From NCBI RefSeq assembly GCF_900115065.1, contig NZ_FOVE01000016.1, positions 1 through 64,000 on the forward strand: a stretch of DNA of 64,000 nucleotides, given 5' to 3'. The notes beneath the pieces were generated by a model that saw nothing but the letters and a program-made list of their open reading frames with translations, had not been told where the DNA came from and did not search any database. Source of the stretch: Formivibrio citricus (GTDB lineage: Bacteria; Pseudomonadota; Gammaproteobacteria; Burkholderiales; Chitinibacteraceae). Position 1 is the stretch's first letter, and the number at the start of each line of letters is the position of its first letter. Shown in pieces: positions 1-64,000 of this stretch. The position numbers were made by a program, and so were the translations under genes.

Positions 1-2342
1 ACCCCCTCATCCGCCAAGCCCGCCAGCCCATTCGGGCGGGCCACCATGGCCCGATAGGCCGCCACCGCCCCCGCCAAGGCCGCTGGCTTGCCCAGATCGT
101 GATAAGAAACCGCCCCATCCGAACCAAGAGTTAGCGCCAGAATCCGCCCCCCGTTCTCCAGATAGCTGACATACACCGCATCCTCCGGCAAATGGCGGGC
201 CGCCTCGGTGGAGGGCAGAATCGTCGGGGTGGTCAACTGGGCGTACTTCGGGTACTGCGTCAGCAACTTGCCATGCAAGGTACTCAACTCGCGCTCGACC
301 TGATCGCGCAAACCGGACAGATTCAATCGTTCGACATCATTCCCCGCCTTGGCCACCTTGTCGTTCAGCACTGCCAACTGGCGCTGCAGGTTCTCCAGCG
401 CAGCGGCCTCCTCGGCAGGCAGCGCCTGTTGACCAGCGCGGGCGGCGGTTTCTTCCAGCAGGGTGCGGGCTTTACTCAACTCAAACAGATGGAAGGCCTT
501 CTCCGGCTGCTTCTGCTCGCCCAACAACTGGGCGTAATCCTTGTATCCCCCGACGTACTGGGCAAACAGGTTCTGTTTGGCTTCGACTCCCAAGCCGGAT
601 TGGGAGCGCAGTTTCTCGATGATGGTGATGTAGCGTTCGTATAGCGGCAGAGCCTGGGTAGGGTTGCCCATCTCCCTGTGGAGAAGGGCGAGGTTCTTGA
701 CTATGGTGGCAGTCACTGGATGCTTGAAGCCTTGGGCTTTTTCTGTAATCGCCAATGCGCGCTGGTAGAGCGGCAACGCTTTTTCGTAGTTGCCCATGGC
801 TTGATAGAGCCTAGCGAGGTTGTTGAGGCGGGTGCCGGTGTCGGGATGCTCAGGGCCTTGGGTTTTTTCGGCGATGGCCAACGCACGCTGGTAGCGCGGC
901 AGGGCTTTTCCGTATTCGCCCATGGCTTGATAGAGCTTGGCGAGATTATTGAGGCGGATTCCGGTATTGGGGTGTTCGGGGCCCTGAGCTTTTTCAGCAA
1001 TCGCCAAGGCGCGCTGGTAAAGTGGCAGGGCTTCGGCGTAATTACCCATGGCTTCGTAGAGCGTGGCGAGGTTGTTGAGGCTGATGCCGGTACTGGGATG
1101 TTCGGGGCCTTGGGCTTTTTCAGAAATCGCCAGTGCGCGCTGGTAAAGCGGCAGGGCTTGGGCATAGTTGCCCATGGTTTGATAGAGTCCGGCGAGGTTG
1201 TTGAGGCTGATGCCGGTCTCGGGATGTTCGGGGCCTTGGGCCTTCTCGGCAATTGCCAAGGCGCGTTGGTAGAGCGGCAGGGCTTGGCTATAGTCGCCCA
1301 TGGCGTAGTAGAGATTGGCGAGGTTGTTGAGACTGGTGCCGGTACTGGGATGTTCGGCGCCTTGGGCCTTCTCGGCAATCGCCAATGCGCGCTGGTAAAG
1401 CGGCAGGGCTTGGCCGTAGTTGCCCATGGCTTTGTAGAGCAAAGCGAGGTTATTGAGGCCGATTCCGGTATTGGGGTGTTCGGGGCCCTGAGCTTTTTCA
1501 GAAATCGCCAGTGTGCGCTGGAAGAACGGCAGGGCTTTGCCGTAATTGCCCATGTCTTGGTAGAGGCTGGCAAGGTTGTTCAGCGCAATGCCGGTTTGAA
1601 TGTGATCGGCCCCGAGCCACGTTTCACGGATGACCAGAATTTCCCTGGCAAAGGGTAATGCCTTGGCATACTCGCCGGTTTTATCCAGTCTGTCACGTTC
1701 GCTGTTCAGGCCACTTATTCGTGCAAGCTGTTTATGGCCCTCAATCATCCAGCGCTGCGCTTTTTGGTTTTCTTCAATTTTCCAGCCTTTCTGGATAAAA
1801 AGATCAAAATCCGCCAGCGGGCCTTCCTTGAGTTCTTTCTCCGACTCAATCAATTCCAGTGTTTCCCGATACCACCGATAGGCAGTTTCGGTATCGCCAC
1901 TGAGCAAGTAGGTGTGGCCGAGATTGACGGTGTTTTCATAGGTTTTTTCCAGGCTGACCGAGTGTTTGCAAGCTGGCCGGGCTTCAAGTGGTTGTTGGGA
2001 CTGGATTTGCCGCCAGCACAGTCCGTTCCATGCCAAGTGATTATTCGGCTCAAGCTCGATGCTGCGGCGATAGGCTGTTATCGCTTCTTCCAAACGGCCT
2101 GATTCTCCGAGGAAAACACCTTTCCAGCGGATCAGCTTGGCATCTTCAGGATGAACCTTGAGCAATTGCTCGACATGCCGCAGTGCCTGCGGCCAGTCCT
2201 TGGAGTTTGCGGCCTTGGAGATGGCTTCGCGAAGCGTTTTTTCATCGGCAGGCAGGGGGGCCGTTTCGGCGCGAAGCAGCGGGGCGGCAAAGCACAGCGC
2301 AGCAGCCAGAGCCAGGCGGGCGAAACGGGGTTGCGGGGTCAT
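1..2342 (-). CDS. Exported TPR-CHAT protein, paralogue 1 (partial, runs off left edge)
   Basis: The reading frame opens at an ATG at 2342 and stays open to the window edge, giving 780 codons without a stop; the C-terminal CHAT catalytic part is outside the window. Residues 1-26 look like a cleavable signal peptide ending in LLRA before ETAPLP. Generic TPRs follow, then an array of about eight 42-residue kinesin-light-chain-type TPRs (DNA period 126 bp), then the linker and early CHAT region, which matches the neighbouring paralogue almost block for block. The 5' leader is also shared with that paralogue, so promoter and gene were duplicated together. Likely an exported protease or protease-like sensor with TPRs for protein binding. 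Catalytic competence cannot be judged here because the His/Cys region is missing. Confidence 0.85.
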   Translation of the reverse strand, partial: MTPQPRFARLALAAALCFAAPLLRAETAPLPADEKTLREAISKAANSKDWPQALRHVEQLLKVHPEDAKLIRWKGVFLGESGRLEEAITAYRRSIELEPNNHLAWNGLCWRQIQSQQPLEARPACKHSVSLEKTYENTVNLGHTYLLSGDTETAYRWYRETLELIESEKELKEGPLADFDLFIQKGWKIEENQKAQRWMIEGHKQLARISGLNSERDRLDKTGEYAKALPFAREILVIRETWLGADHIQTGIALNNLASLYQDMGNYGKALPFFQRTLAISEKAQGPEHPNTGIGLNNLALLYKAMGNYGQALPLYQRALAIAEKAQGAEHPSTGTSLNNLANLYYAMGDYSQALPLYQRALAIAEKAQGPEHPETGISLNNLAGLYQTMGNYAQALPLYQRALAISEKAQGPEHPSTGISLNNLATLYEAMGNYAEALPLYQRALAIAEKAQGPEHPNTGIRLNNLAKLYQAMGEYGKALPRYQRALAIAEKTQGPEHPDTGTRLNNLARLYQAMGNYEKALPLYQRALAITEKAQGFKHPVTATIVKNLALLHREMGNPTQALPLYERYITIIEKLRSQSGLGVEAKQNLFAQYVGGYKDYAQLLGEQKQPEKAFHLFELSKARTLLEETAARAGQQALPAEEAAALENLQRQLAVLNDKVAKAGNDVERLNLSGLRDQVERELSTLHGKLLTQYPKYAQLTTPTILPSTEAARHLPEDAVYVSYLENGGRILALTLGSDGAVSYHDLGKPAALAGAVAAYRAMVARPNGLAGLADEG
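665..1595 (-). repeat. 126-bp tandem repeat array encoding TPRs (paralogue 1)
   Basis: The string GCCCATG followed by a variable TPR helix recurs with a 126-bp period (around 793, 918, 1045, 1171, 1297, 1423 and 1549). Each unit encodes one 42-residue TPR in the frame of the protein. Units differ more from one another than those in the second array. Confidence 0.85.
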
Positions 2343-2376
2343 GTTCGGGGTGTCCTTATGTGTGGCATGCCGGTTG

Positions 2377-2400
2377 GACGTTCAAGGCCAGGTTTGATCA
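2377..2400 (-). promoter_or_regulatory. Putative ECF-type promoter (TGAT-N16-CGTC) of TPR-CHAT paralogue 1
   Basis: On the minus strand TGAT at 2400-2397 is followed after exactly 16 nt by CGTC at 2380-2377, 35 nt before the start codon. The same arrangement precedes the second TPR-CHAT gene and the TPR gene at 9355. CGTC is a common ECF -10 core. The assignment to the local sigma factor is inference. Confidence 0.45.
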
Positions 2401-2445
2401 GGAATTCAAGATGTCTTTTGCGTTGAAGTTATGGTCAATCCCGCT

Positions 2446-5400
2446 TCACACCCCATACAACACAAACGGAGCCCAGTAGGCGGGGTTATCGAGGCCATCC
2501 TGGCTGTTGATGAACTCCCGCTTCACCGCATTCAAGGCTTTGATCTGGTCTTCGCCGTTCTTCAGACGGGCAAAGAACCGGCGCATGAATTCGGAAGTAG
2601 CCTCATCATCCACCTGCCACAGCGTCAACACCGTATTCACATTGCCCGCCACATACAGCGCAAACGGCAAGCCCATCACGCCTTCTCCCTGAATGCTCTT
2701 GCCCACCCCGGTCTCGCAAGCCGAGAGCACCACCAGATCGGACTTCAGTGAATACCCCGGCCATTCGGCAGCGGTAACATAGCCATCGGCCTGCGGTGTT
2801 ACCGCCTTCTGCCCGAGTACCACCGAACTCAAAGCCGGCACCTCGGTAGACAGATAACCATGGGTCGAGAACAGCAGATACCGGTAATCCGCCAGCTTGC
2901 CGGCACGGTTCAGGCTCTGTAGATTGAGTTCGGTGGCCTGATCCGCCAGATACAGATCGGTCTGGTTAGCACCAAAGGTTTTACGCACACCTTCCAACTC
3001 TGCCACCGTACCGGGCAAGGGAATCCAGCGGGTGCTTCGCAATGCCGCATACCCCTGACGAACCGCCTCGCTGTTACCTGAGCGCAATCCGCGGTGGATC
3101 TGCTCGGCCATTTTGCCCGCATCGGTGTTTGCTTGAAGGGCGGGGGTCGCCTGATTGACGGGGGCGGCCCCGAAATCTGGATTCCCCATCCCGAATACAG
3201 TCTTGGCGCGTGCCAGATGGCGGTATTCATCCGCCCGTTGTCGCAAGAGTGCATAGATCGACAAAGACTGCGCCAGGCTCACATCATGCTGTTTCAAGAC
3301 CGGCTCACCGGCAAAGCGCAGCGTATCGAACGGCAACAAAGCCAAAGCCCCATCGGGCGAGATGATCCACTGCCGTTTACCGGCCAGCTTGTCTTGAATC
3401 GGCACCAGCAGTTGCTGGCCGAGCCAGTCTTGCAGCTCGGAGACATCCGAGATTTTCTTTGCCCCTTCCGGCAGGGCTTCAGCGGTTGAGACTAACGCAT
3501 ATTGGCCATTGGCCAACTTCACGGCACGCTGCCCCAATTTGGCCAAGCCAGCCAACCCCTCCGGTTGGGCAATGATGGCGCGATAGGTTGCTACGGCCTG
3601 ATTCAAACCGGCTGGATTACCCAGATCGTGATATGTGACCACACCATCCGAGCTCATGGTCAACGCCAGAATCTTGCCGCCGTTCTCCAAAAAGCTCACA
3701 AACAGCGCATCGGATGGCAACAGCTTGGCTGCTTCCGTGGCTTCCAGAATCGTTGGGGTGGTGAGTTGGGCGTATTTGGGGAATTGTTGCAGTAGCTTGC
3801 TATGCAATATCCCCAGATCGCGTTCGACTTGATCGCGTTCACCCAACAACGCCATGCGTTGGCTATCGTTATCTGCCTTGGCGACTTTGTCGTTCAATAT
3901 GGCTAACTGGCGTTGCAGGTTCTCTAACTGAACGGCATCGGCTTCGGGTAGTGCCAAGCGGCCAGCGCGGGCGGCGGTTTCTTCCAGCAGTGTGCGGGCC
4001 TTGCTCAACTCAAAGAGGTGAAATGCCTTCTCCGGTTGTTTCTGCTCACCTAGAATCTGGGCGTATTTCTTGTAACCGCTTACATACTGGGCAAACAGGT
4101 TCTGTTTGTTCTCCACGCCCAAGCCGGATTGGCTGCGGAGCTTTTCGATGATGGCGACGTAGCGTTCATAAAGTGGCAAGGCTAAATCCGGGTGGGCCAT
4201 TTCCCAGTGCAGGAGGGCAAGGTTTTTGGTCAAGGTTGCTGTGGAGGGGTGGTCTGGGCCTTGGGCTTTCTCGGCGATGGTTAGAGCGCGCTGATACAGC
4301 GGCAGGGCTTTGTCATTATTGCCCATGTCTGAGTACAACCCAGCTAGGTTGTTGAGGCTGGTGCCGGTATCGGGGTGGTCTGGGCCGAGAGATTTTTCAG
4401 CGATGGCGAGGGCGCGCTGATACAGCGGCAGGGCTTGGGCGTACTGGCCCATGTGGGAGTACAGCTGGGCGAGGTTATTGAGGCTAGTGCCGGTTCTGGG
4501 GTGGTCGGGGCCGAGGGTTTTTTTAGCGATGGCGTGGGCGCGTTGGTAGAGCGGCAGGGCTTGGGCGTACTGGCCCATGTTGTCATACAGCAAGGCGAGG
4601 TCGTTGAGGCTGGTGGCGGTTCTGGGGTGGTCCAGGCCTTGGGACTTTTCAGCGATGACGAGGGCGCGTTGGTAGAGCGGCAGGGCTTGGGCGTATTGGC
4701 CCATGGCTCGGTACAGCGCGGCGAGGTTGTTGAGGTGGGTGCCAGTATTTGGGTGGTCCGGGCCTTGGGACTTTTCAGCGATGACGAGGGCGCGTTGGTA
4801 GAGCGGCAGGGCTTGGGCGTACTGGCCCATAGCTCGGTACAGCTCGGCGAGGTTGTTGAGGTAGGTGCCGGTATTGGAGTGGTCGGGGCCGAGGGTTTTT
4901 TCAGCGATGGCGAGTGCGCGTTGGTAGAGCGGCAGGGCTTGGGCGTACTGGCCCATGTTGTCATACAGCAAGGCGAGGTTGTTGAGGCTGGTGGCGGTTC
5001 TGGGGTGGTCCGGGCCTTGGGACTTTTCAGCGATGACGAGGGCGCGTTGGTAGAGCGGCAGGGCTTGGGCATATTGGCCCATGGCTCGGTACAGCGCGGC
5101 GAGGTTGTTGATGCTGGTGGCGGTGCTGGGGTGCTCGGGAGCAAGGAAACGCTCCCGGATTGCGAGCTGTTCCCGGAGTACTTCCGCCGCAGCGGCATAT
5201 TTCCCAGCTTGTTCCAACTTTATGTATTGATCATACAGCTGTTGGGCCTTATCCCGAGCAGGATCGTAACTTTGCGCCATCCACAGCCTTGCCTTCCGGC
5301 TTTCTTCCACCTGCCAGCTCTTCTGGATAAATAAATCAAAATCTGCCAGCGGGCCTTCCTTGAGTTCTTTCTCCGACTCAATCAATCCCAGTGTTTCCCG

Positions 5401-5874
5401 ATACCAGCGATAGGCATTTTCCGTATCGCCACTGAGCAGGTAGGTGTGGCCGAGATTGACGGTATTTGCATAGTCTTTTTTCAGGCTGACCGAGCGCTCG
5501 CAAGCCGGCCGGGCTTCCAGTGGTTGTTGGGACTGGATTTGCCGCCAGCACAGTCCGTTCCATGCCGCGTGATCATCTGGCGCAAGCTCGATGCTGCGGC
5601 GATAGGCCGAGATCGCTTCTTTCAGACGGCCCGATTCCCCCAGAAAATTCCCTTTCCAACGGATCAGCTTGGCATCTTCAGGATGAATCTTGAGCAATAG
5701 CTCGACATGCCGCAGCGCCTGCGGCCAGTCCTTGGCATCCCACGCCTTGGAGACCGCGTCGCGAAGCGTTTTTTCGTCAGCAGGCAGGGGCGCCGTTTCG
5801 GCTCGAAGCACTGGGGCGGCAAAGCACAGCGCAACAGTCAGCGCCAGGCGGGCGAGACGGGTTTGCGGAGTCAT
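2446..5874 (-). CDS. Exported TPR-CHAT protease, paralogue 2
   Basis: A protein of 1142 residues if started at the ATG at 5874; a longer frame to 5982 exists, but 5874 has GAGAGGA upstream and begins a clear signal peptide (about 1-26, ending VLRA). Domains: signal peptide, generic TPRs (about 30-200), about eight 42-residue TPRs (about 250-600), a helical linker, and a C-terminal CHAT domain (caspase HetF associated with TPRs). The catalytic dyad is visible as His in FSTHG (about 1005) and Cys in LSACETG (about 1053), so it is probably an active cysteine protease. The export signal places it in the periplasm or envelope, unlike the cytoplasmic TPR-CHAT (Csx29) of type III-E CRISPR. It lies 103 bp upstream of paralogue 1. 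The substrate is unknown; the nearby membrane protein at 7865 is a speculative candidate. Confidence 0.9.
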   Translation of the reverse strand: MTPQTRLARLALTVALCFAAPVLRAETAPLPADEKTLRDAVSKAWDAKDWPQALRHVELLLKIHPEDAKLIRWKGNFLGESGRLKEAISAYRRSIELAPDDHAAWNGLCWRQIQSQQPLEARPACERSVSLKKDYANTVNLGHTYLLSGDTENAYRWYRETLGLIESEKELKEGPLADFDLFIQKSWQVEESRKARLWMAQSYDPARDKAQQLYDQYIKLEQAGKYAAAAEVLREQLAIRERFLAPEHPSTATSINNLAALYRAMGQYAQALPLYQRALVIAEKSQGPDHPRTATSLNNLALLYDNMGQYAQALPLYQRALAIAEKTLGPDHSNTGTYLNNLAELYRAMGQYAQALPLYQRALVIAEKSQGPDHPNTGTHLNNLAALYRAMGQYAQALPLYQRALVIAEKSQGLDHPRTATSLNDLALLYDNMGQYAQALPLYQRAHAIAKKTLGPDHPRTGTSLNNLAQLYSHMGQYAQALPLYQRALAIAEKSLGPDHPDTGTSLNNLAGLYSDMGNNDKALPLYQRALTIAEKAQGPDHPSTATLTKNLALLHWEMAHPDLALPLYERYVAIIEKLRSQSGLGVENKQNLFAQYVSGYKKYAQILGEQKQPEKAFHLFELSKARTLLEETAARAGRLALPEADAVQLENLQRQLAILNDKVAKADNDSQRMALLGERDQVERDLGILHSKLLQQFPKYAQLTTPTILEATEAAKLLPSDALFVSFLENGGKILALTMSSDGVVTYHDLGNPAGLNQAVATYRAIIAQPEGLAGLAKLGQRAVKLANGQYALVSTAEALPEGAKKISDVSELQDWLGQQLLVPIQDKLAGKRQWIISPDGALALLPFDTLRFAGEPVLKQHDVSLAQSLSIYALLRQRADEYRHLARAKTVFGMGNPDFGAAPVNQATPALQANTDAGKMAEQIHRGLRSGNSEAVRQGYAALRSTRWIPLPGTVAELEGVRKTFGANQTDLYLADQATELNLQSLNRAGKLADYRYLLFSTHGYLSTEVPALSSVVLGQKAVTPQADGYVTAAEWPGYSLKSDLVVLSACETGVGKSIQGEGVMGLPFALYVAGNVNTVLTLWQVDDEATSEFMRRFFARLKNGEDQIKALNAVKREFINSQDGLDNPAYWAPFVLYGV
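4195..5125 (-). repeat. 126-bp tandem repeat array encoding TPRs (paralogue 2)
   Basis: Near-identical 126-bp units (around 4323, 4449, 4575, 4701, 4827, 4953 and 5079) each encode one TPR. Units at 4575 and 4953 share the same variable helix (DNMGQYAQ), and 4701 and 5079 share another (RAMGQYAQ), giving a 378-bp higher-order period. This suggests recent unequal exchange. Confidence 0.85.
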
Positions 5875-5908
5875 GTTCGGTGTGTCCTCTCGTGTGGCAT
5901 ACCCTTTG

Positions 5909-5932
5909 GACGGCCAAAGCCGGGGTTTGTCA
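5909..5932 (-). promoter_or_regulatory. Putative ECF-type promoter (TGAC-N16-CGTC) of TPR-CHAT paralogue 2
   Basis: TGAC at 5932-5929 and CGTC at 5912-5909 on the minus strand are separated by 16 nt. CGTC ends 35 nt before the ATG at 5874. The flanks CCTGACAAA and CGTCCAA are also seen upstream of 9355 and, in part, of 2342. Confidence 0.5.
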
Positions 5933-5955
5933 GGGTGGTGTTGCGGGCGATGGTA

Positions 5956-5983
5956 TTGCTGCCGTTCAAGCCGTTGATACAAT
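5956..5983 (+). promoter_or_regulatory. Putative sigma-70 promoter of the ClsB-like gene
   Basis: TTGCTG at 5956-5961 and TACAAT at 5978-5983 are separated by 16 nt. Transcription would begin near 5990, which argues against start codons upstream of that point for the next gene. Confidence 0.4.
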
Positions 5984-6014
5984 GAGCTTCTTTCAGGTGC
6001 TGATGATAGCTGAA

Positions 6015-7202
6015 ATGATGAAGAAATCGGATTGTCCGGATGGTTCGGGTTTGTTTTTGCCGGGATATTGCATCTCGCTGCTTTGTAGCGGCGCGGAATA
6101 TTTCCCGGCGCTGATCGGGGCGATCAAGGCGGCGAAGCAGGAAATTTACTTGCAGACCTATATCTTTGCCGATGATGCCACCGGGCAGGCGGTTAGTGCG
6201 GCGCTTTGCGATGCTGCGCGCCGTGGGGTGAGTGTACGGGTGATGGTGGATGGTTTCGGGGGGGAGGACTTCCCGGAAAAAATCCGGCCGGCGCTGGTCG
6301 CTGAGGGTGTGGAGGTGCTGATCTTTCGGCCACGGCGGCGCTGGAGCTTGCCCGGCCGGTTCCATTTGCGACGCTTGCATCGCAAGCTGTGCGTGGTGGA
6401 TCGGTCCGTTGCATTCGCAGGCGGTATCAATGTGATTGATGACCGAAATACGCCTCAGCCCATGGGCCCCCGGTTTGATTTTGCCGTTGAGGTCAAAGGG
6501 CCGGTTGTGGCGGGGATTCATGCTTCCATGATCAGGCTGTGGCGGGTGGTTTCTTTGACCCAGTTGCGGCGGCGAGGCGTATTCCCCTGCGGGGAGTTCC
6601 CCTCTGGCGGGATGGCGGGTTCGCAGCGCGTGGGTTTTCTGTTGCGAGACAATCTGCGGTATCGCCATGCCATTGAGCAGGCGTATCTGGCGGTCATTGC
6701 GAATGCGCGCGAGGAGATCATCCTCTCCAATGCGTATTTCCTTCCGGGCCGGCGGCTGATGAGGGCGATTCTGGATGCGGCACGGCGCGGGGTGCGCGTT
6801 TCGCTGTTGCTGCAAGGGCGTATCGAATACGGATTTCAGCATTATGCAACTCAGAGTTATTACGCGACGTTGCTTGAGGCAGGGGTGCGGATTTTTGAGT
6901 ATCAGGAAAGTTTCTTGCATGCCAAAGTTGCGGTGATCGATGGCCAGTGGGCGACAGTGGGCTCCAGCAATGTCGACCCTTTCAGCCTGCTGTTGGCTAG
7001 AGAGGCCAATGTGGTTGTGGATGATGCGGCGTTTGCGGCCAGTTTGCGTGCGGAGCTGATGGAGGCCATTGAGCAGCGGTCCAGAGAAATCGCCCGTGAA
7101 CACTGGCGCCACAGCAGTGCCGGGGCCGGTTTCTTGCAACGCATCAGCTATGCGTTGTTGCGCGCGTGTGTTGTGTTCGTTTGCCCGGCAGAGCCTTATT
7201 GA
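6015..7202 (+). CDS. clsB: Phospholipase D-family cardiolipin synthase, ClsB-like
   Basis: A protein of 395 residues with two HKD motifs typical of the PLD superfamily: LHRKLCVVD in the first half and LHAKVAVID near the C-terminus, the latter followed by a GSSN segment. Order and length fit the ClsB group of cardiolipin synthases, which transfer phosphatidyl groups at the inner membrane and lack the N-terminal transmembrane pair of ClsA. Upstream in-frame starts at 5982 and 6003 exist; 6015 is chosen because it matches the N-terminus of the family and lies downstream of a plausible promoter. The gene is divergent from the TPR-CHAT pair and leads into the sigma-factor gene 29 bp later, so it may be the first gene of that operon. 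An exported phospholipase role is less likely because no signal peptide is seen. Confidence 0.85.
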   Translation: MMKKSDCPDGSGLFLPGYCISLLCSGAEYFPALIGAIKAAKQEIYLQTYIFADDATGQAVSAALCDAARRGVSVRVMVDGFGGEDFPEKIRPALVAEGVEVLIFRPRRRWSLPGRFHLRRLHRKLCVVDRSVAFAGGINVIDDRNTPQPMGPRFDFAVEVKGPVVAGIHASMIRLWRVVSLTQLRRRGVFPCGEFPSGGMAGSQRVGFLLRDNLRYRHAIEQAYLAVIANAREEIILSNAYFLPGRRLMRAILDAARRGVRVSLLLQGRIEYGFQHYATQSYYATLLEAGVRIFEYQESFLHAKVAVIDGQWATVGSSNVDPFSLLLAREANVVVDDAAFAASLRAELMEAIEQRSREIAREHWRHSSAGAGFLQRISYALLRACVVFVCPAEPY

Positions 7203-7231
7203 GTTCGGGCGACCTTATTCGAAAGAACCAG

Positions 7232-7861
7232 ATGAAAATGGATGTTCCCCGTCTAAGTCATGAGGCGCCGGATCGGGAGGCGTTGCGGGCTTTGTCCGGT
7301 GCTCCCAAAGACCGGAATGCCGCCATGCGGCTGCTGTTTGACCGGCATGCCGTACGTTTGATGCGCCATCTGCGTTTCAGGTTTTCCTTGCCGGAGAGCA
7401 TCGCCGAGGAGATTACGGCGCAAGCTTTTTTGCGAGCGTATGAGAAGGCTGACGATTTTCGCGGGGATTGCGAGGTGGCTTCGTGGCTGGTGCAGATTGC
7501 CCGGAATCTGGCTGTGGACCATTTGCGGCGGGAGGGGCGCATGGAATCGCTGGAGGATGAGGATTTCGCTGGCAATGCCGATATTTTTTGCGAGCTGGTT
7601 CCAGCCAGTCATGAGCCTCATGCCCTTCTGGAAAACAAGCAGGTGGCCCATTGTGTTCGCGAGCGGTTTACCGCTTTCCGTCTGCGCCATCCGGAGGCCG
7701 CGACGGCGCTTTGGGAACGTCACGTCAATGAGGTTTCGCCTCAGGAAATTGCGCCCATGCTGGGGCGTACCTACAGAGCCACTTGCCAGTTTCTGAGCGA
7801 GTGGGGCAAAAAACTGCGGCAGTTCGTTGCGCCGTGCTACGAGTTGCTGAAAGGGGAGTAG
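7232..7861 (+). CDS. ECF-like RNA polymerase sigma factor
   Basis: A protein of 209 residues. Region 2 is clear (FRGDCEVASWLVQIARNLA, then VDHLRR), matching the -10 recognition helices of sigma-70 region 2. Region 4 is present but divergent (VSPQEIAPMLGRTYRATCQF near 165-185), an HTH expected to read the -35 box. Size and lack of regions 1 and 3 fit an ECF factor. GAAAGAACC precedes the chosen ATG; a second ATG lies two codons later. The next gene starts 3 bp after the stop and encodes a single-pass membrane protein, the usual place for an anti-sigma. I propose that it reads the TGAY-N16-CGTC boxes upstream of the TPR-CHAT and TPR genes; no copy of that box is seen upstream of this gene itself. 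Confidence 0.85.
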   Translation: MKMDVPRLSHEAPDREALRALSGAPKDRNAAMRLLFDRHAVRLMRHLRFRFSLPESIAEEITAQAFLRAYEKADDFRGDCEVASWLVQIARNLAVDHLRREGRMESLEDEDFAGNADIFCELVPASHEPHALLENKQVAHCVRERFTAFRLRHPEAATALWERHVNEVSPQEIAPMLGRTYRATCQFLSEWGKKLRQFVAPCYELLKGE

Positions 7862-7864
7862 GCC

Positions 7865-8389
7865 ATGACTTTGCCTTCGCGGGATGATGTGCCGCACAAA
7901 GACGAACCGCTTGATCCCTTGCTTTTGCAGACCCTGAAAGAGCATGGCGAATCCTTGACGCCGGATGGCATGTCTCGTGGCCGTATCTGGCAGCGCATCG
8001 ATGCCAGGCTGAATACCCCTGCGCAAGGGTTTGACTGGCGCAACGGGTGGCATGCATTGATGGCGACCCCCAAGCGCTGGGGAACCGCCCTGGCTTTTAT
8101 TCTGGTGGCGGCCATTGGCATGCCGCTTCTGATTTCGCGGCAACCGTCGCCGGATTGGGGTGCGGTGGAATTCAAGGGCGTCAGGGTTGTCGCCATGACG
8201 CAAAACATGCGTACGGATTTTGAGGAGGCGCTGCGCCAAATGAACGTTCCGTTCGAGATGATCCAGCAGGATGGGCGTTCTGCGCTTCTGATTCGTGCTG
8301 TCGATGTCCAGAGGCTGGATATGCCATTCAGGCAGAAGTGGGGGTTGCCCGAGGCCGAAACGGGTACGCTTCAGGTGGTTTTTGAATGA
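7865..8389 (+). CDS. Single-pass membrane protein, possible anti-sigma factor
   Basis: A protein of 174 residues. The N-terminal 75 or so residues are hydrophilic, followed by one transmembrane helix (about 76-94, TALAFILVAAIGMPLLI) and an extracytoplasmic domain of about 80 residues. No zinc-binding HxxxCxxC anti-sigma motif is present, so the assignment rests on topology and position: 3 bp after the sigma gene and overlapping the caspase gene by the 4-bp ATGA. Such a protein would hold the sigma factor at the membrane and release it when its outer part is cleaved. Two exported proteases of the locus could do this; that link is inference. I do not recognise the family. Confidence 0.6.
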   Translation: MTLPSRDDVPHKDEPLDPLLLQTLKEHGESLTPDGMSRGRIWQRIDARLNTPAQGFDWRNGWHALMATPKRWGTALAFILVAAIGMPLLISRQPSPDWGAVEFKGVRVVAMTQNMRTDFEEALRQMNVPFEMIQQDGRSALLIRAVDVQRLDMPFRQKWGLPEAETGTLQVVFE

Positions 8390-9300
8390 AGCGAAAAATT
8401 CTTGGTTTGCTGGGTGGGTGGCTCGTTTCGGCCTTTTGTCTGGCGGAAAACCATGCCTTGCTGATCGGGGTTCGGCAGGTTGCTTCTGCTTATCCTTCCC
8501 CGATACTGGAAAGTATTTCCAATGATCTTGTTTTGGCCAAACAGATGGCAAGCCGGCTGGGGGTTCCTGAGACCCATATCCGGGTCTTGTCCGATGCCGG
8601 TCAAGGGCGGTTGCCGACACGTTCAAACGTAACCGAATCAATGCGAACTTTGGCCGCGCAGGTAAGCCCCGGCGATTTTGTGTTGCTTTATCTGAGCGGG
8701 CATGGCGTGCAACAGCCCAGCTTGATCCCGCAGGGGGGGGATCCGCTTGATGAGATTTTTTTACTGGCCGATAGCCAGCGCTGGGCCGCCGGCAAAGGTA
8801 TTGCCAATGCCCTGAGCGACAAGGAAATCCGCAACTGGCTGGCTGCGCTGGATAGCAAACAGGTCAAGGTTTGGTTGGTGGCCGATACTTGCCACGCCAG
8901 CGGCTTGATGCGGGGGGCGCAAGATTGGCTGGACGATGAAATTGCCATCAGCGGTTTCAAGGGCTTGCGCTCTAGCTGGCTGGGCATGAAAACCTGGCTG
9001 CAAAAAGGGAAACCCGGCACAGGGTCACAGAATGCATCCCGCCTGAAAACAGGTGCATTGCCGAATGTGGCTGCGTTTATGGCGGCCGATGAAAATAGTA
9101 GCGCGCTTGAGATCGAGTTAAAGCGGGATGGTCGCAAAGTGGGTCTGTTTACCTGGGCGCTGGCTCAGGCGCTCAAGCAGATGCATGGGCCAATTCCCCC
9201 CGAAAAATTGGCACAAGCCACATTGGCGCTGTATCGCCGCTACCCTCAGTGGGTGGCTCGGCCGGTATTCGAGGCGGGTGAACTCAGTGGTGCGCCCTGA
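8386..9300 (+). CDS. Exported caspase-family (C14) cysteine protease
   Basis: A protein of 304 residues. A signal peptide (about 1-20, ending CLA before ENHALLIGV) is followed by a caspase p20-like fold starting HALLIGV. The dyad is His106 in LYLSGHGVQ and Cys169 in VADTCHASG, with the usual acidic and small residues around them, so it should be catalytic. Metacaspase-like proteins are usually cytosolic; this one appears to be exported. It is translationally coupled to the preceding membrane protein (ATGA overlap), which suggests that the two work together. Target sequence and activator are unknown; the TPR protein downstream and the two TPR-CHAT proteases are obvious partner candidates. Confidence 0.88.
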   Translation: MKRKILGLLGGWLVSAFCLAENHALLIGVRQVASAYPSPILESISNDLVLAKQMASRLGVPETHIRVLSDAGQGRLPTRSNVTESMRTLAAQVSPGDFVLLYLSGHGVQQPSLIPQGGDPLDEIFLLADSQRWAAGKGIANALSDKEIRNWLAALDSKQVKVWLVADTCHASGLMRGAQDWLDDEIAISGFKGLRSSWLGMKTWLQKGKPGTGSQNASRLKTGALPNVAAFMAADENSSALEIELKRDGRKVGLFTWALAQALKQMHGPIPPEKLAQATLALYRRYPQWVARPVFEAGELSGAP

Positions 9301-9321
9301 CAAAATGGGCGCTGGGTCGTC
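9298..9321 (+). promoter_or_regulatory. Putative ECF-type promoter (TGAC-N16-CGTC) of the TPR gene
   Basis: TGAC at 9298-9301 overlaps the caspase stop codon and CGTC lies at 9318-9321, again 16 nt apart and 33 nt before the ATG at 9355. The string CCTGACAAA is identical to that upstream of 5874 although the genes are not otherwise related, which makes chance or shared ancestry less likely. Confidence 0.5.
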
Positions 9322-9354
9322 GAATGGGTAGATTTGTCCAAAAAGAGGGTGCCC

Positions 9355-10791
9355 ATGAAAACAAAGTTACAAGTATTGAGTTTGGTTCTTGGCCTGCATC
9401 CGCTCGCCCCAGCTTTCGCAGCCCCCAACAACGCCCCGCATTACTTTGAGGGCGAGCTGCGGATTGAGCAATCGGTTGGCGGAAAAAATTGCCAGCAACT
9501 GAATGGCAAAATCACGGAAGCTCAGGTTTCCTGGCAAGACCCCGGGCACGGGCAAATTCAGGGCTGGATTGTTTTTGCGAGCGGCGCGCCGGGCAAGCTG
9601 GAAGGGGCAACCCCTGCCAAGCTCACAATTACCACCAACCACCACGATGCCCAGCTTAATACCCCCATGGTGCTCTCGCTGGATATTGCCGATGGCAAGG
9701 CGACTGGGGTGCTGCAAGAAACACCGGCCAAACCGGGTTTTAGCGAAACCATGTGTTACTGGCAGCAGGCCAAACTCACGCTCACCGAAAAAAACACCGA
9801 TGCCGCCAAGCGGATGCGCGAACATGCAGCTTGGTACAAAGCCTATGCCCATAAAAGCCGTGGTGAAAACCATGCCCGCTACGCGCAATTTGCCGAAGCG
9901 GCGGCGGCATATGACCAAGCCTTTGCCGAGGTGGAGGGCGTACTGCCCGAAACGCGCACGGACCTCTATGACTTGCTCTTCAGCGCCGCCCGTTACCATG
10001 CCGAGGCCAAGAATTTTGCGCTGGCGGCGCAAAGCTTTCAGCAGTTGATGGATATTGGCCTGCGGCAATCAGAGAAAGGCGCAGAGAATCCAGACCTGTA
10101 TCCTAGCTGGCTGCGCCTTGCCACCTATCTGCACCTTGCCGGCCGTACCACGGAAGCCATCCCTGTTATTGAGCGCACCGCCCGGCTGGAGAGCCAGGCG
10201 GAAGAAGTCAGTCTGGAAGAGCGCCTGCTGCGCCTGCGGTTGCAAGGCAACATCTATATCACTGCCAAAATGTTCGACAAGGCGCAAACCAGCCTGCGGG
10301 AAGAAATTACGCTCGCCAGCGCCAAAGCTGGCCCCGATAGCCTGCTCGCGTATGAAGCCCGTGTGCAGTGGGCGCGCGGATTAAAGGCGATGAATGACCA
10401 CGCCCGTTTTGAAACCACCCTCGAACCGCTGACCAAGGAAATCACCACCCGCTTTGGCGAAGCCCACGAACTGGCACGCAACAGCAATGCCTTGCTGGGC
10501 TGGCATTACCTCAACACCGGACGCATGGAAAAATCCCGCCCCTGGCTGGAAAGCGCCTTCCGTGGTCACCGCGCACTGACGGGCAATGCCCTAACTACCA
10601 TCAAAGCCAACGAATCCGCCCGAAACATCCTCGGTGCGCTGCTTGAAATCTACATCAAGCAAGGCATCGTACCGGCAGACTATCTGGACCGGTTCGCCGC
10701 CAATCAGGGCATTCTGGATGATCTACCCTATAACGAAGGACTAAAAGCTAACTTGAACTTGCCGGCGTTCAAGATTGGGTCGGGGGAGTAG
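9355..10791 (+). CDS. Exported TPR-repeat protein with N-terminal beta-rich domain
   Basis: A protein of 478 residues. The ATG at 9355 has AGAGGGTG at a good distance and begins a signal peptide (about 1-24, ending AFA); a TTG 21 bp upstream is in frame but has no such signal. Residues about 25-150 form a beta-rich domain that I do not recognise. From about 165 to 440 helix pairs spaced like TPRs follow (for example FAEAAAAYDQAF and FDKAQTSLREEI). It probably acts in the periplasm as a scaffold or sensor. It sits between the caspase and the stator/rotor-like genes and has its own candidate ECF-type promoter, so it may be a main output of the local sigma factor. Confidence 0.75.
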   Translation: MKTKLQVLSLVLGLHPLAPAFAAPNNAPHYFEGELRIEQSVGGKNCQQLNGKITEAQVSWQDPGHGQIQGWIVFASGAPGKLEGATPAKLTITTNHHDAQLNTPMVLSLDIADGKATGVLQETPAKPGFSETMCYWQQAKLTLTEKNTDAAKRMREHAAWYKAYAHKSRGENHARYAQFAEAAAAYDQAFAEVEGVLPETRTDLYDLLFSAARYHAEAKNFALAAQSFQQLMDIGLRQSEKGAENPDLYPSWLRLATYLHLAGRTTEAIPVIERTARLESQAEEVSLEERLLRLRLQGNIYITAKMFDKAQTSLREEITLASAKAGPDSLLAYEARVQWARGLKAMNDHARFETTLEPLTKEITTRFGEAHELARNSNALLGWHYLNTGRMEKSRPWLESAFRGHRALTGNALTTIKANESARNILGALLEIYIKQGIVPADYLDRFAANQGILDDLPYNEGLKANLNLPAFKIGSGE

Positions 10792-10819
10792 AGCAAGCGT
10801 AGCCCGCGCACCCCTTGTA

Positions 10820-10848
10820 GGGTTTGCAAACCGTCCGGTTTGCGAACG
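10820..10848 (+). other. Inverted repeat in the leader of the FliG-C-like gene
   Basis: The 167-bp gap between 10791 and 10959 contains TTTGCAAACCG and CGGTTTGCGAA as near-perfect inverted arms. It could be a hairpin or an operator; no T-run follows, so it is not a typical terminator. A weak TGAT-N16-TGTC also occurs at 10854-10877. Confidence 0.35.
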
Positions 10849-10958
10849 CGGGCTGATCTTCAAGGTGCTTCGCTGTCTGCTTGAAACGATGATCGGGGCG
10901 CAAGTCTTGGGCTTTCACAACCTGCCGCCGAGAAGTGCAATTTTTAGAAAGAAACACT

Positions 10959-11471
10959 ATGACTGATACCGTTACCCTGCAACTTTCCAACCCGGCATTC
11001 AGCTTGGAAAAAATTCCCGACGGCACCCGTTACACGCTGGTCTTTACCCGAGATGGCATCGCTGCCCGCATCACGTTGCCGGAAAGCGGCATGCAGGCTT
11101 TTCAGAGCCAGTTGCAGTTACTGGTGAAATCGCCGGAAATCCGCTTGACCAACGCCGAGGTGGAAGCCAGTTATCGCCAGACTGCCCAGCCCTTGCACTA
11201 TCTGGATGACTACGAGTGGCAATGCCTGTTGCGCGAGTTGCAGTGCGATGAACTGCTGGCCGCGCTGTGGTATCTGAAAGACGAATCCATCGCCCAGGCG
11301 GTATTCCGCAATCTGTCGCAGCGCGCTGCAGAAATGTTGCTGGAAGACTTGCAGGGCTACAGCCGGCGCGGTGATCCGGACAAACAACCGGAAAACATCG
11401 TCCAAAAAGGCCGCGATGCCTTACAAGGTGTGTTGCAGACGCTGGCGCGTTTGCAGGGGGAAGATGATTGA
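10959..11471 (+). CDS. FliG C-terminal-domain-like protein A (non-flagellar context)
   Basis: A protein of 170 residues. Residues 1-70 form a small beta-rich domain of unknown family. Residues about 80-168 read like the C-terminal torque domain of flagellar rotor protein FliG: LDDYEWQCLLRELQCDELL, then FRNLSQRAAEMLLEDLQ (116-132), ending in TLARLQ. In E. coli FliG the equivalent helix carries R281, D288 and D289; here R122, E129 and D130 fall at those places. K264 seems replaced by Trp. No FliG N or middle domains and no flagellar genes are nearby. The next gene encodes a MotA-loop-like protein, and a second FliG-C-like protein closes the cluster. The start at 10959 is chosen over a TTG-type start 24 bp upstream. 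Homology is judged by eye from remembered sequences. Confidence 0.75.
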   Translation: MTDTVTLQLSNPAFSLEKIPDGTRYTLVFTRDGIAARITLPESGMQAFQSQLQLLVKSPEIRLTNAEVEASYRQTAQPLHYLDDYEWQCLLRELQCDELLAALWYLKDESIAQAVFRNLSQRAAEMLLEDLQGYSRRGDPDKQPENIVQKGRDALQGVLQTLARLQGEDD

Positions 11472-11499
11472 TCGTTGCCATTGACGCAAAGGATGTCCC

Positions 11500-12000
11500 G
11501 TGATTCCACAAGACCCGCAACAAAAACTGCTTGCCGCACTTTATCTGCTTGCCCGCTGCGTAAAGCGCGAAGGGCTGCTTTCCATTGAGGGCGATGTGTT
11601 CGATCCAGCAAGTTCGCCCTTGTTCAAATGGCTGGAAATTGCGATTTCTCCCGGTCTGGAGTTGGTGGCCGATGCGCTGCGGCTGATTGTGAGCTACGCG
11701 CCGAACGAGCCTGATCTGGCGTTCTATCTGGATACGGTGCGCCGACATAACGAACTGACCGCCGAAGACCAACGCCTGCTGGAATTGGCCAGTGTGTTCC
11801 TGAGGGCACAAGCCCGCGAGCTTCCCCCGCAAGCCTGTGCCGAATTTGCCCGCCAAACGCTCCCGCTCAAAGACCGGCCAGATGGCGAGGCATTGCAAAG
11901 TGATTTGCGTGCGCTGGAGCGGGAATTCACGAACAGTTGCGAGCAACACGAGGGCGATATGGGGAGCCGTATTACCGCCTTGTTTGCAAAACTCCAGTAA
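11500..12000 (+). CDS. Soluble MotA-like protein (cytoplasmic loop and tail, no membrane helices)
   Basis: A protein of 166 residues starting at GTG 11500, with AAAGGA 6 nt upstream. Residues 9-66 closely follow the cytoplasmic loop of flagellar MotA (LLAALYLLARCVKREGLLSI, then SSPLF and VADALRLIV). Residues about 106-140 follow the MotA C-terminal tail (LPPQACAEFARQTLP, then DRPDGEAL). The four MotA transmembrane helices are absent: instead of TM3 and TM4 there is a linker of roughly 25-30 mostly polar residues. MotA residues that contact FliG (R90, E98 in E. coli) correspond to the basic K22/R23 and to E30. It lies between a FliG-C-like gene and a small two-TM protein. A soluble stator-loop mimic that binds the neighbouring FliG-C-like protein is the simplest reading; this is inference. 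Confidence 0.75.
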   Translation: MIPQDPQQKLLAALYLLARCVKREGLLSIEGDVFDPASSPLFKWLEIAISPGLELVADALRLIVSYAPNEPDLAFYLDTVRRHNELTAEDQRLLELASVFLRAQARELPPQACAEFARQTLPLKDRPDGEALQSDLRALEREFTNSCEQHEGDMGSRITALFAKLQ

Positions 12001-12012
12001 GTGGCGCCGATC

Positions 12013-12252
12013 ATGAACGCAGAGAAAAACCAGTTTGATTGGGCACGCCTGATAAAGCGCCTGTTCGGTGCCGTGTGCGTGGCAATCGGCCTTGCCCTGT
12101 TGAGCAACCTGCTGCCGGCCATCGGCGATATTCTTGGCAACTCATCCACCGCCCGTGATTACCGCGCCATTTGGGCGTTTGGTCTGTGCGGATTGCTGTT
12201 GCTGGCCTTTGGCGGGGTGATGCTCTACAACCCGGATTTGCTCAAGGAATGA
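12013..12252 (+). CDS. Small two-TM membrane protein
   Basis: A protein of 79 residues from the ATG at 12013 (an in-frame GTG directly after the previous stop at 12001 would add four residues). Two hydrophobic helices, about 15-37 and 52-72, are separated by a short polar loop, with a short N-terminal cytoplasmic segment. It starts 12 bp after the MotA-like gene and overlaps the next gene by the ATGA at 12249, so it is almost certainly co-transcribed. It may anchor the soluble stator/rotor-like proteins to the membrane; no family is recognised. Confidence 0.65.
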   Translation: MNAEKNQFDWARLIKRLFGAVCVAIGLALLSNLLPAIGDILGNSSTARDYRAIWAFGLCGLLLLAFGGVMLYNPDLLKE

Positions 12253-12812
12253 CAATGGCCTGGATACGGCAGCAACAGGGATTGGGGGCGGTTTGCTTGT
12301 TGCTGGCTTCATGGGTAACGCTGGCCGCTGATCCACTCAAGCCTGAAGAGCGGGCGGCTTATGCCAAGTTTCAGGCAAGCCTGCCACCTGCTGGTCAGTA
12401 CCGCATCGAATCAAACTGGAATATGGGTGGGGATAACTTCTTGCCCGGCCCGGTGAGCCTGCGCTGTTTGGCTCAGGAAAACCTGCGCGAGCTGGCTGAC
12501 GAAACACTGGGGCTCGTTGGCAAAGCGCAAGAGCACCTTGTGTGCGATCTCCCTTTGCGGAAGATCACCGCGCAAAGCATCATCCATGAAAAGCACTGCA
12601 AAGCGCGCCCCGGGTATGGCATCCAGAATATCGCCATCCTGCGGGATCAACTGGAAATACATGCAATGCAGACACTGCGCTTGAGTACGGAGCAAACGCT
12701 CAAGGCGCGCAGTCTGGATGGCGCCCCTCAGCCTGATTTGTATCGCAAAGAAATTATCACGGCTACCCGGATGGGCAATTGCCCACCAGAGAACCCATAT
12801 GCAGAGCGGTGA
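12249..12812 (+). CDS. Exported protein, DUF3617-like
   Basis: A protein of 187 residues starting at the ATG that overlaps the previous stop (ATGA at 12249-12252). A signal peptide spans about 1-26 (ending LAA before DPLKPEE). The mature part begins with a YRIESNWNM strand, has cysteines at CLAQ, VCDL and KHC, and ends with TATRMGNCP, a layout that recalls DUF3617 periplasmic proteins (pattern GLWE... CL... C... RRIGDC). The resemblance is weak, and function is unknown even for that family. Its place among the FliG-C-like and MotA-like genes links it to the same system. Confidence 0.5.
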   Translation: MTMAWIRQQQGLGAVCLLLASWVTLAADPLKPEERAAYAKFQASLPPAGQYRIESNWNMGGDNFLPGPVSLRCLAQENLRELADETLGLVGKAQEHLVCDLPLRKITAQSIIHEKHCKARPGYGIQNIAILRDQLEIHAMQTLRLSTEQTLKARSLDGAPQPDLYRKEIITATRMGNCPPENPYAER

Positions 12813-12906
12813 CAGAACGGGGGCCACACATGACCACAAGTTTAAAGACAACCCCGCGCTGGCACCTTATGCGAACCGGATGAATACCCAAAAAGGACAC
12901 CCCGGC

Positions 12907-13482
12907 ATGAATTCACCAGAACCCCTGAGAATCAGTGCGATCGACGTCAAGGGAATCCAGCACGAAGGAACATCCGTGTTCCTGAAAATCGCCGGAAGAT
13001 GTGATGGTGTCGATTGCGAAATGAATGTCGGAATGTTGACGCACGTTTTCGAAACGCTGATCAATCAGGGGCAGAGCCTGATGGCTGCCATGCATTCCAG
13101 CCCCACTTGCGCCGAAGAAAATGCAGCCTTGCGCAAAGCAGTCTGGCCGCTGCTGCGATTGACTGAGCCGGATTGGCGAATGCTTTTATGGGAGATGAAT
13201 CTCGATTGTTTGGTCGACTTCCTCTGGTTTATGAATGATCCGGAATTGACCGTGAAGGCTACGCGCAATATCAGTTCAAGCGTCCTGACCTTAAACCCGG
13301 AAAAACGTGCCGCCATGATGAGAGAAATGATCGAGGAAAAATTCGGCGCCCACGATCCGGACAACGTCTCTGCCAACCTGATGCAGGCCGCTCGCCAGAG
13401 TGTGCATGAGATGATGAAAACGCTGATTCGCCTGGAAGACGAAGGGCGCATCCCGGCGGCGTATCCGCAGGTGGGCATATAA
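12907..13482 (+). CDS. FliG C-terminal-domain-like protein B (divergent paralogue)
   Basis: A protein of 191 residues. The ATG at 12907 is preceded by AAAAAGGA; an in-frame ATG at 12880 is possible. Layout matches protein A: an N-terminal beta-rich domain (about 1-65), then a FliG-C-like helical part (about 78-185) with LTEPDWRMLLWEMNLDCLVD, PEKRAAMMREMIEE and a C-terminal MMKTLIRLEDEGRI that closely resembles the FliG ending (RRLEEEGEI type). The torque-helix charges are only partly kept: R134 aligns with R281, but the acidic pair is altered. The two FliG-C-like proteins may form a heteromer or bind different partners. Two terminator-like hairpins follow. Confidence 0.65.
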   Translation: MNSPEPLRISAIDVKGIQHEGTSVFLKIAGRCDGVDCEMNVGMLTHVFETLINQGQSLMAAMHSSPTCAEENAALRKAVWPLLRLTEPDWRMLLWEMNLDCLVDFLWFMNDPELTVKATRNISSSVLTLNPEKRAAMMREMIEEKFGAHDPDNVSANLMQAARQSVHEMMKTLIRLEDEGRIPAAYPQVGI

Positions 13483-13591
13483 GATGCCCGGGGGGGGCTA
13501 GTCTCATCTCAAGCGACCAGGCCGTGGCTCGCGGCTGTTCGATAACAACCAGCCAGCAGTGCGGAACACCGTGGGGACGCCAGTTTTATAT

Positions 13592-13622
13592 AAATCGGCG
13601 CACACCAGTACGCCGATTTTCA
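13592..13622 (+). terminator. Rho-independent terminator after the stator/rotor-like cluster
   Basis: AAATCGGCG and CGCCGATTT form a 9-bp stem with a 10-nt loop, followed by TTTTC. It lies 110 bp after the last gene of the cluster. Confidence 0.7.
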
Positions 13623-13717
13623 TTTCCAATTTCCGTTTTGAATTTTTGCTCCGGTGTAACCGCGCGCCAGTCTTGTCACAGTTTTGCGCTTGTTTTGTCA
13701 CGGGATTGGTTAAATGG

Positions 13718-13744
13718 AAAGGCCGCTTTTTGCGGCCTTTTTGT
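13718..13744 (+). terminator. Rho-independent terminator
   Basis: AAAGGCCGC, loop TTTTT, GCGGCCTTT and a T-run. It also reads on the minus strand, where it could end the decayed Dam fragment. Confidence 0.75.
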
Positions 13745-13762
13745 CATATTAACCAGCTCTGA

Positions 13763-13947
13763 TTAGAACAACCCACCAGCAGTCCCTGCATCCCAGTTAC
13801 AGATCACCAGTTCCCGGCTCGTTTGCGGTGCGGCGTGGGCGGTGCTGTATTTGATGTCCAAGCCTTCCATCCAGAAGTCAGCGAAACACTGCCTGATGTC
13901 GGGGTGGTCGTTGATCGAGACCATCACCTTGCCTTTGCTGGCACACC
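13763..13947 (-). pseudogene. Dam-type DNA adenine methylase C-terminal remnant
   Basis: About 60 codons on the minus strand match the C-terminus of D12-class N6-adenine methyltransferases: SKGKVMVSINDHPDIRQCF, then RELVICNWD. The catalytic DPPY region and the target recognition domain are absent. The frame loses homology at about 13947, exactly where a transposase tail on the other strand begins, so the methylase was probably interrupted by an insertion sequence. Likely a relic of a prophage or plasmid. Confidence 0.7.
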
Positions 13948-14091
13948 TCAGCACTGGATCGTCGAGCTCAGTTTCGCCTGACTGAAAAGAACAGGCGATT
14001 GTGGAAAAACTGCGAGCACAAGCTCAACACCAGCCTGCAGTTCATCCACTTGGCTTTTCTGGTTCTCCTGCTCAGGAGTCCATATACGTGA
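13948..14091 (+). pseudogene. Transposase C-terminal remnant (IS5-like)
   Basis: A frame without a start codon reads ALDRRAQFRLTEKN, RRLWKNCEHKLNTSLQFI, HLAFLVLLLRS and then a stop at 14089-14091. WKNCERKLNTSLQ is a familiar C-terminal signature of IS5-type transposases (assignment from memory). Only about 47 residues remain. It abuts the Dam remnant. Confidence 0.6.
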
Positions 14092-14107
14092 GCAGGTTCC
14101 AAGCCGG

Positions 14108-14533
14108 TCATTTGCTTCTGGAAAATTTCTGCGCCAACTGGTTCAGCTTTTCCTGGCGCTCGCGCACAGCGGTTTCGGCAGCTTCTGCCGCCTGTTTGGC
14201 CTTGCGTTCATCTGCCTGCTTCTTGAAATGTGCATGCAGTATCTGGGCAGCCAGTGTGCGCTGTTCTTCGCTCACGTCACCCGCCGTACTGCCATCCAGG
14301 TTGAAGCGCTCATTGGCTCCTTGCAGCGATTTCAGGTAACGCACCGACTTGGTATGGATACCCAGCGCGCCGCGCAGGAGTTTGCGGTTGATGTCTGGCT
14401 GGAGTGCGATCATCTGCTTGTCGATGCCGATGGCCAGTGGCTTGCAATCACGGATAACGGCAAAATCTTTCTGGAGTTTCTTCAGTACTTCGCGGGCCGT
14501 CTGGGCGGGGGGGGCTGTTTCAGTCATGGTCAT
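14108..14533 (-). CDS. ProQ/FinO-family RNA-binding protein
   Basis: A protein of 141 residues if started at 14533 (ATGs at 14542 and 14527 are also possible; none has a strong ribosome site). The ProQ/FinO core lies at about 8-95: FAVIRDCKPLAIGI, then KLLRGALGIHTKSVRYLKSL and a helix rich in Ala and Gln. The C-terminal 40 residues are charged and helical (KKQADERKAKQAAEAAE), like the RNA-binding tails of short beta- and gammaproteobacterial members. The expected role is binding of structured small RNAs and mRNA 3' ends. It is a single gene. Confidence 0.85.
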   Translation of the reverse strand: MTMTETAPPAQTAREVLKKLQKDFAVIRDCKPLAIGIDKQMIALQPDINRKLLRGALGIHTKSVRYLKSLQGANERFNLDGSTAGDVSEEQRTLAAQILHAHFKKQADERKAKQAAEAAETAVRERQEKLNQLAQKFSRSK

Positions 14534-14876
14534 GCGCGGCATAGATTCGAAAAAGCTCGATATTAGGCGCAGTCGGCACAAGTTTCAAACAGCACCGCCC
14601 GCCATCCCCTCGTGTTTCGTCAACAACACACAACTCTGTAATTTGCGCATAAGGCGGCTTGATGAAATTGCGACTGGCAGGAATTAATCTATAAAGAATC
14701 ATCGGCCAGATTGCCGTGTTCGTCATTCTGACATCATCCTCTCGTTTTTCGGTGAACAAGACGTTTGAAACGGCTTTGTTTTATTGCCATCGAAATGCGA
14801 GTTTTGTCTTGACTTTTGAAAGTTAGTCGTCAACAATTCATTTTTGTCGCAACGCAACATAGAACGGAGAGATGTT
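14534..14876. other. Intergenic region between proQ-like and phasin genes
   Basis: These 343 bp separate two divergent genes. Apart from the phasin promoter candidate at its right end, I see only A+T-richer sequence that must also contain the promoter for the ProQ-like gene. No ORF with recognisable similarity is present. Confidence 0.5.
14809..14837 (+). promoter_or_regulatory. Putative sigma-70 promoter of the phasin gene
   Basis: TTGACT at 14809-14814 and AACAAT at 14832-14837 with 17 nt between, 40 nt before the phasin ATG. Confidence 0.4.
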
Positions 14877-15413
14877 ATGAATACCCAGCAACAAAAGTTT
14901 GCCGAATTCAACCAAGCCAACCTGGAAAAAACCATCCGCCTGACCAACATCGCCATTTCCGGTGCGGAACGTCTTTTCAATCTGCAACTCGAACTTGCTC
15001 GCGATCTTCTGGCTGAAAATGCAGCCACGGCCAAGGCGCTCTCCAACGTCAAGAGCGTTCAGGAACTGGTAGAGCTCCAGAAATCCCTGGCTCAACCTTC
15101 CGTAGAAAAGACCATGGCCGTTGCCCGCAACGTTTATGAAACTGCCAGCGCAACCCAAACCGAACTCAACAAGCTGGTGGAAGAGCAGCTCGTCGAATTC
15201 AACAAGAATCTGCTGACCTCGCTTGACAAGGCAATTGCCCAAGCACCTGCAGCTTCCGCTGCTGTTAACGTGCTGAAGAGCGCTGTTGAATCGGCCAGCA
15301 ACGCTTACGACACCGTGAGCAAGACCACGCATCGCATCGCCAATGAGATCGTGGAAGCTACTACTGCGGCTGTTGAAAGCTCTGCCAAGACTGCTACCCG
15401 CAGCAAGAAGTAA
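14877..15413 (+). CDS. Phasin family protein
   Basis: A protein of 178 residues, almost entirely alpha-helical and amphipathic, with the phasin_2 opening QQQKFAEFNQANLEKTIRLT, followed by NLQLELARDLLAENAATAKA and a Lys/Ala-rich C-terminus. Phasins coat polyhydroxyalkanoate granules and control their size. The ATG has GGAGAG 5 nt upstream, a strong site, and the gene is flanked by its own promoter and terminator, consistent with an abundant single-gene product. Confidence 0.9.
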   Translation: MNTQQQKFAEFNQANLEKTIRLTNIAISGAERLFNLQLELARDLLAENAATAKALSNVKSVQELVELQKSLAQPSVEKTMAVARNVYETASATQTELNKLVEEQLVEFNKNLLTSLDKAIAQAPAASAAVNVLKSAVESASNAYDTVSKTTHRIANEIVEATTAAVESSAKTATRSKK

Positions 15414-15428
15414 TTCGGCTCCAGCTGC

Positions 15429-15461
15429 AAAAAAACGCCCCGGATTCCGGGGCGTTTTTTT
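15429..15461 (+). terminator. Terminator of the phasin gene
   Basis: AAAAAACGCCCCGG, loop ATT, CCGGGGCGTTTTTTT: a strong stem and T-run. The A-run on the other side lets it also terminate the convergent DUF2863 gene. Confidence 0.85.
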
Positions 15462-15474
15462 ATCAATGGCCAGA

Positions 15475-16650
15475 TCAATGCAGATGTCTTGGTTGCTCTT
15501 TGGCCTCTTCCGGCATTTCGGTGTGCAGTAATTCACCTTCAATATTCGGGTAAAGCGGCGCGCCGCAATCGTCGCAGTAATCCAGCGGAAATGCGTGGTC
15601 GTGGGCGATGATTTCGGTTACGCCGCATTCACGCAACACGGTTTCGATCTCGCCCACGCAATCGGTCTGTTCGTCCTCGCCGTCCATCAGCGGCCATACC
15701 ACACCATGAACAACCTGTTCGCCACCGCGCAGCATGAAACCGACGCGGTATTCTTCCAGGCGGTGTCCATGGCAGGGCGCGATGATTGCCGTGACTTGGC
15801 GCGGCTCGATGTTCAGCGAGAGCTGCAGAAACGAAACCGTGGCGCGGACCGAATAGGCACGAGAGGCGCGGTCGGCATCGCGCCAGGCGGCGAAATAGGA
15901 GAGCGGCATCAAGGGGTCGAATGCGCAGCCGGCAAACAGCGGCTGGATGGCATTGCCGCCCTGTTTTTTCCATTGCGACTCGGCCTCGCTGCGCTCACCG
16001 TCCTTTTCCTGCCAGCGGAAAAACGGGCTGCCATGCGGAACGGCGACAACACCCAGCACGTAGCGCGTATCGGAAAGGAATGCCTTGGTTTCCGGCAATT
16101 GCTTGGGGTCCAGATCCAGCGTGCTGTTCTTGGCGGCAAGTTCGCTCAACACGGAACAGAGTCTGGCCGTGTTGCTGTATCCCTGCGGTAACTGGTCGGG
16201 GCTGAACAGAAGGTTGGCCAGCGACAGTTTCGCGTCCTGGGCCAGTACATGGGCCGAGAGGTGGACTCGCAGGTTTTGCATCAACTCACGCCCCAGCTGG
16301 CCGGAGGGGATCGTGTAACGGGACCAGGAAAGGATCGGTACGGCAATCAGCAGCGCATCCCACTCCTTCCCATCAATTTGCAGTGAGCGCGATTCGCTGC
16401 AGGCTTCGACGATGTCGGCCAGTTCGTTCCACGCCAGCGTGTCGGTCTGCGCCAGCGTATCGAGCGCGGTGTTGAGGGTTTCTTCCTCGTCATCGGCCAG
16501 AATTCCGTTGACCTGCCGGATCAGCGCTTCCTGCCAGAAACGGTCTTCCAGCAAGGTGCAGGAACTCGATAAGCCGGATGCCAGCCGAATCAGTTCTTCA
16601 GCTTCTGCGGAAAGACGGCTGCGGCGAGTGGCGCGTGGGCGCTTGAGCAT
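15475..16650 (-). CDS. DUF2863 family protein
   Basis: A protein of 391 residues with the features of DUF2863, a family known mainly from betaproteobacteria: a basic N-terminus (RPRATRRSRLS), a conserved helical first half and a C-terminal part with HDHAFPLDYCDDCGAPLYP, a CxxC pair that may bind zinc. No membrane segment is seen. Function unknown. It is convergent with the phasin gene. Confidence 0.75.
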   Translation of the reverse strand: MLKRPRATRRSRLSAEAEELIRLASGLSSSCTLLEDRFWQEALIRQVNGILADDEEETLNTALDTLAQTDTLAWNELADIVEACSESRSLQIDGKEWDALLIAVPILSWSRYTIPSGQLGRELMQNLRVHLSAHVLAQDAKLSLANLLFSPDQLPQGYSNTARLCSVLSELAAKNSTLDLDPKQLPETKAFLSDTRYVLGVVAVPHGSPFFRWQEKDGERSEAESQWKKQGGNAIQPLFAGCAFDPLMPLSYFAAWRDADRASRAYSVRATVSFLQLSLNIEPRQVTAIIAPCHGHRLEEYRVGFMLRGGEQVVHGVVWPLMDGEDEQTDCVGEIETVLRECGVTEIIAHDHAFPLDYCDDCGAPLYPNIEGELLHTEMPEEAKEQPRHLH

Positions 16651-16719
16651 GAGAGAACTCCAGGAAGGTATGAAATATAGCGTGCAGATTTTACCAGCAA
16701 TCGGACAGGGTTATTCCAC

Positions 16720-17583
16720 TCATGGCTTCCGTCCGTAAACGTACCCCGGTTCGTCTCCGGAGGCTTTGAGCGCAATCCAGTCCAGCCAGCGGGTCGGCAA
16801 AAGTCGCTTCAGATACCAGAAGACGCGAGTGGGTATTGTCACGCGGTAACGTGCTGCGGGATACCGGGCGTTCAGGCAACGGGATGCGACATCGGCGACG
16901 GCGCTTGCCGGCAGGGTGAACGGTGCAGCCGGACCGGCCTTGGCCAGTCTCGCCGCCATGGCCTGGTAGGCCAGGCGATGCACGCTGGATTGCGCATCGA
17001 TCCAGCGTGCAAACTGGGCTTGGGCATTGGCGCGAAAGCGGCTGGCAATCGGGCCAGGTTCGATCAGGGAAACATGAATGTCTGTGCCGATCAATTCCTG
17101 GCGCAGCGTGTCGGCAAAACCTTCCAGCGCATACTTGCTGGCATTGTAGGCGCCGCGGTAGGGCATGGCCGCGAAACCGAGAATCGAGCTGTTGATCAAA
17201 ATGCGACCGTGCCCCTGTCGGCGTATGGCTGGCAGCAGGGCGTTGATGAGTTCGATCGTGCCAAAGACATTGGTTTCGAACTGAAAACGCATGGCATCCC
17301 GGCTGAGATCCTCAACCGCACCAGGCACCCCCAGCCCGGCATTGCAGAACACGGCATCGAGCTGTCCTTCGCAGCGGGCAAGGGCTTCCGCCGCACAGGC
17401 CTGAACGGCTGCGGAATCTGTCTGGTCCAGCAGCAGCGTCTCGATGCCCTCGCCCTGGATTGCATCTTCCAGGCGGCGCACCGTGGCCAGCACGCGCCAA
17501 CCTTGCCGGGCCAGCGTTTGAGCCGTGGCAAGACCGATGCCGCTGGAGCAGCCGGTAACAAGAATGGTGCGTGAGGCTGTCAT
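16720..17583 (-). CDS. Short-chain dehydrogenase/reductase
   Basis: A protein of 287 residues of the classical SDR type: the NAD(P)-binding TGCSSGIG at 10-17, NAG at 81-83, a Ser near 132-133, and the catalytic Tyr146-x3-Lys150 (YNASK). The C-terminal extension (YLKRLLPTRWLDW) is typical of SDRs acting on lipids or bulky substrates. The substrate cannot be told. Its start overlaps the end of the GNAT gene by 4 bp (TCAT at 17580-17583), so the two are co-transcribed. Confidence 0.9.
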   Translation of the reverse strand: MTASRTILVTGCSSGIGLATAQTLARQGWRVLATVRRLEDAIQGEGIETLLLDQTDSAAVQACAAEALARCEGQLDAVFCNAGLGVPGAVEDLSRDAMRFQFETNVFGTIELINALLPAIRRQGHGRILINSSILGFAAMPYRGAYNASKYALEGFADTLRQELIGTDIHVSLIEPGPIASRFRANAQAQFARWIDAQSSVHRLAYQAMAARLAKAGPAAPFTLPASAVADVASRCLNARYPAARYRVTIPTRVFWYLKRLLPTRWLDWIALKASGDEPGYVYGRKP

Positions 17584-18116
17584 GTACGGGATTCCTTGGG
17601 GTCGAGCAGCATTTCCAGATAATCGGCGCCAGCGCCGTAGGCTGCAAGTTTTTTGCGCAGGGCGGGATTCTTGTCTTCTCTTGGGCTAAAACCATGGCTG
17701 GCCCAGAAAGCGTGAGCCCTTTCTACCGCAATCAGCTTGGCCTTTTTGAACTGCTGGTGGCGAGCCCAGTCCAGCGCATGATTCACCATGGCTTGCCCGA
17801 GTCCTTGTCGGCGGGCGATGGGGTGCAATGCCAGGTCATGGATAAACAAGGCCGTGCATGGCTGCGGGATTTCGGTCAGGGGGCGATTCAGGGCCGGCGG
17901 TAGCGTATCCGGCCAGGGATGGGCGAACAGGTAGGCCACGGGTTTGCCGGCTTGTTCGGCAAACCAGCAACTTGCCGGAGAAAGTTGCAGCTTGGCCTGC
18001 AGGGTTTCACGGCTTTCGATGAGTTCCGCAGGGTAGGCGGATTGCTGGATAGCCATGACACCGCGCATGTCGTCGGGTTGCATGGGCCGTATGTGCCAGT
18101 CGGGAGCGTTGTGCAT
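17580..18116 (-). CDS. GNAT-family N-acetyltransferase
   Basis: A protein of 178 residues if begun at the ATG at 18116; a longer start at 18173 is possible but lacks similarity. The acetyl-CoA-binding motif is seen as LALHPIARRQGLGQAM (pattern R/Q-x-x-G-x-G/A), after the beta-strand ALFIHDLAL, and the C-terminal AHAFWASHGF is typical of GNATs. The acceptor substrate is unknown. First gene of the GNAT-SDR pair; divergent from the YkgJ-like gene. Confidence 0.85.
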   Translation of the reverse strand: MHNAPDWHIRPMQPDDMRGVMAIQQSAYPAELIESRETLQAKLQLSPASCWFAEQAGKPVAYLFAHPWPDTLPPALNRPLTEIPQPCTALFIHDLALHPIARRQGLGQAMVNHALDWARHQQFKKAKLIAVERAHAFWASHGFSPREDKNPALRKKLAAYGAGADYLEMLLDPKESRT

Positions 18117-18219
18117 GCGTTGGGCGGAGGATCGCGAGGGCGTTATTTTCCCTGTTGCGGGAGGAACACTCAAGGAAAGCGATCTTCATGAGACAATTTG
18201 CTTCTCTTTGGGAGAAACC

Positions 18220-18552
18220 ATGAGTCCGCATCCCTGTTTTTCCTGTGGCGCATGCTGCGCCGCTTTTCGGGTCGATTTCCACTGCTCCGAACTGGAGAGC
18301 GAGGGCGGGCGGGTGCCCGATGGCTTGGCCGAGCCTTGCGGTCGGGACATGGCCCGCATGCGCGGGACCGATTACGCCCAGCCGCGCTGTGCCGCGCTGA
18401 CGGGGCGGGTGGGGGAGGATGCACGCTGTGGCATCCATGCCGAACGGCCTTCGCCTTGCCGGGAATTCGCGCCGCTAGCCGAGATCGGCCAGTTCTCCGA
18501 AGCCTGCAACCGGGCGCGGGGACGATACGGTTTGCCTCCTCTGCCTGTCTGA
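18220..18552 (+). CDS. YkgJ-family cysteine-cluster protein
   Basis: A protein of 110 residues. CFSCGACC near the N-terminus and further cysteines at FHC, EPC, RCAAL, RCGI and PCREF make up the YkgJ (UPF0153, zinc- or iron-cluster) pattern. GGAG lies 5 nt before the ATG at 18220; the frame is open further upstream but without similarity. Function is unknown; members are thought to bind a metal. Confidence 0.85.
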   Translation: MSPHPCFSCGACCAAFRVDFHCSELESEGGRVPDGLAEPCGRDMARMRGTDYAQPRCAALTGRVGEDARCGIHAERPSPCREFAPLAEIGQFSEACNRARGRYGLPPLPV

Positions 18553-18572
18553 GAACCGGTTCTGATTGGTTT

Positions 18573-19916
18573 CTATTTCTGTACCTCGTCCCACAATCCG
18601 AGTTTTCCGATCTTGTCGCGCAAGGTGTTTTTCGGAATCTGCAGCGACTGGCTGGCCAGCGTGAGATTGCCGTCGTTGCGTTGCAGCGCCTCCAGGATCA
18701 TGGTCCGTTCGACAAGCTCCAGCGCTCTTGGCAGTGAAAGCGCCTCATTTGTCGGCTGGTCGCAGAACGGCGGCGCGTCGGCTTCGATACCCAGAATGCA
18801 GCGTTCGGCCACGTTGCGCAGTTCGCGCACGTTGCCGGGCCATTCGTGAGCCATGAGCCGGCGTAGTCGCGAAGGCGTGGTGTCCGGGGCTGGTACAGAA
18901 TAGGCTGCGCTGGCTTGCAGCAGGAAATGCTCGAAGAGCAGGGGGATGTCTTCGCGCCGTTCGCGCAGAGGCAGCAGCGAGAGCTTGGCAACGCTGAGCC
19001 GGTAATACAGATCGGCGCGAAAACGGCCTGCTTCCGAAAGCGTTTTCAGGTCTTCCTTGGTCGCTGCGACCAGGCGGAAATCGACGGAAACGGGGTGATT
19101 GGAGCCCAGCCGCTCCAGCGTGCGTTCCTGCAAAACCCGCAGCAGCTTGATCTGCAGCGGCAGTGGCATATTCTCGATTTCATCCAGAAACAGCGTGCCG
19201 CCATGGGCATGCTCGATTTTACCGATGCGCCGCTTGGTTGCACCGGTAAACGCGCCGGCTTCATGGCCGAAGATTTCGCTTTCGAACAGCGATTCCGGCA
19301 TGCCTCCGCAGTTGAGTGCGACAAAATTCCCGCTCCTGCGTGGGCTGGCCTCATGCAGGCACCGGGCAATAAGTTCTTTGCCAGAGCCTGTTTCGCCTTC
19401 GATCAGTACATTGGCCGGCGTGGGCGCAAGATCCGTGACCCGCTGCCGTATTCGCACAATGGCAGGCGAGCGGCCGATGATACGCCCCTCGATACTCTGC
19501 CGATCCTGTAGTTGCCGGCGCAGCGCTCGCACTTCCAGAATCAGTTTTCGCTTTTCCTGCGCCCGGCGGGTGATTTCAACCAGGGTTTCCGGGGTGAACG
19601 GTTTTTCGATGAAATCGTGCGCGCCTTCTTTCATGGCTTGCACGGCCAGCCCGACATCGCCATGCCCCGTGATCAGGATGACCGGCAGGTCAGGATCGAT
19701 GCGATTGATTTCCTTCAGGAGATCCATGCCGCTCATGCCCGGTAGCCAGATGTCGCTGATGATGACACCGGGGTAATCCGAAGTGATGTACTGCAGGGCA
19801 TTTTCTGCGCAATCGACACCAACCGAAGTCAGCCCGTCGATGCGAAAAGCCTGCTCGCAGGCAAAAAGCACGTTGGGATCATCCTCGACCAACAAGATTG
19901 CAGGTGCCTCAGTCAT
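18573..19916 (-). CDS. dctD: Sigma-54-dependent response regulator, DctD-like
   Basis: A protein of 447 residues. A receiver domain (1-125) has the phosphoacceptor D55 in SDIWLPG and the KPF switch Lys. The AAA+ domain follows (about 145-370) with Walker A GETGSGK at 174-180 and the sigma-54 contact loop GAFTGA at 221-226, then a C-terminal Fis-type HTH (LTLASQSLQIPKNTLRDKI). The layout and SDIWLPGMSG are close to DctD. ATG 19916 is preferred over 19928 because GGAGA lies just upstream. It overlaps the end of the kinase gene by 8 bp. No C4-dicarboxylate transporter gene is nearby, so the target may be elsewhere. Confidence 0.9.
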   Translation of the reverse strand: MTEAPAILLVEDDPNVLFACEQAFRIDGLTSVGVDCAENALQYITSDYPGVIISDIWLPGMSGMDLLKEINRIDPDLPVILITGHGDVGLAVQAMKEGAHDFIEKPFTPETLVEITRRAQEKRKLILEVRALRRQLQDRQSIEGRIIGRSPAIVRIRQRVTDLAPTPANVLIEGETGSGKELIARCLHEASPRRSGNFVALNCGGMPESLFESEIFGHEAGAFTGATKRRIGKIEHAHGGTLFLDEIENMPLPLQIKLLRVLQERTLERLGSNHPVSVDFRLVAATKEDLKTLSEAGRFRADLYYRLSVAKLSLLPLRERREDIPLLFEHFLLQASAAYSVPAPDTTPSRLRRLMAHEWPGNVRELRNVAERCILGIEADAPPFCDQPTNEALSLPRALELVERTMILEALQRNDGNLTLASQSLQIPKNTLRDKIGKLGLWDEVQK

Positions 19917-21783
19917 GCGATTCTCCATTGCTGGCCGGTATTTCCAGAGTGAATATGGCGCCGTCGTCCGGTGCGTTTTCTCCGGCGAGACTGCCGCCGA
20001 AATCGCGCACGATCCCCGCCGAGATGACCAGTCCCAGCCCCAAGCCGACTCCGGGAGCCTTGGTCGTGAAAAACGGTTCGAACAAGTGCTGCTGTGCCTG
20101 TTCGCTCAATCCCGGTCCGTGATCGCGCAAATGCACGCGAACGCGATCGGCCTGTTTCGATGCCTCGATTTCCAGTCGGGGATTGCCGGTGCTTTCCATG
20201 GCATCCAGCGCATTGCTGACGAGATTGAGCAGAACCTGCTCCAGCCTGACGGGATCGCACCATACCAGCAAATCGGCTTCCGGAAAGTGCAGGTCGACCG
20301 ACACGCGCTTGCGTTTCAATCTTTGCTCAACGAGGAAGAGCGTGTTGTCGATCGCCTTTTGCAGCGAGACGGCGCTCGGTGATTCTGGCGATTTTCTGGC
20401 AAAGGTTTTCAGGTGACCGGTAATCTGCCCCATCTGGTCCACCATTTTCCCCATCCGCTCCAGATTGGATTCCACTTCGGCGTATTCGCCGCGCTGTTGC
20501 AAGCGCAGGGCGTTGCGCGACAGCACGCTCAACACCGCCAGGGGCTGGTTGATTTCATGGGCGATGCTGGTGGAAAGCTGGCCGATGATGGCGAGCTTCC
20601 CGGCCTGAACCAGTCCGTCCTGCGCTTCGCGCAGGGTCTGCTCGGCGCGGGTACGTTCCTCGACTTCCTGCTGCAGGCGGATGTTGGCCTCGGAAAGCTC
20701 CGCTGTGCGCTCGGCAACCTTGCGCTCGAGTTCGTCGTGGGCTTTTTGCAACGCTTCCCGTGCCGCAAGACGGTCGCGGATGCGGCGGCGGCGCTCATTG
20801 GCCATGAGCAGGCAGATGAGCAACAAGACCGTCCCCATCGCGGCCAGAGCACCCTGTGTGCGCGCAATCTGCTCGACCTGCGCGGTGGGGGAGAAAACGC
20901 TCAAACGCCAGGATGAGCCGGGCAAGGTCTGGCTTTGCGCCATGAACATGCCGGTTTCCGGAACCGGCTGAGGAGCGGTATTGGGCGGGCGGGGGATCGA
21001 AACGATACGGGTGTCGTTATCGAGCTTGCGCGTATCTTTGCCAGGAAAAGGCAGCAAGGCGCGACGGTTGTATTTGAAGGTCTGGTCGAACTCGCGGCGC
21101 GTTGCTTCGTCGAGTGCTCGCATGGCGCTGAATTTCCAATCCTGGACAGATGAGAGGATCACGATACCGTTTTCGTCTTCCAGCAAAACGGGCGCCTCGA
21201 CGCCAGACCAGGATTTTTCGAGTTGCTCCAGGCCCACTTTCACGACGGCCACACCGATGATGCCGCCAGGTCCGGCCAGCGCCGACGAAAGATAATAACC
21301 AGGTTCGCCGATCGTGGTGCCGATGCCGAAAAATCGCCCGCTGCCGGAATCCATCGCATCCCGGTAATAGGGGCGATAGGCCAGATCCTCGCCGATAAAA
21401 CTGTCTTTTTGTTGCCAGTTGCTGGAGGCGACGACCTTACCGTGGCGATTGAGGATGTAAATGGAGAGCGTGCCGGCGCGGCTGTTCAGCTTTTCCAGAT
21501 GGAGGCTGACCTGCTGCGGCAGATGCTGGGCAGGTTTATCCGAGAGCAACTGGATAACGTCGCGCTCCAGCCCCAGCGTGGCAGGAAAGTAGGTGTATTT
21601 CTCGATTTCCCGTTCCAGGCTGGCGGCATAGACCTCAAGGCGGTGCTGGCTTGTGGTTCGCAACACGGTGAATTCGCGCGCCTCGCTGGCGCGATATGCC
21701 AGGTAGCCCACACTCAGAGCAAGGCAGGCGAGCAGGACTATCTTGCCCAGCAGCATGATTTTTCGGGGCGCGTAATAGGACAT
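19909..21783 (-). CDS. dctB: Membrane sensor histidine kinase, DctB-like
   Basis: A protein of 624 residues. TM helix 1 (about 9-29), a large periplasmic dCACHE-type sensor (about 35-305, with SSNWQQKDSFIGEDLAYRPY, the part that contacts the ligand in DctB), TM helix 2 (about 308-328), a coiled-coil (about 330-390), a HisKA with H409 in SIAHEINQPLAVL, and an HATPase domain with DHGPGLS and GLGLGLVIS near the C-terminus. The expected role is sensing of C4-dicarboxylates or related acids and phosphorylating the downstream regulator. The pair is an operon reading leftward; the upstream region ends in a MITE-like element whose left end lies only 3 bp before the start codon, so the native promoter may have been displaced. 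Confidence 0.9.
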   Translation of the reverse strand: MSYYAPRKIMLLGKIVLLACLALSVGYLAYRASEAREFTVLRTTSQHRLEVYAASLEREIEKYTYFPATLGLERDVIQLLSDKPAQHLPQQVSLHLEKLNSRAGTLSIYILNRHGKVVASSNWQQKDSFIGEDLAYRPYYRDAMDSGSGRFFGIGTTIGEPGYYLSSALAGPGGIIGVAVVKVGLEQLEKSWSGVEAPVLLEDENGIVILSSVQDWKFSAMRALDEATRREFDQTFKYNRRALLPFPGKDTRKLDNDTRIVSIPRPPNTAPQPVPETGMFMAQSQTLPGSSWRLSVFSPTAQVEQIARTQGALAAMGTVLLLICLLMANERRRRIRDRLAAREALQKAHDELERKVAERTAELSEANIRLQQEVEERTRAEQTLREAQDGLVQAGKLAIIGQLSTSIAHEINQPLAVLSVLSRNALRLQQRGEYAEVESNLERMGKMVDQMGQITGHLKTFARKSPESPSAVSLQKAIDNTLFLVEQRLKRKRVSVDLHFPEADLLVWCDPVRLEQVLLNLVSNALDAMESTGNPRLEIEASKQADRVRVHLRDHGPGLSEQAQQHLFEPFFTTKAPGVGLGLGLVISAGIVRDFGGSLAGENAPDDGAIFTLEIPASNGESHD

Positions 21784-21785
21784 GG

Positions 21786-22056
21786 CTAGGTTCTGTTGAC
21801 GTTAGTTACAAAGTTGCGCTGGCACGGAAAATGCCAGTCACAAGGCATGCGACGTAGACAATAACCGGTTATTTTCAAGGAGCATAACGCAGTGAATGGC
21901 GTTTTTCCGCGCCAGCCCTTCGGGTTTGGGGTGTTTCGAGCGGCTTTCCGTGTTGCAAACCGCTTGCAATACCCGTATTGCGGCGCGCTTTGCGCCTTGA
22001 AATCCATCTCGAACTACCCCAAACGCAGTTTTGTAACTAACGTCAACAGAACCTAG
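21786..22056. mobile_element. 271-bp MITE-like element with 27-bp perfect inverted ends
   Basis: CTAGGTTCTGTTGACGTTAG... at 21786-21812 is repeated exactly as its reverse complement at 22030-22056. Read as GTTCTG...CAGAAC, the element is flanked on each side by CTAG, which would be a 4-bp target duplication such as IS5/IS427-group elements make. The interior (about 217 bp) has no transposase frame. It lies between the kinase start codon and trhP. Confidence 0.75.
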
Positions 22057-22217
22057 TGGTTTGCTTCGTAAATAGCGGACACGAAAAAGCGAGGGATTCG
22101 AGTTTCTGGCAAGGCGCGAACCACAGCAATAGCCGTAGCTATTGCGAGGATGAGCAACGCGGCCAGGGAGTCGAAGACAAGCTTTGTCGGTTCGTTCATT
22201 TGCGAAGCAGACCACTA
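22054..22217. repeat. Structured dispersed repeat, copy 1
   Basis: TAGTGGTTTGCTTCGTAAAT at the left and its near reverse complement (18 of 20) at 22198-22217 bound the element. Inside is the hairpin CAATAGC-CGTA-GCTATTG. The right two-thirds match a second copy ending at 46731. The remaining 257 bp up to trhP hold nothing I recognise. Confidence 0.7.
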
Positions 22218-22474
22218 ATTCCGGTTACAAGCCTGCGATGGTACAGGAAGTCCAAAAAACCGTGCACTTCGCCAAGCAGCTGATCGTAAACAGGCTCACC
22301 GCTTCCGGCAAAACAGCGAATCTTCTCCACAATCCACATATTTCAACGCAAAACCATGTGCGCGGCTTGTGGGTAAGCGCATTAACTGTATGAATGCAAT
22401 ACGCATTTTTTCGCTGCTTATTTTGTGAGCGATACTGATACAATCCGCCTCCTCTGATGTTGACTGGATCGAAC

Positions 22475-23818
22475 ATGAAAAAGCCGGAACTGTTGCTTCC
22501 CGCCGGGACACTGGAAAAGATGCGCGCCGCCTACGATTTCGGGGCGGATGCCGTGTACGCCGGGCAGCCGCGCTACAGCCTGCGCGCGCGCAACAATGAA
22601 TTCCGGCTGGAACAGCTTCAGACCGGGATTGCCGAGGCACATGCGCGCGGCAAGCTGTTCTATGTGGCATCCAATCTACTGCCGCACAATGCGAAGGTTA
22701 AGACCTATCTCGCGGACATGGAACCGGTAATTGCCATGCAGCCCGATGCGCTGATCATGGCTGACCCCGGCCTCATCATGATGGTGCGAGAAAAATGGCC
22801 TGAGGTGCCAGTGCATCTTTCGGTTCAGGCCAACACCGTCAACTACGCAGCGATCAAGTTCTGGCAGAAGCAGGGACTGACGCGCATCATTCTCTCGCGC
22901 GAGCTTTCGCTCGACGAGATCGAGGAAATCCGCAACGAGTGTCCAGACATTGAAATCGAGGTGTTCGTGCACGGCGCGCTGTGCATTGCCTATTCCGGGC
23001 GTTGCCTGTTGTCCGGCTATTTCAATCACCGTGATTCCAACCAAGGCACCTGCACCAACGCCTGCCGCTGGGATTACAAGGTGCATAGTGCTGATGAGGA
23101 TACCGCTGGCCAGGTTCAGCGTATCGATTTCAATTTTGCCCAAGCTCAGGCCGAAGCCGAAGTCAATTTTGCTGCTTGTGGCGGCGCCCAGCGTCACCCG
23201 CTGGCCGAGCAGGTCTACCTGATCGAGGAAGCCAGTCGCCCGGGCGAGTTGATGCCGATCATCGAGGACGAGCACGGCACCTACATCATGAATTCCAAGG
23301 ACCTGCGCGCAATCCAGCATGTGGAACGGCTGGTGAAAATCGGCGTGGATTCGCTAAAGATCGAGGGGCGCACCAAGTCGCTGTATTACGTGGCGCGCGC
23401 CGCGCAGGCTTACCGTCGCGCCATCGACGATGCCGTATCCGGCAAGCCCTTCAATCCGGAACTGCTGGCCGAGCTGGAGGGGCTCGCCAATCGCGGTTAC
23501 ACGGAAGGTTTCCTGTCGCGCCACGCCACCCACGAATACCAGAATTATCTGGAAGGCCATTCCATCGCCAAGCGCAGTCAGTTCGTGGGCGAGGTACGGA
23601 AAATCGAGAACGGCTGGGCCGAGGTCGAGGTGAAGAATCGCTTCGCCGTCGGCGACCGGCTGGAAATCATCCATCCGTCCGGCAATTGCATTGTCGAGCT
23701 TGCCGCCATGCGCGGCGGGGAGGGCGAGGCGATTGAGGTTGCGGCGGGCAATGGCGTGAAAGCTTCGATTCCGCTGGATGCACGGTTCGACAAGGCACTG
23801 ATCGCACGTCTTTTCTGA
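22475..23818 (+). CDS. trhP: tRNA uridine hydroxylase, U32 family (TrhP/YegQ)
   Basis: A protein of 447 residues. It opens with PELLLPAGTLEKMRAAYDFG and carries the U32 signature HGALCIAYSGRCLLSGYF followed by DSNQGTCTNACRW; the clustered cysteines are those implicated in the iron-sulfur site of TrhP. TrhP makes 5-hydroxyuridine at position 34 of several tRNAs from prephenate. The start is the ATG at 22475; 18 bp upstream an alternative is in frame. Earlier annotations call this family a peptidase or collagenase, which is out of date. Confidence 0.9.
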   Translation: MKKPELLLPAGTLEKMRAAYDFGADAVYAGQPRYSLRARNNEFRLEQLQTGIAEAHARGKLFYVASNLLPHNAKVKTYLADMEPVIAMQPDALIMADPGLIMMVREKWPEVPVHLSVQANTVNYAAIKFWQKQGLTRIILSRELSLDEIEEIRNECPDIEIEVFVHGALCIAYSGRCLLSGYFNHRDSNQGTCTNACRWDYKVHSADEDTAGQVQRIDFNFAQAQAEAEVNFAACGGAQRHPLAEQVYLIEEASRPGELMPIIEDEHGTYIMNSKDLRAIQHVERLVKIGVDSLKIEGRTKSLYYVARAAQAYRRAIDDAVSGKPFNPELLAELEGLANRGYTEGFLSRHATHEYQNYLEGHSIAKRSQFVGEVRKIENGWAEVEVKNRFAVGDRLEIIHPSGNCIVELAAMRGGEGEAIEVAAGNGVKASIPLDARFDKALIARLF

Positions 23819-23871
23819 TCCAACGGGCTTTCCCGTTACTTGATCCTACCCGGTGAAGTTTGAATTTTGTA

Positions 23872-23960
23872 GTCATACCGGCGCAGGCCGGTATCCAGGT
23901 GACAAACCTGCTTCAAACCACTGGCCCCCGGCCTTCACCGGCGTAACGAGCCCCAAACTC
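23872..23960. repeat. REP-like palindromic repeat
   Basis: GTCATACCGGCGCAGGCCGG, then TATCCAGG, continuing to CCGGCCTTCACCGG: nested inverted arms common in proteobacterial intergenic repeats. It lies between the convergent trhP and patatin genes. Confidence 0.5.
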
Positions 23961-23971
23961 GTTCACTCCGA

Positions 23972-24967
23972 TCAATCCTGCAACCGGAAAGTGGATTCGC
24001 GCCCCAGTCGGCTGCCATTTTCCTTGAGCCATGCGCTAGCCCGTTCGCGGCCAGCTTGGTGCAGGTCTTCGATAAAACCCAGATGTGTATTGAGCTTGGA
24101 GAGCGTCGGCAACTGGCTGGTGAACGATTGGGCGTCGATCAGGTGCAGGTGCAGTTCGCGCAGGCGCCGTTCCAGTTGGCCGATGCCGAACAGGCTGCGG
24201 TGAGCCGTACGCTTGGCGAGCATCAGTCCCTGCAACTCGGTATGGAATGCGGCGCCGAAACTGATTTCGCTGAGACGCTGGCCGATCTCTGCGGCGGTTT
24301 GCGGGGTATCCGGCCAGCGGCAAGGATTCAGCATGACCACCATGATGTCATTGGCCTTGGCCAGATGAACCAAGGGAAAAATCGGCGGATTGGCCGTCAA
24401 CCCCCCGTCCCAGTAGGGCTCGCCGTCGATCGTGACGGTGTGATGCAGCGTGGGCAGACAGGCAGAAGCCAGCAACACGTCGAGCGTGATTTGCTTATTG
24501 CGAAACAGACGCAGCGTGCCGGTATTGGCACGTGTGGTGGCGATGAACAGGCGGATGGCCGTATCGGCTTGAAGTCGGGCAACGTCGATCTGGTTCTTCA
24601 GGATCTCCCGCAACGGGTTCAGATCGAAAGGGTTGAACTCGCTCGGTGAGAAAAAACGCGACAGCATCAACAAGGATTGCATCGTCGCGCCGGGTTGTTC
24701 GGATGTACCGAATCCCAAATTGAGTGGCGGCTGGGGCAGGCTGGTGGCAACGGCTTCCCAGAAACTACGCAAAGCCTGGCGCGCCCCTTCATGCTTGCCG
24801 TGGGCATAGCCGCTCGCCAGAACGGCGGCATTGAGCGCACCAGCGCTGGCACCGCTGACGGCGTCTATCGCGATGTCTTCTTCGAGCAACCTGTCCAGTA
24901 CGCCCCAAGTGAAGGCACCGTGCGAGCCACCGCCTTGCAATGCCAGGGAGAGTGTGTACGTAGTCAT
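23972..24967 (-). CDS. Patatin-like phospholipase
   Basis: A protein of 331 residues with all marks of the patatin family: the oxyanion hole GGGSHG at about 12-17, the nucleophile Ser in GASAGA (about 40-45), and the catalytic Asp in DGG (YWDGGLTANPP near 187). A Ser-Asp dyad of this kind hydrolyses acyl chains of lipids. There is no signal peptide. In PHA-storing bacteria some patatin-like proteins act on membrane lipids or granules; no specific substrate is indicated here. Single gene. Confidence 0.88.
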   Translation of the reverse strand: MTTYTLSLALQGGGSHGAFTWGVLDRLLEEDIAIDAVSGASAGALNAAVLASGYAHGKHEGARQALRSFWEAVATSLPQPPLNLGFGTSEQPGATMQSLLMLSRFFSPSEFNPFDLNPLREILKNQIDVARLQADTAIRLFIATTRANTGTLRLFRNKQITLDVLLASACLPTLHHTVTIDGEPYWDGGLTANPPIFPLVHLAKANDIMVVMLNPCRWPDTPQTAAEIGQRLSEISFGAAFHTELQGLMLAKRTAHRSLFGIGQLERRLRELHLHLIDAQSFTSQLPTLSKLNTHLGFIEDLHQAGRERASAWLKENGSRLGRESTFRLQD

Positions 24968-25052
24968 GCCGACTCCTTTTACAGAAACTCATTTCATTGT
25001 GGCGTATGGAGAGGCCATCGTTGGTGTGAATTATTTGAGATTCAATTCCATC

Positions 25053-25745
25053 TCACGGCGTTCTTGCCAGAACCCAGGCATCCACCCTTGAGGCACCAGC
25101 CTGCTTGAGCGCACGCGCGGCGGCGTCGAGGCTGGTTCCTGTTGTCATGACATCATCCACTATGGCGACGTGCTTGCCATCCAGATCTGCGATTGTGGAA
25201 AAAGCCCGGCGCATGTTGGCCTTGCGGGCTTTTTCCGAGAGACGTGCCTGGTGTTCGGTATTCCGGGTACGTATCAGGCAGGCATTTTCCAGCGGAACCT
25301 TGAGCTCGCGAGCCAAGGGGCTGGCAATTTCCTGCGCCTGATTGAAACCGCGCTCTTTCAGACGCAGTGGATGCAAGGGCAGGGGAACGATCAGGTCAGG
25401 GCGAGGATGTTTTTCCAGGGCAGGAAGCATCAATTGGGCCAGTGCCGGCAAGATCGACCAGCGTGCTCCGAATTTTGCGGCGGGAATCAGTTGTGCAAGT
25501 GTACCCGCATAGAGAAACGCTGCGCATGTGGCATCGAAGGCTGGGGGCGCTTTCAGGCAATCACCACACGGACCGCCATCCAGTGTGGGCATTGCGCAAA
25601 GCGGGCAGTGCAAACCGGGCAACCACGGTAAAGCCCCGGCACAGCCATCGCAGAAGGCTTGATGGCGGCTGCTTGCTCCGCAAAGCAAGCAGCTTGACGG
25701 TGGCATTAAGTTGTTCAAAAAAGCAAACGTTAAATTTGACAACAT
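25053..25745 (-). CDS. comF: ComF-family phosphoribosyltransferase-like protein
   Basis: A protein of 230 residues. The N-terminal zinc ribbon has four CxxC-type pairs (CLLCGA, CDGC, CPLC, CGDCL), and the C-terminal PRTase domain has VAIVDDVMTTGTSL, the PRPP-binding loop. ComF proteins support DNA uptake and also occur in non-competent bacteria. The start is ATG 25745 with GGGAG about 10 nt upstream; ATG 25784 is an alternative. The frame stays open into the region opposite bioB, but that part has no coding character. Divergent from bioB with only 57 bp between starts. Confidence 0.85.
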   Translation of the reverse strand: MLSNLTFAFLNNLMPPSSCLLCGASSRHQAFCDGCAGALPWLPGLHCPLCAMPTLDGGPCGDCLKAPPAFDATCAAFLYAGTLAQLIPAAKFGARWSILPALAQLMLPALEKHPRPDLIVPLPLHPLRLKERGFNQAQEIASPLARELKVPLENACLIRTRNTEHQARLSEKARKANMRRAFSTIADLDGKHVAIVDDVMTTGTSLDAAARALKQAGASRVDAWVLARTP

Positions 25746-25802
25746 TAAGGGGCTCCCACAAAATAGGGACGGAATGAGTTTCATAACAGCAAGGATAGCC
25801 AA

Positions 25803-26807
25803 GTGAATCAGCCTCTGCCCATCACCTTCAAGCGCAAGACCCCGCACCCGCAATCCGGCCAATGGAGCCGGGAAGAAATCGCCGCGTTGTACGAAATGTC
25901 CTTTTTCGATCTGCTTTTTGCCGCACAGGAAGTGCATCGTGCCAATTTCGACCCAAACAAGGTGCAGCTTTCCGCGCTGCTTTCGATCAAGACCGGCGAT
26001 TGCTCGGAAGATTGCGGTTACTGTTCGCAATCGGTTCATCACAAACATGATCACGATGGCCCGGAAGCTCGGGTCAAGGGACTGGAACTGCTGAGCGTTG
26101 AGGAAGTGCTGACGGCAGCCAAAGTGGCAAAAGAAAACGGCGCATCGCGTTTCTGCATGGGCGCTGCCTGGCGTGGCCCGAAAAAGCGTCACATCGAGGA
26201 ATTGAAACTGATGGTGGGCGGGATAAAGGAGCTGGGCATGGAAACCTGCGCCACGCTCGGCATCCTGCTCGATGGCCAAGCGGAGGAGCTCAAGGCCGCT
26301 GGCCTTGATTATTACAACCACAACCTTGATACCGCACCGGAAAAGTACGAAGAAATCGTATCGACCCACAGCTACGAAGACCGCCTGGATACACTGGGCA
26401 AGGTGCGCAAAGCGGGTCTGTCGATCTGCTGCGGCGGCATCATCGGCATGGGCGAAACACGCGAACACCGCGCTGGCTTGTTGCAACAACTGGCCAACCT
26501 CAATCCGCAACCTGAATCCGTACCGATCAACAATCTGGTGCCGATCGAAGGCACGCCGCTGGAAAATGTCGCTCCGGTAGACTGGACCGAATTCGTCCGC
26601 ACCGTGGCAGTTGCTCGCATCATTCTGCCCAAATCCTTCATTCGCCTTTCTGCAGGGCGCGGCGAGATGCCGGAATCCCAGCAAGCATTGTGTTTCCTGG
26701 CTGGAGCGAACTCGATTTTCTACGGCGACAAGCTGCTGACCACGGGCAATCCGGATGTGGAAAACGACAAGGCGCTGTTTGCCAAACTGGATATCAAACC
26801 GCTCTGA
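25803..26807 (+). CDS. bioB: Biotin synthase BioB
   Basis: A protein of 334 residues starting at GTG 25803 with AAGGA upstream. The radical SAM cluster motif is CSEDCGYC (C-x3-C-x2-C), followed by the dethiobiotin and [2Fe-2S] site residues (MGAAWR, and the Cys in ETCATLG). BioB inserts sulfur into dethiobiotin to give biotin. Other biotin genes are not in this window. A terminator follows. Confidence 0.97.
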
Positions 26808-26830
26808 AATAATAGGGTGCGGCGTTATTG

Positions 26831-26866
26831 AAAAAGGGGCGGCCCGGTAGCCGCCCCTTTTGTTTT
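26831..26866 (+). terminator. Terminator after bioB
   Basis: AAAAAGGGGCGG, loop CCCGGTAG, CCGCCCCTTTTG with further T residues. Confidence 0.8.
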
Positions 26867-26932
26867 CAAGCGCTTTCGCGCCGATTTGTAACCAGCGGCA
26901 ACAGGGCCTAGAATAGCCGGCTGGGAGGATTT

Positions 26933-27676
26933 ATGCGCTTTCTGCTGAGCAACGACGACGGTTACTTTTCGCCCGGTATTGCCACTTTGGCCATGGCGCT
27001 GGGCGATGAAGGCGAGGTCATGGTCTGCGCCCCGGAACGGGATCGCAGCGGGGCAAGTAATTCTTTGACGCTGGATCGCCCCTTGACTGTACGCACTGCG
27101 CCCAATGGTTTTCTGTATGTCAACGGTACGCCCACCGATTGCGTGCATTTGGCCGCAACCGGTTTGATGACGGAAAAGCCGGACATGGTCATATCCGGAA
27201 TCAATCATGGCTCCAACATGGGTGACGATACCGTTTACTCCGGTACGGTAGCCGCAGCAACGGAAGGCTTTTTGCTCGGCATTCCCGCAATCGCCGTTTC
27301 ACTTGCCTCCCGTACACCCAACCATTTTGAAACAGCAGCCCGCGTTGCCCGCGAAATGGTAAGGCACGTAAAGCAAGCGCCTTTGTCCCACCCTGTACTG
27401 CTCAACATCAACGTCCCCGACTTGCCGTACGACCAGATCAAGGGCATGCGCGTTACCCGTTTGGGCCGCCGGCACAAGTCAGCACCCGTGGTGCGCAGCG
27501 AGAATCCGCGCGGCGAGCCCATCTGGTGGGTGGGGGCGCCGGGAGCTGCTGCCGATGCGGGCGAAGGCACCGATTTTCATGCCGTAGCCAATGGCTATGT
27601 ATCCATTACTCCCTTGTCGATCGACCTGACGGCGTATCAGCAACTGGATTGGGTGTCTTCATGGCTATCCGACTGA
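26933..27676 (+). CDS. surE: 5'/3'-nucleotidase SurE
   Basis: A protein of 247 residues. The metal site is visible: DD in SNDDG near residue 8, NS at ASNS, and N in GINHGSN. SurE dephosphorylates nucleoside monophosphates and short polyphosphate and matters for stationary-phase survival. GGGAGG precedes the ATG. It overlaps pcm by 16 bp and heads the conserved surE-pcm-nlpD-rpoS group. Confidence 0.97.
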
Positions 27677-28332
27677 ATCCGGCTGAAATCGACGGAATCG
27701 GCATGACCTCTGCGCGTACCCGTGCGCGGCTGGTTGAACGTTTGCGGACACAAGGCATCAGAGACGAAACCGTGCTGGCTGTGATGGGGCAAATTCCGCG
27801 CCATGTGTTCGTGGACCAAGCCTTGGCGCACCGTGCCTATGACGATACATCCTTGCCGATCGGCTCCGGTCAGACAATTTCCCAGCCATACATTGTTGCG
27901 CGCATGAGCGAGTTGGCATTTGGCGCAGCCGGCCAAGGGCGCGCACTGGAAATCGGCACAGGGTGCGGCTATCAGACGGCGGTGCTGGCGCAACTTTTCA
28001 AGACAGTCTGGTCGGTGGAAAGACTGGCCGCGCTGTACCGAAGCACACGCGAACGTCTTTCGCACTTGGGGGTCAGCAACGCGCGCCTCCGTCATATGGA
28101 TGGCAGTCGTGGCCTGCCCGAAGGCGCTCCCTACGATGCAATCGTCATCACGGCTGCTGCACCTGTCACGCCGCAAGACATGCTGAGTCAGTTGGCACCC
28201 GGCGGGCGTCTGGTATTTCCGGTCGGACAGGTCGAGCAGGAATTGCGAATGATCGAGCACACTCCGGACGGGTTTGTTGAAACCCGCCTGGAAAAGGTAA
28301 AGTTTGTACCCCTGCTGCCAGGATTATCCTGA
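27661..28332 (+). CDS. pcm: Protein-L-isoaspartate O-methyltransferase
   Basis: A protein of 223 residues. The start is the ATG at 27661 inside the end of sur[30 protein letters not shown] and [18 protein letters not shown] are the usual PCMT motifs, the last being the SAM-binding loop. It repairs isoaspartyl residues in aged proteins. Confidence 0.95.
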
Positions 28333-28356
28333 GCCGCAACCATCAGGAGAAAACCT

Positions 28357-29343
28357 TTGCGCAGGATCCCTAGTTTGTTGTCCCTTCTGCTACTGGCTGG
28401 CTGTGCTGCGCAACATGCGCCGGCTCCAATTCTTGAACGTCCGATCCCCTCCCGGGGCAGTCAAAACACGATCAAGCCTGTCCCTTCGGCCTCTTCCGTT
28501 GCTGTTAGCAGGTCGGACGATGGCCGCCCAGGAACCTATACCGTCAAAAAGGGCGATACGCTTTACCGGATTGCGTTCGAACATGGATTTTCCTACCGCG
28601 ATCTTGCCGCGTGGAATAATCTGGCCAACCCCGATGACATCAAAGTCGACCAGGTCTTGCGCCTGACATCTCCCGGCGAATCGGCCGATGGCGTCGAGGT
28701 GCGGCCATTGCAGGATACGGCTCGCAGCGCACCCGCCGTTACCTCTGCCAAGCCGATGGAAACCCTGGCCTACCCCAAGGCCATCAAACAACCCTACAGT
28801 CAGAAAAACGCTGAATCCATTGGTAAACTGGCCGAGGGCGGCTCGGCACGCACAGCCGTTGCAAGTCGCGCTGCCGCAACACACGCATCTTCGCCAAGTA
28901 CCGTGAAGATCGTACCAGCGGAGAAAAAATCTGCGGCCAGCGAAACGACCCCTGCCATGCAAAATGGCAATTCCGGACACGACTGGATTTCTCCGACTCC
29001 GGGAAAACTTCTCAAATCGTTCTCTGATGAAACAAAAGGTGTTGATATTGGCGGCAAAATGGGGCAATCTATTGTTGCGTCAGGGGCTGGTAAGGTGGTG
29101 TATGCAGGAAGTGGGCTGCGCGGCTACGGAAAGATGGTAATTCTGAAGCATAATAACGAGTATCTGTCAGCTTACGCACATAACAGCAAGTTACTGGTCA
29201 AAGAGGGAGATGTAGTAAAAAGAGGGGAAAAGATCGCGGAGATGGGCAATACCGACACCGATCGGGTCAAACTGCACTTTGAAATCCGCAGATTTGGCAA
29301 GCCGGTGGATCCTACAAAATTCATTACGGTAGATAGACCATGA
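28357..29343 (+). CDS. nlpD: Lipoprotein NlpD (LysM and M23 domains)
   Basis: A protein of 328 residues starting at TTG 28357 (AGGAGA 6 nt upstream). A lipobox LLAGC at 12-16 marks an outer-membrane lipoprotein. A LysM domain follows (TYTVKKGDTLYRI, about 62-107), then a low-complexity linker and an M23/LytM domain (about 220-325). The LytM metal ligands are altered (GVDIGG rather than HxxxD; HFEIR kept), as in NlpD, which activates amidases instead of cutting peptidoglycan itself. Its end overlaps the rpoS start (ATGA). Confidence 0.93.
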   Translation: MRRIPSLLSLLLLAGCAAQHAPAPILERPIPSRGSQNTIKPVPSASSVAVSRSDDGRPGTYTVKKGDTLYRIAFEHGFSYRDLAAWNNLANPDDIKVDQVLRLTSPGESADGVEVRPLQDTARSAPAVTSAKPMETLAYPKAIKQPYSQKNAESIGKLAEGGSARTAVASRAAATHASSPSTVKIVPAEKKSAASETTPAMQNGNSGHDWISPTPGKLLKSFSDETKGVDIGGKMGQSIVASGAGKVVYAGSGLRGYGKMVILKHNNEYLSAYAHNSKLLVKEGDVVKRGEKIAEMGNTDTDRVKLHFEIRRFGKPVDPTKFITVDRP

Positions 29344-30317
29344 ATGATCAGATTGATGTACTGGACGACGATGAGCTCCTGAGCGAGGGGGCTGAAGCAG
29401 AGGTTGGCGAGGGAGACGCAGAGACCGATGCAGAGCTGGAACAGGAACAAAATCAGGCAGAAGAGACCACGGCGTTTACCGGCGACAGCACCGGTGACGT
29501 CACCCAGATTTATCTGAACGAAATCGGCCATAGCCCCTTGCTGACGCCTGACGAAGAGCGATCACTGGCTCGCAGGGTGGTGCAGGGCGATTTTGAAGCG
29601 CGGCAAAAAATGATCGAGCACAATCTGCGGCTCGTCGTGAACATTGCCAAGCACTACATCAATCGTGGCATGACGCTGCTCGACCTTATCGAAGAGGGCA
29701 ACATCGGCTTGATGCATGCCCTGGAAAAATTCGATCCGGAGCGCGGATTCCGTTTCTCGACCTATGCCACCTGGTGGATACGCCAAAGCATCGAGCGCTC
29801 GATCATGAACCAGTCCCGTACCATCCGCTTGCCGGTTCATGTCATCAAGGAACTCAACGTCTACCTGCGGGCGCAACGGCACCTGGAGGCTCGCATGGGC
29901 CAGGAACCCACAGTGGAAGATATCGCCAGTCTGCTGGGCAAGGACGTGGAGGAAGTCCGCCGCGTCATGAACCTTAACGAACGTGTTGCATCGCTGGATG
30001 CGCCGCTGGATATCGATCCGATGCTGACCATCGGTGAATCCATTCCGGACGATCAGCATGAAGGCCCGGAAACCCTGTTACAGAACGCCGAAATCGAACG
30101 CTATGTGCGAGAGTGGCTGAAACAGCTTTCCGACAAACAACGCATGGTTGTTGAGCGTCGTTATGGCTTGAACGGTTATGAAATCTGTACCCTGGAAGAT
30201 TTAGCTGCCAGCCTGAGCCTGACCCGTGAGCGCGTAAGGCAGATCCAGATTGAGGCGCTGGAGCAATTGCGTCGCATACTCCGGCGCTACGGCGTTTCAA
30301 GGGACGTGGTTTTTTGA
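29340..30317 (+). CDS. rpoS: RNA polymerase sigma factor RpoS
   Basis: A protein of 325 residues. After an acidic N-terminus, region 1.2 (VTQIYLNEIGHSPLLT), region 2 (NLRLVVNIAKHY to YATWWIRQSIERSI), region 3 and region 4 (LEDLAASLSLTRERVRQIQ) are all intact. Position behind nlpD is the classical rpoS location, and in many relatives its main promoter lies inside nlpD. Confidence 0.95.
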   Translation: MNDQIDVLDDDELLSEGAEAEVGEGDAETDAELEQEQNQAEETTAFTGDSTGDVTQIYLNEIGHSPLLTPDEERSLARRVVQGDFEARQKMIEHNLRLVVNIAKHYINRGMTLLDLIEEGNIGLMHALEKFDPERGFRFSTYATWWIRQSIERSIMNQSRTIRLPVHVIKELNVYLRAQRHLEARMGQEPTVEDIASLLGKDVEEVRRVMNLNERVASLDAPLDIDPMLTIGESIPDDQHEGPETLLQNAEIERYVREWLKQLSDKQRMVVERRYGLNGYEICTLEDLAASLSLTRERVRQIQIEALEQLRRILRRYGVSRDVVF

Positions 30318-30332
30318 TTGAGCCAGCATGAG

Positions 30333-30357
30333 ACCCCGGTGTTGTCCGGGGTTTTTC
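30333..30357 (+). terminator. Terminator after rpoS
   Basis: ACCCCGG, loop TGTTGT, CCGGGGT and a T-run. Confidence 0.8.
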
Positions 30358-30516
30358 GTTGATGGGATCGGAGAATCTTGTGGTCGCGAAAGACTGGGCT
30401 TTGCTCTAGTCTTGAAATGCAGGGATCTGCTCGGGACGCATCTCGCGACAGAAAGCGAACAAGTTTTCAAAGACGGGCAGATTATGAATGATCCGGATGT
30501 ACCGAAAGGATAAGCG

Positions 30517-31452
30517 ATGTCTGATACCAACAAGTTTCGCCTTGTAACCCGCAGTGATTTTGATGGCTTGGTTTGCGCAGTGCTTTTGCGTGAATTGAAT
30601 CTTATCGACGACATTCTTTTTGTTCATCCCAAAGACATGCAGGATGGCAAAATCGCCATCACCAAGCGCGACATCACGACCAACCTGCCGTATGTTGCCG
30701 ATGCGCGACTGGTCTTTGATCACCATTACTCGGAGACCCTGCGCAACGATGGTGAACATGCCAATCACATCATAAATCCCGACGCACCTTCGGCTGCTCG
30801 TGTTGTATACGAGTATTACGGCGGTAAAGAAGCTTTCCCGACGATCAGCGACGACATGATGATCGCAGTCGACAAGGCTGATTCAGCGGCTTATACCATC
30901 GACGACATCCTGGAACCCAAGGACTGGGTACTGCTCAATTACCTGATGGATGCCAGAACCGGCTTGGGGCGTTTCAAGGACTTCCGTATTTCGAACTACC
31001 AGCTGATGATGGATCTGATTGCCTACTGCCGCAATCACACGATTGAGGACATTCTGAAACTGCCGGATGTTCAGGAGCGTATTGCGGTGTACAGGGAGCA
31101 TGAGCCGCAGGCGCGCGAACAGATTTTGCGCTGCAGCCGCGTATACGACAATCTGGTTGTTCTGGATTTGCGCAACGAGGAAACGATCTATGCCACGAAC
31201 CGTTTCATGATTTACGCGCTATTCCCGGACTGCAACATTTCGATCCATGCAATGTGGGGAATGCGTCAGCTCAATACTGTTTTTGCGACCGGAAAGTCCA
31301 TTGTCAATCGCACCTCGCATACCAACATTGGCGAACTGATGCTGGAATACGGGGGGGGCGGACACGAAAATGCGGGCACCTGCCAAGTCCCGAACGAAGA
31401 TGCTGAAAGCATATTGCGCGAGCTGATCCTGAAGATCACAGCCGAAGGATGA
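30517..31452 (+). CDS. DHH-family phosphoesterase (exopolyphosphatase-like)
   Basis: A protein of 311 residues with DHH-family motifs: SDFDGLVCAVL near the N-terminus, DHHYSE (about 69-74) and the DHHA1 GGGGHENAGTC near the C-terminus. Family members hydrolyse phosphodiester or phosphoanhydride bonds (nanoRNA, cyclic dinucleotides, polyphosphate). The exact substrate is not decided by the sequence. It has its own terminator; 200 bp separate it from rpoS. Confidence 0.85.
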   Translation: MSDTNKFRLVTRSDFDGLVCAVLLRELNLIDDILFVHPKDMQDGKIAITKRDITTNLPYVADARLVFDHHYSETLRNDGEHANHIINPDAPSAARVVYEYYGGKEAFPTISDDMMIAVDKADSAAYTIDDILEPKDWVLLNYLMDARTGLGRFKDFRISNYQLMMDLIAYCRNHTIEDILKLPDVQERIAVYREHEPQAREQILRCSRVYDNLVVLDLRNEETIYATNRFMIYALFPDCNISIHAMWGMRQLNTVFATGKSIVNRTSHTNIGELMLEYGGGGHENAGTCQVPNEDAESILRELILKITAEG

Positions 31453-31486
31453 GATTGTTTTCAGAACCAGTTTACGCATCTGCAAT

Positions 31487-31517
31487 GCGAGCCCCTCATC
31501 AGGGGCTCGCGGTTTTT
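31487..31517. terminator. Bidirectional terminator between convergent genes
   Basis: GCGAGCCCC, loop TCATCA, GGGGCTCGC, then GGTTTTT. It lies between the DHH gene and parA, which converge. Confidence 0.75.
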
Positions 31518-31538
31518 GAAAGAAGGGGGAATTGGTCT

Positions 31539-32312
31539 TTACCGATGAGGCAAGACTAACTGACCGCTTTCCAGCAATTCATCCAGCAAGTACGAAAAAT
31601 CATCGCTGGCGGCGGCGTTGGGGTCGAAAGAAAAGATATCAGCTCCCCAGCCAATGGCTTCGACGAGTGACTCGTGTTCCCTGATGCGAGCTTTGAGCAC
31701 CTGTCCCGGGAAATGGTTTTCCAGTTCTTCCGTGACATTTTCAACCGTGCCGCGCCCTGGAATGTAACGGTTAATCAGATAACGACGTTCCTTTGGCCCC
31801 GAGAGCTTTTCCAGACCGGCCAGTGTCCGGCTCAGGATCTGGGCGCCATTCAGCGCCAGATATTCGGCGGCAACGGGAATCAACACCAGATCGGCAGCAA
31901 AAAGTGCAGAGAAGGACAAGATACCGAGCGCGGGGCTGCAGTCGATGATGATCGGTATCCCGCTTTGCTCCAGCATTTCTGCTTCAATGGCCTGTTTCAG
32001 ACGTCTGAGATTTGCCTGTTGACGAGACGGAATGACGTCGACTCGCGCCAATTCGAGATGAGCAGGTATGAAGCGTATGCCGTCGTTCAGAGAAACGGCC
32101 AAGTCAAGCAGGGATGATTGTCCTTTGTAGAAGGACGAAATACTGGCCGGGGATTTGGGGCGTTGTTGCCACAAAGCAGTCAGGTGGGCTTGTGGATCGA
32201 GATCGATGACCAGCGGCTCGACACCGTTCTTGGCAATAGCTGCTGCAAGGTTGGCGGCGATAGTGGTTTTGCCGACCCCGCCTTTCTGGTTGAAGACTGC
32301 AATGACCGTCAT
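31539..32312 (-). CDS. ParA-family ATPase (orphan)
   Basis: A protein of 257 residues. The deviant Walker A is KGGVGKTT at about 10-17, followed by the A' motif DLDPQAH and the Walker B-like IIIDCSPAL. The start is ATG 32312; an in-frame extension upstream lacks similarity. No ParB, McdB or other partner gene lies next to it; neighbours are a DHH phosphoesterase and phoH. Such orphan ParAs position plasmids, carboxysomes, PHA granules or chemotaxis arrays on the nucleoid. A role with PHA granules is possible because a phasin gene is in the window, but that is guesswork. Confidence 0.85.
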   Translation of the reverse strand: MTVIAVFNQKGGVGKTTIAANLAAAIAKNGVEPLVIDLDPQAHLTALWQQRPKSPASISSFYKGQSSLLDLAVSLNDGIRFIPAHLELARVDVIPSRQQANLRRLKQAIEAEMLEQSGIPIIIDCSPALGILSFSALFAADLVLIPVAAEYLALNGAQILSRTLAGLEKLSGPKERRYLINRYIPGRGTVENVTEELENHFPGQVLKARIREHESLVEAIGWGADIFSFDPNAAASDDFSYLLDELLESGQLVLPHR

Positions 32313-32390
32313 GCTGGTTCCCGATGAAGCGTGGAGTCTGCGGTTATAGCGTATCCCGCGCAGGAAGCAAAGTATCAGCCGACAAAACCG

Positions 32391-32424
32391 AAAAAAGCAA
32401 ACCGGCGGGGCTATGCCCGCCGGC
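32391..32424 (-). terminator. Terminator of the phoH gene
   Basis: On the minus strand CCGGCGGGC, loop, GCCCGCCGG type arms are followed by TTTGCTTTTTT. Confidence 0.75.
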
Positions 32425-32431
32425 TTCTTGG

Positions 32432-33841
32432 TTACAGAACCTCGGCCGCGTAATCGGCCAGGCGCGAGCGCTCGCCACGAGTCAGCGTGATGTGCCCGGA
32501 ATGATCCCAACCTTTGAAACGATCCACGACATAGGTCAGCCCGGAAGAGCCCTCGGTCAGGTATGGTGTATCGATCTGGGCGATGTTGCCCAAGCATACC
32601 ACCTTGGTGCCGGGGCCGGCCCGCGTGATAAGGGTTTTCATCTGTTTGGGCGTGAGGTTCTGCGCCTCGTCGATGATCAGGAACTTGTTGAGGAAGGTGC
32701 GCCCGCGCATGAAGTTGAGCGACTTGACCTTGATGCGACTGCGGATCAGGTCGCGCGTAGCGGCGCGCCCCCAGTCACCCCCGTCGTTGTCGGTCTTGTT
32801 GAGAACGTCGAGGTTGTCTTCCAGTGCGCCCATCCAGGGCTGCATTTTTTCCTCTTCAGTGCCCGGCAGGAAGCCGATGTCTTCCCCGACCGGAACCGTC
32901 ACGCGGGTCATGATGATTTCGCTGTAGAGCTTCGATTCCAGTGTTTGCGTCAGCCCGGCAGCCAGGGTGAGCAAAGTCTTGCCTGTACCAGCCTGACCCA
33001 GCAGCGAGACGAAATCGATCTCCGGGTTCATCAACAGATTCAGGGCGAAATTCTGCTCGCGGTTGCGCGCCGTTATACCCCAGATGGCGTTCTTGTGGTG
33101 CGAATAGTCTTTCAGGCTTTCAAGTTGTGCGGTCTTGCCTTCAATGGAAAGCACGCGAGCCAGGAATGACGGCTCCCCGCTCTGGAACAGCAACTGGTTG
33201 GGGTGCAGGTCGGTGCTGTCCGGGCCGGTCAGGCGCCAATAGCTACGCCCGCCTTCCTGCCACGACTTCATGTCCTTGCCGTTGCGCTCCCAGAAATCCT
33301 GGTCGATTTCCTGCATGCCGGTGTAGAGCAGGTCGGTGTCTTCCAGCACCTTGTCGTTGAAATAGTCTTCGGCCGACATTCCAAGCGCCCGGGCCTTGAT
33401 GCGCATGTTGATGTCTTTGGAGACCAGGATGACATGGCGCTTGGGCTGCAACTGCTGCAGGTGATGCAGCACCCCCAGGATCTGGTTGTCCGCCTTGCCC
33501 ATGGGCAACTGGGAGGGCAGGGTGCTGGTGGTAGCTTCAGTCTGCAGAAAAAGCCTCCCGGTAGCTTGCCCTTTGCTCGCTGCTTCCAGTGGAACGCCTT
33601 CCTGCAGGACATGCTCCTGTCCGCTGATCAATTCTTCCATGAAACGGCTGGCCTGACGCGCATTACGGGCAACTTCCGACATGCCCTTCTTGTTGCTGTC
33701 CAGTTCTTCCAGCGTCACCATCGGCAGGAAAATGTCATGTTCCTCGAAGCGGTAAAGCGATGTGGGATCGTGCATCAGCACGTTGGTGTCGAGCACGAAA
33801 AGCTTGGTAGTTCCGTTTGCCTTGCGCTTGCGGGCGGCCAT
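32432..33841 (-). CDS. PhoH2-type ATPase with N-terminal PIN domain
   Basis: A protein of 469 residues. The PIN RNase domain (about 10-150) begins KLFVLDTNVLMHD, with the acidic D of LDTNVL, and the PhoH ATPase domain (about 240-460) has Walker A GQAGTGKT and Walker B FLIIDEAQN. PIN-PhoH fusions unwind and cut RNA. The start is the ATG at 33841 with GGGAGA upstream. It lies 26 bp after bcp, so the two are probably one transcript. Confidence 0.92.
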   Translation of the reverse strand: MAARKRKANGTTKLFVLDTNVLMHDPTSLYRFEEHDIFLPMVTLEELDSNKKGMSEVARNARQASRFMEELISGQEHVLQEGVPLEAASKGQATGRLFLQTEATTSTLPSQLPMGKADNQILGVLHHLQQLQPKRHVILVSKDINMRIKARALGMSAEDYFNDKVLEDTDLLYTGMQEIDQDFWERNGKDMKSWQEGGRSYWRLTGPDSTDLHPNQLLFQSGEPSFLARVLSIEGKTAQLESLKDYSHHKNAIWGITARNREQNFALNLLMNPEIDFVSLLGQAGTGKTLLTLAAGLTQTLESKLYSEIIMTRVTVPVGEDIGFLPGTEEEKMQPWMGALEDNLDVLNKTDNDGGDWGRAATRDLIRSRIKVKSLNFMRGRTFLNKFLIIDEAQNLTPKQMKTLITRAGPGTKVVCLGNIAQIDTPYLTEGSSGLTYVVDRFKGWDHSGHITLTRGERSRLADYAAEVL

Positions 33842-33867
33842 GGTATGTTCTCCCTGTGTGACGACAA

Positions 33868-34326
33868 TTATTCGAGTGTTTGTACAAAAGCCAGCACTTC
33901 TGCAACGTGGTCCGGCACCTTTACACCACGCCACTCGCGCAGGATCTCTCCGTTGCGGCCGATGACGAAAGTGCTGCGTTCCACGCCTTGCACCTCTTTA
34001 CCATAGAGTTTTTTGGTTTTGATGACATTGAACGCCTGGCAGGCAATTTCATCCGGATCGGAAACCAGATCGAACGGATAGGCTTGCTTGGCTTTGAAGT
34101 TCTCGTGCGATTTGAGGCTGTCGCGCGACAGCCCGAACACCTTGCACCCAGCGGCCAAAAAGGCTTCGTGTGCATCGCGAAAATTGCCGCCTTCCGTGGT
34201 GCAGCCCGGCGTGTTGTCCTTGGGGTAGAAATAGAGCACGAATTTTTGCCCTTTCAGGCTTTCGGTATCGAACATGCCGTTGCTGGTCATCGGCAGGCGC
34301 AGGGCAGGGCAAGTTGTGTTGGTCAT
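33868..34326 (-). CDS. bcp: Peroxiredoxin of the Bcp/PrxQ group
   Basis: A protein of 152 residues. The peroxidatic Cys is in NTPGCTTEG (about residue 46) after FVLYFYPKD. The second Cys that PrxQ proteins often carry five residues later is missing (GGNF instead), so the enzyme is either 1-Cys or uses the later Cys in AAGCKVF. ATG 34326 has CAGGAGA upstream. Reduces hydroperoxides. Confidence 0.92.
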
Positions 34327-34472
34327 CGGTGTTCTCCTGTTTTGATTTTGGTCGATGGGAAGTGCTTGGGCAAGCAGTGTTATCGATTGTCCGCATCCTT
34401 TGTTGGCTGGTGTATCCAGCCGCACGACGGCGGTCTAGAATGCTCGGATTCAATGGATATGGTGTCAGGATC

Positions 34473-35048
34473 ATGAGCATCAAGAGCGACAAGTGGATTC
34501 GCCGCATGGCGCAGCTGCACAGCATGATCGATCCGTTCGTGCCGGGGCAGGTCAAGATGGTTGATGGCCAGCGCATTGTTTCCTATGGCACATCCAGTTA
34601 CGGCTACGATATTCGCTGTGCAGACGAATTCAAGGTGTTCACCAACCTCAACAGCACGATCGTCGATCCGAAGAATTTCGATGAAAACAGCTTTGTCGAC
34701 GTATCCGGCAAAGGCTACTGCATCATCCCGCCCAACTCCTTCGCACTGGCCCGCACCGTCGAATACTTCCGCATCCCGCGCAACGTCCTGACGGTCTGCC
34801 TCGGCAAATCCACCTACGCGCGGTGCGGAATCATCGTGAACGTCACGCCATTCGAGCCGGAATGGGAAGGCTACGTGACGCTGGAGTTTTCCAATACCAC
34901 CCCGCTGCCGGCCAAGATCTATGCTAACGAAGGCGTGGCGCAGGTGCTGTTCTTCGAGGCGGATGCCGACGATGTCTGCGAGACCTCGTACCGGGATCGT
35001 GGCGGCAAGTATCAGGGGCAGGTGGGCGTGACTTTGCCCAAGACTTGA
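34473..35048 (+). CDS. dcd: dCTP deaminase
   Basis: A protein of 191 residues. The catalytic segment [19 protein letters not shown] and the C-terminal [13 protein letters not shown] are those of Dcd, a trimeric enzyme that makes dUTP from dCTP. The ATG at 34473 follows AGGATC; the frame extends upstream, opposite bcp, without similarity. Divergent from bcp. Confidence 0.96.
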
Positions 35049-35058
35049 CTGAACTCAC

Positions 35059-35083
35059 AAGGCCGGTTCGCCGGCCTATTTTG
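35059..35083 (+). terminator. Terminator after dcd
   Basis: AAGGCCGG, loop TTCG, CCGGCCTATTTT. Confidence 0.75.
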
Positions 35084-35150
35084 ATGATTTACAGTATACA
35101 AATAAATATAATAATATCCGGCAATATCCACCAGTCGCAGGAAAAGCAAA

Positions 35151-35507
35151 ATGACCGCAAGCTACAAGGAACTGGCCTCCCAGATCGGCGGCAAGCTCAA
35201 GGAATTCAACAAGGACATTCCGGAGACGATGCAGGGCTTCATGCAGATGTCGAAGGCCACACATGCGGATGGCGCGCTGAGCGCCAAACACAAGGAACTG
35301 ATCGCCATGGCCATCGGCATTGCCGCGCGCTGCCAGGGATGTCTGGCGTTCCACGCCCAAACCTGCGTCAAGATGGGCGTGACCCGTGCAGAGTTTGAAG
35401 AGATGATTCAGGTCGCGGTATACATGGGCGGCGGCCCGTCGCTGATGACGGCAGCAGAGGCGTTGATTGCTTATGAAGAATGCGGCGGCGAAAAAGCCTC
35501 TGCTTGA
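35151..35507 (+). CDS. AhpD/carboxymuconolactone decarboxylase-like protein
   Basis: A protein of 118 residues with the AhpD-type core LSAKHKELIAMAIGIAARCQ, then GCLAFHAQTCVKMG. The CxxC plus His (CQGCLAFH) is the peroxidase-type active site of the CMD family. It probably reduces peroxides or acts as a thiol oxidoreductase; bcp lies nearby. Single gene with its own terminator. Confidence 0.88.
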   Translation: MTASYKELASQIGGKLKEFNKDIPETMQGFMQMSKATHADGALSAKHKELIAMAIGIAARCQGCLAFHAQTCVKMGVTRAEFEEMIQVAVYMGGGPSLMTAAEALIAYEECGGEKASA

Positions 35508-35537
35508 TGCGGTAAGCCTGTGCCTCCAAAAACGACG

Positions 35538-35566
35538 CGGCGCAGTTATGAAACTGCGCCGTTTTC
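35538..35566 (+). terminator. Terminator after the AhpD-like gene
   Basis: CGGCGCAGTT, loop ATG, AAACTGCGCCG, then TTTTC. Confidence 0.75.
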
Positions 35567-35615
35567 ATTGTGGCTTCTTTGGTAGAATGCCGCTTTTAAC
35601 GTGATTCGAACCGCC

Positions 35616-36995
35616 ATGCTGACCGTCTACAACACCCTTGCCCGCGAAAAACAGGAATTCCGCCCCATCGAACCCGGCAAGGTGCGCATGTATGTCTGCG
35701 GCATGACGGTGTATGACCTCTGTCATGTCGGGCATGCGCGCATGCTCTCGTCATTCGACGTGATCTATCGCTGGCTCAAGGCATCGGGTTTTGATGTAAC
35801 TTATGTGCGCAATATCACGGACATCGACGACAAGATCATCAAGCGCGCCGCGGAAAACGGCGAACCGATCGAGGCGCTGACCGAACGGACCATCCGCCTC
35901 ATGCAGGAGGACTGCGCTGCACTCAGCTTGCTGCCGCCCACCGTTGAGCCGCGCGCAACCCTGCATATCGACGACATGCTGGCGCTGATTGGCAAGCTGA
36001 TTGCCAAGGGGCGCGCGTATCCGGCCAGTAATGGCGATGTGTACTACGCGGTGCGCGAATTTCCAGGCTACGGCAAGTTGTCCGGCAAGTCCCTGGAAGA
36101 CCTGCGTGCCGGCGAGCGCGTGGCGGTGGATGAATTCAAGCGCGATCCGCTCGACTTCGTGCTGTGGAAAGCCGCCAAGCCGGGCGAGCCCTACTGGGAT
36201 TCGCCGTGGGGCAAGGGTCGTCCGGGCTGGCATATCGAATGCTCGGCCATGAGCTGCCGCCATCTGGGCGAGCAATTCGACATCCACGGGGGCGGGGCCG
36301 ATTTGCAGTTCCCGCACCATGAAAACGAGATTGCCCAATCCGAAGGTGCGCATGACCACGGTTATGTGAACTACTGGCTGCACAACGGTTTTGTGCAGGT
36401 CGACGGCGAGAAGATGTCCAAATCGCTGGGCAATTTCTTCACAATCCGCGATGTGTTGCAGCATTTCGACGGTGAAGTGATCCGCTATTTGATCGTCCGC
36501 GCACACTACCGTAGCCCGATCAATTTTGCCGATACCCTGCTGGAAGATGCACGCCAGGGGCTGACCCGTCTTTACACGGCCTTGAAGGGGATTGAGCTGC
36601 CTGCGGCAGGGGAAATCGATTGGGCCAACCCGTTTGCCGCCCGCTTCAAGCGCGCGATGGACGACGACTTCAATACGCCCGAAGCAGTGGCGGTGCTGTT
36701 CGATCTGGCGGGCGAAGTCAACAAGACCAAAGACGCGGCGATTGCACTGCTGCTCAAGCAACTGGGCGGCATTCTGGGCTTGCTGGATCGTGATCCGGTC
36801 GCCTTCCTGCAAAGCGGCGTTCCGGTTGCCGAGGGGGCTTTGACATCGGAAGAGGTCGAAGCGCTGATCGCCGCGCGCAAGACTGCCCGTGCAGCCAAAG
36901 ATTTTGCCGAATCGGACCGTATCCGCAAGGAACTGGACGATAAAGGTATTCTGCTGGAAGATGGGCCGCAGGGAACGACCTGGCGCCGGAAGTAG
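35616..36995 (+). CDS. cysS: Cysteinyl-tRNA synthetase
   Basis: A protein of 459 residues. The class I signatures are HVGHARM (HIGH box, about 36-42) and KMSKS (about 268-272); the zinc site uses Cys in YVCGMTVYD and [10 protein letters not shown] with HHENE. The start is put at ATG 35616 (MLTVYNTL, the usual family start) rather than the GTG at 35601. Charges tRNA-Cys. Confidence 0.97.
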
Positions 36996-37003
36996 GCAGC
37001 TAC

Positions 37004-37112
37004 GCCTTCGCATCTGGCAGTCGGGCGGTGCTCGGAATCCTCATGTACCCCCTGTACATTCAGGTTCCTGCGCTCCGTCCTTCTGCCACCTGCTTTGGCT
37101 TGCTCGCCTACT
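37004..37112. repeat. Dispersed palindromic repeat B, copy 1
   Basis: The segment CTTCGCATCTGGCAGTCGGG...TACTG matches 42478-42573. Its core (37035-37067) is an imperfect inverted repeat around CATGTAC...TGTACAT. It sits just after the cysS stop. Confidence 0.7.
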
Positions 37113-37146
37113 GTAAAGAGTCTCAAAACCGGCTTGGCAGACATCC

Positions 37147-37173
37147 AACGGCCGCTTCGGCGGCCGTTTTTTT
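37147..37173 (+). terminator. Terminator upstream of the kinase gene
   Basis: AACGGCCGC, loop TTCG, GCGGCCGTTTTTTT. Confidence 0.85.
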
Positions 37174-37233
37174 GCCTTCTGGTTTTCGGTAATCGCTATA
37201 CTTCAAAACATCCATTGGGAGACGACAGGCAAC

Positions 37234-39588
37234 ATGGCTGAACTGGGTGGTGGGCGTTTTCGCATTGAGCGCAACCTTGGGCAGGGTGCCCAGGGATCTG
37301 TTTTTCTGGCTCACGATACCCGGCTTGACCGCAAGGTGGCCATCAAGTTGCTGCGCCCGGACCAAGCACCGAAGAGCCTGGATGAAGCCCGTTTGGTCAG
37401 CAAACTGCAACATCCCAATGTGGTAGCGTTGCATGACGTGTTTATCGAAAGCGGCCGAACGGGATTGGTGTTTGAGTACGTAGAGGGTGAAACCCTCTCT
37501 GAATATCTACGGCGCGAAGGTGCGCAGACCCCAGTCCGTGCTGTCGAACTGATGCTGGGAATCCTGGATGGTTTGGCCAGCGCCCATGCGCAGGGAATCA
37601 TCCACCGCGACATCAAGCCGCAGAACATCATGATCGATAGCAGCGGCCGTCCCCGTATCATGGATTTCGGCGTGGCGACCCGCAATGCCGGCGAATCCGG
37701 CATGACAGGAACCGTCGGCTACATGGCGCCGGAAATGCTCAAGAACATGCCGGTAGAAGCGCAGGCGGACATTTTCGCTGCCGGGATGACGCTCTACCAG
37801 ATGCTGACCGGCCGGTTGCCGGTAGAGGGGGGATCGCTCTTTGCCACGCTCAATCGCATTGCCAACGAAAAGATCGCACCGCCTTCGTCTATTCGTCCCG
37901 GGATTGACGAACAACTCGATCATCTGGTGATGGTGGCCCTGTTCAAGGAACCGCAGGAACGATACGCCAACGTTTCCGCCATGCGCGAGGCATTAACGGA
38001 CTGGCTGGAGGCCGGCAAAAACGAGCCGGCAAAAGAGGGCGCGGGCGGCAGTCGCAACAGCACGCTGGATTTCCTGCTGCGCCGCATGAGCCACACGGCG
38101 GATTTTCCCGCGCTCTCCCAGACAATCAGCGCCATCAACCGCATCAACAATTCCGATTCCGAGCGTCTGCAGAGCCTGTCCGCAGCAATCCTCAAGGATT
38201 TCTCGCTGACCAACAAATTGCTGCGTATCGTCAATTCGGCGACTTATGGCCAGTTCGGCGGCGCGATCAGCACGGTTTCGCGTGCCATCGTAATCCTTGG
38301 TTTCGACCACATCCGCAATCTGGCGGTGACGCTGCTGCTGTTCGAGCACATGCGCAACAAGACCCAAGCCGAGCAATTGCGCGAAGCTTCGCTGAAGAGC
38401 TTTTTCGGCGGTCTGTTGGCAAGCACGCTGGGCAAGAAAAGCGGTTGGCGTGAAGTCGAAGAGCTGCAGATTTGCGGTATGTTCCATCACTTGGGCAAGC
38501 TGCTGACGCTTTACTATTTCCACGAGGAAAGCCAGCAGATCGCCAAGCGAGTGGAGCAAACCGGGGAGGACGAGCAGGTCGCGGCCGAGGCCGTTCTGGG
38601 AATCAGTTATCAGGATTTGGCTGTGGGCGTGTCGGGGAGCTGGAATTTCCCCGAACGCATCGTCGGCAGCATGCGCCCCATGCCGGAGGGGCCGATCAGG
38701 CAGCCCCAGTCCCAAATCGAAAAATTACGCTTCTTTGCCAACCTGTCGGGCGACCTGTTGCCCCTGATCGAGCAATCGCCGGCCAATGCGGACAAGTTCC
38801 TGGCCAAGGTCATGGGCAAGTATGCCAAAGTGGTCAACTGGCCGGCCAGAGATTACCAGGGCATGATTCAGGAGGCGGCAGACCATTACCTGCATTACCT
38901 GTCCATCCTCGGTGTCGAGCAGCGCGGCAGCAGTTTCTGCAAGCGTCTGCGCCAAACCGCTGGACACGCGCCCGCGGCCGATGAAGCAGGCTTCGCGACC
39001 GGGGATGTCGGGATCGAAGAAGCACTGCAGGCTGCTGAAGTACAGGCCGAGGATTCGGCTCCGCTCGACCCCGCGGCCATTCTTTCCGCTGGCGTTCAGG
39101 ACATCACCAACACCTTGGTGAGCAACTTCAATCTCAACGATCTGCTACGCATGACCCTTGAAACCATGTACCGCGGCATCGGCTTCGAGCGCGTGATCTT
39201 CTGTACGCGCGACACCAAGCGCCCGATGATGCTGGCGCGCTTCGGCTTCGGCTTGGACATTCAGCAAATAACAGCGAAATTCAGCTTCGACATCAGCCAG
39301 ACCAATGACGTTTTCCAGCTTGCGCTGGCGCGCAACGCCGACGTGCTGATCGAAGACATCGACGCCGAATCGATCAAGGCGCGTATCCCGTCCTGGTACA
39401 GGGCAGCGGTTCCCGCCAAAACCTTCATTGTTTTTCCTGTCGTACTCGACAAGAAACCCATCGGTCTTTTCTACGGCGACCGCACGCAAGCCCACTCGCT
39501 CAAGATCCCCCCGGAGCAATTGAACCTGCTCAAGACCTTGCGCAATCAGGCTATCTTGGCGATCCGCCAGAAACAGTTCGGCGGCTGA
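37234..39588 (+). CDS. Ser/Thr protein kinase - HDOD - GAF fusion protein
   Basis: A protein of 784 residues with three signalling domains. Residues 8-265 are a eukaryotic-type kinase: glycine loop GQGAQGSV, Lys38 in VAIKLL, HRDIKPQN with D126, DFG at 144-146 and APE in MAPEML. Residues about 280-500 are an HDOD domain (LSQTISAINRINNSDSERLQ, SLTNKLLRIVNSATYG). Residues about 620-780 are GAF-like (LLRMTLETMYRGIGFERVIF, FYGDRTQAHSLK). There is no membrane segment, so it is cytosolic. HDOD proteins act in signalling without catalysis; here the kinase may act on itself or a partner in response to a GAF ligand. Single gene. Confidence 0.9.
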   Translation: MAELGGGRFRIERNLGQGAQGSVFLAHDTRLDRKVAIKLLRPDQAPKSLDEARLVSKLQHPNVVALHDVFIESGRTGLVFEYVEGETLSEYLRREGAQTPVRAVELMLGILDGLASAHAQGIIHRDIKPQNIMIDSSGRPRIMDFGVATRNAGESGMTGTVGYMAPEMLKNMPVEAQADIFAAGMTLYQMLTGRLPVEGGSLFATLNRIANEKIAPPSSIRPGIDEQLDHLVMVALFKEPQERYANVSAMREALTDWLEAGKNEPAKEGAGGSRNSTLDFLLRRMSHTADFPALSQTISAINRINNSDSERLQSLSAAILKDFSLTNKLLRIVNSATYGQFGGAISTVSRAIVILGFDHIRNLAVTLLLFEHMRNKTQAEQLREASLKSFFGGLLASTLGKKSGWREVEELQICGMFHHLGKLLTLYYFHEESQQIAKRVEQTGEDEQVAAEAVLGISYQDLAVGVSGSWNFPERIVGSMRPMPEGPIRQPQSQIEKLRFFANLSGDLLPLIEQSPANADKFLAKVMGKYAKVVNWPARDYQGMIQEAADHYLHYLSILGVEQRGSSFCKRLRQTAGHAPAADEAGFATGDVGIEEALQAAEVQAEDSAPLDPAAILSAGVQDITNTLVSNFNLNDLLRMTLETMYRGIGFERVIFCTRDTKRPMMLARFGFGLDIQQITAKFSFDISQTNDVFQLALARNADVLIEDIDAESIKARIPSWYRAAVPAKTFIVFPVVLDKKPIGLFYGDRTQAHSLKIPPEQLNLLKTLRNQAILAIRQKQFGG

Positions 39589-39596
39589 TTTATCTT

Positions 39597-39790
39597 GAAT
39601 TTCTCACCACAGAGACACAGAGACACAGAGGCAAAGCAAGCAGGGCGGAAAAGCGGAGCGCCTTCCGACAGTTGCATGTCGGATGGCGCCTGCGGCTTAT
39701 CCAACCTACGCTTGTTCATCCATCAAGTGAGGTAATCTCAAGGCATAAGAGCCCATTTTTCTCTGCGCATCTGTGGTTCAACTGAAGTTT
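39597..39790. repeat. Mosaic intergenic repeat region
   Basis: CACCACAGAGACACAGAGAC and a partly matching CTCTGCGCATCTGTGGTT lie at opposite ends; between them is GTCGGATGGCGCCTGCGGCT, a familiar REP-like segment. No ORF. It separates the convergent kinase and malQ genes. Confidence 0.5.
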
Positions 39791-39795
39791 TCGGA

Positions 39796-41358
39796 TCAAC
39801 GGCTTTTGTCGTTGCAGTCCAACACCACTCTGCCATACAACTCGCCCAGCTCACGCAAACTCACCGCGCTTTGCCGGTGCAGGTTTTCCAGTTGCCCGGC
39901 GCTGTAGCGCCATTGCCAGTTGCCTTGGGCCACGCCGGGCGTATTGAAGCGTGCGTTTGAATCCAGCGCGAGCAAATCCTGCAGCGGAATGATTGCGAGC
40001 TTGCAGACCGACTCGTACGCGGTGCGGATGAAATCCCAGGCAATGTCTTCCCCGCTGACGCGCAGGTAGCGGCGCACATGGTCGCGTACCTTTTCGTCGG
40101 CGTGCGCGTACCAACCGCGCGTGGTGTCGTTGTCGTGGGTACCGGGGTAGACAACACAATTGGCGGTCAGGTTGTGCGGCAGGTAATCGTTGTCGGCATC
40201 ACCGCCGAAAGCGAATTGCAGGATCGCCATGCCGGGCAGCCCGGTCGCATGGCGCAAATCGTGCACGGAAGGTAGAAGGTCGCCGAGGTCTTCGGCAATC
40301 AGCCGCGCGAGCGGAAATTCGCGCGCTACAGCAGCAAAGAAGGCCAGCCCCGGCCCGTTTTCCCAACACCCGGTCTTGGCACTTAGGGCATCGGCGGGAA
40401 TGGCCCAGTAGGTATCGAAGGCGCGGAAGTGGTCGATGCGCAGCACGTCGCACAGCTCAAAGTTGGCGCGCAGGCGCTTGCGCCACCAACTGAAGCCATC
40501 CCGCGCATGCGCCTCCCAGTCGTAAAGCGGATTGCCCCAAAGCTGGCCGTTAGCGGAAAAATAATCGGGCGGCACGCCGGCCACGCACTGCGGCTGGCCG
40601 GTCTGCGGGTCGATCCGGAACAACTCCGGACGCGACCAGACATCCGCGCTGTCCGGTGCGACGAAGATCGGAGCATCACCGATGATCTCGATACCGCGCG
40701 CCTTGGCCTGCGCCCGGACTTGTTGCCATTGCCCGAAAAACAGGTACTGGAAAAACGCATGCGCCTCGGCACATTCCGTCACGCTGGCCGGCAACTGCGC
40801 TAAATCGACACGATGCAGGAAACGCTGTTCCTCCGGCCATTGCCACCACGGCAGGCCGCCATGATGTGCCTTGAGTGCGAGGAACAAGCAGTACGGCATC
40901 AGCCAGTCGCGGTGCGCTTCCTTGAATGCCGGATAATTGCCGTAAGGCAGCCCGCCATAACCCGCCTGGGCAAAGGCATGGAAAGCCTTGAACAGCACTG
41001 GCCACTTGCGCAGGTACAACTCGCCGAAATCGACGTGCTCCTGCGGCAACTCGGCAAGTGGCAAGAGATCGGCGGCATCGAGCAAACCGTGTTCCTGCAA
41101 CGCTACCAAATTGATGAGATAGGGATTGCCGGCGAACGCGGAAAAGCACTGGTAAGGCGAATCACCAAAGCCTGTCGGCCCAAGCGGGCAGACCTGCCAG
41201 TAACGGATACCGGAATCGGCCAGAAAATCCAGCCAGCGCGTAACGGCGTCATCCAGCACCCCGCTGCCCTGTGCGCCGGGGAAACTCGTCGGATGCAGCA
41301 GGACGCCTGCAGCGCGGTGCTGGAGCCAGTTGAACAGGGGAGTGGAGTTTGCGGGCAT
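39796..41358 (-). CDS. malQ: 4-alpha-glucanotransferase (amylomaltase)
   Basis: A protein of 520 residues of GH77. The N-terminal RAAGVLLHPTSFPG and SPYQCFSAFAGNPYLI, the nucleophile region LRIDHFRAFDTYWAIPA, the acid/base region IAEDLGDLLPSV and TGLPGMAILQFAF with THDNDTTRGW are all present. It transfers glucan chains in glycogen or maltodextrin metabolism. The start at 41358 is chosen on similarity; the frame extends 93 bp further. No other glycogen genes are close. Confidence 0.95.
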   Translation of the reverse strand: MPANSTPLFNWLQHRAAGVLLHPTSFPGAQGSGVLDDAVTRWLDFLADSGIRYWQVCPLGPTGFGDSPYQCFSAFAGNPYLINLVALQEHGLLDAADLLPLAELPQEHVDFGELYLRKWPVLFKAFHAFAQAGYGGLPYGNYPAFKEAHRDWLMPYCLFLALKAHHGGLPWWQWPEEQRFLHRVDLAQLPASVTECAEAHAFFQYLFFGQWQQVRAQAKARGIEIIGDAPIFVAPDSADVWSRPELFRIDPQTGQPQCVAGVPPDYFSANGQLWGNPLYDWEAHARDGFSWWRKRLRANFELCDVLRIDHFRAFDTYWAIPADALSAKTGCWENGPGLAFFAAVAREFPLARLIAEDLGDLLPSVHDLRHATGLPGMAILQFAFGGDADNDYLPHNLTANCVVYPGTHDNDTTRGWYAHADEKVRDHVRRYLRVSGEDIAWDFIRTAYESVCKLAIIPLQDLLALDSNARFNTPGVAQGNWQWRYSAGQLENLHRQSAVSLRELGELYGRVVLDCNDKSR

Positions 41359-41476
41359 GTTTGGGTTGTGAGTCAGGGTCGATTCGCAATGTATGGATTC
41401 GCGAAGCAATCCGCCAAGAGGTACTCCAAGCAACGGAGCAGGCCGAGTCACTATTGCTTCAATTCTGCCTTACGGG

Positions 41477-41956
41477 TTAAGCCAATCCTTTATAACCTTT
41501 GTTTTCTATCTCCAAATGTTGCGCAATCTGCTCGCAGCAGGATTCGGCAACAGATATGTTTTTTCCAGTCTTGTAAGCAAGTTTGAGCAACTCTGTTGTT
41601 TCATAGCCATGTGTACCTACCTCGACGATCAGGTATGTTTGCCAGCCCCCCGCTACTCTGGCCCGAACCCAAGCAACGCCCGACAACTCTTTGTGCTTTT
41701 CTCTCACTAGCCATCCAAGAAAGGTGGTGTAGGTGGCCACAAATTTCGGGGATGCAGCAAGCGCATTTTTTTGTCTAAACCCCGCTAACACTACAAGTAC
41801 CAAATAAATGGTGCAAATTACGATTAAAGCAGTTAGTCGATACCTGGAGTGGGCAAACAATATCCACAGTTGCGCAGACGGAGCAAGTAGTCCTCCGGTA
41901 ACCAGACACCAGCGCGTTCTTTCTATCAAAGGGTAGGATGTGAGTTCGACAACCAT
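41477..41956 (-). CDS. Small membrane protein of unknown function
   Basis: A protein of 159 residues with two predicted TM helices (about 15-35 and 40-60) followed by a soluble part of about 95 residues (TYTTFLGWLVREKHKELSGV, AGGWQTYLIVEVGTHGYETT). I do not recognise the family. Codon use is less G+C-rich than in neighbours, and the gene lies beside a repeat, so it may be a recent arrival. Confidence 0.55.
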   Translation of the reverse strand: MVVELTSYPLIERTRWCLVTGGLLAPSAQLWILFAHSRYRLTALIVICTIYLVLVVLAGFRQKNALAASPKFVATYTTFLGWLVREKHKELSGVAWVRARVAGGWQTYLIVEVGTHGYETTELLKLAYKTGKNISVAESCCEQIAQHLEIENKGYKGLA

Positions 41957-41981
41957 ATTGGCTTTTTAGAATAGTGGTTTC

Positions 41982-42074
41982 GTAGGGCGGGTCATTGACC
42001 CGCGCTGCGCAATGTTTGTTTAGCCTTCGGCAATCTTGATTCGGCGGGTTACGCCTGCGGCTAACCCGCCCTAC
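41982..42074. repeat. REP-like inverted repeat element
   Basis: GTAGGGCGGGT at the left and ACCCGCCCTAC at the right are exact inverted ends of a 93-bp element with further internal arms (GGCGGGTTACGCCTGCGGCT). A common type of proteobacterial intergenic repeat. Confidence 0.7.
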
Positions 42075-42110
42075 CATCGGACTTTCTTCGTGGTGCCGCT
42101 CAATACGCAC

Positions 42111-42140
42111 AAAGCGGGCCGCCCAAGCAAGCCCGCTTTG
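42111..42140 (-). terminator. Possible terminator of the HU gene
   Basis: AAAGCGGGC and GCCCGCTTT form a 9-bp stem around a 12-nt loop just after the HU stop; the T-run is weak. Confidence 0.5.
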
Positions 42141-42156
42141 TTTGGAGCCAAACAGT

Positions 42157-42435
42157 TTACTGATCGACCGTATCGCGCAGCAGCTTGGCAGCGGCAAACG
42201 CAGGGACTTTGCGCGCCGGGATCTTGATGGTGGCGCCGGTGGCAGGGTTGCGACCCTCGCGGGCGGGTTTTTGCTTCACGGTGAACTTGCCCACGCCGGG
42301 CAGGACGAATTCGCCTTCTTCGACAAGACTGGCGCGCAGGATGTCGCCAAGGGCTTCGACGAAGGCTTCCGTCGTTGCGCGGGATTGGTTGGTGTGGTCG
42401 ATCAGGGCATCAATCAGTTCTTTTTTGGTACGCAT
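42157..42435 (-). CDS. HU-family DNA-binding protein
   Basis: A protein of 92 residues with the HU/IHF fold: KKELIDALIDHTNQSRATTE helices, GVGKFTVKQKPAREGRNP beta-arm start, and ATGATIKIPARKVPAF. The RNPATG arm motif is complete. The start is ATG 42435; upstream in-frame sequence lies in repeat B and is not coding. A general nucleoid protein. Confidence 0.93.
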   Translation of the reverse strand: MRTKKELIDALIDHTNQSRATTEAFVEALGDILRASLVEEGEFVLPGVGKFTVKQKPAREGRNPATGATIKIPARKVPAFAAAKLLRDTVDQ

Positions 42436-42477
42436 CGGGTTTCTCGCAAACTGGGGTTGTCGGAGGGCGGTCGGCTG

Positions 42478-42573
42478 TGCCTTTGCATCTGGCGGTCGGC
42501 GGAGCCCGGAATTCTCATGTACGCCATGTACATTCCGGTTCCTGCGCCACCTGCTATGGCCCGCTCGTCTGCT
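42478..42573. repeat. Dispersed palindromic repeat B, copy 2
   Basis: Matches 37004-37112 with scattered differences; the core inverted repeat (42509-42541) is GAATTCTCATGTAC followed by TGTACATTCCGGTTC. It lies between HU and hrpA. Confidence 0.7.
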
Positions 42574-42616
42574 GAAGAAGCTCGGAGCACAGCACCCACC
42601 AGCATAGCAGGTGTTT

Positions 42617-45600
42617 TTAGCGTCGCGTAATTTCTTCCCATATTTTTGCCAACCGTTTGCCGGATACCGGGTAAGGTGTGCGCAACTCCTGTGCAAACAG
42701 CCCCACGCGCAGTTCCTCGATCATCCAGCGGAAGGGCAGAAGCGGGGCGGTGTCGCGGCCTTCAGCCTGCCATTTCCTGATCTCGGCCTCCCATTTGCTC
42801 CAGAGCGCGGCAACGTCGGCGGCGCGTTGTGCATCGCGCGCCGGGTTGGCGGTGCGTTTTTCGCTGCGCAGGCGCATGGCTTTCAGATAGACCGGCAGGC
42901 GCGGCAGTTGTTCCCACGGCGTGGAGCACAGGAAGCCCTTGTAGACCAGTTGCCCCAATTGGGCCTTGAGTTCATGGGTAATGGCACCGGGTTTGGCCAG
43001 CAGTTGATTGAGCGCCACATATTCGGCGGTGACTTCGCCGAGGCTGCGCCACGCGGCATCGCGCACCGAGGGCAGGCGCACCTTGGCGCGGTTTTTCTGG
43101 TCGTCGAAGTCTTTTTTCTTGCGCGGCAGTTCGTCTTCACCGAGGAAGGCGCGGTCGCAGATGCAGCCGACCAGATCGTCCATGAGATCGTCGCTGTTGG
43201 AGAGCGCGCGCAGCTGGATCGCGAACTGGTTGAAGTTGGCAAAGCATTTGGGCAGTTGCTTGATCTGCTCCTTGAGCTCGAACGACAGCAGCTTGAGCAC
43301 GCCCTGGCGGTGCGCTTCGGCGGCGGCGTGCTCTGTGTCGAACAGACGGATCGCCACCGTATCGTCTTCCGGCACCAGCGCCGGGTAGCCGTTGATGGTC
43401 TGCCCGTGGCGCTTGAAGGCGATTTTTTCCGGCAAATCGCCAAAATCCCATTTGGTGATGCCGTGTTTTTCGATGGCCGGACGCTCTTCAGCCGTATCGC
43501 GGAAGGTGATCTGCGCGGCTTCGCCGAGTTGCGCGCGCAGCGCGACCAGATCGCGTCCGCTGGCGAGCTCCTGTCCGGCATCATCGACGATGCGGAAGTT
43601 CATTTTCAGGTGCGGCGGTAGATCGCTGCCGTCGAACTCTTCCACGCTCACAGGCTGGCCGATGCCGCGCGTAACGGCTTGGGCAAGCTGAGGCTGCAGC
43701 GGCGCGCTGCGCTCGGCACGGTCGAGTTCGAGCAGCATCCGGGTGGCAAATTCCGGCACCGGCACGCATTGGCGACGGATGGCTTTGGGCAGCGATTTGA
43801 CCAGCGCCGTGACCTTCTCGCGCAACAGACCCGGCACCAGCCAGTCGAAGATCGCATGGTTGACGCGGTTCAACAGATGCAGCGGCAGCGTGGCGGTCAC
43901 GCCGTCGAGCGCATGGCCGGGGTCGAAGCGGTAGGCGAGCGCGATTTCGGCATCGTGCAGGCGGAAGGTGGCCGGGTATTGTTCTTCCGTGACGCTGGAG
44001 GCGCTGTGCTGCATCAGGTCGTCGCGCGAGAGGAACAAGAGCTTGGGGTTGGTCTTTTCAGCCTCGCGCCGCCAGGCTTCAAAACCTGAACCATTGATGA
44101 TTTCTGCGGGAATGCGTGCATCGAAGAAGGCGAACAAAGCTTCTTCATCGACCAGCACGTCCTGGCGGCGCGCCTTGTGTTCAAGTTCCTCGACTTCGAG
44201 CAACAGTTCCAGATTGTGGTCGTTGAACTTGCCCTTGGTATTGAAGTTGAACTTCACCAGCCCTTCGCGGATGAAGATTTCGCGGGACTCCTTCGGGTTG
44301 ATGCGGCCGTAATGCACGCGTCGGCGGTTGACGATGGGCAGGCCGTAGAGCGTCACGCGCTCGGTGGCCATGACCTGTGCGCCGTCTTTTTCCCAGTGCG
44401 GATCGAAATACTGGCGGCTGACAAGGTGCGGGGCAAGTTTTTCCACCCACTCCGGTTCGATGGCCGCCACGCAACGTCCGAAGAGCTTGCTGGTTTCCAC
44501 GAGTTCGGAGGCGACAATCCACTTCGGGCGGTTCTTTTTCAGGCACGAGCCGGGAAAGACCGAATACTTGATGCCGCGCGCGCCAAGATATTCGTCCGAA
44601 TCGGTGCTTTTCATGCCGAGGTTGCCAAGCAGACCGGTCAGCAGGGCCTTGTGAACTTGCTCGTAGGTGCCGGGCTTGTCGTTGAGGTGTAATTCCAGCT
44701 CCTCGCAGATGTCGAGCAATTGCCGGTGCAGATCGCGCCATTCGCGCAGGCGCAGGAAGGAGAGGAAATGCTCGTGGCAGAGGTTCACGAGCTGGCGGTT
44801 GCTGGTCTTGCTGGTCTCTGCTTCGGCAAAGAAATCCCAGAGCAGCAGCCATGACAGGAAGTCGGACTTGTCATCGCGGAACTTGGCCTGCATGCGGTCG
44901 GCGGCATCGCGCGCATCGAACGGGCGTTCGCGCGGGTCTTGCACCGACAGCCCGGAGGCGATGATGAGGATTTCCTTGAGGCAGTTCTCGTCACGACCGG
45001 CCAGCAGCATGCGGCCGAGCTTGGGATCAACCGGCAAGCGCGCGAGCTGTTTGCCCAAGGGGGTGAGTTCGTTGGTTTCAGTGACTGCGCCGAGTTCATG
45101 CAGTTGGGCATAACCATCGGCAATCAGGCGGCCGGAAGGCGCTTCGATGAACGGGAATTCGTCGACGCGACCGAGCTTGAGTGCTGCCATTCGCAAAATG
45201 ACTGCAGCGAGTGACGAGCGCACGATTTCTGGATCGGTAAATTCGGGGCGGCCGGTGAAATCCAGTTCAGAATACAGGCGCACGCACACACCGGCGCTAA
45301 CCCGGCCGCAACGACCGGCACGCTGGCGCGCGGAGGCTTGCGAAATCTTTTCCACCAGCAACTGCTCGACCTTGGCGCGCGGGCTGTAGCGGTTGACGCG
45401 CGCCAGGCCCGAGTCGATCACGTAGCGGATACCGGGTACGGTGAGCGAGGTTTCGGCGACGTTGGTCGCCAGCACGATGCGCCGGCCATTGCCGGGGCGG
45501 AAGATGCGCTGCTGGTCTTCGTTCGACAGGCGAGCGAACAGCGGCAGAATTTCCGCGCCCATGAGCTTGGCGCGGCGCAACTCTTCGGCGGTTTCGCGAA

Positions 45601-46504
45601 TCTCGCGCTCGCCGGGCAGGAAGACGAGCACGTCGCCCGCGCCATCCTTGCGCCAGAGTTCTTCGACCGCGGCGACCACGGCCTCTTCCATCTCCAGTTC
45701 CTGGTCGTCTTCGTCCTCACTGCCGAGCGGTTTGAAGCGCACTTCGACCGGATAGGTGCGCCCGGATACTTCCAGGACGGGGGCGTTGTTGAAATGACTG
45801 GAAAAGCGTTCGGCGTCAATGGTTGCCGAGGTGACGATGACTTTCAGATCGGGGCGCTTGGGCAGCAACTGCTTGAGGTAGCCGAGCAGGAAGTCGATGT
45901 TCAGGCTGCGCTCGTGCGCCTCGTCGATGATGATGGTGTCGTAGGCGTTGAGGTATTGGTCCGACAGCGTTTCGGCGAGCAGGATACCGTCGGTCATGAG
46001 CTTGATGTAGCTGCTGGCGGAAGACCTGTCGGTAAAGCGCACCTTGAAGCCGACCGCGCTGCCGAGCTCGGTTTGCAATTCCTGCGCAATGCGGCTCGCC
46101 ACCGAGCGCGCGGCGAGGCGACGCGGCTGCGTGTGGCCGATGAGGCCGTGCACGCCGCGCCCGAGTTCGAGGCAGATTTTCGGTAGTTGCGTGGTCTTGC
46201 CCGAACCGGTCTCGCCGCAGACGATCACGACCTGATGTTGCGCGATGGCGGTCTTGATCTCGTCGAGTTTCTGGCAGACTGGCAGCGCGTCGTCGAAGGT
46301 CGGGCGGGGCAGGGCGGTGCGGCGTGCCGTGACGATGGCGCTTGATTTGGCAATGCCGTCTTCGAGACCAGTCAACAACTTGTCGATGGGCTGCTTGCTT
46401 CTCATGCGCTCCCGGATTTGTTTCAGGGAGCGAATCAGGCGCTGGCGGTCAACGGCAAGGCAATTGTCGATCTGGCGGTAGAGTTCTGCGAGAGAGTCGG
46501 ACAT
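42617..46504 (-). CDS. hrpA: ATP-dependent RNA helicase HrpA
   Basis: A protein of 1295 residues, the usual length of HrpA. The DEAH motifs are complete: GETGSGKTTQLPKI, TQPRRLAARSVA, DEAHERSLN, SATID and QRAGRCGR. The long C-terminal part with the DUF3418-type region (RLFDTEHAAAEAHRQGVL) is intact. HrpA resolves colliding ribosomes on mRNA in E. coli. It reads alone on the minus strand. Confidence 0.96.
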   Translation of the reverse strand: MSDSLAELYRQIDNCLAVDRQRLIRSLKQIRERMRSKQPIDKLLTGLEDGIAKSSAIVTARRTALPRPTFDDALPVCQKLDEIKTAIAQHQVVIVCGETGSGKTTQLPKICLELGRGVHGLIGHTQPRRLAARSVASRIAQELQTELGSAVGFKVRFTDRSSASSYIKLMTDGILLAETLSDQYLNAYDTIIIDEAHERSLNIDFLLGYLKQLLPKRPDLKVIVTSATIDAERFSSHFNNAPVLEVSGRTYPVEVRFKPLGSEDEDDQELEMEEAVVAAVEELWRKDGAGDVLVFLPGEREIRETAEELRRAKLMGAEILPLFARLSNEDQQRIFRPGNGRRIVLATNVAETSLTVPGIRYVIDSGLARVNRYSPRAKVEQLLVEKISQASARQRAGRCGRVSAGVCVRLYSELDFTGRPEFTDPEIVRSSLAAVILRMAALKLGRVDEFPFIEAPSGRLIADGYAQLHELGAVTETNELTPLGKQLARLPVDPKLGRMLLAGRDENCLKEILIIASGLSVQDPRERPFDARDAADRMQAKFRDDKSDFLSWLLLWDFFAEAETSKTSNRQLVNLCHEHFLSFLRLREWRDLHRQLLDICEELELHLNDKPGTYEQVHKALLTGLLGNLGMKSTDSDEYLGARGIKYSVFPGSCLKKNRPKWIVASELVETSKLFGRCVAAIEPEWVEKLAPHLVSRQYFDPHWEKDGAQVMATERVTLYGLPIVNRRRVHYGRINPKESREIFIREGLVKFNFNTKGKFNDHNLELLLEVEELEHKARRQDVLVDEEALFAFFDARIPAEIINGSGFEAWRREAEKTNPKLLFLSRDDLMQHSASSVTEEQYPATFRLHDAEIALAYRFDPGHALDGVTATLPLHLLNRVNHAIFDWLVPGLLREKVTALVKSLPKAIRRQCVPVPEFATRMLLELDRAERSAPLQPQLAQAVTRGIGQPVSVEEFDGSDLPPHLKMNFRIVDDAGQELASGRDLVALRAQLGEAAQITFRDTAEERPAIEKHGITKWDFGDLPEKIAFKRHGQTINGYPALVPEDDTVAIRLFDTEHAAAEAHRQGVLKLLSFELKEQIKQLPKCFANFNQFAIQLRALSNSDDLMDDLVGCICDRAFLGEDELPRKKKDFDDQKNRAKVRLPSVRDAAWRSLGEVTAEYVALNQLLAKPGAITHELKAQLGQLVYKGFLCSTPWEQLPRLPVYLKAMRLRSEKRTANPARDAQRAADVAALWSKWEAEIRKWQAEGRDTAPLLPFRWMIEELRVGLFAQELRTPYPVSGKRLAKIWEEITRR

Positions 46505-46565
46505 GGACGGGTAAGCTTGATCTGCAAGGGCGAGATTCTACCATCCCGTACCCGGCGTGCCGCGC

Positions 46566-46731
46566 TAGTAGTCAGTCACGCAGGTTCGCGTGGATACCGA
46601 GGCGCGCATCTGCGCCCCATGCGCACGAAGTGAACCGCAGCCATAGCATGGCTATGGCGAGGATGAGCAACGCAGCCAAGGGGGCGAAGACAAGCTTTAT
46701 CGGTTCGTTCATTTGCGAAGCAGACCACTAA
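46566..46731. repeat. Structured dispersed repeat, copy 2
   Basis: From about 46618 to 46731 it matches 22110-22217: GAACCGCAGCCATAGC..., GGATGAGCAACGC, GCGAAGACAAGCTTT and CATTTGCGAAGCAGACCACT. The internal hairpin here is GCCATAGC-ATG-GCTATGGC, changed on both sides relative to copy 1. The left end is degenerate. It ends exactly at the stop codon of the cyclase gene. Confidence 0.7.
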
Positions 46732-48087
46732 CTATTTTCGTACCAATGTCAGAGTGCAAGGGCGCGAACCGAATGCGCCTTTGCCCTCGTAATAATCGCC
46801 CGAGAATTTTCCGGTGAAAGTGCCCGTAACCGGTCGGCCCAGAAATTGAGGATGAACGGATAGCGTGTGCCCGGTCAGAGTCAGTGTGCCGTTATCCTGA
46901 ATCTTGCCGTCGAGCTTTATGTAGCCGGCTCTGTCGGATTTTCCGCGCTCGATCTTGACGATGTTTTGCGAGATTTTGGTTGGAAAAGTTCTGAGGATGC
47001 CCTCGGTTTCTTTCCATTTGTCGCAGTTGACAAGTACATTCCAGCTGCCGTCAAAGTTTTGTGCGGCCTTGGGCTGCACCGGGATGCGCGATGCTTCCGG
47101 CGCCGGTTTTGCAAGATGCTGCTCGACGGGCCTGCTGGCAACCACGGGAGCGACAACAGGGGCCGGTTTTACCGGCTCGGCGGTGGCCGGACGTTTTGCC
47201 GGCGCGACTTCGACCGCTTTGACAGGCGACAGGGCGGCCTTGCGCAGGCTCTCTATCCGGGCCCTGGCAACATCGCTGAACATGCCGGCCGGATATTGCT
47301 TGAGATAGGCCTCAAGCTCGGCGGGATTATTGCTGGAGCGCACCGTATCCCAGAGCAGCTTTTCGCGTTCTTCATGGTGTTGCACCCCGCTGGCTTGTTC
47401 GTTGCCGGCAGACGGTACGGGAGGCTGCGGTTTGATTTTGGGCAAGAGGATGCCCCCCCCAGCCAGCAGTGCGCCGATGGCGGCGGTAATGCCCAGCCAG
47501 CGCCCGAGCGAACTGCTCCGGGGAGTGCTCGCGGGCCGCGCATTCATACCTTTTCCGGGCGCCAGGCCGAATACGTGCACAGGGCGGGAGATGTTTTTGA
47601 GTTCCTTTTCGCCCAGATCGACAAAGCCCAGACTCAGCTTGCCGATGACCTGATCGTAAACCGCAGAGGAAATGCAGACACACCCCGGCTCGGCAATGCT
47701 TTCCAGCCGTGCCGCGATGTTGACGCCGTCGCCCAGCAGGTCTTCGTCCTTGACGACGACATCGCCGAGATTGACACCGATGCGGAACAGCAGGCGCTGT
47801 TCTTCCGGAAGGCTGTCGTTGCGGGTCTTGAGCGCATCCTGGATTTCCAGCGCGCAGCGCACGGCATCGACCGAACTGGCAAACTCCGCCAGCACGCTGT
47901 CGCCTGCGGTCTTGAAGATACGCCCGGAGTGAAATTCAATGATGCCGTCGATCACGGAACGGTGCGCGGCCAACACGCGCAGCGTGCCTTCCTCGTTTTC
48001 GCTCATCAGTTTGCTGTAACTGACGGCATCGGCGGCCAGTACTGCGACCAAACGGCGATTGACAGGGGTAGGGGCCATGACGTTCAT
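46732..48087 (-). CDS. Class III adenylate/guanylate cyclase with TM and exported C-terminal domain
   Basis: A protein of 451 residues. The cyclase domain (about 10-180) has RRLVAVLAADAVSYSKLMSE, GDSVLAEF, FRIGVNLGDVVV and GDGVNIAARLESI; the two metal-binding Asp positions are kept. A basic linker and one TM helix (about 194-214) follow, then a Pro/Ala-rich stretch and a C-terminal beta-rich domain (about 345-451, starting NFDGSWNV) that would lie in the periplasm. The cyclase is therefore cytoplasmic at the membrane with a possible sensory outer domain. A Crp/Fnr-type protein is encoded at 52294 but a link is not shown. Confidence 0.85.
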   Translation of the reverse strand: MNVMAPTPVNRRLVAVLAADAVSYSKLMSENEEGTLRVLAAHRSVIDGIIEFHSGRIFKTAGDSVLAEFASSVDAVRCALEIQDALKTRNDSLPEEQRLLFRIGVNLGDVVVKDEDLLGDGVNIAARLESIAEPGCVCISSAVYDQVIGKLSLGFVDLGEKELKNISRPVHVFGLAPGKGMNARPASTPRSSSLGRWLGITAAIGALLAGGGILLPKIKPQPPVPSAGNEQASGVQHHEEREKLLWDTVRSSNNPAELEAYLKQYPAGMFSDVARARIESLRKAALSPVKAVEVAPAKRPATAEPVKPAPVVAPVVASRPVEQHLAKPAPEASRIPVQPKAAQNFDGSWNVLVNCDKWKETEGILRTFPTKISQNIVKIERGKSDRAGYIKLDGKIQDNGTLTLTGHTLSVHPQFLGRPVTGTFTGKFSGDYYEGKGAFGSRPCTLTLVRK

Positions 48088-48165
48088 CTTCCATGTGCAG
48101 ATGCTTGAATTCTAGTCGCGATGCATGATCGCTGCCTCGAAGCAAGATTGTAAGCAGGTCCTGAT

Positions 48166-49071
48166 TCAAGCTCCTGTTTTTGCCAGCATGCAGTAGAGCT
48201 TGACCAAGGCCGCTTCCGGCGTCATGTCTTCGGCCGGCAATGCGCCAATGCGCGCGAGTGCCGAGCTGCTGGCATAACGCCCTTGCCGCACCATGCCCCT
48301 CAGGCATTGCGTGCAATTGACAATGATTGCGCCTGCTGCGGCCTGTTTTTCGAGTGCGGCGATGAGTCCGGCATGGTCCGGCAGGTTGCCGCTGCCGTAG
48401 GTTTCCAGAACGATTCCTTGCAGCGGCTCGACCAGTGATTGTGCGAGCCAGTCGTAACTGGTGCCGGGGTAAAGTTTGATGCCGACCACCCGGCTTGTCG
48501 GGTCGATGGCGGTGAAACGCAGGTCGCCCGAATTGCGGGGGGCGGGCCATTCTCCGTTCCAGTTGGGCGCATCGAAAGCAGTGTCTCCATCGGCATCGAC
48601 CTTGCGCACACCGTTTCCGGGCAGCAGTTTGCCGCCGAAGGCTACACGCACTCCTGCGATGCCTGATGCTGCCGCAGTCAGGGCCAAGGCCACGTTGGCC
48701 GGGGCATCGCTGGCATCCTGCAGCCACGGGCGCTGCGAGCCGGTGACGATGACCGGCTTGCCCAGATTTTCCAGTTGAAACGAGAGTGCCGCAGCGGTAT
48801 AGGCGAGCGTGTCGGTGCCGTGCAGTACGACAAAGCCATCAAAAGCATCGTATTGGATGGCGATGTCCTGACCGATGCGGTTCCAGTCGGCCGGACCCAT
48901 GCTCGACGAATCGAGCAGTTGCGGATATTCCTGCAGCGTGACTTCAAGCGCATGTCCTGCAGCCAGTGCTTGCAGGGGGGTGGAGAGTATGCCCGGCGCC
49001 GGAGCCAAACCGTTTTCGGTAGGCAGGCAGCCGATGGTTCCTCCGGTGTACAGGCAAAGGATGCGTTTCAT
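48166..49071 (-). CDS. ansA: L-asparaginase, type I-like
   Basis: A protein of 301 residues with the asparaginase motifs YTGGTIGC (first Thr near residue 9) and LHGTDTLAYTA (second Thr, with Asp) plus the SSSM site. There is no signal peptide, as for cytosolic type I enzymes. Hydrolyses asparagine to aspartate and ammonia. Divergent from smpB, with 44 bp between starts. Confidence 0.92.
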   Translation of the reverse strand: MKRILCLYTGGTIGCLPTENGLAPAPGILSTPLQALAAGHALEVTLQEYPQLLDSSSMGPADWNRIGQDIAIQYDAFDGFVVLHGTDTLAYTAAALSFQLENLGKPVIVTGSQRPWLQDASDAPANVALALTAAASGIAGVRVAFGGKLLPGNGVRKVDADGDTAFDAPNWNGEWPAPRNSGDLRFTAIDPTSRVVGIKLYPGTSYDWLAQSLVEPLQGIVLETYGSGNLPDHAGLIAALEKQAAAGAIIVNCTQCLRGMVRQGRYASSSALARIGALPAEDMTPEAALVKLYCMLAKTGA

Positions 49072-49115
49072 GATGTTAGAATGTCGCGTTTACACGAAAT
49101 AACGAATTCTAAGCC

Positions 49116-49574
49116 ATGACGGTCATTGCCGATAACCGCAAAGCCTTTCACGATTACTTTATCGAAGAACGCCTCGAAACCGGGCTGGTACTGGAGGGGT
49201 GGGAGGTCAAGTCGATTCGCGCCGGTCGCGTGCAGCTCAAGGAATCCTACGTCGTTTACATCAGCGGTGCGTTCTGGCTGGTGGGTGCGCATATCTCGCC
49301 GCTTTCCACTGCTTCGACCCACATCACGCCCGACCCGACCCGCTCGCGAAAGCTCCTGATGCACCAGCGCGAGATCGAAAAATGGTCCGGCCGCGTGGAT
49401 CGCGCCGGCTTTACCGTGATGGCGCTCAACCTGCATTACCAGAAAGGGCGTATCAAGCTGGAAATCGGCCTGGCCAAGGGCAAGAAACAGCACGACAAAC
49501 GCGAAAGCGAAAAAGACCGCGAATGGCAACGCGAGAAGGCGCGGCTGGTGCGCAGCGAGAACAAACGCGGGTAA
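49116..49574 (+). CDS. smpB: SsrA-binding protein SmpB
   Basis: A protein of 152 residues. [26 protein letters not shown] and the basic C-terminal tail ([20 protein letters not shown]) are diagnostic. SmpB delivers tmRNA to stalled ribosomes. The ssrA gene is not in this window. Confidence 0.97.
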
Positions 49575-49578
49575 ACAG

Positions 49579-49606
49579 ACAAAGGCCGGAAACCCCGGCC
49601 TTTGTC
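49579..49606. terminator. Bidirectional terminator between smpB and plsY
   Basis: ACAAAGGCCGG, loop AAAC, CCCGGCCTTTGT; it serves both convergent genes. Confidence 0.75.
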
Positions 49607-49621
49607 ACAGGTGCTTGATTT

Positions 49622-50239
49622 TCAGGACGGTTCTTTGTCTGCCTTCTGACCGATCTTGTCCTCCTTGCCGGAAAGCAACCCGATGATGTTCTGCTTGTGG
49701 CGCACGATCAGCAGCAACGCAATTGCGCAGACCGCGATGAAATAATCCCGGCCCGGCAGCAGGAACCAGGCGAAGGCCGGGGCGCAGACCGCAGCGGTGA
49801 GCGCAGAAAGCGAGGAAATTTTTACCACCTTGGCCATGAACAGCCAGACGGCGAAAAGCCCCAGCCCCATCCAGGCATTGAGAGCAAGCAGAATGCCCAG
49901 CGCCGTTGCAACGCCTTTCCCTCCCTTGAATCCGAAAAATACCGGCCACATGTGTCCAATGGTGGCGGCAACAGCGCTGAGCGCGATGGCCTGATCGCCC
50001 AATCCCAAGCGTGGAGCAGCCAACTGTGCCAGAAATACTGCGATCCAGCCCTTGAGTGCATCGCCCAGCAACGTCAGTGCGGCGGCTTTCTTGTTACCAC
50101 TGCGCAGGACATTGGTGGCGCCGGGGTTGTTGGAGCCGTAAGTGCGCGGGTCGGCGAGCCCCATGAGCTTCGAGACAATCACGGCAAAAGAGAGCGAGCC
50201 GATCAGGTAGGCGGCAACAACAAGCAATAACAGGTTCAT
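49622..50239 (-). CDS. plsY: Glycerol-3-phosphate acyltransferase PlsY
   Basis: A protein of 205 residues with several TM helices. The three PlsY motifs are present: GSLSFAVIVSK, SNNPGATNVLRSGNK and FKGGKGVAT. It acylates glycerol-3-phosphate from acyl-phosphate, the first step of phospholipid synthesis. The ATG at 50239 is preferred over a start four codons upstream. Divergent from folB. Confidence 0.95.
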   Translation of the reverse strand: MNLLLLVVAAYLIGSLSFAVIVSKLMGLADPRTYGSNNPGATNVLRSGNKKAAALTLLGDALKGWIAVFLAQLAAPRLGLGDQAIALSAVAATIGHMWPVFFGFKGGKGVATALGILLALNAWMGLGLFAVWLFMAKVVKISSLSALTAAVCAPAFAWFLLPGRDYFIAVCAIALLLIVRHKQNIIGLLSGKEDKIGQKADKEPS

Positions 50240-50317
50240 TGTAAATTCCACTACAATCGCAAGCCCCGGATTCTAAGGCATGGCGGACGACTCTGCCCAT
50301 GTTGCAAGGCAAGTTTG

Positions 50318-50677
50318 ATGGATATCATTTTTCTGCACACGGTACGCGCCAAGACACTCATCGGCTGGTACGAATGGGAGCGCGCAGCACCTCAGGTCGT
50401 CGAATTGGACCTGGAAATCGGGCTACCCTCATCGCGCGCCGGAGATTCTGACAATCTGACCGATACCATCGATTATGACAAGGTGGTCAATGAACTACGG
50501 GCTTCGCTGGCCACACAGCATTTCCTGCTGCTGGAGGCACTGGCCGAACACATCGCCAAGGTCATACGTCAGGATTTCGGCGCACCCTGGGTTCGCGTTT
50601 CGGTGACCAAGCTCGGCATCCTGCATGAAGTAGGGCAGGTCGGAGTGACGATTGAACGCGGCCAACGGGCGTCTTGA
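50318..50677 (+). CDS. folB: Dihydroneopterin aldolase FolB
   Basis: A protein of 119 residues. IGWYEWER (the catalytic Tyr/Glu region), DTIDYDKVV and LLEALAEHIA together with the C-terminal KLGIL identify FolB, which makes 6-hydroxymethyl-dihydropterin in folate synthesis. The ATG at 50318 is chosen over the TTG immediately before it. Confidence 0.93.
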   Translation: MDIIFLHTVRAKTLIGWYEWERAAPQVVELDLEIGLPSSRAGDSDNLTDTIDYDKVVNELRASLATQHFLLLEALAEHIAKVIRQDFGAPWVRVSVTKLGILHEVGQVGVTIERGQRAS

Positions 50678-50817
50678 TCCCGAATTGCGCATAGGGCGAC
50701 CCTTTGGGCACTACGCGAGTGCCGGCGGCCCAACAAACAATCCCGGTTGAACTTTTACCGGGAATCCCCATACTAAGCAGTGCGCAATATCGCGCTATTG
50801 AAGAGAGTTAGAAACTC

Positions 50818-51729
50818 ATGAGCAAGTCTGGACGTTCCTTGATGATCGCCCTGCTTTCTGTTTCCATTTTTGCCGCTGGCCCGGTCGAGGCAGCTCGCTT
50901 GGGTGGCGGCAAGTCTACCGGCATGAAACGCAGCGTTACGACCCAGAGCGCTCCGCAGCGCCAGGCCCAGCAAACTCCGCCGCAACAGCAAACAGCTCCG
51001 CAAACCGCTCAGCCGCAGCAAAGCGGTCCGGGGTGGGGCGGCGTGGCAGCAGGCGTGGCAGCAGGTGCCGCGACCGGCTATCTGGTAAGCAAGGCCATGG
51101 AGCCCAACGGCGTAGCGGCTTCACAGCCTGCCGTAGCCCCGCAGCAACGCAGCAGTGGCATCCCTTGGGGCACAATTCTGCTTTTGGGTGGTATTGGCCT
51201 GTTGGGCGCAATGTGGCTCTCCCGCCGCAATGCAGCCCGTTCTGCCCCGGTTCCGGCTGGCATGGCTTCCTCTCCCGCTGGGCTGCAGCAACAGGACTCA
51301 CAAAAGGTCTACCGCGTCGGCGAAGGCATGACTACTGCAGCCCCGGCAGCCATGCAGTCCGGGCGCCTGCCTGACGGCACCGAAACCGCTGCGTTCCTGC
51401 GCCAGGCGCGCGCGACTTTCCAGCATGTCCAGTCGCTGAATTCGCCGGACCAACTGGAAGAAGTACGCAAATACCTGACCCCCGGCCTTTTCGATGATCT
51501 GAAGTCTGAAATTGCAGCCAACCGCGAAGTGGCCGAATTCCACAATCTGCAGGCAGATTTGCTTGATGCCTCGAATGAGGACGGTCGCTTGGTGGCAAGC
51601 GTTCGCTTCAGCGGACAGGTGAGCGAGTCGCTGAATTCACCCGCCGTACCGTTTGCCGAAGTCTGGCATTTCGTGCGCCCGAGCGATAACGATCCGCGCT
51701 GGCTGCTGGCTGGTATCGAACAGTTGTAA
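50818..51729 (+). CDS. Tim44-like domain membrane protein
   Basis: A protein of 303 residues. A signal peptide (1-25), a Gln/Pro-rich stretch, a glycine-rich helix (GWGGVAAGVAAGAATGYLV), a TM helix (about 115-138) and a C-terminal Tim44-like domain (about 180-303: TAAFLRQARATFQHVQSLNS, WLLAGIEQL) are seen. Proteins of this layout are common in betaproteobacteria; their role at the membrane is not settled. The 140-bp region before the gene holds nothing distinct. A terminator follows. Confidence 0.85.
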   Translation: MSKSGRSLMIALLSVSIFAAGPVEAARLGGGKSTGMKRSVTTQSAPQRQAQQTPPQQQTAPQTAQPQQSGPGWGGVAAGVAAGAATGYLVSKAMEPNGVAASQPAVAPQQRSSGIPWGTILLLGGIGLLGAMWLSRRNAARSAPVPAGMASSPAGLQQQDSQKVYRVGEGMTTAAPAAMQSGRLPDGTETAAFLRQARATFQHVQSLNSPDQLEEVRKYLTPGLFDDLKSEIAANREVAEFHNLQADLLDASNEDGRLVASVRFSGQVSESLNSPAVPFAEVWHFVRPSDNDPRWLLAGIEQL

Positions 51730-51748
51730 GAGGTTGCGTCCAAGCAAG

Positions 51749-51777
51749 GGCGGCCTTGTTGAAGGCCGCCTTTTTTG
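51749..51777 (+). terminator. Terminator after the Tim44-like gene
   Basis: GGCGGCCTT, loop GTT, GAAGGCCGCC, TTTTTT. Confidence 0.85.
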
Positions 51778-51862
51778 TTGTATAAAACGTAAATAGGCCC
51801 CGTTTATCGGGAACGATTCTTGGAAACGGTGTTACAATTTACAGTGATTTCAGCCCATTGAG

Positions 51863-52270
51863 ATGACCTTGAACGTGATTCGGTTGCGCATAATCGGTTT
51901 CGCTCTTTTGCTGGCGACACAACTGGCCGGATGTGACCAGATCAACGACGTCGTCAACAAGCAAAAGTCCAACGGCAAGGCCGTCGGTGCCGCATGCCGC
52001 CACAGCGGAAGAGCGCTGGAAGACTGCTATCAGCGAAACCCCAAGGTCTCCAAGTCCGATATCTATGCGGGCTGGAAAGAAATGAACGAATACATGCAGG
52101 CGAAGAAACTTGACGTCGTGCGTCCTTCTCCAGACGCGTCAGGCGATGCCGAAAGCGGCGGAATCCCCGCCGAAAAGAAAAAGTCTTCGACTGCTTCCGC
52201 CCCTGCCTCTGCCGCCAGTTCCGTCAAGAGTTCGGGCAAAACGGCGTCCAAGGCTTCGGCCGCGCACTGA
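51863..52270 (+). CDS. Small lipoprotein of unknown function
   Basis: A protein of 135 residues. The lipobox QLAGC near residue 24 follows a hydrophobic signal. The mature part has two further cysteines (GAACRHSGRALEDCYQR), then a helix ending in the EMNEYMQAKKLD segment and a Ser/Ala/Lys-rich tail. It lies 23 bp upstream of the Crp/Fnr-type gene and probably shares its transcript. No family recognised. Confidence 0.7.
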   Translation: MTLNVIRLRIIGFALLLATQLAGCDQINDVVNKQKSNGKAVGAACRHSGRALEDCYQRNPKVSKSDIYAGWKEMNEYMQAKKLDVVRPSPDASGDAESGGIPAEKKKSSTASAPASAASSVKSSGKTASKASAAH

Positions 52271-52293
52271 ATTACAGAAGACGAGGAAATGTC

Positions 52294-52947
52294 ATGAAAA
52301 AGATGTTGGCTGAAATCCCTCTTTTCGAAGGGTTTTCAGAAGAACAGCTCGATCAGTTGATCCGGGTGGGAATCCGCAGAAAACTGCCCAAGGGCACGTA
52401 TCTTTTCCGCGAGGGCGAGGTAGCCGATGCCATGTACGTTCTGCTTGATGGCCGCACCCGTTCGCTGACGAGCGACAACCTGGGCAAGGAGTTCGTTTTC
52501 AAAATCGGCGAGCCTGGCGATATCTTTGGCGAGATATCCCTGATCGACGGCGAACCGCGCGGCTGGACCACGCAGGTCGATGAAGATGCCGAAGTACTCA
52601 TGATTTCCCGCCAGGATTTCTTGCGGCTATTGATGGAAACACCCGAGATGAAGGACTTGGTGATCAAGAATCTGGCGCGCATCGTGCGCCGCCTGCAACA
52701 CACGATGAAGTCGCTTGCGCTGCTGGACGTTTACGGCCGCGTACGCGCGCTGTTCGAATCGATGGCCACCGTGATCGACGGTCAGGAAATGATCGAGCAA
52801 CCGCTGACCCAACAAGCCATTGCCGACCGCGTCGGCTCCTCGCGTGAAATGATTGCCCGCATCCTCAAGGAACTGGTTTTCGGCGGATACATCAAGCTCG
52901 AAAACAAGAAAATCATCATCCTGCAAAAACTGCCGATTCGTTATTGA
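52294..52947 (+). CDS. Crp/Fnr-family transcriptional regulator
   Basis: A protein of 217 residues. The cyclic-nucleotide-binding fold spans about 8-120 (EIPLFEGFSEEQLDQLI, GEPGDIFGEISLIDGEPRGW); the HTH follows (PLTQQAIADRVGSSREMIAR, about 170-190). The E-x-x-S-R pattern in the recognition helix (SSREM) is Crp-like. There is no N-terminal Cys cluster, so it is not Fnr. The GEISLIDGEPR pocket lacks the Arg-Ser/Thr pair of classical cAMP sites in part, so the ligand is open. Confidence 0.9.
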   Translation: MKKMLAEIPLFEGFSEEQLDQLIRVGIRRKLPKGTYLFREGEVADAMYVLLDGRTRSLTSDNLGKEFVFKIGEPGDIFGEISLIDGEPRGWTTQVDEDAEVLMISRQDFLRLLMETPEMKDLVIKNLARIVRRLQHTMKSLALLDVYGRVRALFESMATVIDGQEMIEQPLTQQAIADRVGSSREMIARILKELVFGGYIKLENKKIIILQKLPIRY

Positions 52948-52965
52948 TCCGGCAAAGTCACAGAC

Positions 52966-52993
52966 AAAGGACGGCACCGAGCCGTCCTTTTTT
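52966..52993 (+). terminator. Terminator after the Crp/Fnr-type gene
   Basis: AAAGGACGGC, loop ACCGA, GCCGTCCTTTTTT. Confidence 0.85.
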
Positions 52994-53008
52994 GCGAGCA
53001 GAACGACC

Positions 53009-53431
53009 ATGCCCCATCTGACTGAAATCAAGATTCGCGGCTACCATCTCGACCTGTACGGCCACGTCAACAATGCACGTTACCTCGAATTTCTGGAGGA
53101 AGCGCGCTGGGCGATGATGGAATGCAGCGATCTCGACTGGTTCATGCAGCAAGGCTATGCGCTGGTGGTGAGCCGGATCGACATCCGCTACCTGCGACCT
53201 GCGGGCATGGGCGATCTGTTGCGTATAGAAACCCGACTAGACCGCCTGTTACCGCGCGCCGGCATTATCAACCAGCAAGTGAAAAACGTGCAAACGGGCA
53301 AGGCCATTGCCACGGCGGAAGTAACCTTTGCCGTACTGCATCCGGAGCGAGCAAGTGCCTTGCCGATTACCGGTGAAATTGCCACCCGCCTTGAATCTTT
53401 ACTCGAATCCGAACCCGTTCTCGAATCTTGA
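53009..53431 (+). CDS. Acyl-CoA thioesterase, 4HBT family
   Basis: A protein of 140 residues of the hotdog fold, with DLYGHVNNARYLEFLEEAR, where the Asp and the HVNN loop are the active-site features of the YbgC/4HBT group. ATG 53009 is chosen as the start after the terminator; the frame runs on upstream without similarity. It overlaps the region just before the next lipoprotein gene by 12 bp spacing and is probably co-transcribed with it. Confidence 0.88.
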   Translation: MPHLTEIKIRGYHLDLYGHVNNARYLEFLEEARWAMMECSDLDWFMQQGYALVVSRIDIRYLRPAGMGDLLRIETRLDRLLPRAGIINQQVKNVQTGKAIATAEVTFAVLHPERASALPITGEIATRLESLLESEPVLES

Positions 53432-53442
53432 AGGAAGCAATC

Positions 53443-53937
53443 ATGCGACGCTTGTTTCTGATCATGGCCAGCCTGCTGTTGTCCGCCTGCGCAGGTGTCG
53501 GCAGCATCGTGGAAAAACCCAGCGTATCGCTGGCGGGAATCGAGATCGAAGGGCTGGGGCTGTTCGAACAGCGCTTTCTGGTTTCCCTGCGCATCACCAA
53601 CCCCAACGACGTTTCCGTAACCATGGATGGCGTGGATTTCAATCTCGACCTCAACGGCGAGCACTTTGCCAGCGGCATGAGCCGGGAAACAGTCACACTG
53701 CCGCGTCTGGGCGAAACTGAAGTCAAGCTCAAAGTTACGACGCGGCTGGACATGCTCTGGAAACAGCTCAAATCGCTGCAAAACGGGGAGAGGCCGCTGG
53801 GTTATCACCTGACCGGCAGGTTGTATGCGCCCTGGATTCCCGGCGGGATGCCGTTCGAGCGCAAGGATGAACTGCCCGCACTGAAACGGTTTATCCCGAA
53901 ACAGAAGGAAAACAATGGCCAATCCGAAAGGATTTGA
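53443..53937 (+). CDS. LEA14-like (WHy domain) lipoprotein
   Basis: A protein of 164 residues. The lipobox is LLLSAC near residue 17. The domain LRITNPNDVSVTMDGVDFNL is typical of WHy/LEA14 proteins, which occur in plant desiccation proteins and many bacterial lipoproteins. AGGAAG precedes ATG 53443. Probably anchored in the outer membrane; role unknown. Confidence 0.85.
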   Translation: MRRLFLIMASLLLSACAGVGSIVEKPSVSLAGIEIEGLGLFEQRFLVSLRITNPNDVSVTMDGVDFNLDLNGEHFASGMSRETVTLPRLGETEVKLKVTTRLDMLWKQLKSLQNGERPLGYHLTGRLYAPWIPGGMPFERKDELPALKRFIPKQKENNGQSERI

Positions 53938-53943
53938 TCCTGC

Positions 53944-54747
53944 TTATTGGGTTGGCAAATAGCCGTCAAAGCGCGTGCTTTCTCCTTCAAATACGAAGTT
54001 TGGCTTTTCTCCTGCCAGCCACGGGGCATGGCGCGGGCGCTTGACGATCACACGTTTGCCGGCCAGCTTGCGGGCCAGCGCCAGCAGCGCATCGGCATCC
54101 AGATCCCCACCGATCAGCGTCTGAAAGGCGGACATTTCCTTTTTCGATTTTGCGCGCTTGTCCGGTTCCGGAAACATCGGATCGAGATAGACCACATCGA
54201 AAGACGCTCCCTCGTTGGGGGAGGGCAGGTGTGGGGGTGAAACCGCAACAGAGGAGGGTTGCGCTTGAACTGCCGCATCCAGCCATTCCCGCGCATCAGC
54301 CCGAATCAGCGACATCCGCGTCGCAATAGTCGCCGTTTCCGCATCCTCCTGCGCCCGGCGCAAGCCGTCCTGCAACAGAAGGAAAGCCACCGGGCTGCGC
54401 TCCAGCATGACCACTTCGCAGCCCAGGCTGGCGAGCACAAAGGCATCGCGCCCCTGGCCAGCGGTGCAATCAAGCACGCGCGGCAAATAATCGCCCTTGA
54501 TGCCTACCGCTTTGGCTACCGGCTGACCCCGTCCGCCGCCGAACTTGCGCCGATGCGCCAGCGCGCCGCCCACGAAATCCACCCAGATCGAGCCTTTTTC
54601 ATACAAGGGCATGAGCTCCAGATGGCCTTCATGCCAGCGTAATGCGTAGGTCGCATCAGACGGCGGCACATCCCATAACGGGAACCTCAGCGCCTCAACC
54701 TGCCCGCACAGTATTGCAGGCGCTTGCGCGCGAATCAGACCGATCAT
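53944..54747 (-). CDS. rsmJ: 16S rRNA m2G1516 methyltransferase RsmJ
   Basis: A protein of 267 residues. [19 protein letters not shown] is the SAM-binding loop and [12 protein letters not shown] the catalytic DPMFP-type motif of RsmJ. The ATG at 54747 overlaps the mtfA stop by 4 bp (TCAT), so the genes are coupled. Slightly longer than E. coli RsmJ, with an insertion of about 15 residues before the catalytic motif ([20 protein letters not shown]). Confidence 0.92.
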
Positions 54748-55577
54748 GCGTGCGCCCGGTATTCGGAGGGCAAATCTTCCGCCCACACCGGACGGTATTT
54801 CATGCGCGGCAGGCGGCGGGCCGGATCCTGGCGGTAAAACGCGCAAAGCTGCCGGTAGACCGCCGGGTACTGGTCGCTCAACAGGTGCGGCAACTCAAAG
54901 AAATACTCACTGAACACTGCAAAACACTCGCCTGGATTTTCTGCAGCATACGGATCAATGGGGCAGGGCTCCCAAGAATCTGCCCGGCGAGCCAGATCAT
55001 CGAATGCATGAGTAAAGACCGCTTTCCACTCGGCGTAGTCCATGCCGTTGTGCAGAGGAGGGCAACCGTTGGCTTCGCCGCTGCGCATATCGAGCTTGTG
55101 GGCAATCTCATGGATCGGCACGTTCCAGCCCTCCAGCCACGGCGATTCCCGACAATCCAGCAGGGAGAGCAATATCGGCCCGTCCGGCCGTGCCTGCCCG
55201 GCCAGGATGTCCTCCGATTCATGGACCAGCCCGAGATAATCGCCCACCGATTCATACGTCCGGCTGCGACTGAGAAACTGGCCCGGATACACGATAACCT
55301 CGTGCCAGTCGTCCAGCGCATCACGCCCGAGATGAATAAGCGGCAGGCAACACTGCGCCGCAATCACCAGCCGGGCCTCATCGTCCAGCTCCAGCCCATG
55401 CGCGCCAGTGATGGCCTTGCCACCCAAAAATACGCTGGCCTGCTCACGCAACAAGCGGGTTTCCTCTGCATCCAGTCCGCGCAACAAGGGCCAGCCGGCC
55501 ACGGAGCACCAGAGCGAATCGGAAATCGGCGAATTGGCCAGAATTTGTTTGGGACGGGGATTCAAAAAGGAAAACAT
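54744..55577 (-). CDS. mtfA: Zinc-dependent peptidase MtfA
   Basis: A protein of 277 residues of peptidase family M90. The zinc site HEIAHKLD (about residue 150) with the downstream Glu region [10 protein letters not shown] identifies MtfA, which in E. coli binds the repressor Mlc. The start is ATG 55577; the upstream frame extends without similarity. Its start codon shares a CATG with an ATG on the other strand. Confidence 0.92.
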
Positions 55578-55659
55578 GGCAGAGCTGCATCGAAGAAAGC
55601 GCCAAGGGTACACCAGCGCACAGGTTGACGGAAATACGCCGGCGCGGCACAGTGCCGGC

Positions 55660-55866
55660 ATGCCCCCTTTGCCACTGCGCCCCGCCTCGCCCTGTATCGC
55701 CCGCTGCTCCACCGCACTGGGCGACGAAATTTGCCGTGGCTGCGGCCGCAGCTTCGCCGAAGTAGCCAACTGGGTAGCCATGACAGAGGCCCAACAGGAA
55801 GCTGTATGGCAAAGATTAGAGCAAGAAAAAAGCAAGGGCAGTGACGAGCGGCGGTGCGACTGCTAG
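55660..55866 (+). CDS. DUF1289-family small protein
   Basis: A protein of 68 residues with the DUF1289 pattern SPCIARCS, ICRGCGRSFAEVANW and VWQRLE; the four cysteines probably bind a metal. The start is uncertain: ATG 55660 gives the family length, while ATG 55576 would add 28 residues and overlap the start of mtfA. Function unknown. Confidence 0.8.
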   Translation: MPPLPLRPASPCIARCSTALGDEICRGCGRSFAEVANWVAMTEAQQEAVWQRLEQEKSKGSDERRCDC

Positions 55867-55880
55867 AATTCGCCCCTCAC

Positions 55881-55959
<79 letters not shown>

Positions 55960-55971
55960 AGATTCACAAAC

Positions 55972-56003
55972 AAAAAGCCCAGCCGGCATGGTTGGGCTTT
56001 TTG
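55972..56003 (+). terminator. Terminator after the tRNA
   Basis: AAAAAGCCCAGCC, loop GGCAT, GGTTGGGCTTTTT. Confidence 0.85.
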
Positions 56004-56029
56004 TTGTCCGGTAAACCGGGCGGCTTTCA

Positions 56030-57070
56030 TCAACAGGCTTCGCCCGCCAGCCGCTGGATTACGGAGATAGTGTATTCGATCTGCCCTGCAGAAACGTCGT
56101 GGTGGGTGACCATGCGCACCTTGTTGCGACCATAGGCATTGCCGGCGAGGATGCCGTGTTCACGCAACCGGACGATAAATTCGGCGGCGCTGACGCCAAG
56201 TGGAGCAGTATCAAACAGCACGATATTGGTCTGTACTCGTTCGAGATCGATGCGCAGCCGGGTTGTAGCGATGGCTTGGGCCAGTTGACCGGCATTGCGG
56301 TGATCATCAGCAAGGCGCGGCAACATGGTTTCCAAGGCGACGATGCCCGCAGCGGCCAGGATGCCAGCCTGGCGCATGCCACCACCAAGCAATCGACGAT
56401 AGCGGCGCGCCTGGCGAATGAATTCGGCCGAACCGACCAGCACCGAGCCAACCGGAGCGCACAGTCCTTTGGACAGGCACATCTGCATCGAATCGGCGTG
56501 ACGGGCCAATTCTGCCAATGGCAGTCCTTGTGCCACGGCGGCATTGGCGACTCGCGCGCCATCCATGTGTACGGGAATTCCGTACTCTGCAGCCAGAGCA
56601 TGGACCGCCCCGAGCTCGGCAGGGGTGTAGTACACGCCGCCTGCTGCGTTGTGCGTGTTTTCCACGGTGATCAGCGCGGTTTGCGGCGCGTTCATTTTTC
56701 GTTCGCGGATTGCCGGCTCGATCAATTCGGGTGTCAGCTTGCCATCCGGGGCCATTACAGGGCAGGGCTGGGCACCGCTGAGCGCACTGATTCCCCCCGT
56801 TTCCGAATTGAACATGTGCGCCTGGTAGTCACAAATGACTTCCTGGCCTCGCCCGGCGTGAACCATAACCGCAATCTGGTTGCCTTGGGTGCCGCTACTG
56901 ACGAACAGCCCGGCCTCCTTGCCGCACAGCTCGGCGGCCAACTGCTCCAGACGATTGACCGTGGGGTCTTCGCCGTAGCCGTCATCGCCAACTTCAGCGT
57001 AAAACATGGCTTCCCGCATGGCCAAGGCAGGACGGGTTACGGTATCGCTGCGCAAGTCGATTGGGATCAT
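56030..57070 (-). CDS. ltaE: Low-specificity L-threonine aldolase
   Basis: A protein of 346 residues, fold type I PLP enzyme. It opens DLRSDTVTRPALAMREAM, has VENTHNAAGG, the HMDGAR motif, and the PLP Lys in LSKGLCAPVGS. Splits threonine and other beta-hydroxy amino acids to glycine and an aldehyde. The long ORF on the other strand over this gene is not coding. Confidence 0.95.
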   Translation of the reverse strand: MIPIDLRSDTVTRPALAMREAMFYAEVGDDGYGEDPTVNRLEQLAAELCGKEAGLFVSSGTQGNQIAVMVHAGRGQEVICDYQAHMFNSETGGISALSGAQPCPVMAPDGKLTPELIEPAIRERKMNAPQTALITVENTHNAAGGVYYTPAELGAVHALAAEYGIPVHMDGARVANAAVAQGLPLAELARHADSMQMCLSKGLCAPVGSVLVGSAEFIRQARRYRRLLGGGMRQAGILAAAGIVALETMLPRLADDHRNAGQLAQAIATTRLRIDLERVQTNIVLFDTAPLGVSAAEFIVRLREHGILAGNAYGRNKVRMVTHHDVSAGQIEYTISVIQRLAGEAC

Positions 57071-57189
57071 GGATGGTGGTTTTGTTCGTGGAGGGTGACA
57101 AAAATTCTACACACAATCCATTTTTGCTGCTTTAGCACGCGACAAGCAGCCAGCCATATGTGCCCAATAAGCCAAACACTTCAACTTGA

Positions 57190-57205
57190 CATAATATACA
57201 TTATG
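57190..57205. promoter_or_regulatory. AT-rich palindrome before a 13-codon mini-ORF
   Basis: CATAATATACATTATG is a near-perfect palindrome (14 of 16) in the 180-bp gap between ltaE and qmcA. An ATG inside it opens MRSSKSRQTASAV and a stop at 57244. It could be an operator with the stub of a lost regulator or antitoxin gene. Nothing else is evident in the gap. Confidence 0.35.
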
Positions 57206-57251
57206 CGAAGTAGCAAGAGTAGACAAACGGCCAGCGCCGTTTGAGCTGTAC

Positions 57252-58208
57252 TCACCCGCCCGTGTGTTCTGTTTGCTTGATTACTTGCATGGCAGTGGCA
57301 ACCACCCCGGCAACATCGGCCGCATTGGCCGGCAGCAGCATGGTGTTGCCTTTCTGGGCAATATTGGCAAAGGCACTGATGTATTGTTCGGCAACCTTCA
57401 AATTCACTGCCTCCAGACCACCCGGTTGGCGCACGGTTTGCGACACCATGTGAATGGCTTCAGCCGTTGCCCGCGCCACCAGCCGTATCGCTTCGGCTTC
57501 GCCTTCTGCCCGGTTGATGGCGGCTTGTTTTTCACCTTGGGAGGTGTTGATGGCAGCCTGCATTTCGCCTTCGGATTTCTGGATGGCCGCATTGCGTTGG
57601 CCTTCGGCCAGATTGATCTGCTCCTGGCGCAGGCCTTCCGACTGTGCGATGCGCGCCCGTTTTTCTCGTTCGGCCGTGATTTGCTGCTGCATCGCATGCA
57701 GGATTTCCGTTGGCGGCGTCAGATCTTTGATTTCGTAACGGAGAACTTTTACACCCCAACTCTGCGCCGCTTCGTCCAGCGCACTGACCACAGCTCTGTT
57801 GATGTCGTCGCGCTCTTCGAACGTCTTGTCGAGTTCCAGTTTGCCAACCACGGAACGCAAGGTGGTTTGCGCCAGTTGGGTAATGGCAACGATGTAATTG
57901 CTTGATCCGTAAGATGCCTGCTTGGGGTCGGTAACCTGAAAATAAAGGATGCCATCGACCTGGAGCTGGGTATTGTCGCGGGTGATGCAAACCTGGCTGG
58001 GCACATCCATAGGCACTTCCATGAGGATATGTCTGTACGCTATCCGGTCAACAAAGGGGATCACAAAATTGAGGCCGGGATTCAGCACGGCATGGAATCG
58101 CCCCAAGCGCTCCACGACCCAAGCATGCTGCTGCGGCACTATCTTTACCGTGCGGGCGATGAATACGACGGCAATAACCAGAAATGCGATGGCAAAAGAG
58201 ATGTTCAT
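57252..58208 (-). CDS. qmcA: Stomatin/prohibitin-family protein QmcA
   Basis: A protein of 318 residues. One N-terminal TM helix (1-19), then an SPFH domain (about 25-190: VVERLGRFHAVLNPGLNFVI) and a long helical region with Glu/Gln/Ala-rich repeats (QSEGEMQAAINTSQGEKQAA). It forms large membrane cages or microdomains with proteases such as FtsH. The start overlaps the NfeD stop (ATGA at 58205-58208). Confidence 0.92.
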   Translation of the reverse strand: MNISFAIAFLVIAVVFIARTVKIVPQQHAWVVERLGRFHAVLNPGLNFVIPFVDRIAYRHILMEVPMDVPSQVCITRDNTQLQVDGILYFQVTDPKQASYGSSNYIVAITQLAQTTLRSVVGKLELDKTFEERDDINRAVVSALDEAAQSWGVKVLRYEIKDLTPPTEILHAMQQQITAEREKRARIAQSEGLRQEQINLAEGQRNAAIQKSEGEMQAAINTSQGEKQAAINRAEGEAEAIRLVARATAEAIHMVSQTVRQPGGLEAVNLKVAEQYISAFANIAQKGNTMLLPANAADVAGVVATAMQVIKQTEHTGG

Positions 58209-58645
58209 GACTCCCCTCTCGGAGGTGGATTATGGTGAAGGATAAGAACCGTTCCGCGTACCGCGACTATGAAATAGTTTTCCTGCCCATGCCGCGCGCC
58301 TGCGGCAAGCTCACCATCCCACTGTGTACCGCGGTACTGGACTCGAGCGAGCGTGACGCCCTTCCATTCCACAACACGCACCTGCTGGCCGATTTCCATT
58401 GCTGCATTGACCTCCGGCGGAGGCAAGCGTCTTTTTCGCCAATGGTGCAGAACGACCACGGATGAAATTCCTGCAAGCGCAGCTACAAGCATTTGCACGG
58501 GCACCGGCGTGCCAAACCAGGCCATGACCGCGCCAACCAGCATGCCTGATGCAATAGCCAGCAGAAAAAAAGTTCCGGTAAACATTTCCAGCCCTGCAAG
58601 CAGCAGGGCTGTCAGCAGCCAGATGGTGGCATGCGAAAATTGCAT
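58205..58645 (-). CDS. NfeD-family membrane protein
   Basis: A protein of 146 residues with about three TM helices (10-75) and a C-terminal OB-fold domain (about 85-140: IGQQVRVVEWKGVTLARVQY). NfeD proteins are the usual partners of stomatin-type genes, and the 4-bp overlap with qmcA shows the same pairing here. Confidence 0.9.
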   Translation of the reverse strand: MQFSHATIWLLTALLLAGLEMFTGTFFLLAIASGMLVGAVMAWFGTPVPVQMLVAALAGISSVVVLHHWRKRRLPPPEVNAAMEIGQQVRVVEWKGVTLARVQYRGTQWDGELAAGARHGQENYFIVAVRGTVLILHHNPPPRGES

Positions 58646-58750
58646 TTTCAGGTTACCTTGGCATGAACACGTTACGCTCTGTGTATAGCCGACTTGTTGG
58701 AAGTGCGCAAAGCGGGTGCGGTTGCAGAGGGAATGGCGTAACGTCCATAT

Positions 58751-58788
58751 AAAAAAAGATTGCCCGTTTATTGGGCAATCTTTTTTTG
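58751..58788. terminator. Terminator between dxs and nfeD
   Basis: AAAAAAAGATTGCCC, loop GTTTATT, GGGCAATCTTTTTTT. On the minus strand it ends the isoprenoid operon. Confidence 0.85.
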
Positions 58789-58869
58789 TTTAGCACAATC
58801 ATGCTGTTAGGTACGTTTTCCACAGCGAACCCACAAAGGCGCCACCAAAATAGCGGGATAAATCATCAC

Positions 58870-60714
58870 TTATCCAAAGCGCTTCTGAATGGCAGCCAAG
58901 ATCCCGGCCGCATCCAGCCCGCACTCGGCCCACTGTTCTTTCTGTTCGCCGTGCTCGACATAACGGTCCGGCAAGCCCAGTTGCAACACCGGGATATTGA
59001 CGCCGTTGGCGCACAGGCATTCGAGCACCGCCGAACCGGCTCCACCCATGATGGCATTTTCCTCGACCGTAACCAGCCAGTCGTGGTTTTGTGCCAGTTC
59101 AAGAACCAGTGTTTCGTCTAGCGGCTTCACAAAACGCATGTTGGCGACAGTCAGCCCCAACTCTTCACCAGCTTGCAAAGCTGCCGCCAGCGGCGTACCG
59201 AAAGCCAGAATGGCGCCACGCAGGCCCTCGCGGCGGATTTCGCCCTTGCCGAAAGGGATGGCTGTCATGGCTTCCTGCACCGCCGTTCCCGGCCCGCCGC
59301 CGCGCGGATAGCGCACCGCAACGGGGCCATTATGCATAAAGCCCGTGTAGAGCATCTGGCGGCATTCGTCTTCGTCTGCTGGCGCGAGTATCGCCATGTT
59401 GGGGATGCAGCGCAGGAAGGAAATGTCGTAGGCGCCGGCGTGCGTCGGCCCATCCGCGCCCACGAGACCTGCCCGGTCGATCGCGAACAGAACCGGCAGG
59501 TTTTGCAGCGCCACGTCATGTACCAACTGGTCGTAGGCGCGCTGCAAAAAGGTGGAATAGATCGCCACGACCGGTTTATAGCCCTCGCAAGCCAAGCCGG
59601 CGGCAAAGGTCACGGCATGCTGCTCGGCAATACCGGCATCAAAATAGCGTTGCGGGTATTCCTCGGCGAAGCGTACGAGCCCCGAGCCTTCGCGCATGGC
59701 TGGTGTGATGCCGACCAGACGTTCATCCTGCGCCGCCATGTCGCACAGCCAGTTGCCGAAAATCTGGGTGTAGGTCAGTTTTCCGGTCTTGTTTTCCATG
59801 CCGTTCTCGGGAACGAACGGCGTGACGGCGTGGTATTTGGTCGGGTCGGCGACGGCAAGTTTGTAGCCCTCCCCTTTGCGCGTAACGACGTGCAGGAATT
59901 GCGGGCCCTTGAGCTTCTTGATGTTGGAAAGCGTCGTGACCAGCGTGTCGAGATTGTGTCCGTCGACTGGGCCGATGTAGTTGAAGCCGAATTCCTCGAA
60001 CAAGGTGCCAGGCGTCAGCATGCCCTTGACGTGTTCTTCAGTCTTTTTCGCCAGTTCGCGGATCGGAGGGATCGCGTCCAGCACATAGCTACCGGATTTG
60101 CGCACTGAGTTGTACAAACCACCGGAAAGCAGCTTGGCCAAGTAGTTGCTCAGGGCGCCCACGTTGGGCGAGATCGACATTTCGTTGTCGTTGAGAATCA
60201 CCAGCACATTGGCATCGTGATCGCCGGCGTTGTTAAGGCCTTCGAATGCCTGGCCTGCGGTCATCGCGCCATCGCCGATCACGGCGATGGCCTTGTTCGG
60301 CGAACCCTTGAGCTTGAATGCTTCTGCCATCCCATGCGCGGCGCTGATCGAGGTACTCGAATGCCCGACGCCGAACGCGTCGTAGCGGCTTTCGTCACGC
60401 TTGGGGAAACCGGCCAGACCTTCCTTCTTGCGCATCGTGTTCATGCGCTTGCGCCGTCCGGTCAGGATCTTGTGCGGATAGCTCTGGTGCCCCACGTCCC
60501 AGATCAGGCGGTCATTCGGTGTGTCAAATACATAATGCAGCGCAATCGTCAGTTCGATGGCACCGAAGTTGGAGGCAAAGTGCCCCCCGGTCTGGCTGAC
60601 AGTATTCAGCAGGAAATTGCGCAACTCCTGCGCGAGCTGCGGCAATTGCTTGCGATCCAGTTGCCTGAGATCGGCCGGCGTTTCGATAAGTTCTAGCAAG
60701 GGATAGGCTGTCAT
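58870..60714 (-). CDS. dxs: 1-deoxy-D-xylulose-5-phosphate synthase
   Basis: A protein of 614 residues. [14 protein letters not shown], the TPP-binding [18 protein letters not shown] region, DGHN and [12 protein letters not shown] are the Dxs signatures. It catalyses the first step of the MEP pathway. ATG 60714 lies 2 bp after the ispA stop. Last gene of xseB-ispA-dxs. Confidence 0.97.
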
Positions 60715-60716
60715 AC

Positions 60717-61613
60717 TCAACTGCGGCGCTCCACGATGAAGTCCGCGATTTCTCTCAATCTTTGTCCACGTTCACCGAACGGCGCCAGTGCATCCAGCGC
60801 ATCGGCCTTGAGTTCGTCGGCCTTGCGTCGCGCTTCGGACAGGCCGAGCAGCGAAACGTAGGTCGGTTTGTTGTTGGCGGCATCCTTGCCCGCCGTCTTG
60901 CCGAGCGTGGCCGAATCGGCTTCGCAATCCAGGATGTCGTCCACGACCTGGAAAGCCAGACCGATGCACTTGGCAAAGTGATCCAGCCGGTCACGCGCAT
61001 CTTCCGCCAGTGGTTCGCCGCAGAAAGAGCCCAGCAGCACGGACGAGCGGATCAGGGCGCCCGTTTTCAGGATATGCATCATTTCCAGTTCCGGCAGGGA
61101 CAATTCCTGCCCCACACCGTACAGATCGACACCCTGCCCGCCGCACATACCCAGGCTTCCGGCAGCGCGTGCCAAGATGTTGACCATGCGCAATTGATCG
61201 GCGGGATTGTCGGCCAGACGATGCGCACTGAGCACGTCGAACGCTGCCGCCTGCAGGGCATCGCCCGCCAGCAGCGCCGTCGCTTCGCCGTAGGCCACAT
61301 GCACCGTCGGCTTGCCGCGGCGCAGAACATCGTTGTCCATGGCCGGCATATCGTCATGCACCAGCGAATAGGCGTGGATCATTTCCACGGCACTGGCAGC
61401 GTATTGCAGGCGCTCCAGACTGGCCGCCACGATCTCTCCGGCCGCGAACACCAGCAGCGGACGCACCCGCTTGCCACCGTCCAGCACGGAATAGCGCATG
61501 GCTTCGTGCAGGCGCGCCGGCAAGTGATTGGCCTGCGGCAAAACATCGGCCAATACGTTTTCCATCCGTGCCTGGGTCGATTGCGCCCAAGCCTTGAAAT
61601 CGGGTGCTGTCAT
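60717..61613 (-). CDS. ispA: Farnesyl diphosphate synthase IspA
   Basis: A protein of 298 residues. The first Asp-rich motif is DDMPAMDND, the second is DDILD, and [10 protein letters not shown] is the IPP-binding part; the small residues before the first motif fit a C15 product. Makes FPP from DMAPP/GPP and IPP. Its start lies 2 bp from the xseB stop. Confidence 0.96.
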
Positions 61614-61615
61614 GA

Positions 61616-61849
61616 TCAGGAACCCTCGCCGGAATTGAAAGGTTTGAGCTCCGCGCCTTCCAGCACGCGAACCCGCTGCTCGGCATCGGCGAGCTTGCCT
61701 TCACAAAAACGCAGCAACTCTACGCCGCGCTGGTACTTGGCCAGCGAATCTTCCAACGGCGCATTGCCGGATTCCAGCGCTGTAATCAGGCTTTCCAGCT
61801 CCGTGAGGCCGGACTCGAAGCTCTCGGGCATTTTTGCGGCTTTGGCCAA
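61616..61849 (-). CDS. xseB: Exonuclease VII small subunit
   Basis: A protein of 77 residues. The helix pair FESGLTELESLITALESGNA, PLEDSLAKYQRGVELLRFCE and LADAEQRVRVLE is diagnostic. I place the start at TTG 61849, which has AGGAG 8 nt upstream and gives the family N-terminus MAKAAK; ATG 61831 would remove six residues. First gene of the conserved xseB-ispA-dxs operon. Confidence 0.92.
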   Translation of the reverse strand: MAKAAKMPESFESGLTELESLITALESGNAPLEDSLAKYQRGVELLRFCEGKLADAEQRVRVLEGAELKPFNSGEGS

Positions 61850-62077
61850 TTGGGGAACTCCTATGCGTTGCCTGTCAGCGGTTATTGATCCGACAGCCAA
61901 ACCAATTCGTGAAACTTTCGAACGATAGCGACCAGCCCTGGCTGCGTCAATGTTTCGCTCCGATGCGGGACAATCGCTCCGCGCACATTGTACACCCGCA
62001 ACGCAAAGCCTTTGCGCCAGCCTGACGAGCCGGCTGATGATAGAATCCCCGAACACACCCCGACAACGGATAAGCGC

Positions 62078-63274
62078 ATGTCCGAATCGCTGGATCAACT
62101 GAAGATCAACCGCAGTGACGCCCCGCACCGCAAACGGCGTTGGCACAAACCCTTCTTGCTGGCCACGCTGGCCGTTGCCGTGATCGGCATCGTGGCGATT
62201 GCCGCCCGCGGCAAGGCGGTGGAAGTCGAAACCGTGCGCGTCACCCAAGCCTGGCCGGCGCAGGCCATCACCCAGCTCAATGCGACTGGCTATGTGACCG
62301 CCGACCGCAAGGCCTCCGTAGCCAGCAAGGGAACGGGGCGACTGGAATGGCTGGGCGTACGCGAAGGCAGCGCGGTCAAGGAAGGCGAGATCATCGCCCG
62401 GCTGGAAAATACCGACATGCAGGCGCAACTGGCGCAAGCCCACGCCAATGTCGAAGTAGCCAGGGCGCAGCAGCAAAAGCTCGAGGCCGACCGGCTCGAT
62501 GCCCGACTCAACCTCAAGCGCCAGAAGGAGCTTGCGACGCAGAAGTTCGTTTCGCCCTCCGCGGTCGATACTGCGGAAAGCCGCTACCAGCAAGCCGTTT
62601 CCGCCGTCGCAGCCCAAGCCGCCACGGTCAGGATGATGCAGGCCGCCGAACGCAACGCCCAGGCCGCGCTCGACAACACCATCATCCGCGCACCGTTTGC
62701 CGGCGTGGTTCTGACCAAGCAGGCCAATGTCGGCGACGTGGTTGCGCCTTTCAGCACCAGCGCCGATTCAAAGGGCGCGGTCGTGAGCATGGCCGATCTT
62801 TCCACGCTGGAAGTCGAGGCCGACGTTTCCGAAACCAGTCTCGCCAAGGCCCGCGTCGGCCAGCCGTGCGAAATCCAGCTCGATGCCCTGCCCGACAAGC
62901 GCCTGCTCGGCTCCGTGGCGCGCATCGTGCCGACCGTGGATCGCAGCAAGGCCACAGTCAAGTTCAAGATCAAGTTTGAAGAAACCGACGCCCGCGTGCT
63001 GCCGGACATGAGCGCCAAGGTGGCGTTCCTTTCCCGCCCCTTGAAAGATGACGAACGCCAGCCGCGCCTGGCCGTCGCACCGGAAGCCGTCAAAGACGGC
63101 ATTGCCTTCGTCGTCGGCAAGGACAATACCGTCAGCGCGCGCAAGGTCACGCTGGGCGACAAGCTCGGCGATCTCGTCGAGGTAAAAGAAGGACTGCAAA
63201 ACGGCGAAACCGTCGTACTCGCCCCCTCCCCTCGCCTGAAGGACGGCGCCCGCATCGCGGAGAAAAAGAAGTGA
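62078..63274 (+). CDS. HlyD/MacA-type periplasmic adaptor subunit
   Basis: A protein of 398 residues. One TM helix (about 24-43), a lipoyl-like domain (ASKGTGRLEWLGVREGSAVK), a coiled-coil hairpin (about 125-190), the second lipoyl half (IIRAPFAGVVLTKQANVGDV) and beta-barrel domains follow. It bridges an inner-membrane ABC transporter and an outer-membrane channel. The next gene overlaps by GTGA and encodes the ATPase, so this is a MacAB-like exporter operon; substrate unknown. The 228-bp gap upstream must hold promoters for it and for xseB. Confidence 0.92.
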   Translation: MSESLDQLKINRSDAPHRKRRWHKPFLLATLAVAVIGIVAIAARGKAVEVETVRVTQAWPAQAITQLNATGYVTADRKASVASKGTGRLEWLGVREGSAVKEGEIIARLENTDMQAQLAQAHANVEVARAQQQKLEADRLDARLNLKRQKELATQKFVSPSAVDTAESRYQQAVSAVAAQAATVRMMQAAERNAQAALDNTIIRAPFAGVVLTKQANVGDVVAPFSTSADSKGAVVSMADLSTLEVEADVSETSLAKARVGQPCEIQLDALPDKRLLGSVARIVPTVDRSKATVKFKIKFEETDARVLPDMSAKVAFLSRPLKDDERQPRLAVAPEAVKDGIAFVVGKDNTVSARKVTLGDKLGDLVEVKEGLQNGETVVLAPSPRLKDGARIAEKKK

Positions 63275-63969
63275 GCCTTGCCGTCAGCCTGAAAAACGTC
63301 AGCAAGAGCTACCACCGTGGCGACCAGACCATTGAAGTACTGACCGGCATCAGTTTCGACATCCCCGATGGCGATTACCTGGCGCTGATGGGTCCGTCCG
63401 GATCGGGCAAATCCACGCTGCTCAACCTGATTGCCGGCATCGACAAACCCACCTCCGGGCAGATCCTGGTGCGCGACGTGGACATCGCCACGCTCAACGA
63501 TGCCGAACTCGCCGACTGGCGCGCCGGACACGTCGGCTTCATCTTCCAGTTCTACAACCTGATGCCGGTGCTGACCGCACAAGAAAACGTCGAGCTGCCA
63601 TTACTGCTCACCCCTCTCTCCCGCCGCGAGCGCCGCGAACGCGCGCTGCTGGCGCTTGAGCTCGTCGGGCTCGCCGACCGGGTCAATCACACGCCGTCCG
63701 AGCTTTCTGGCGGCCAGCAACAGCGCGTCGCCATCGCTCGCGCCATCGTCAGCGACCCCACGCTGATCGTCGCCGACGAACCGACCGGCGACCTCGACCG
63801 AAAATCGGGCGAAGAAATCCTGCATCTTCTGGAGCGCCTGAACCGCGATCTGGGCAAGACCATCGTCATGGTCACCCATGACCAGAAGGCAGCCGATGCC
63901 GCGCGCGCCGTGCGCCATCTGGAAAAAGGCGAATTGTCGGGGCTGGAAAGTAAGCGCCCGCTTGGGTAA
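63271..63969 (+). CDS. ABC transporter ATP-binding protein, MacB/LolD type
   Basis: A protein of 232 residues starting at GTG 63271, overlapping the previous stop. Walker A is GPSGSGKST, the Q loop IFQFYNL, the signature [15 protein letters not shown], Walker [13 protein letters not shown] and the switch His in VTHDQ. The permease gene expected next would lie beyond the right edge. Confidence 0.93.
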
Positions 63970-64000
63970 TCCAAGAATCACAGCCGCCGATCCATCTTTC

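Follow-up and report, generated by a model that had tools for sequence, protein, structure and literature searches.

Stator-rotor contacts in the flagellar motor join MotA R90 to FliG D289 and MotA E98 to FliG R281 (PMC7564593; PMC12505986), and in cryo-EM work two neighbouring MotA subunits hold FliG-C between them (PMC11302681). The N-terminal and middle domains of FliG serve in binding FliF and FliM. Both MotA and FliG are also bound by YcgR, a brake of the motor (PMC10140304). Outside of the flagellum, a MotA relative occurs as ZorA in the Zorya system, where ZorA and ZorB form a membrane motor accompanied by ZorC, ZorD and ZorE. In the open-access literature we found no publication pairing a MotA-like with a FliG-like protein nor, among the results considered, one describing a MotA that is soluble in nature; the word 'soluble' is absent from a paper on MotAB evolution. 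To our knowledge, neither a natural soluble MotA nor the placing of a MotA gene beside a FliG-C gene away from flagellar loci has been described. The two genes considered here belong to these known families, and it is their arrangement that is new to us.

The genes lie in a window of 64,000 nucleotides from the flagellated bacterium Formivibrio citricus (positions 1 to 64,000 of contig NZ_FOVE01000016.1). A preliminary description of this DNA had reported stator-like and rotor-like proteins, both soluble, encoded side by side outside any flagellar locus. All of this is borne out: both open reading frames are in place and their homology is upheld, hydropathy predicts no membrane helix in either product, and the genome's own full-length fliG and motA-motB are found on other contigs. 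The features of the locus are the following.

7166 to 10791, forward strand: upstream group encoding a Sigma70_r2 sigma factor, a 174-aa protein, a caspase-like peptidase C14 and a TPR protein (Pfam, PADLOC, NCBIfam)
10792 to 10958, no strand: gap of 167 bp from the upstream group to gene A, with an imperfect palindrome at about 10822-10853 (pattern search)
10959 to 11471, forward strand: gene A, a 170-aa stand-alone FliG_C protein (open reading frame and Pfam FliG_C)
11500 to 12000, forward strand: gene B, a 166-aa soluble MotA cytoplasmic domain with loop and C-tail joined (TIGR03818, hhalign, hydropathy)
12013 to 12252, forward strand: gene D, 79 aa with two predicted membrane helices, 12 bp past the stop of B (hydropathy)
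12249 to 12812, forward strand: gene E, with a signal-peptide-like N-terminus and one N-terminal hydrophobic peak, its start overlapping the stop of D (sequence, hydropathy)
12907 to 13482, forward strand: gene C, a 191-aa diverged relative of A (own-genome search with A)

Gene A encodes a FliG-C relative with an N-terminal region of its own. The protein matches Pfam FliG_C at 34.1 bits against a cut-off of 23.3 (E = 3.6e-8), and this is the sole FliG domain that Pfam finds in it; the FliG N-terminal and middle domains are absent, and its 170 residues compare with 335 in the genome's own FliG, with which hhalign aligns it at E = 4.9e-13. Solved FliG chains are matched by its sequence (best 3e-5), while its match to the FliG family TIGR00207 is weak (30.6 bits, under the cut-off of 226.7). 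A strand and helix region of ~70 aa at the N-terminus is followed by FliG-C over about residues 79-149, with a predicted torque helix at 121-135. A thus shares with the FliG C-terminal domain (PF01706) both its sequence and a torque helix bearing the R281/D288/D289 equivalents, and differs from FliG in the two missing domains, in its N-terminal region and in one residue more. The AF2 model of A is of middling confidence (pLDDT 73), and its top fold matches are FliG chains, with weak E-values of 2.8e-3 to 6.8e-2. The start codon is ATG, with an alternative GTG possible 24 bp further upstream.

Gene B encodes the cytoplasmic part of a MotA, fused where the membrane segments are missing. This is concluded from an in-order alignment of B (hhalign, MotA profile; E = 1.3e-11, 36% identity over 129 columns) that covers the cytoplasmic loop and C-tail of the genome's own MotA and is interrupted by a single 72-residue gap corresponding to TM3, TM4 and their loop; from the start of B past TM2, which leaves its N-terminus without TM1-TM2; and from hydropathy, in which B has no peak over 1.6 and no predicted helix where own MotA gives four peaks. 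The TIGR03818 MotA1 model matches B in two stretches at 8.2e-11 (41.6 bits, under the full-length cut-off of 303.8), and a profile of 29 full-length MotAs finds both parts in order, at 34.5 and 8.0 bits; none of 2000 shuffled versions of B was reported against that profile at E<=10. Within the genome, the closest homologue of B is its own MotA (44% over 70 aa). B has no match in Pfam and no PDB sequence match, and the fold-search matches of its single-sequence model (pLDDT 53) are meaningless. In the MotA tree, the branch of B is very long (10 changes per column), too long to place B among MotAs. Its GTG start codon is preceded by AAAGGA 6 nt upstream.

Compared with MotA of the TIGR03818 type (beta/gammaproteobacterial), B thus retains the loop and C-tail sequence, a positive charge at R90 and the glutamate at 98, but has 166 aa rather than 285 and lacks TM1-TM4, making ion conduction by B impossible. 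No motB stands beside it, the next gene being D; the genome's own motB adjoins the full-length motA elsewhere. Like ZorA, B is a MotA relative outside the flagellum, but ZorA is membrane-embedded and carries a Zorya-specific cytoplasmic domain, whereas B has no transmembrane helices. Kinship of B with ZorA, ExbB or TolQ was rejected, with no Pfam MotA_ExbB or PADLOC match and MotA1 as the best match, and none of A, B, C, D and E has a PADLOC match to Zorya. We likewise rejected an artefact, given intact frames, neighbour-like codon make-up and profile matches from independent libraries; GC by codon position resembles that of neighbouring genes, and the genes therefore look like ordinary coding sequence. 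A phage or plasmid origin was also rejected: B is unmatched in phages and plasmids, A matches only full FliG in plasmids, and scans of viral contigs were empty for B and the A family alike. B does match PHROGs phrog_21194 (295 positions, function not known) at 0.0014 over the MotA loop, and it seems that this phage collection includes a family with a MotA-like protein.

The torque helix of A carries R122, E129 and D130, which align with FliG R281, D288 and D289, as the preliminary description had proposed. Its companion claim, that B keeps the matching charges, also stands, with one conservative change: K22 of B aligns with MotA R90 (Arg to Lys) and E30 with MotA E98. Both contact pairs, B K22 with A D130 and B E30 with A R122, therefore keep their charge. 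This retention is weak evidence by itself because conservation in both families is highest where these sites lie, and the kept charges may reflect the fold only, the torque helix being the best-kept part of FliG. Relatives of A in genomes without B keep the R281 and D289 equivalents too, and the identity of the torque helix (13/20 in A, 8-10/20 in those relatives) differs by too little to count.

What these proteins do is a separate matter, and here we lean, tentatively and at something short of an even chance, toward A and B being a soluble stator-rotor mimic, a clutch or decoy aimed at the cell's own motor. With the MotA membrane helices lost, the loop and C-tail of B would form one cytosolic domain, and A and B would still use the stator-rotor surface, with the cell's motor as their putative target. 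Rotation would be slowed or disengaged by B sitting on FliG-C in the C-ring, by A sitting on the MotA of the stators, or by both; A and B would also titrate each other. The targets of such a mimic exist, since full-length fliG and motAB are present, and every genome in which A-like proteins were found likewise has full-length FliG and MotA. A precedent is YcgR, which is soluble, binds both MotA and FliG and brakes rotation, the effect proposed here for A and B. It is a PilZ c-di-GMP receptor with no homology to FliG-C or MotA. Against a motor mimic stand the distance of the genes from flagellar genes and a Trp in A at the place of what we take to be FliG K264, and B is a single sequence, from which selection cannot be measured. 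Without transmembrane helices, B may also fail to supply the two adjacent subunits needed for FliG-C docking.

The neighbourhood bears on a second explanation, raised as a possibility in the preliminary description, which we consider doubtful: that A and B form a dedicated pair in the cytosol whose contact now works as a local, flagellum-independent binding switch, together with D, E, C or the sigma factor and caspase genes. The matching charges on the two proteins, the 28 bp between their genes (both on the forward strand) and their location away from fliG and motAB would all suit such a pair. So would the operon-like closeness of D and E behind them: the spacings A-B, B-D and D-E are 28, 12 and -4 bp, from which co-transcription of A-B-D-E is suggested. 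D has no family match above a curated cut-off, and E has none in libraries including Pfam, PADLOC and NCBIfam; D as the missing membrane part of MotA was rejected (blastp with own MotA, E = 0.88). The sigma factor and caspase upstream would fit such a switch too, but A and B are linked to these genes by adjacency only, and the 167 bp with its palindrome separates the two groups. By reading of the sequence, moreover, the upstream caspase and TPR proteins have signal-peptide-like N-termini and look exported, whereas A and B look cytosolic. The 174-aa protein of the upstream group has one hydrophobic stretch.

A wider stretch, 2446-10791, holds a TPR-CHAT protease-like gene on the reverse strand, opposite genes for a phospholipase-D-like protein, the sigma factor, the caspase-like peptidase and the TPR protein. 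Several of its products have signal-peptide-like N-termini, and it is possibly a separate protease system.

The preliminary description had proposed co-occurrence of the two genes across genomes as a check, and on this point it fared less well: within the limits of our searches, the pair is in no other genome. B was searched for in 43 genomes of the family (E<=1e-6), 399 of the order (E<=2e-8; a sample only) and 340 of the class (E<=5e-8), with thresholds chosen to exclude full-length MotA and FliG, so that diverged soluble relatives could be missed. Besides B itself, the family yielded full-length MotA alone, and the order and class yielded only frames of MotA length. A search of the order with A found A-like open frames, 168-230 codons long, in G120, G076 and G199, three of the four genomes of another family; there too MotA is present only at full length, with no B. 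At strict cut-offs, no A-like protein was found among 369 genomes of the class or 359 of the phylum. Congeners yielded neither A, B nor C, and share synteny nearby only in downstream genes (phasin, 15475-16650, 17580-18173). The A-B pair is seen in one species only, and with A-like proteins occurring without B, no conserved pairing emerges from these searches. Both the absence of the pair elsewhere and the persistence of A-like proteins without B weigh against the dedicated switch.

The genome also holds a second FliG-C-like gene that the preliminary description missed. C matches A at E = 1.7e-9 with 31% identity in an own-genome search, and a tree groups it with A (support 92/85), though by itself it has no Pfam FliG_C match. 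It keeps the R281 equivalent, has lost the acidic pair and carries an 8-aa insertion ahead of the torque helix.

Loss of that pair in C, the occurrence of A-like proteins alone at a metabolic locus of another family, the failure to find A, B and C in congeners and the very long branch of B would all fit a reading in which A and B make no contact at all, with A and C belonging to a stand-alone FliG-C family of other function and B being a MotA remnant, kept for another reason or slowly decaying. We hold this to be unlikely. The deletions in B fit MotA topology, its frame is open and its codon make-up native. Random adjacency of B to a FliG-C gene is also unlikely: were B placed at random, the chance would be ~0.001, a rough figure that assumes 3000 genes.

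The A-like proteins of G120, G076 and G199 (L036, L037 and L038), from the same order, apparently form a small undescribed family. They are 161-aa stand-alone FliG-C proteins encoded 3' of dapF-like and DHH-phosphoesterase-like genes. They resemble A in length (~160 aa), in an alignable N-terminal region and in an LW[FY][ML] motif, and differ in having Gly at position 288 and dapF-like, DHH-like and peptidyl-prolyl-isomerase-like neighbours, and in lacking B.

Taken at the level of sequence, the locus suggests that a pair of free-floating proteins, encoded away from flagellar genes, carries a copy of the motor's gear contact. We consider it an even call whether this is a natural membrane-free stator-rotor pair, in which the torque interface has been recombined as a soluble binding module that regulates the motor or serves a new pathway. 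If B folds without a membrane, it would provide a natural, expressible MotA torque surface, otherwise studied within a membrane complex, would allow MotA-FliG binding to be measured directly, and would show parts of the flagellar motor to be separable and reusable as soluble regulators.

A FliG-C reading frame of a different kind was seen in another genome of the F. citricus family, assembled as a single contig (L060, 1539-2545 of G006 C1). Its fliG is split: a 260-aa open reading frame for the FliG N-terminal and middle domains goes out of frame, after which FliG-C is encoded by a 125-aa open reading frame in a different frame, reflecting a frameshift or a sequencing error.
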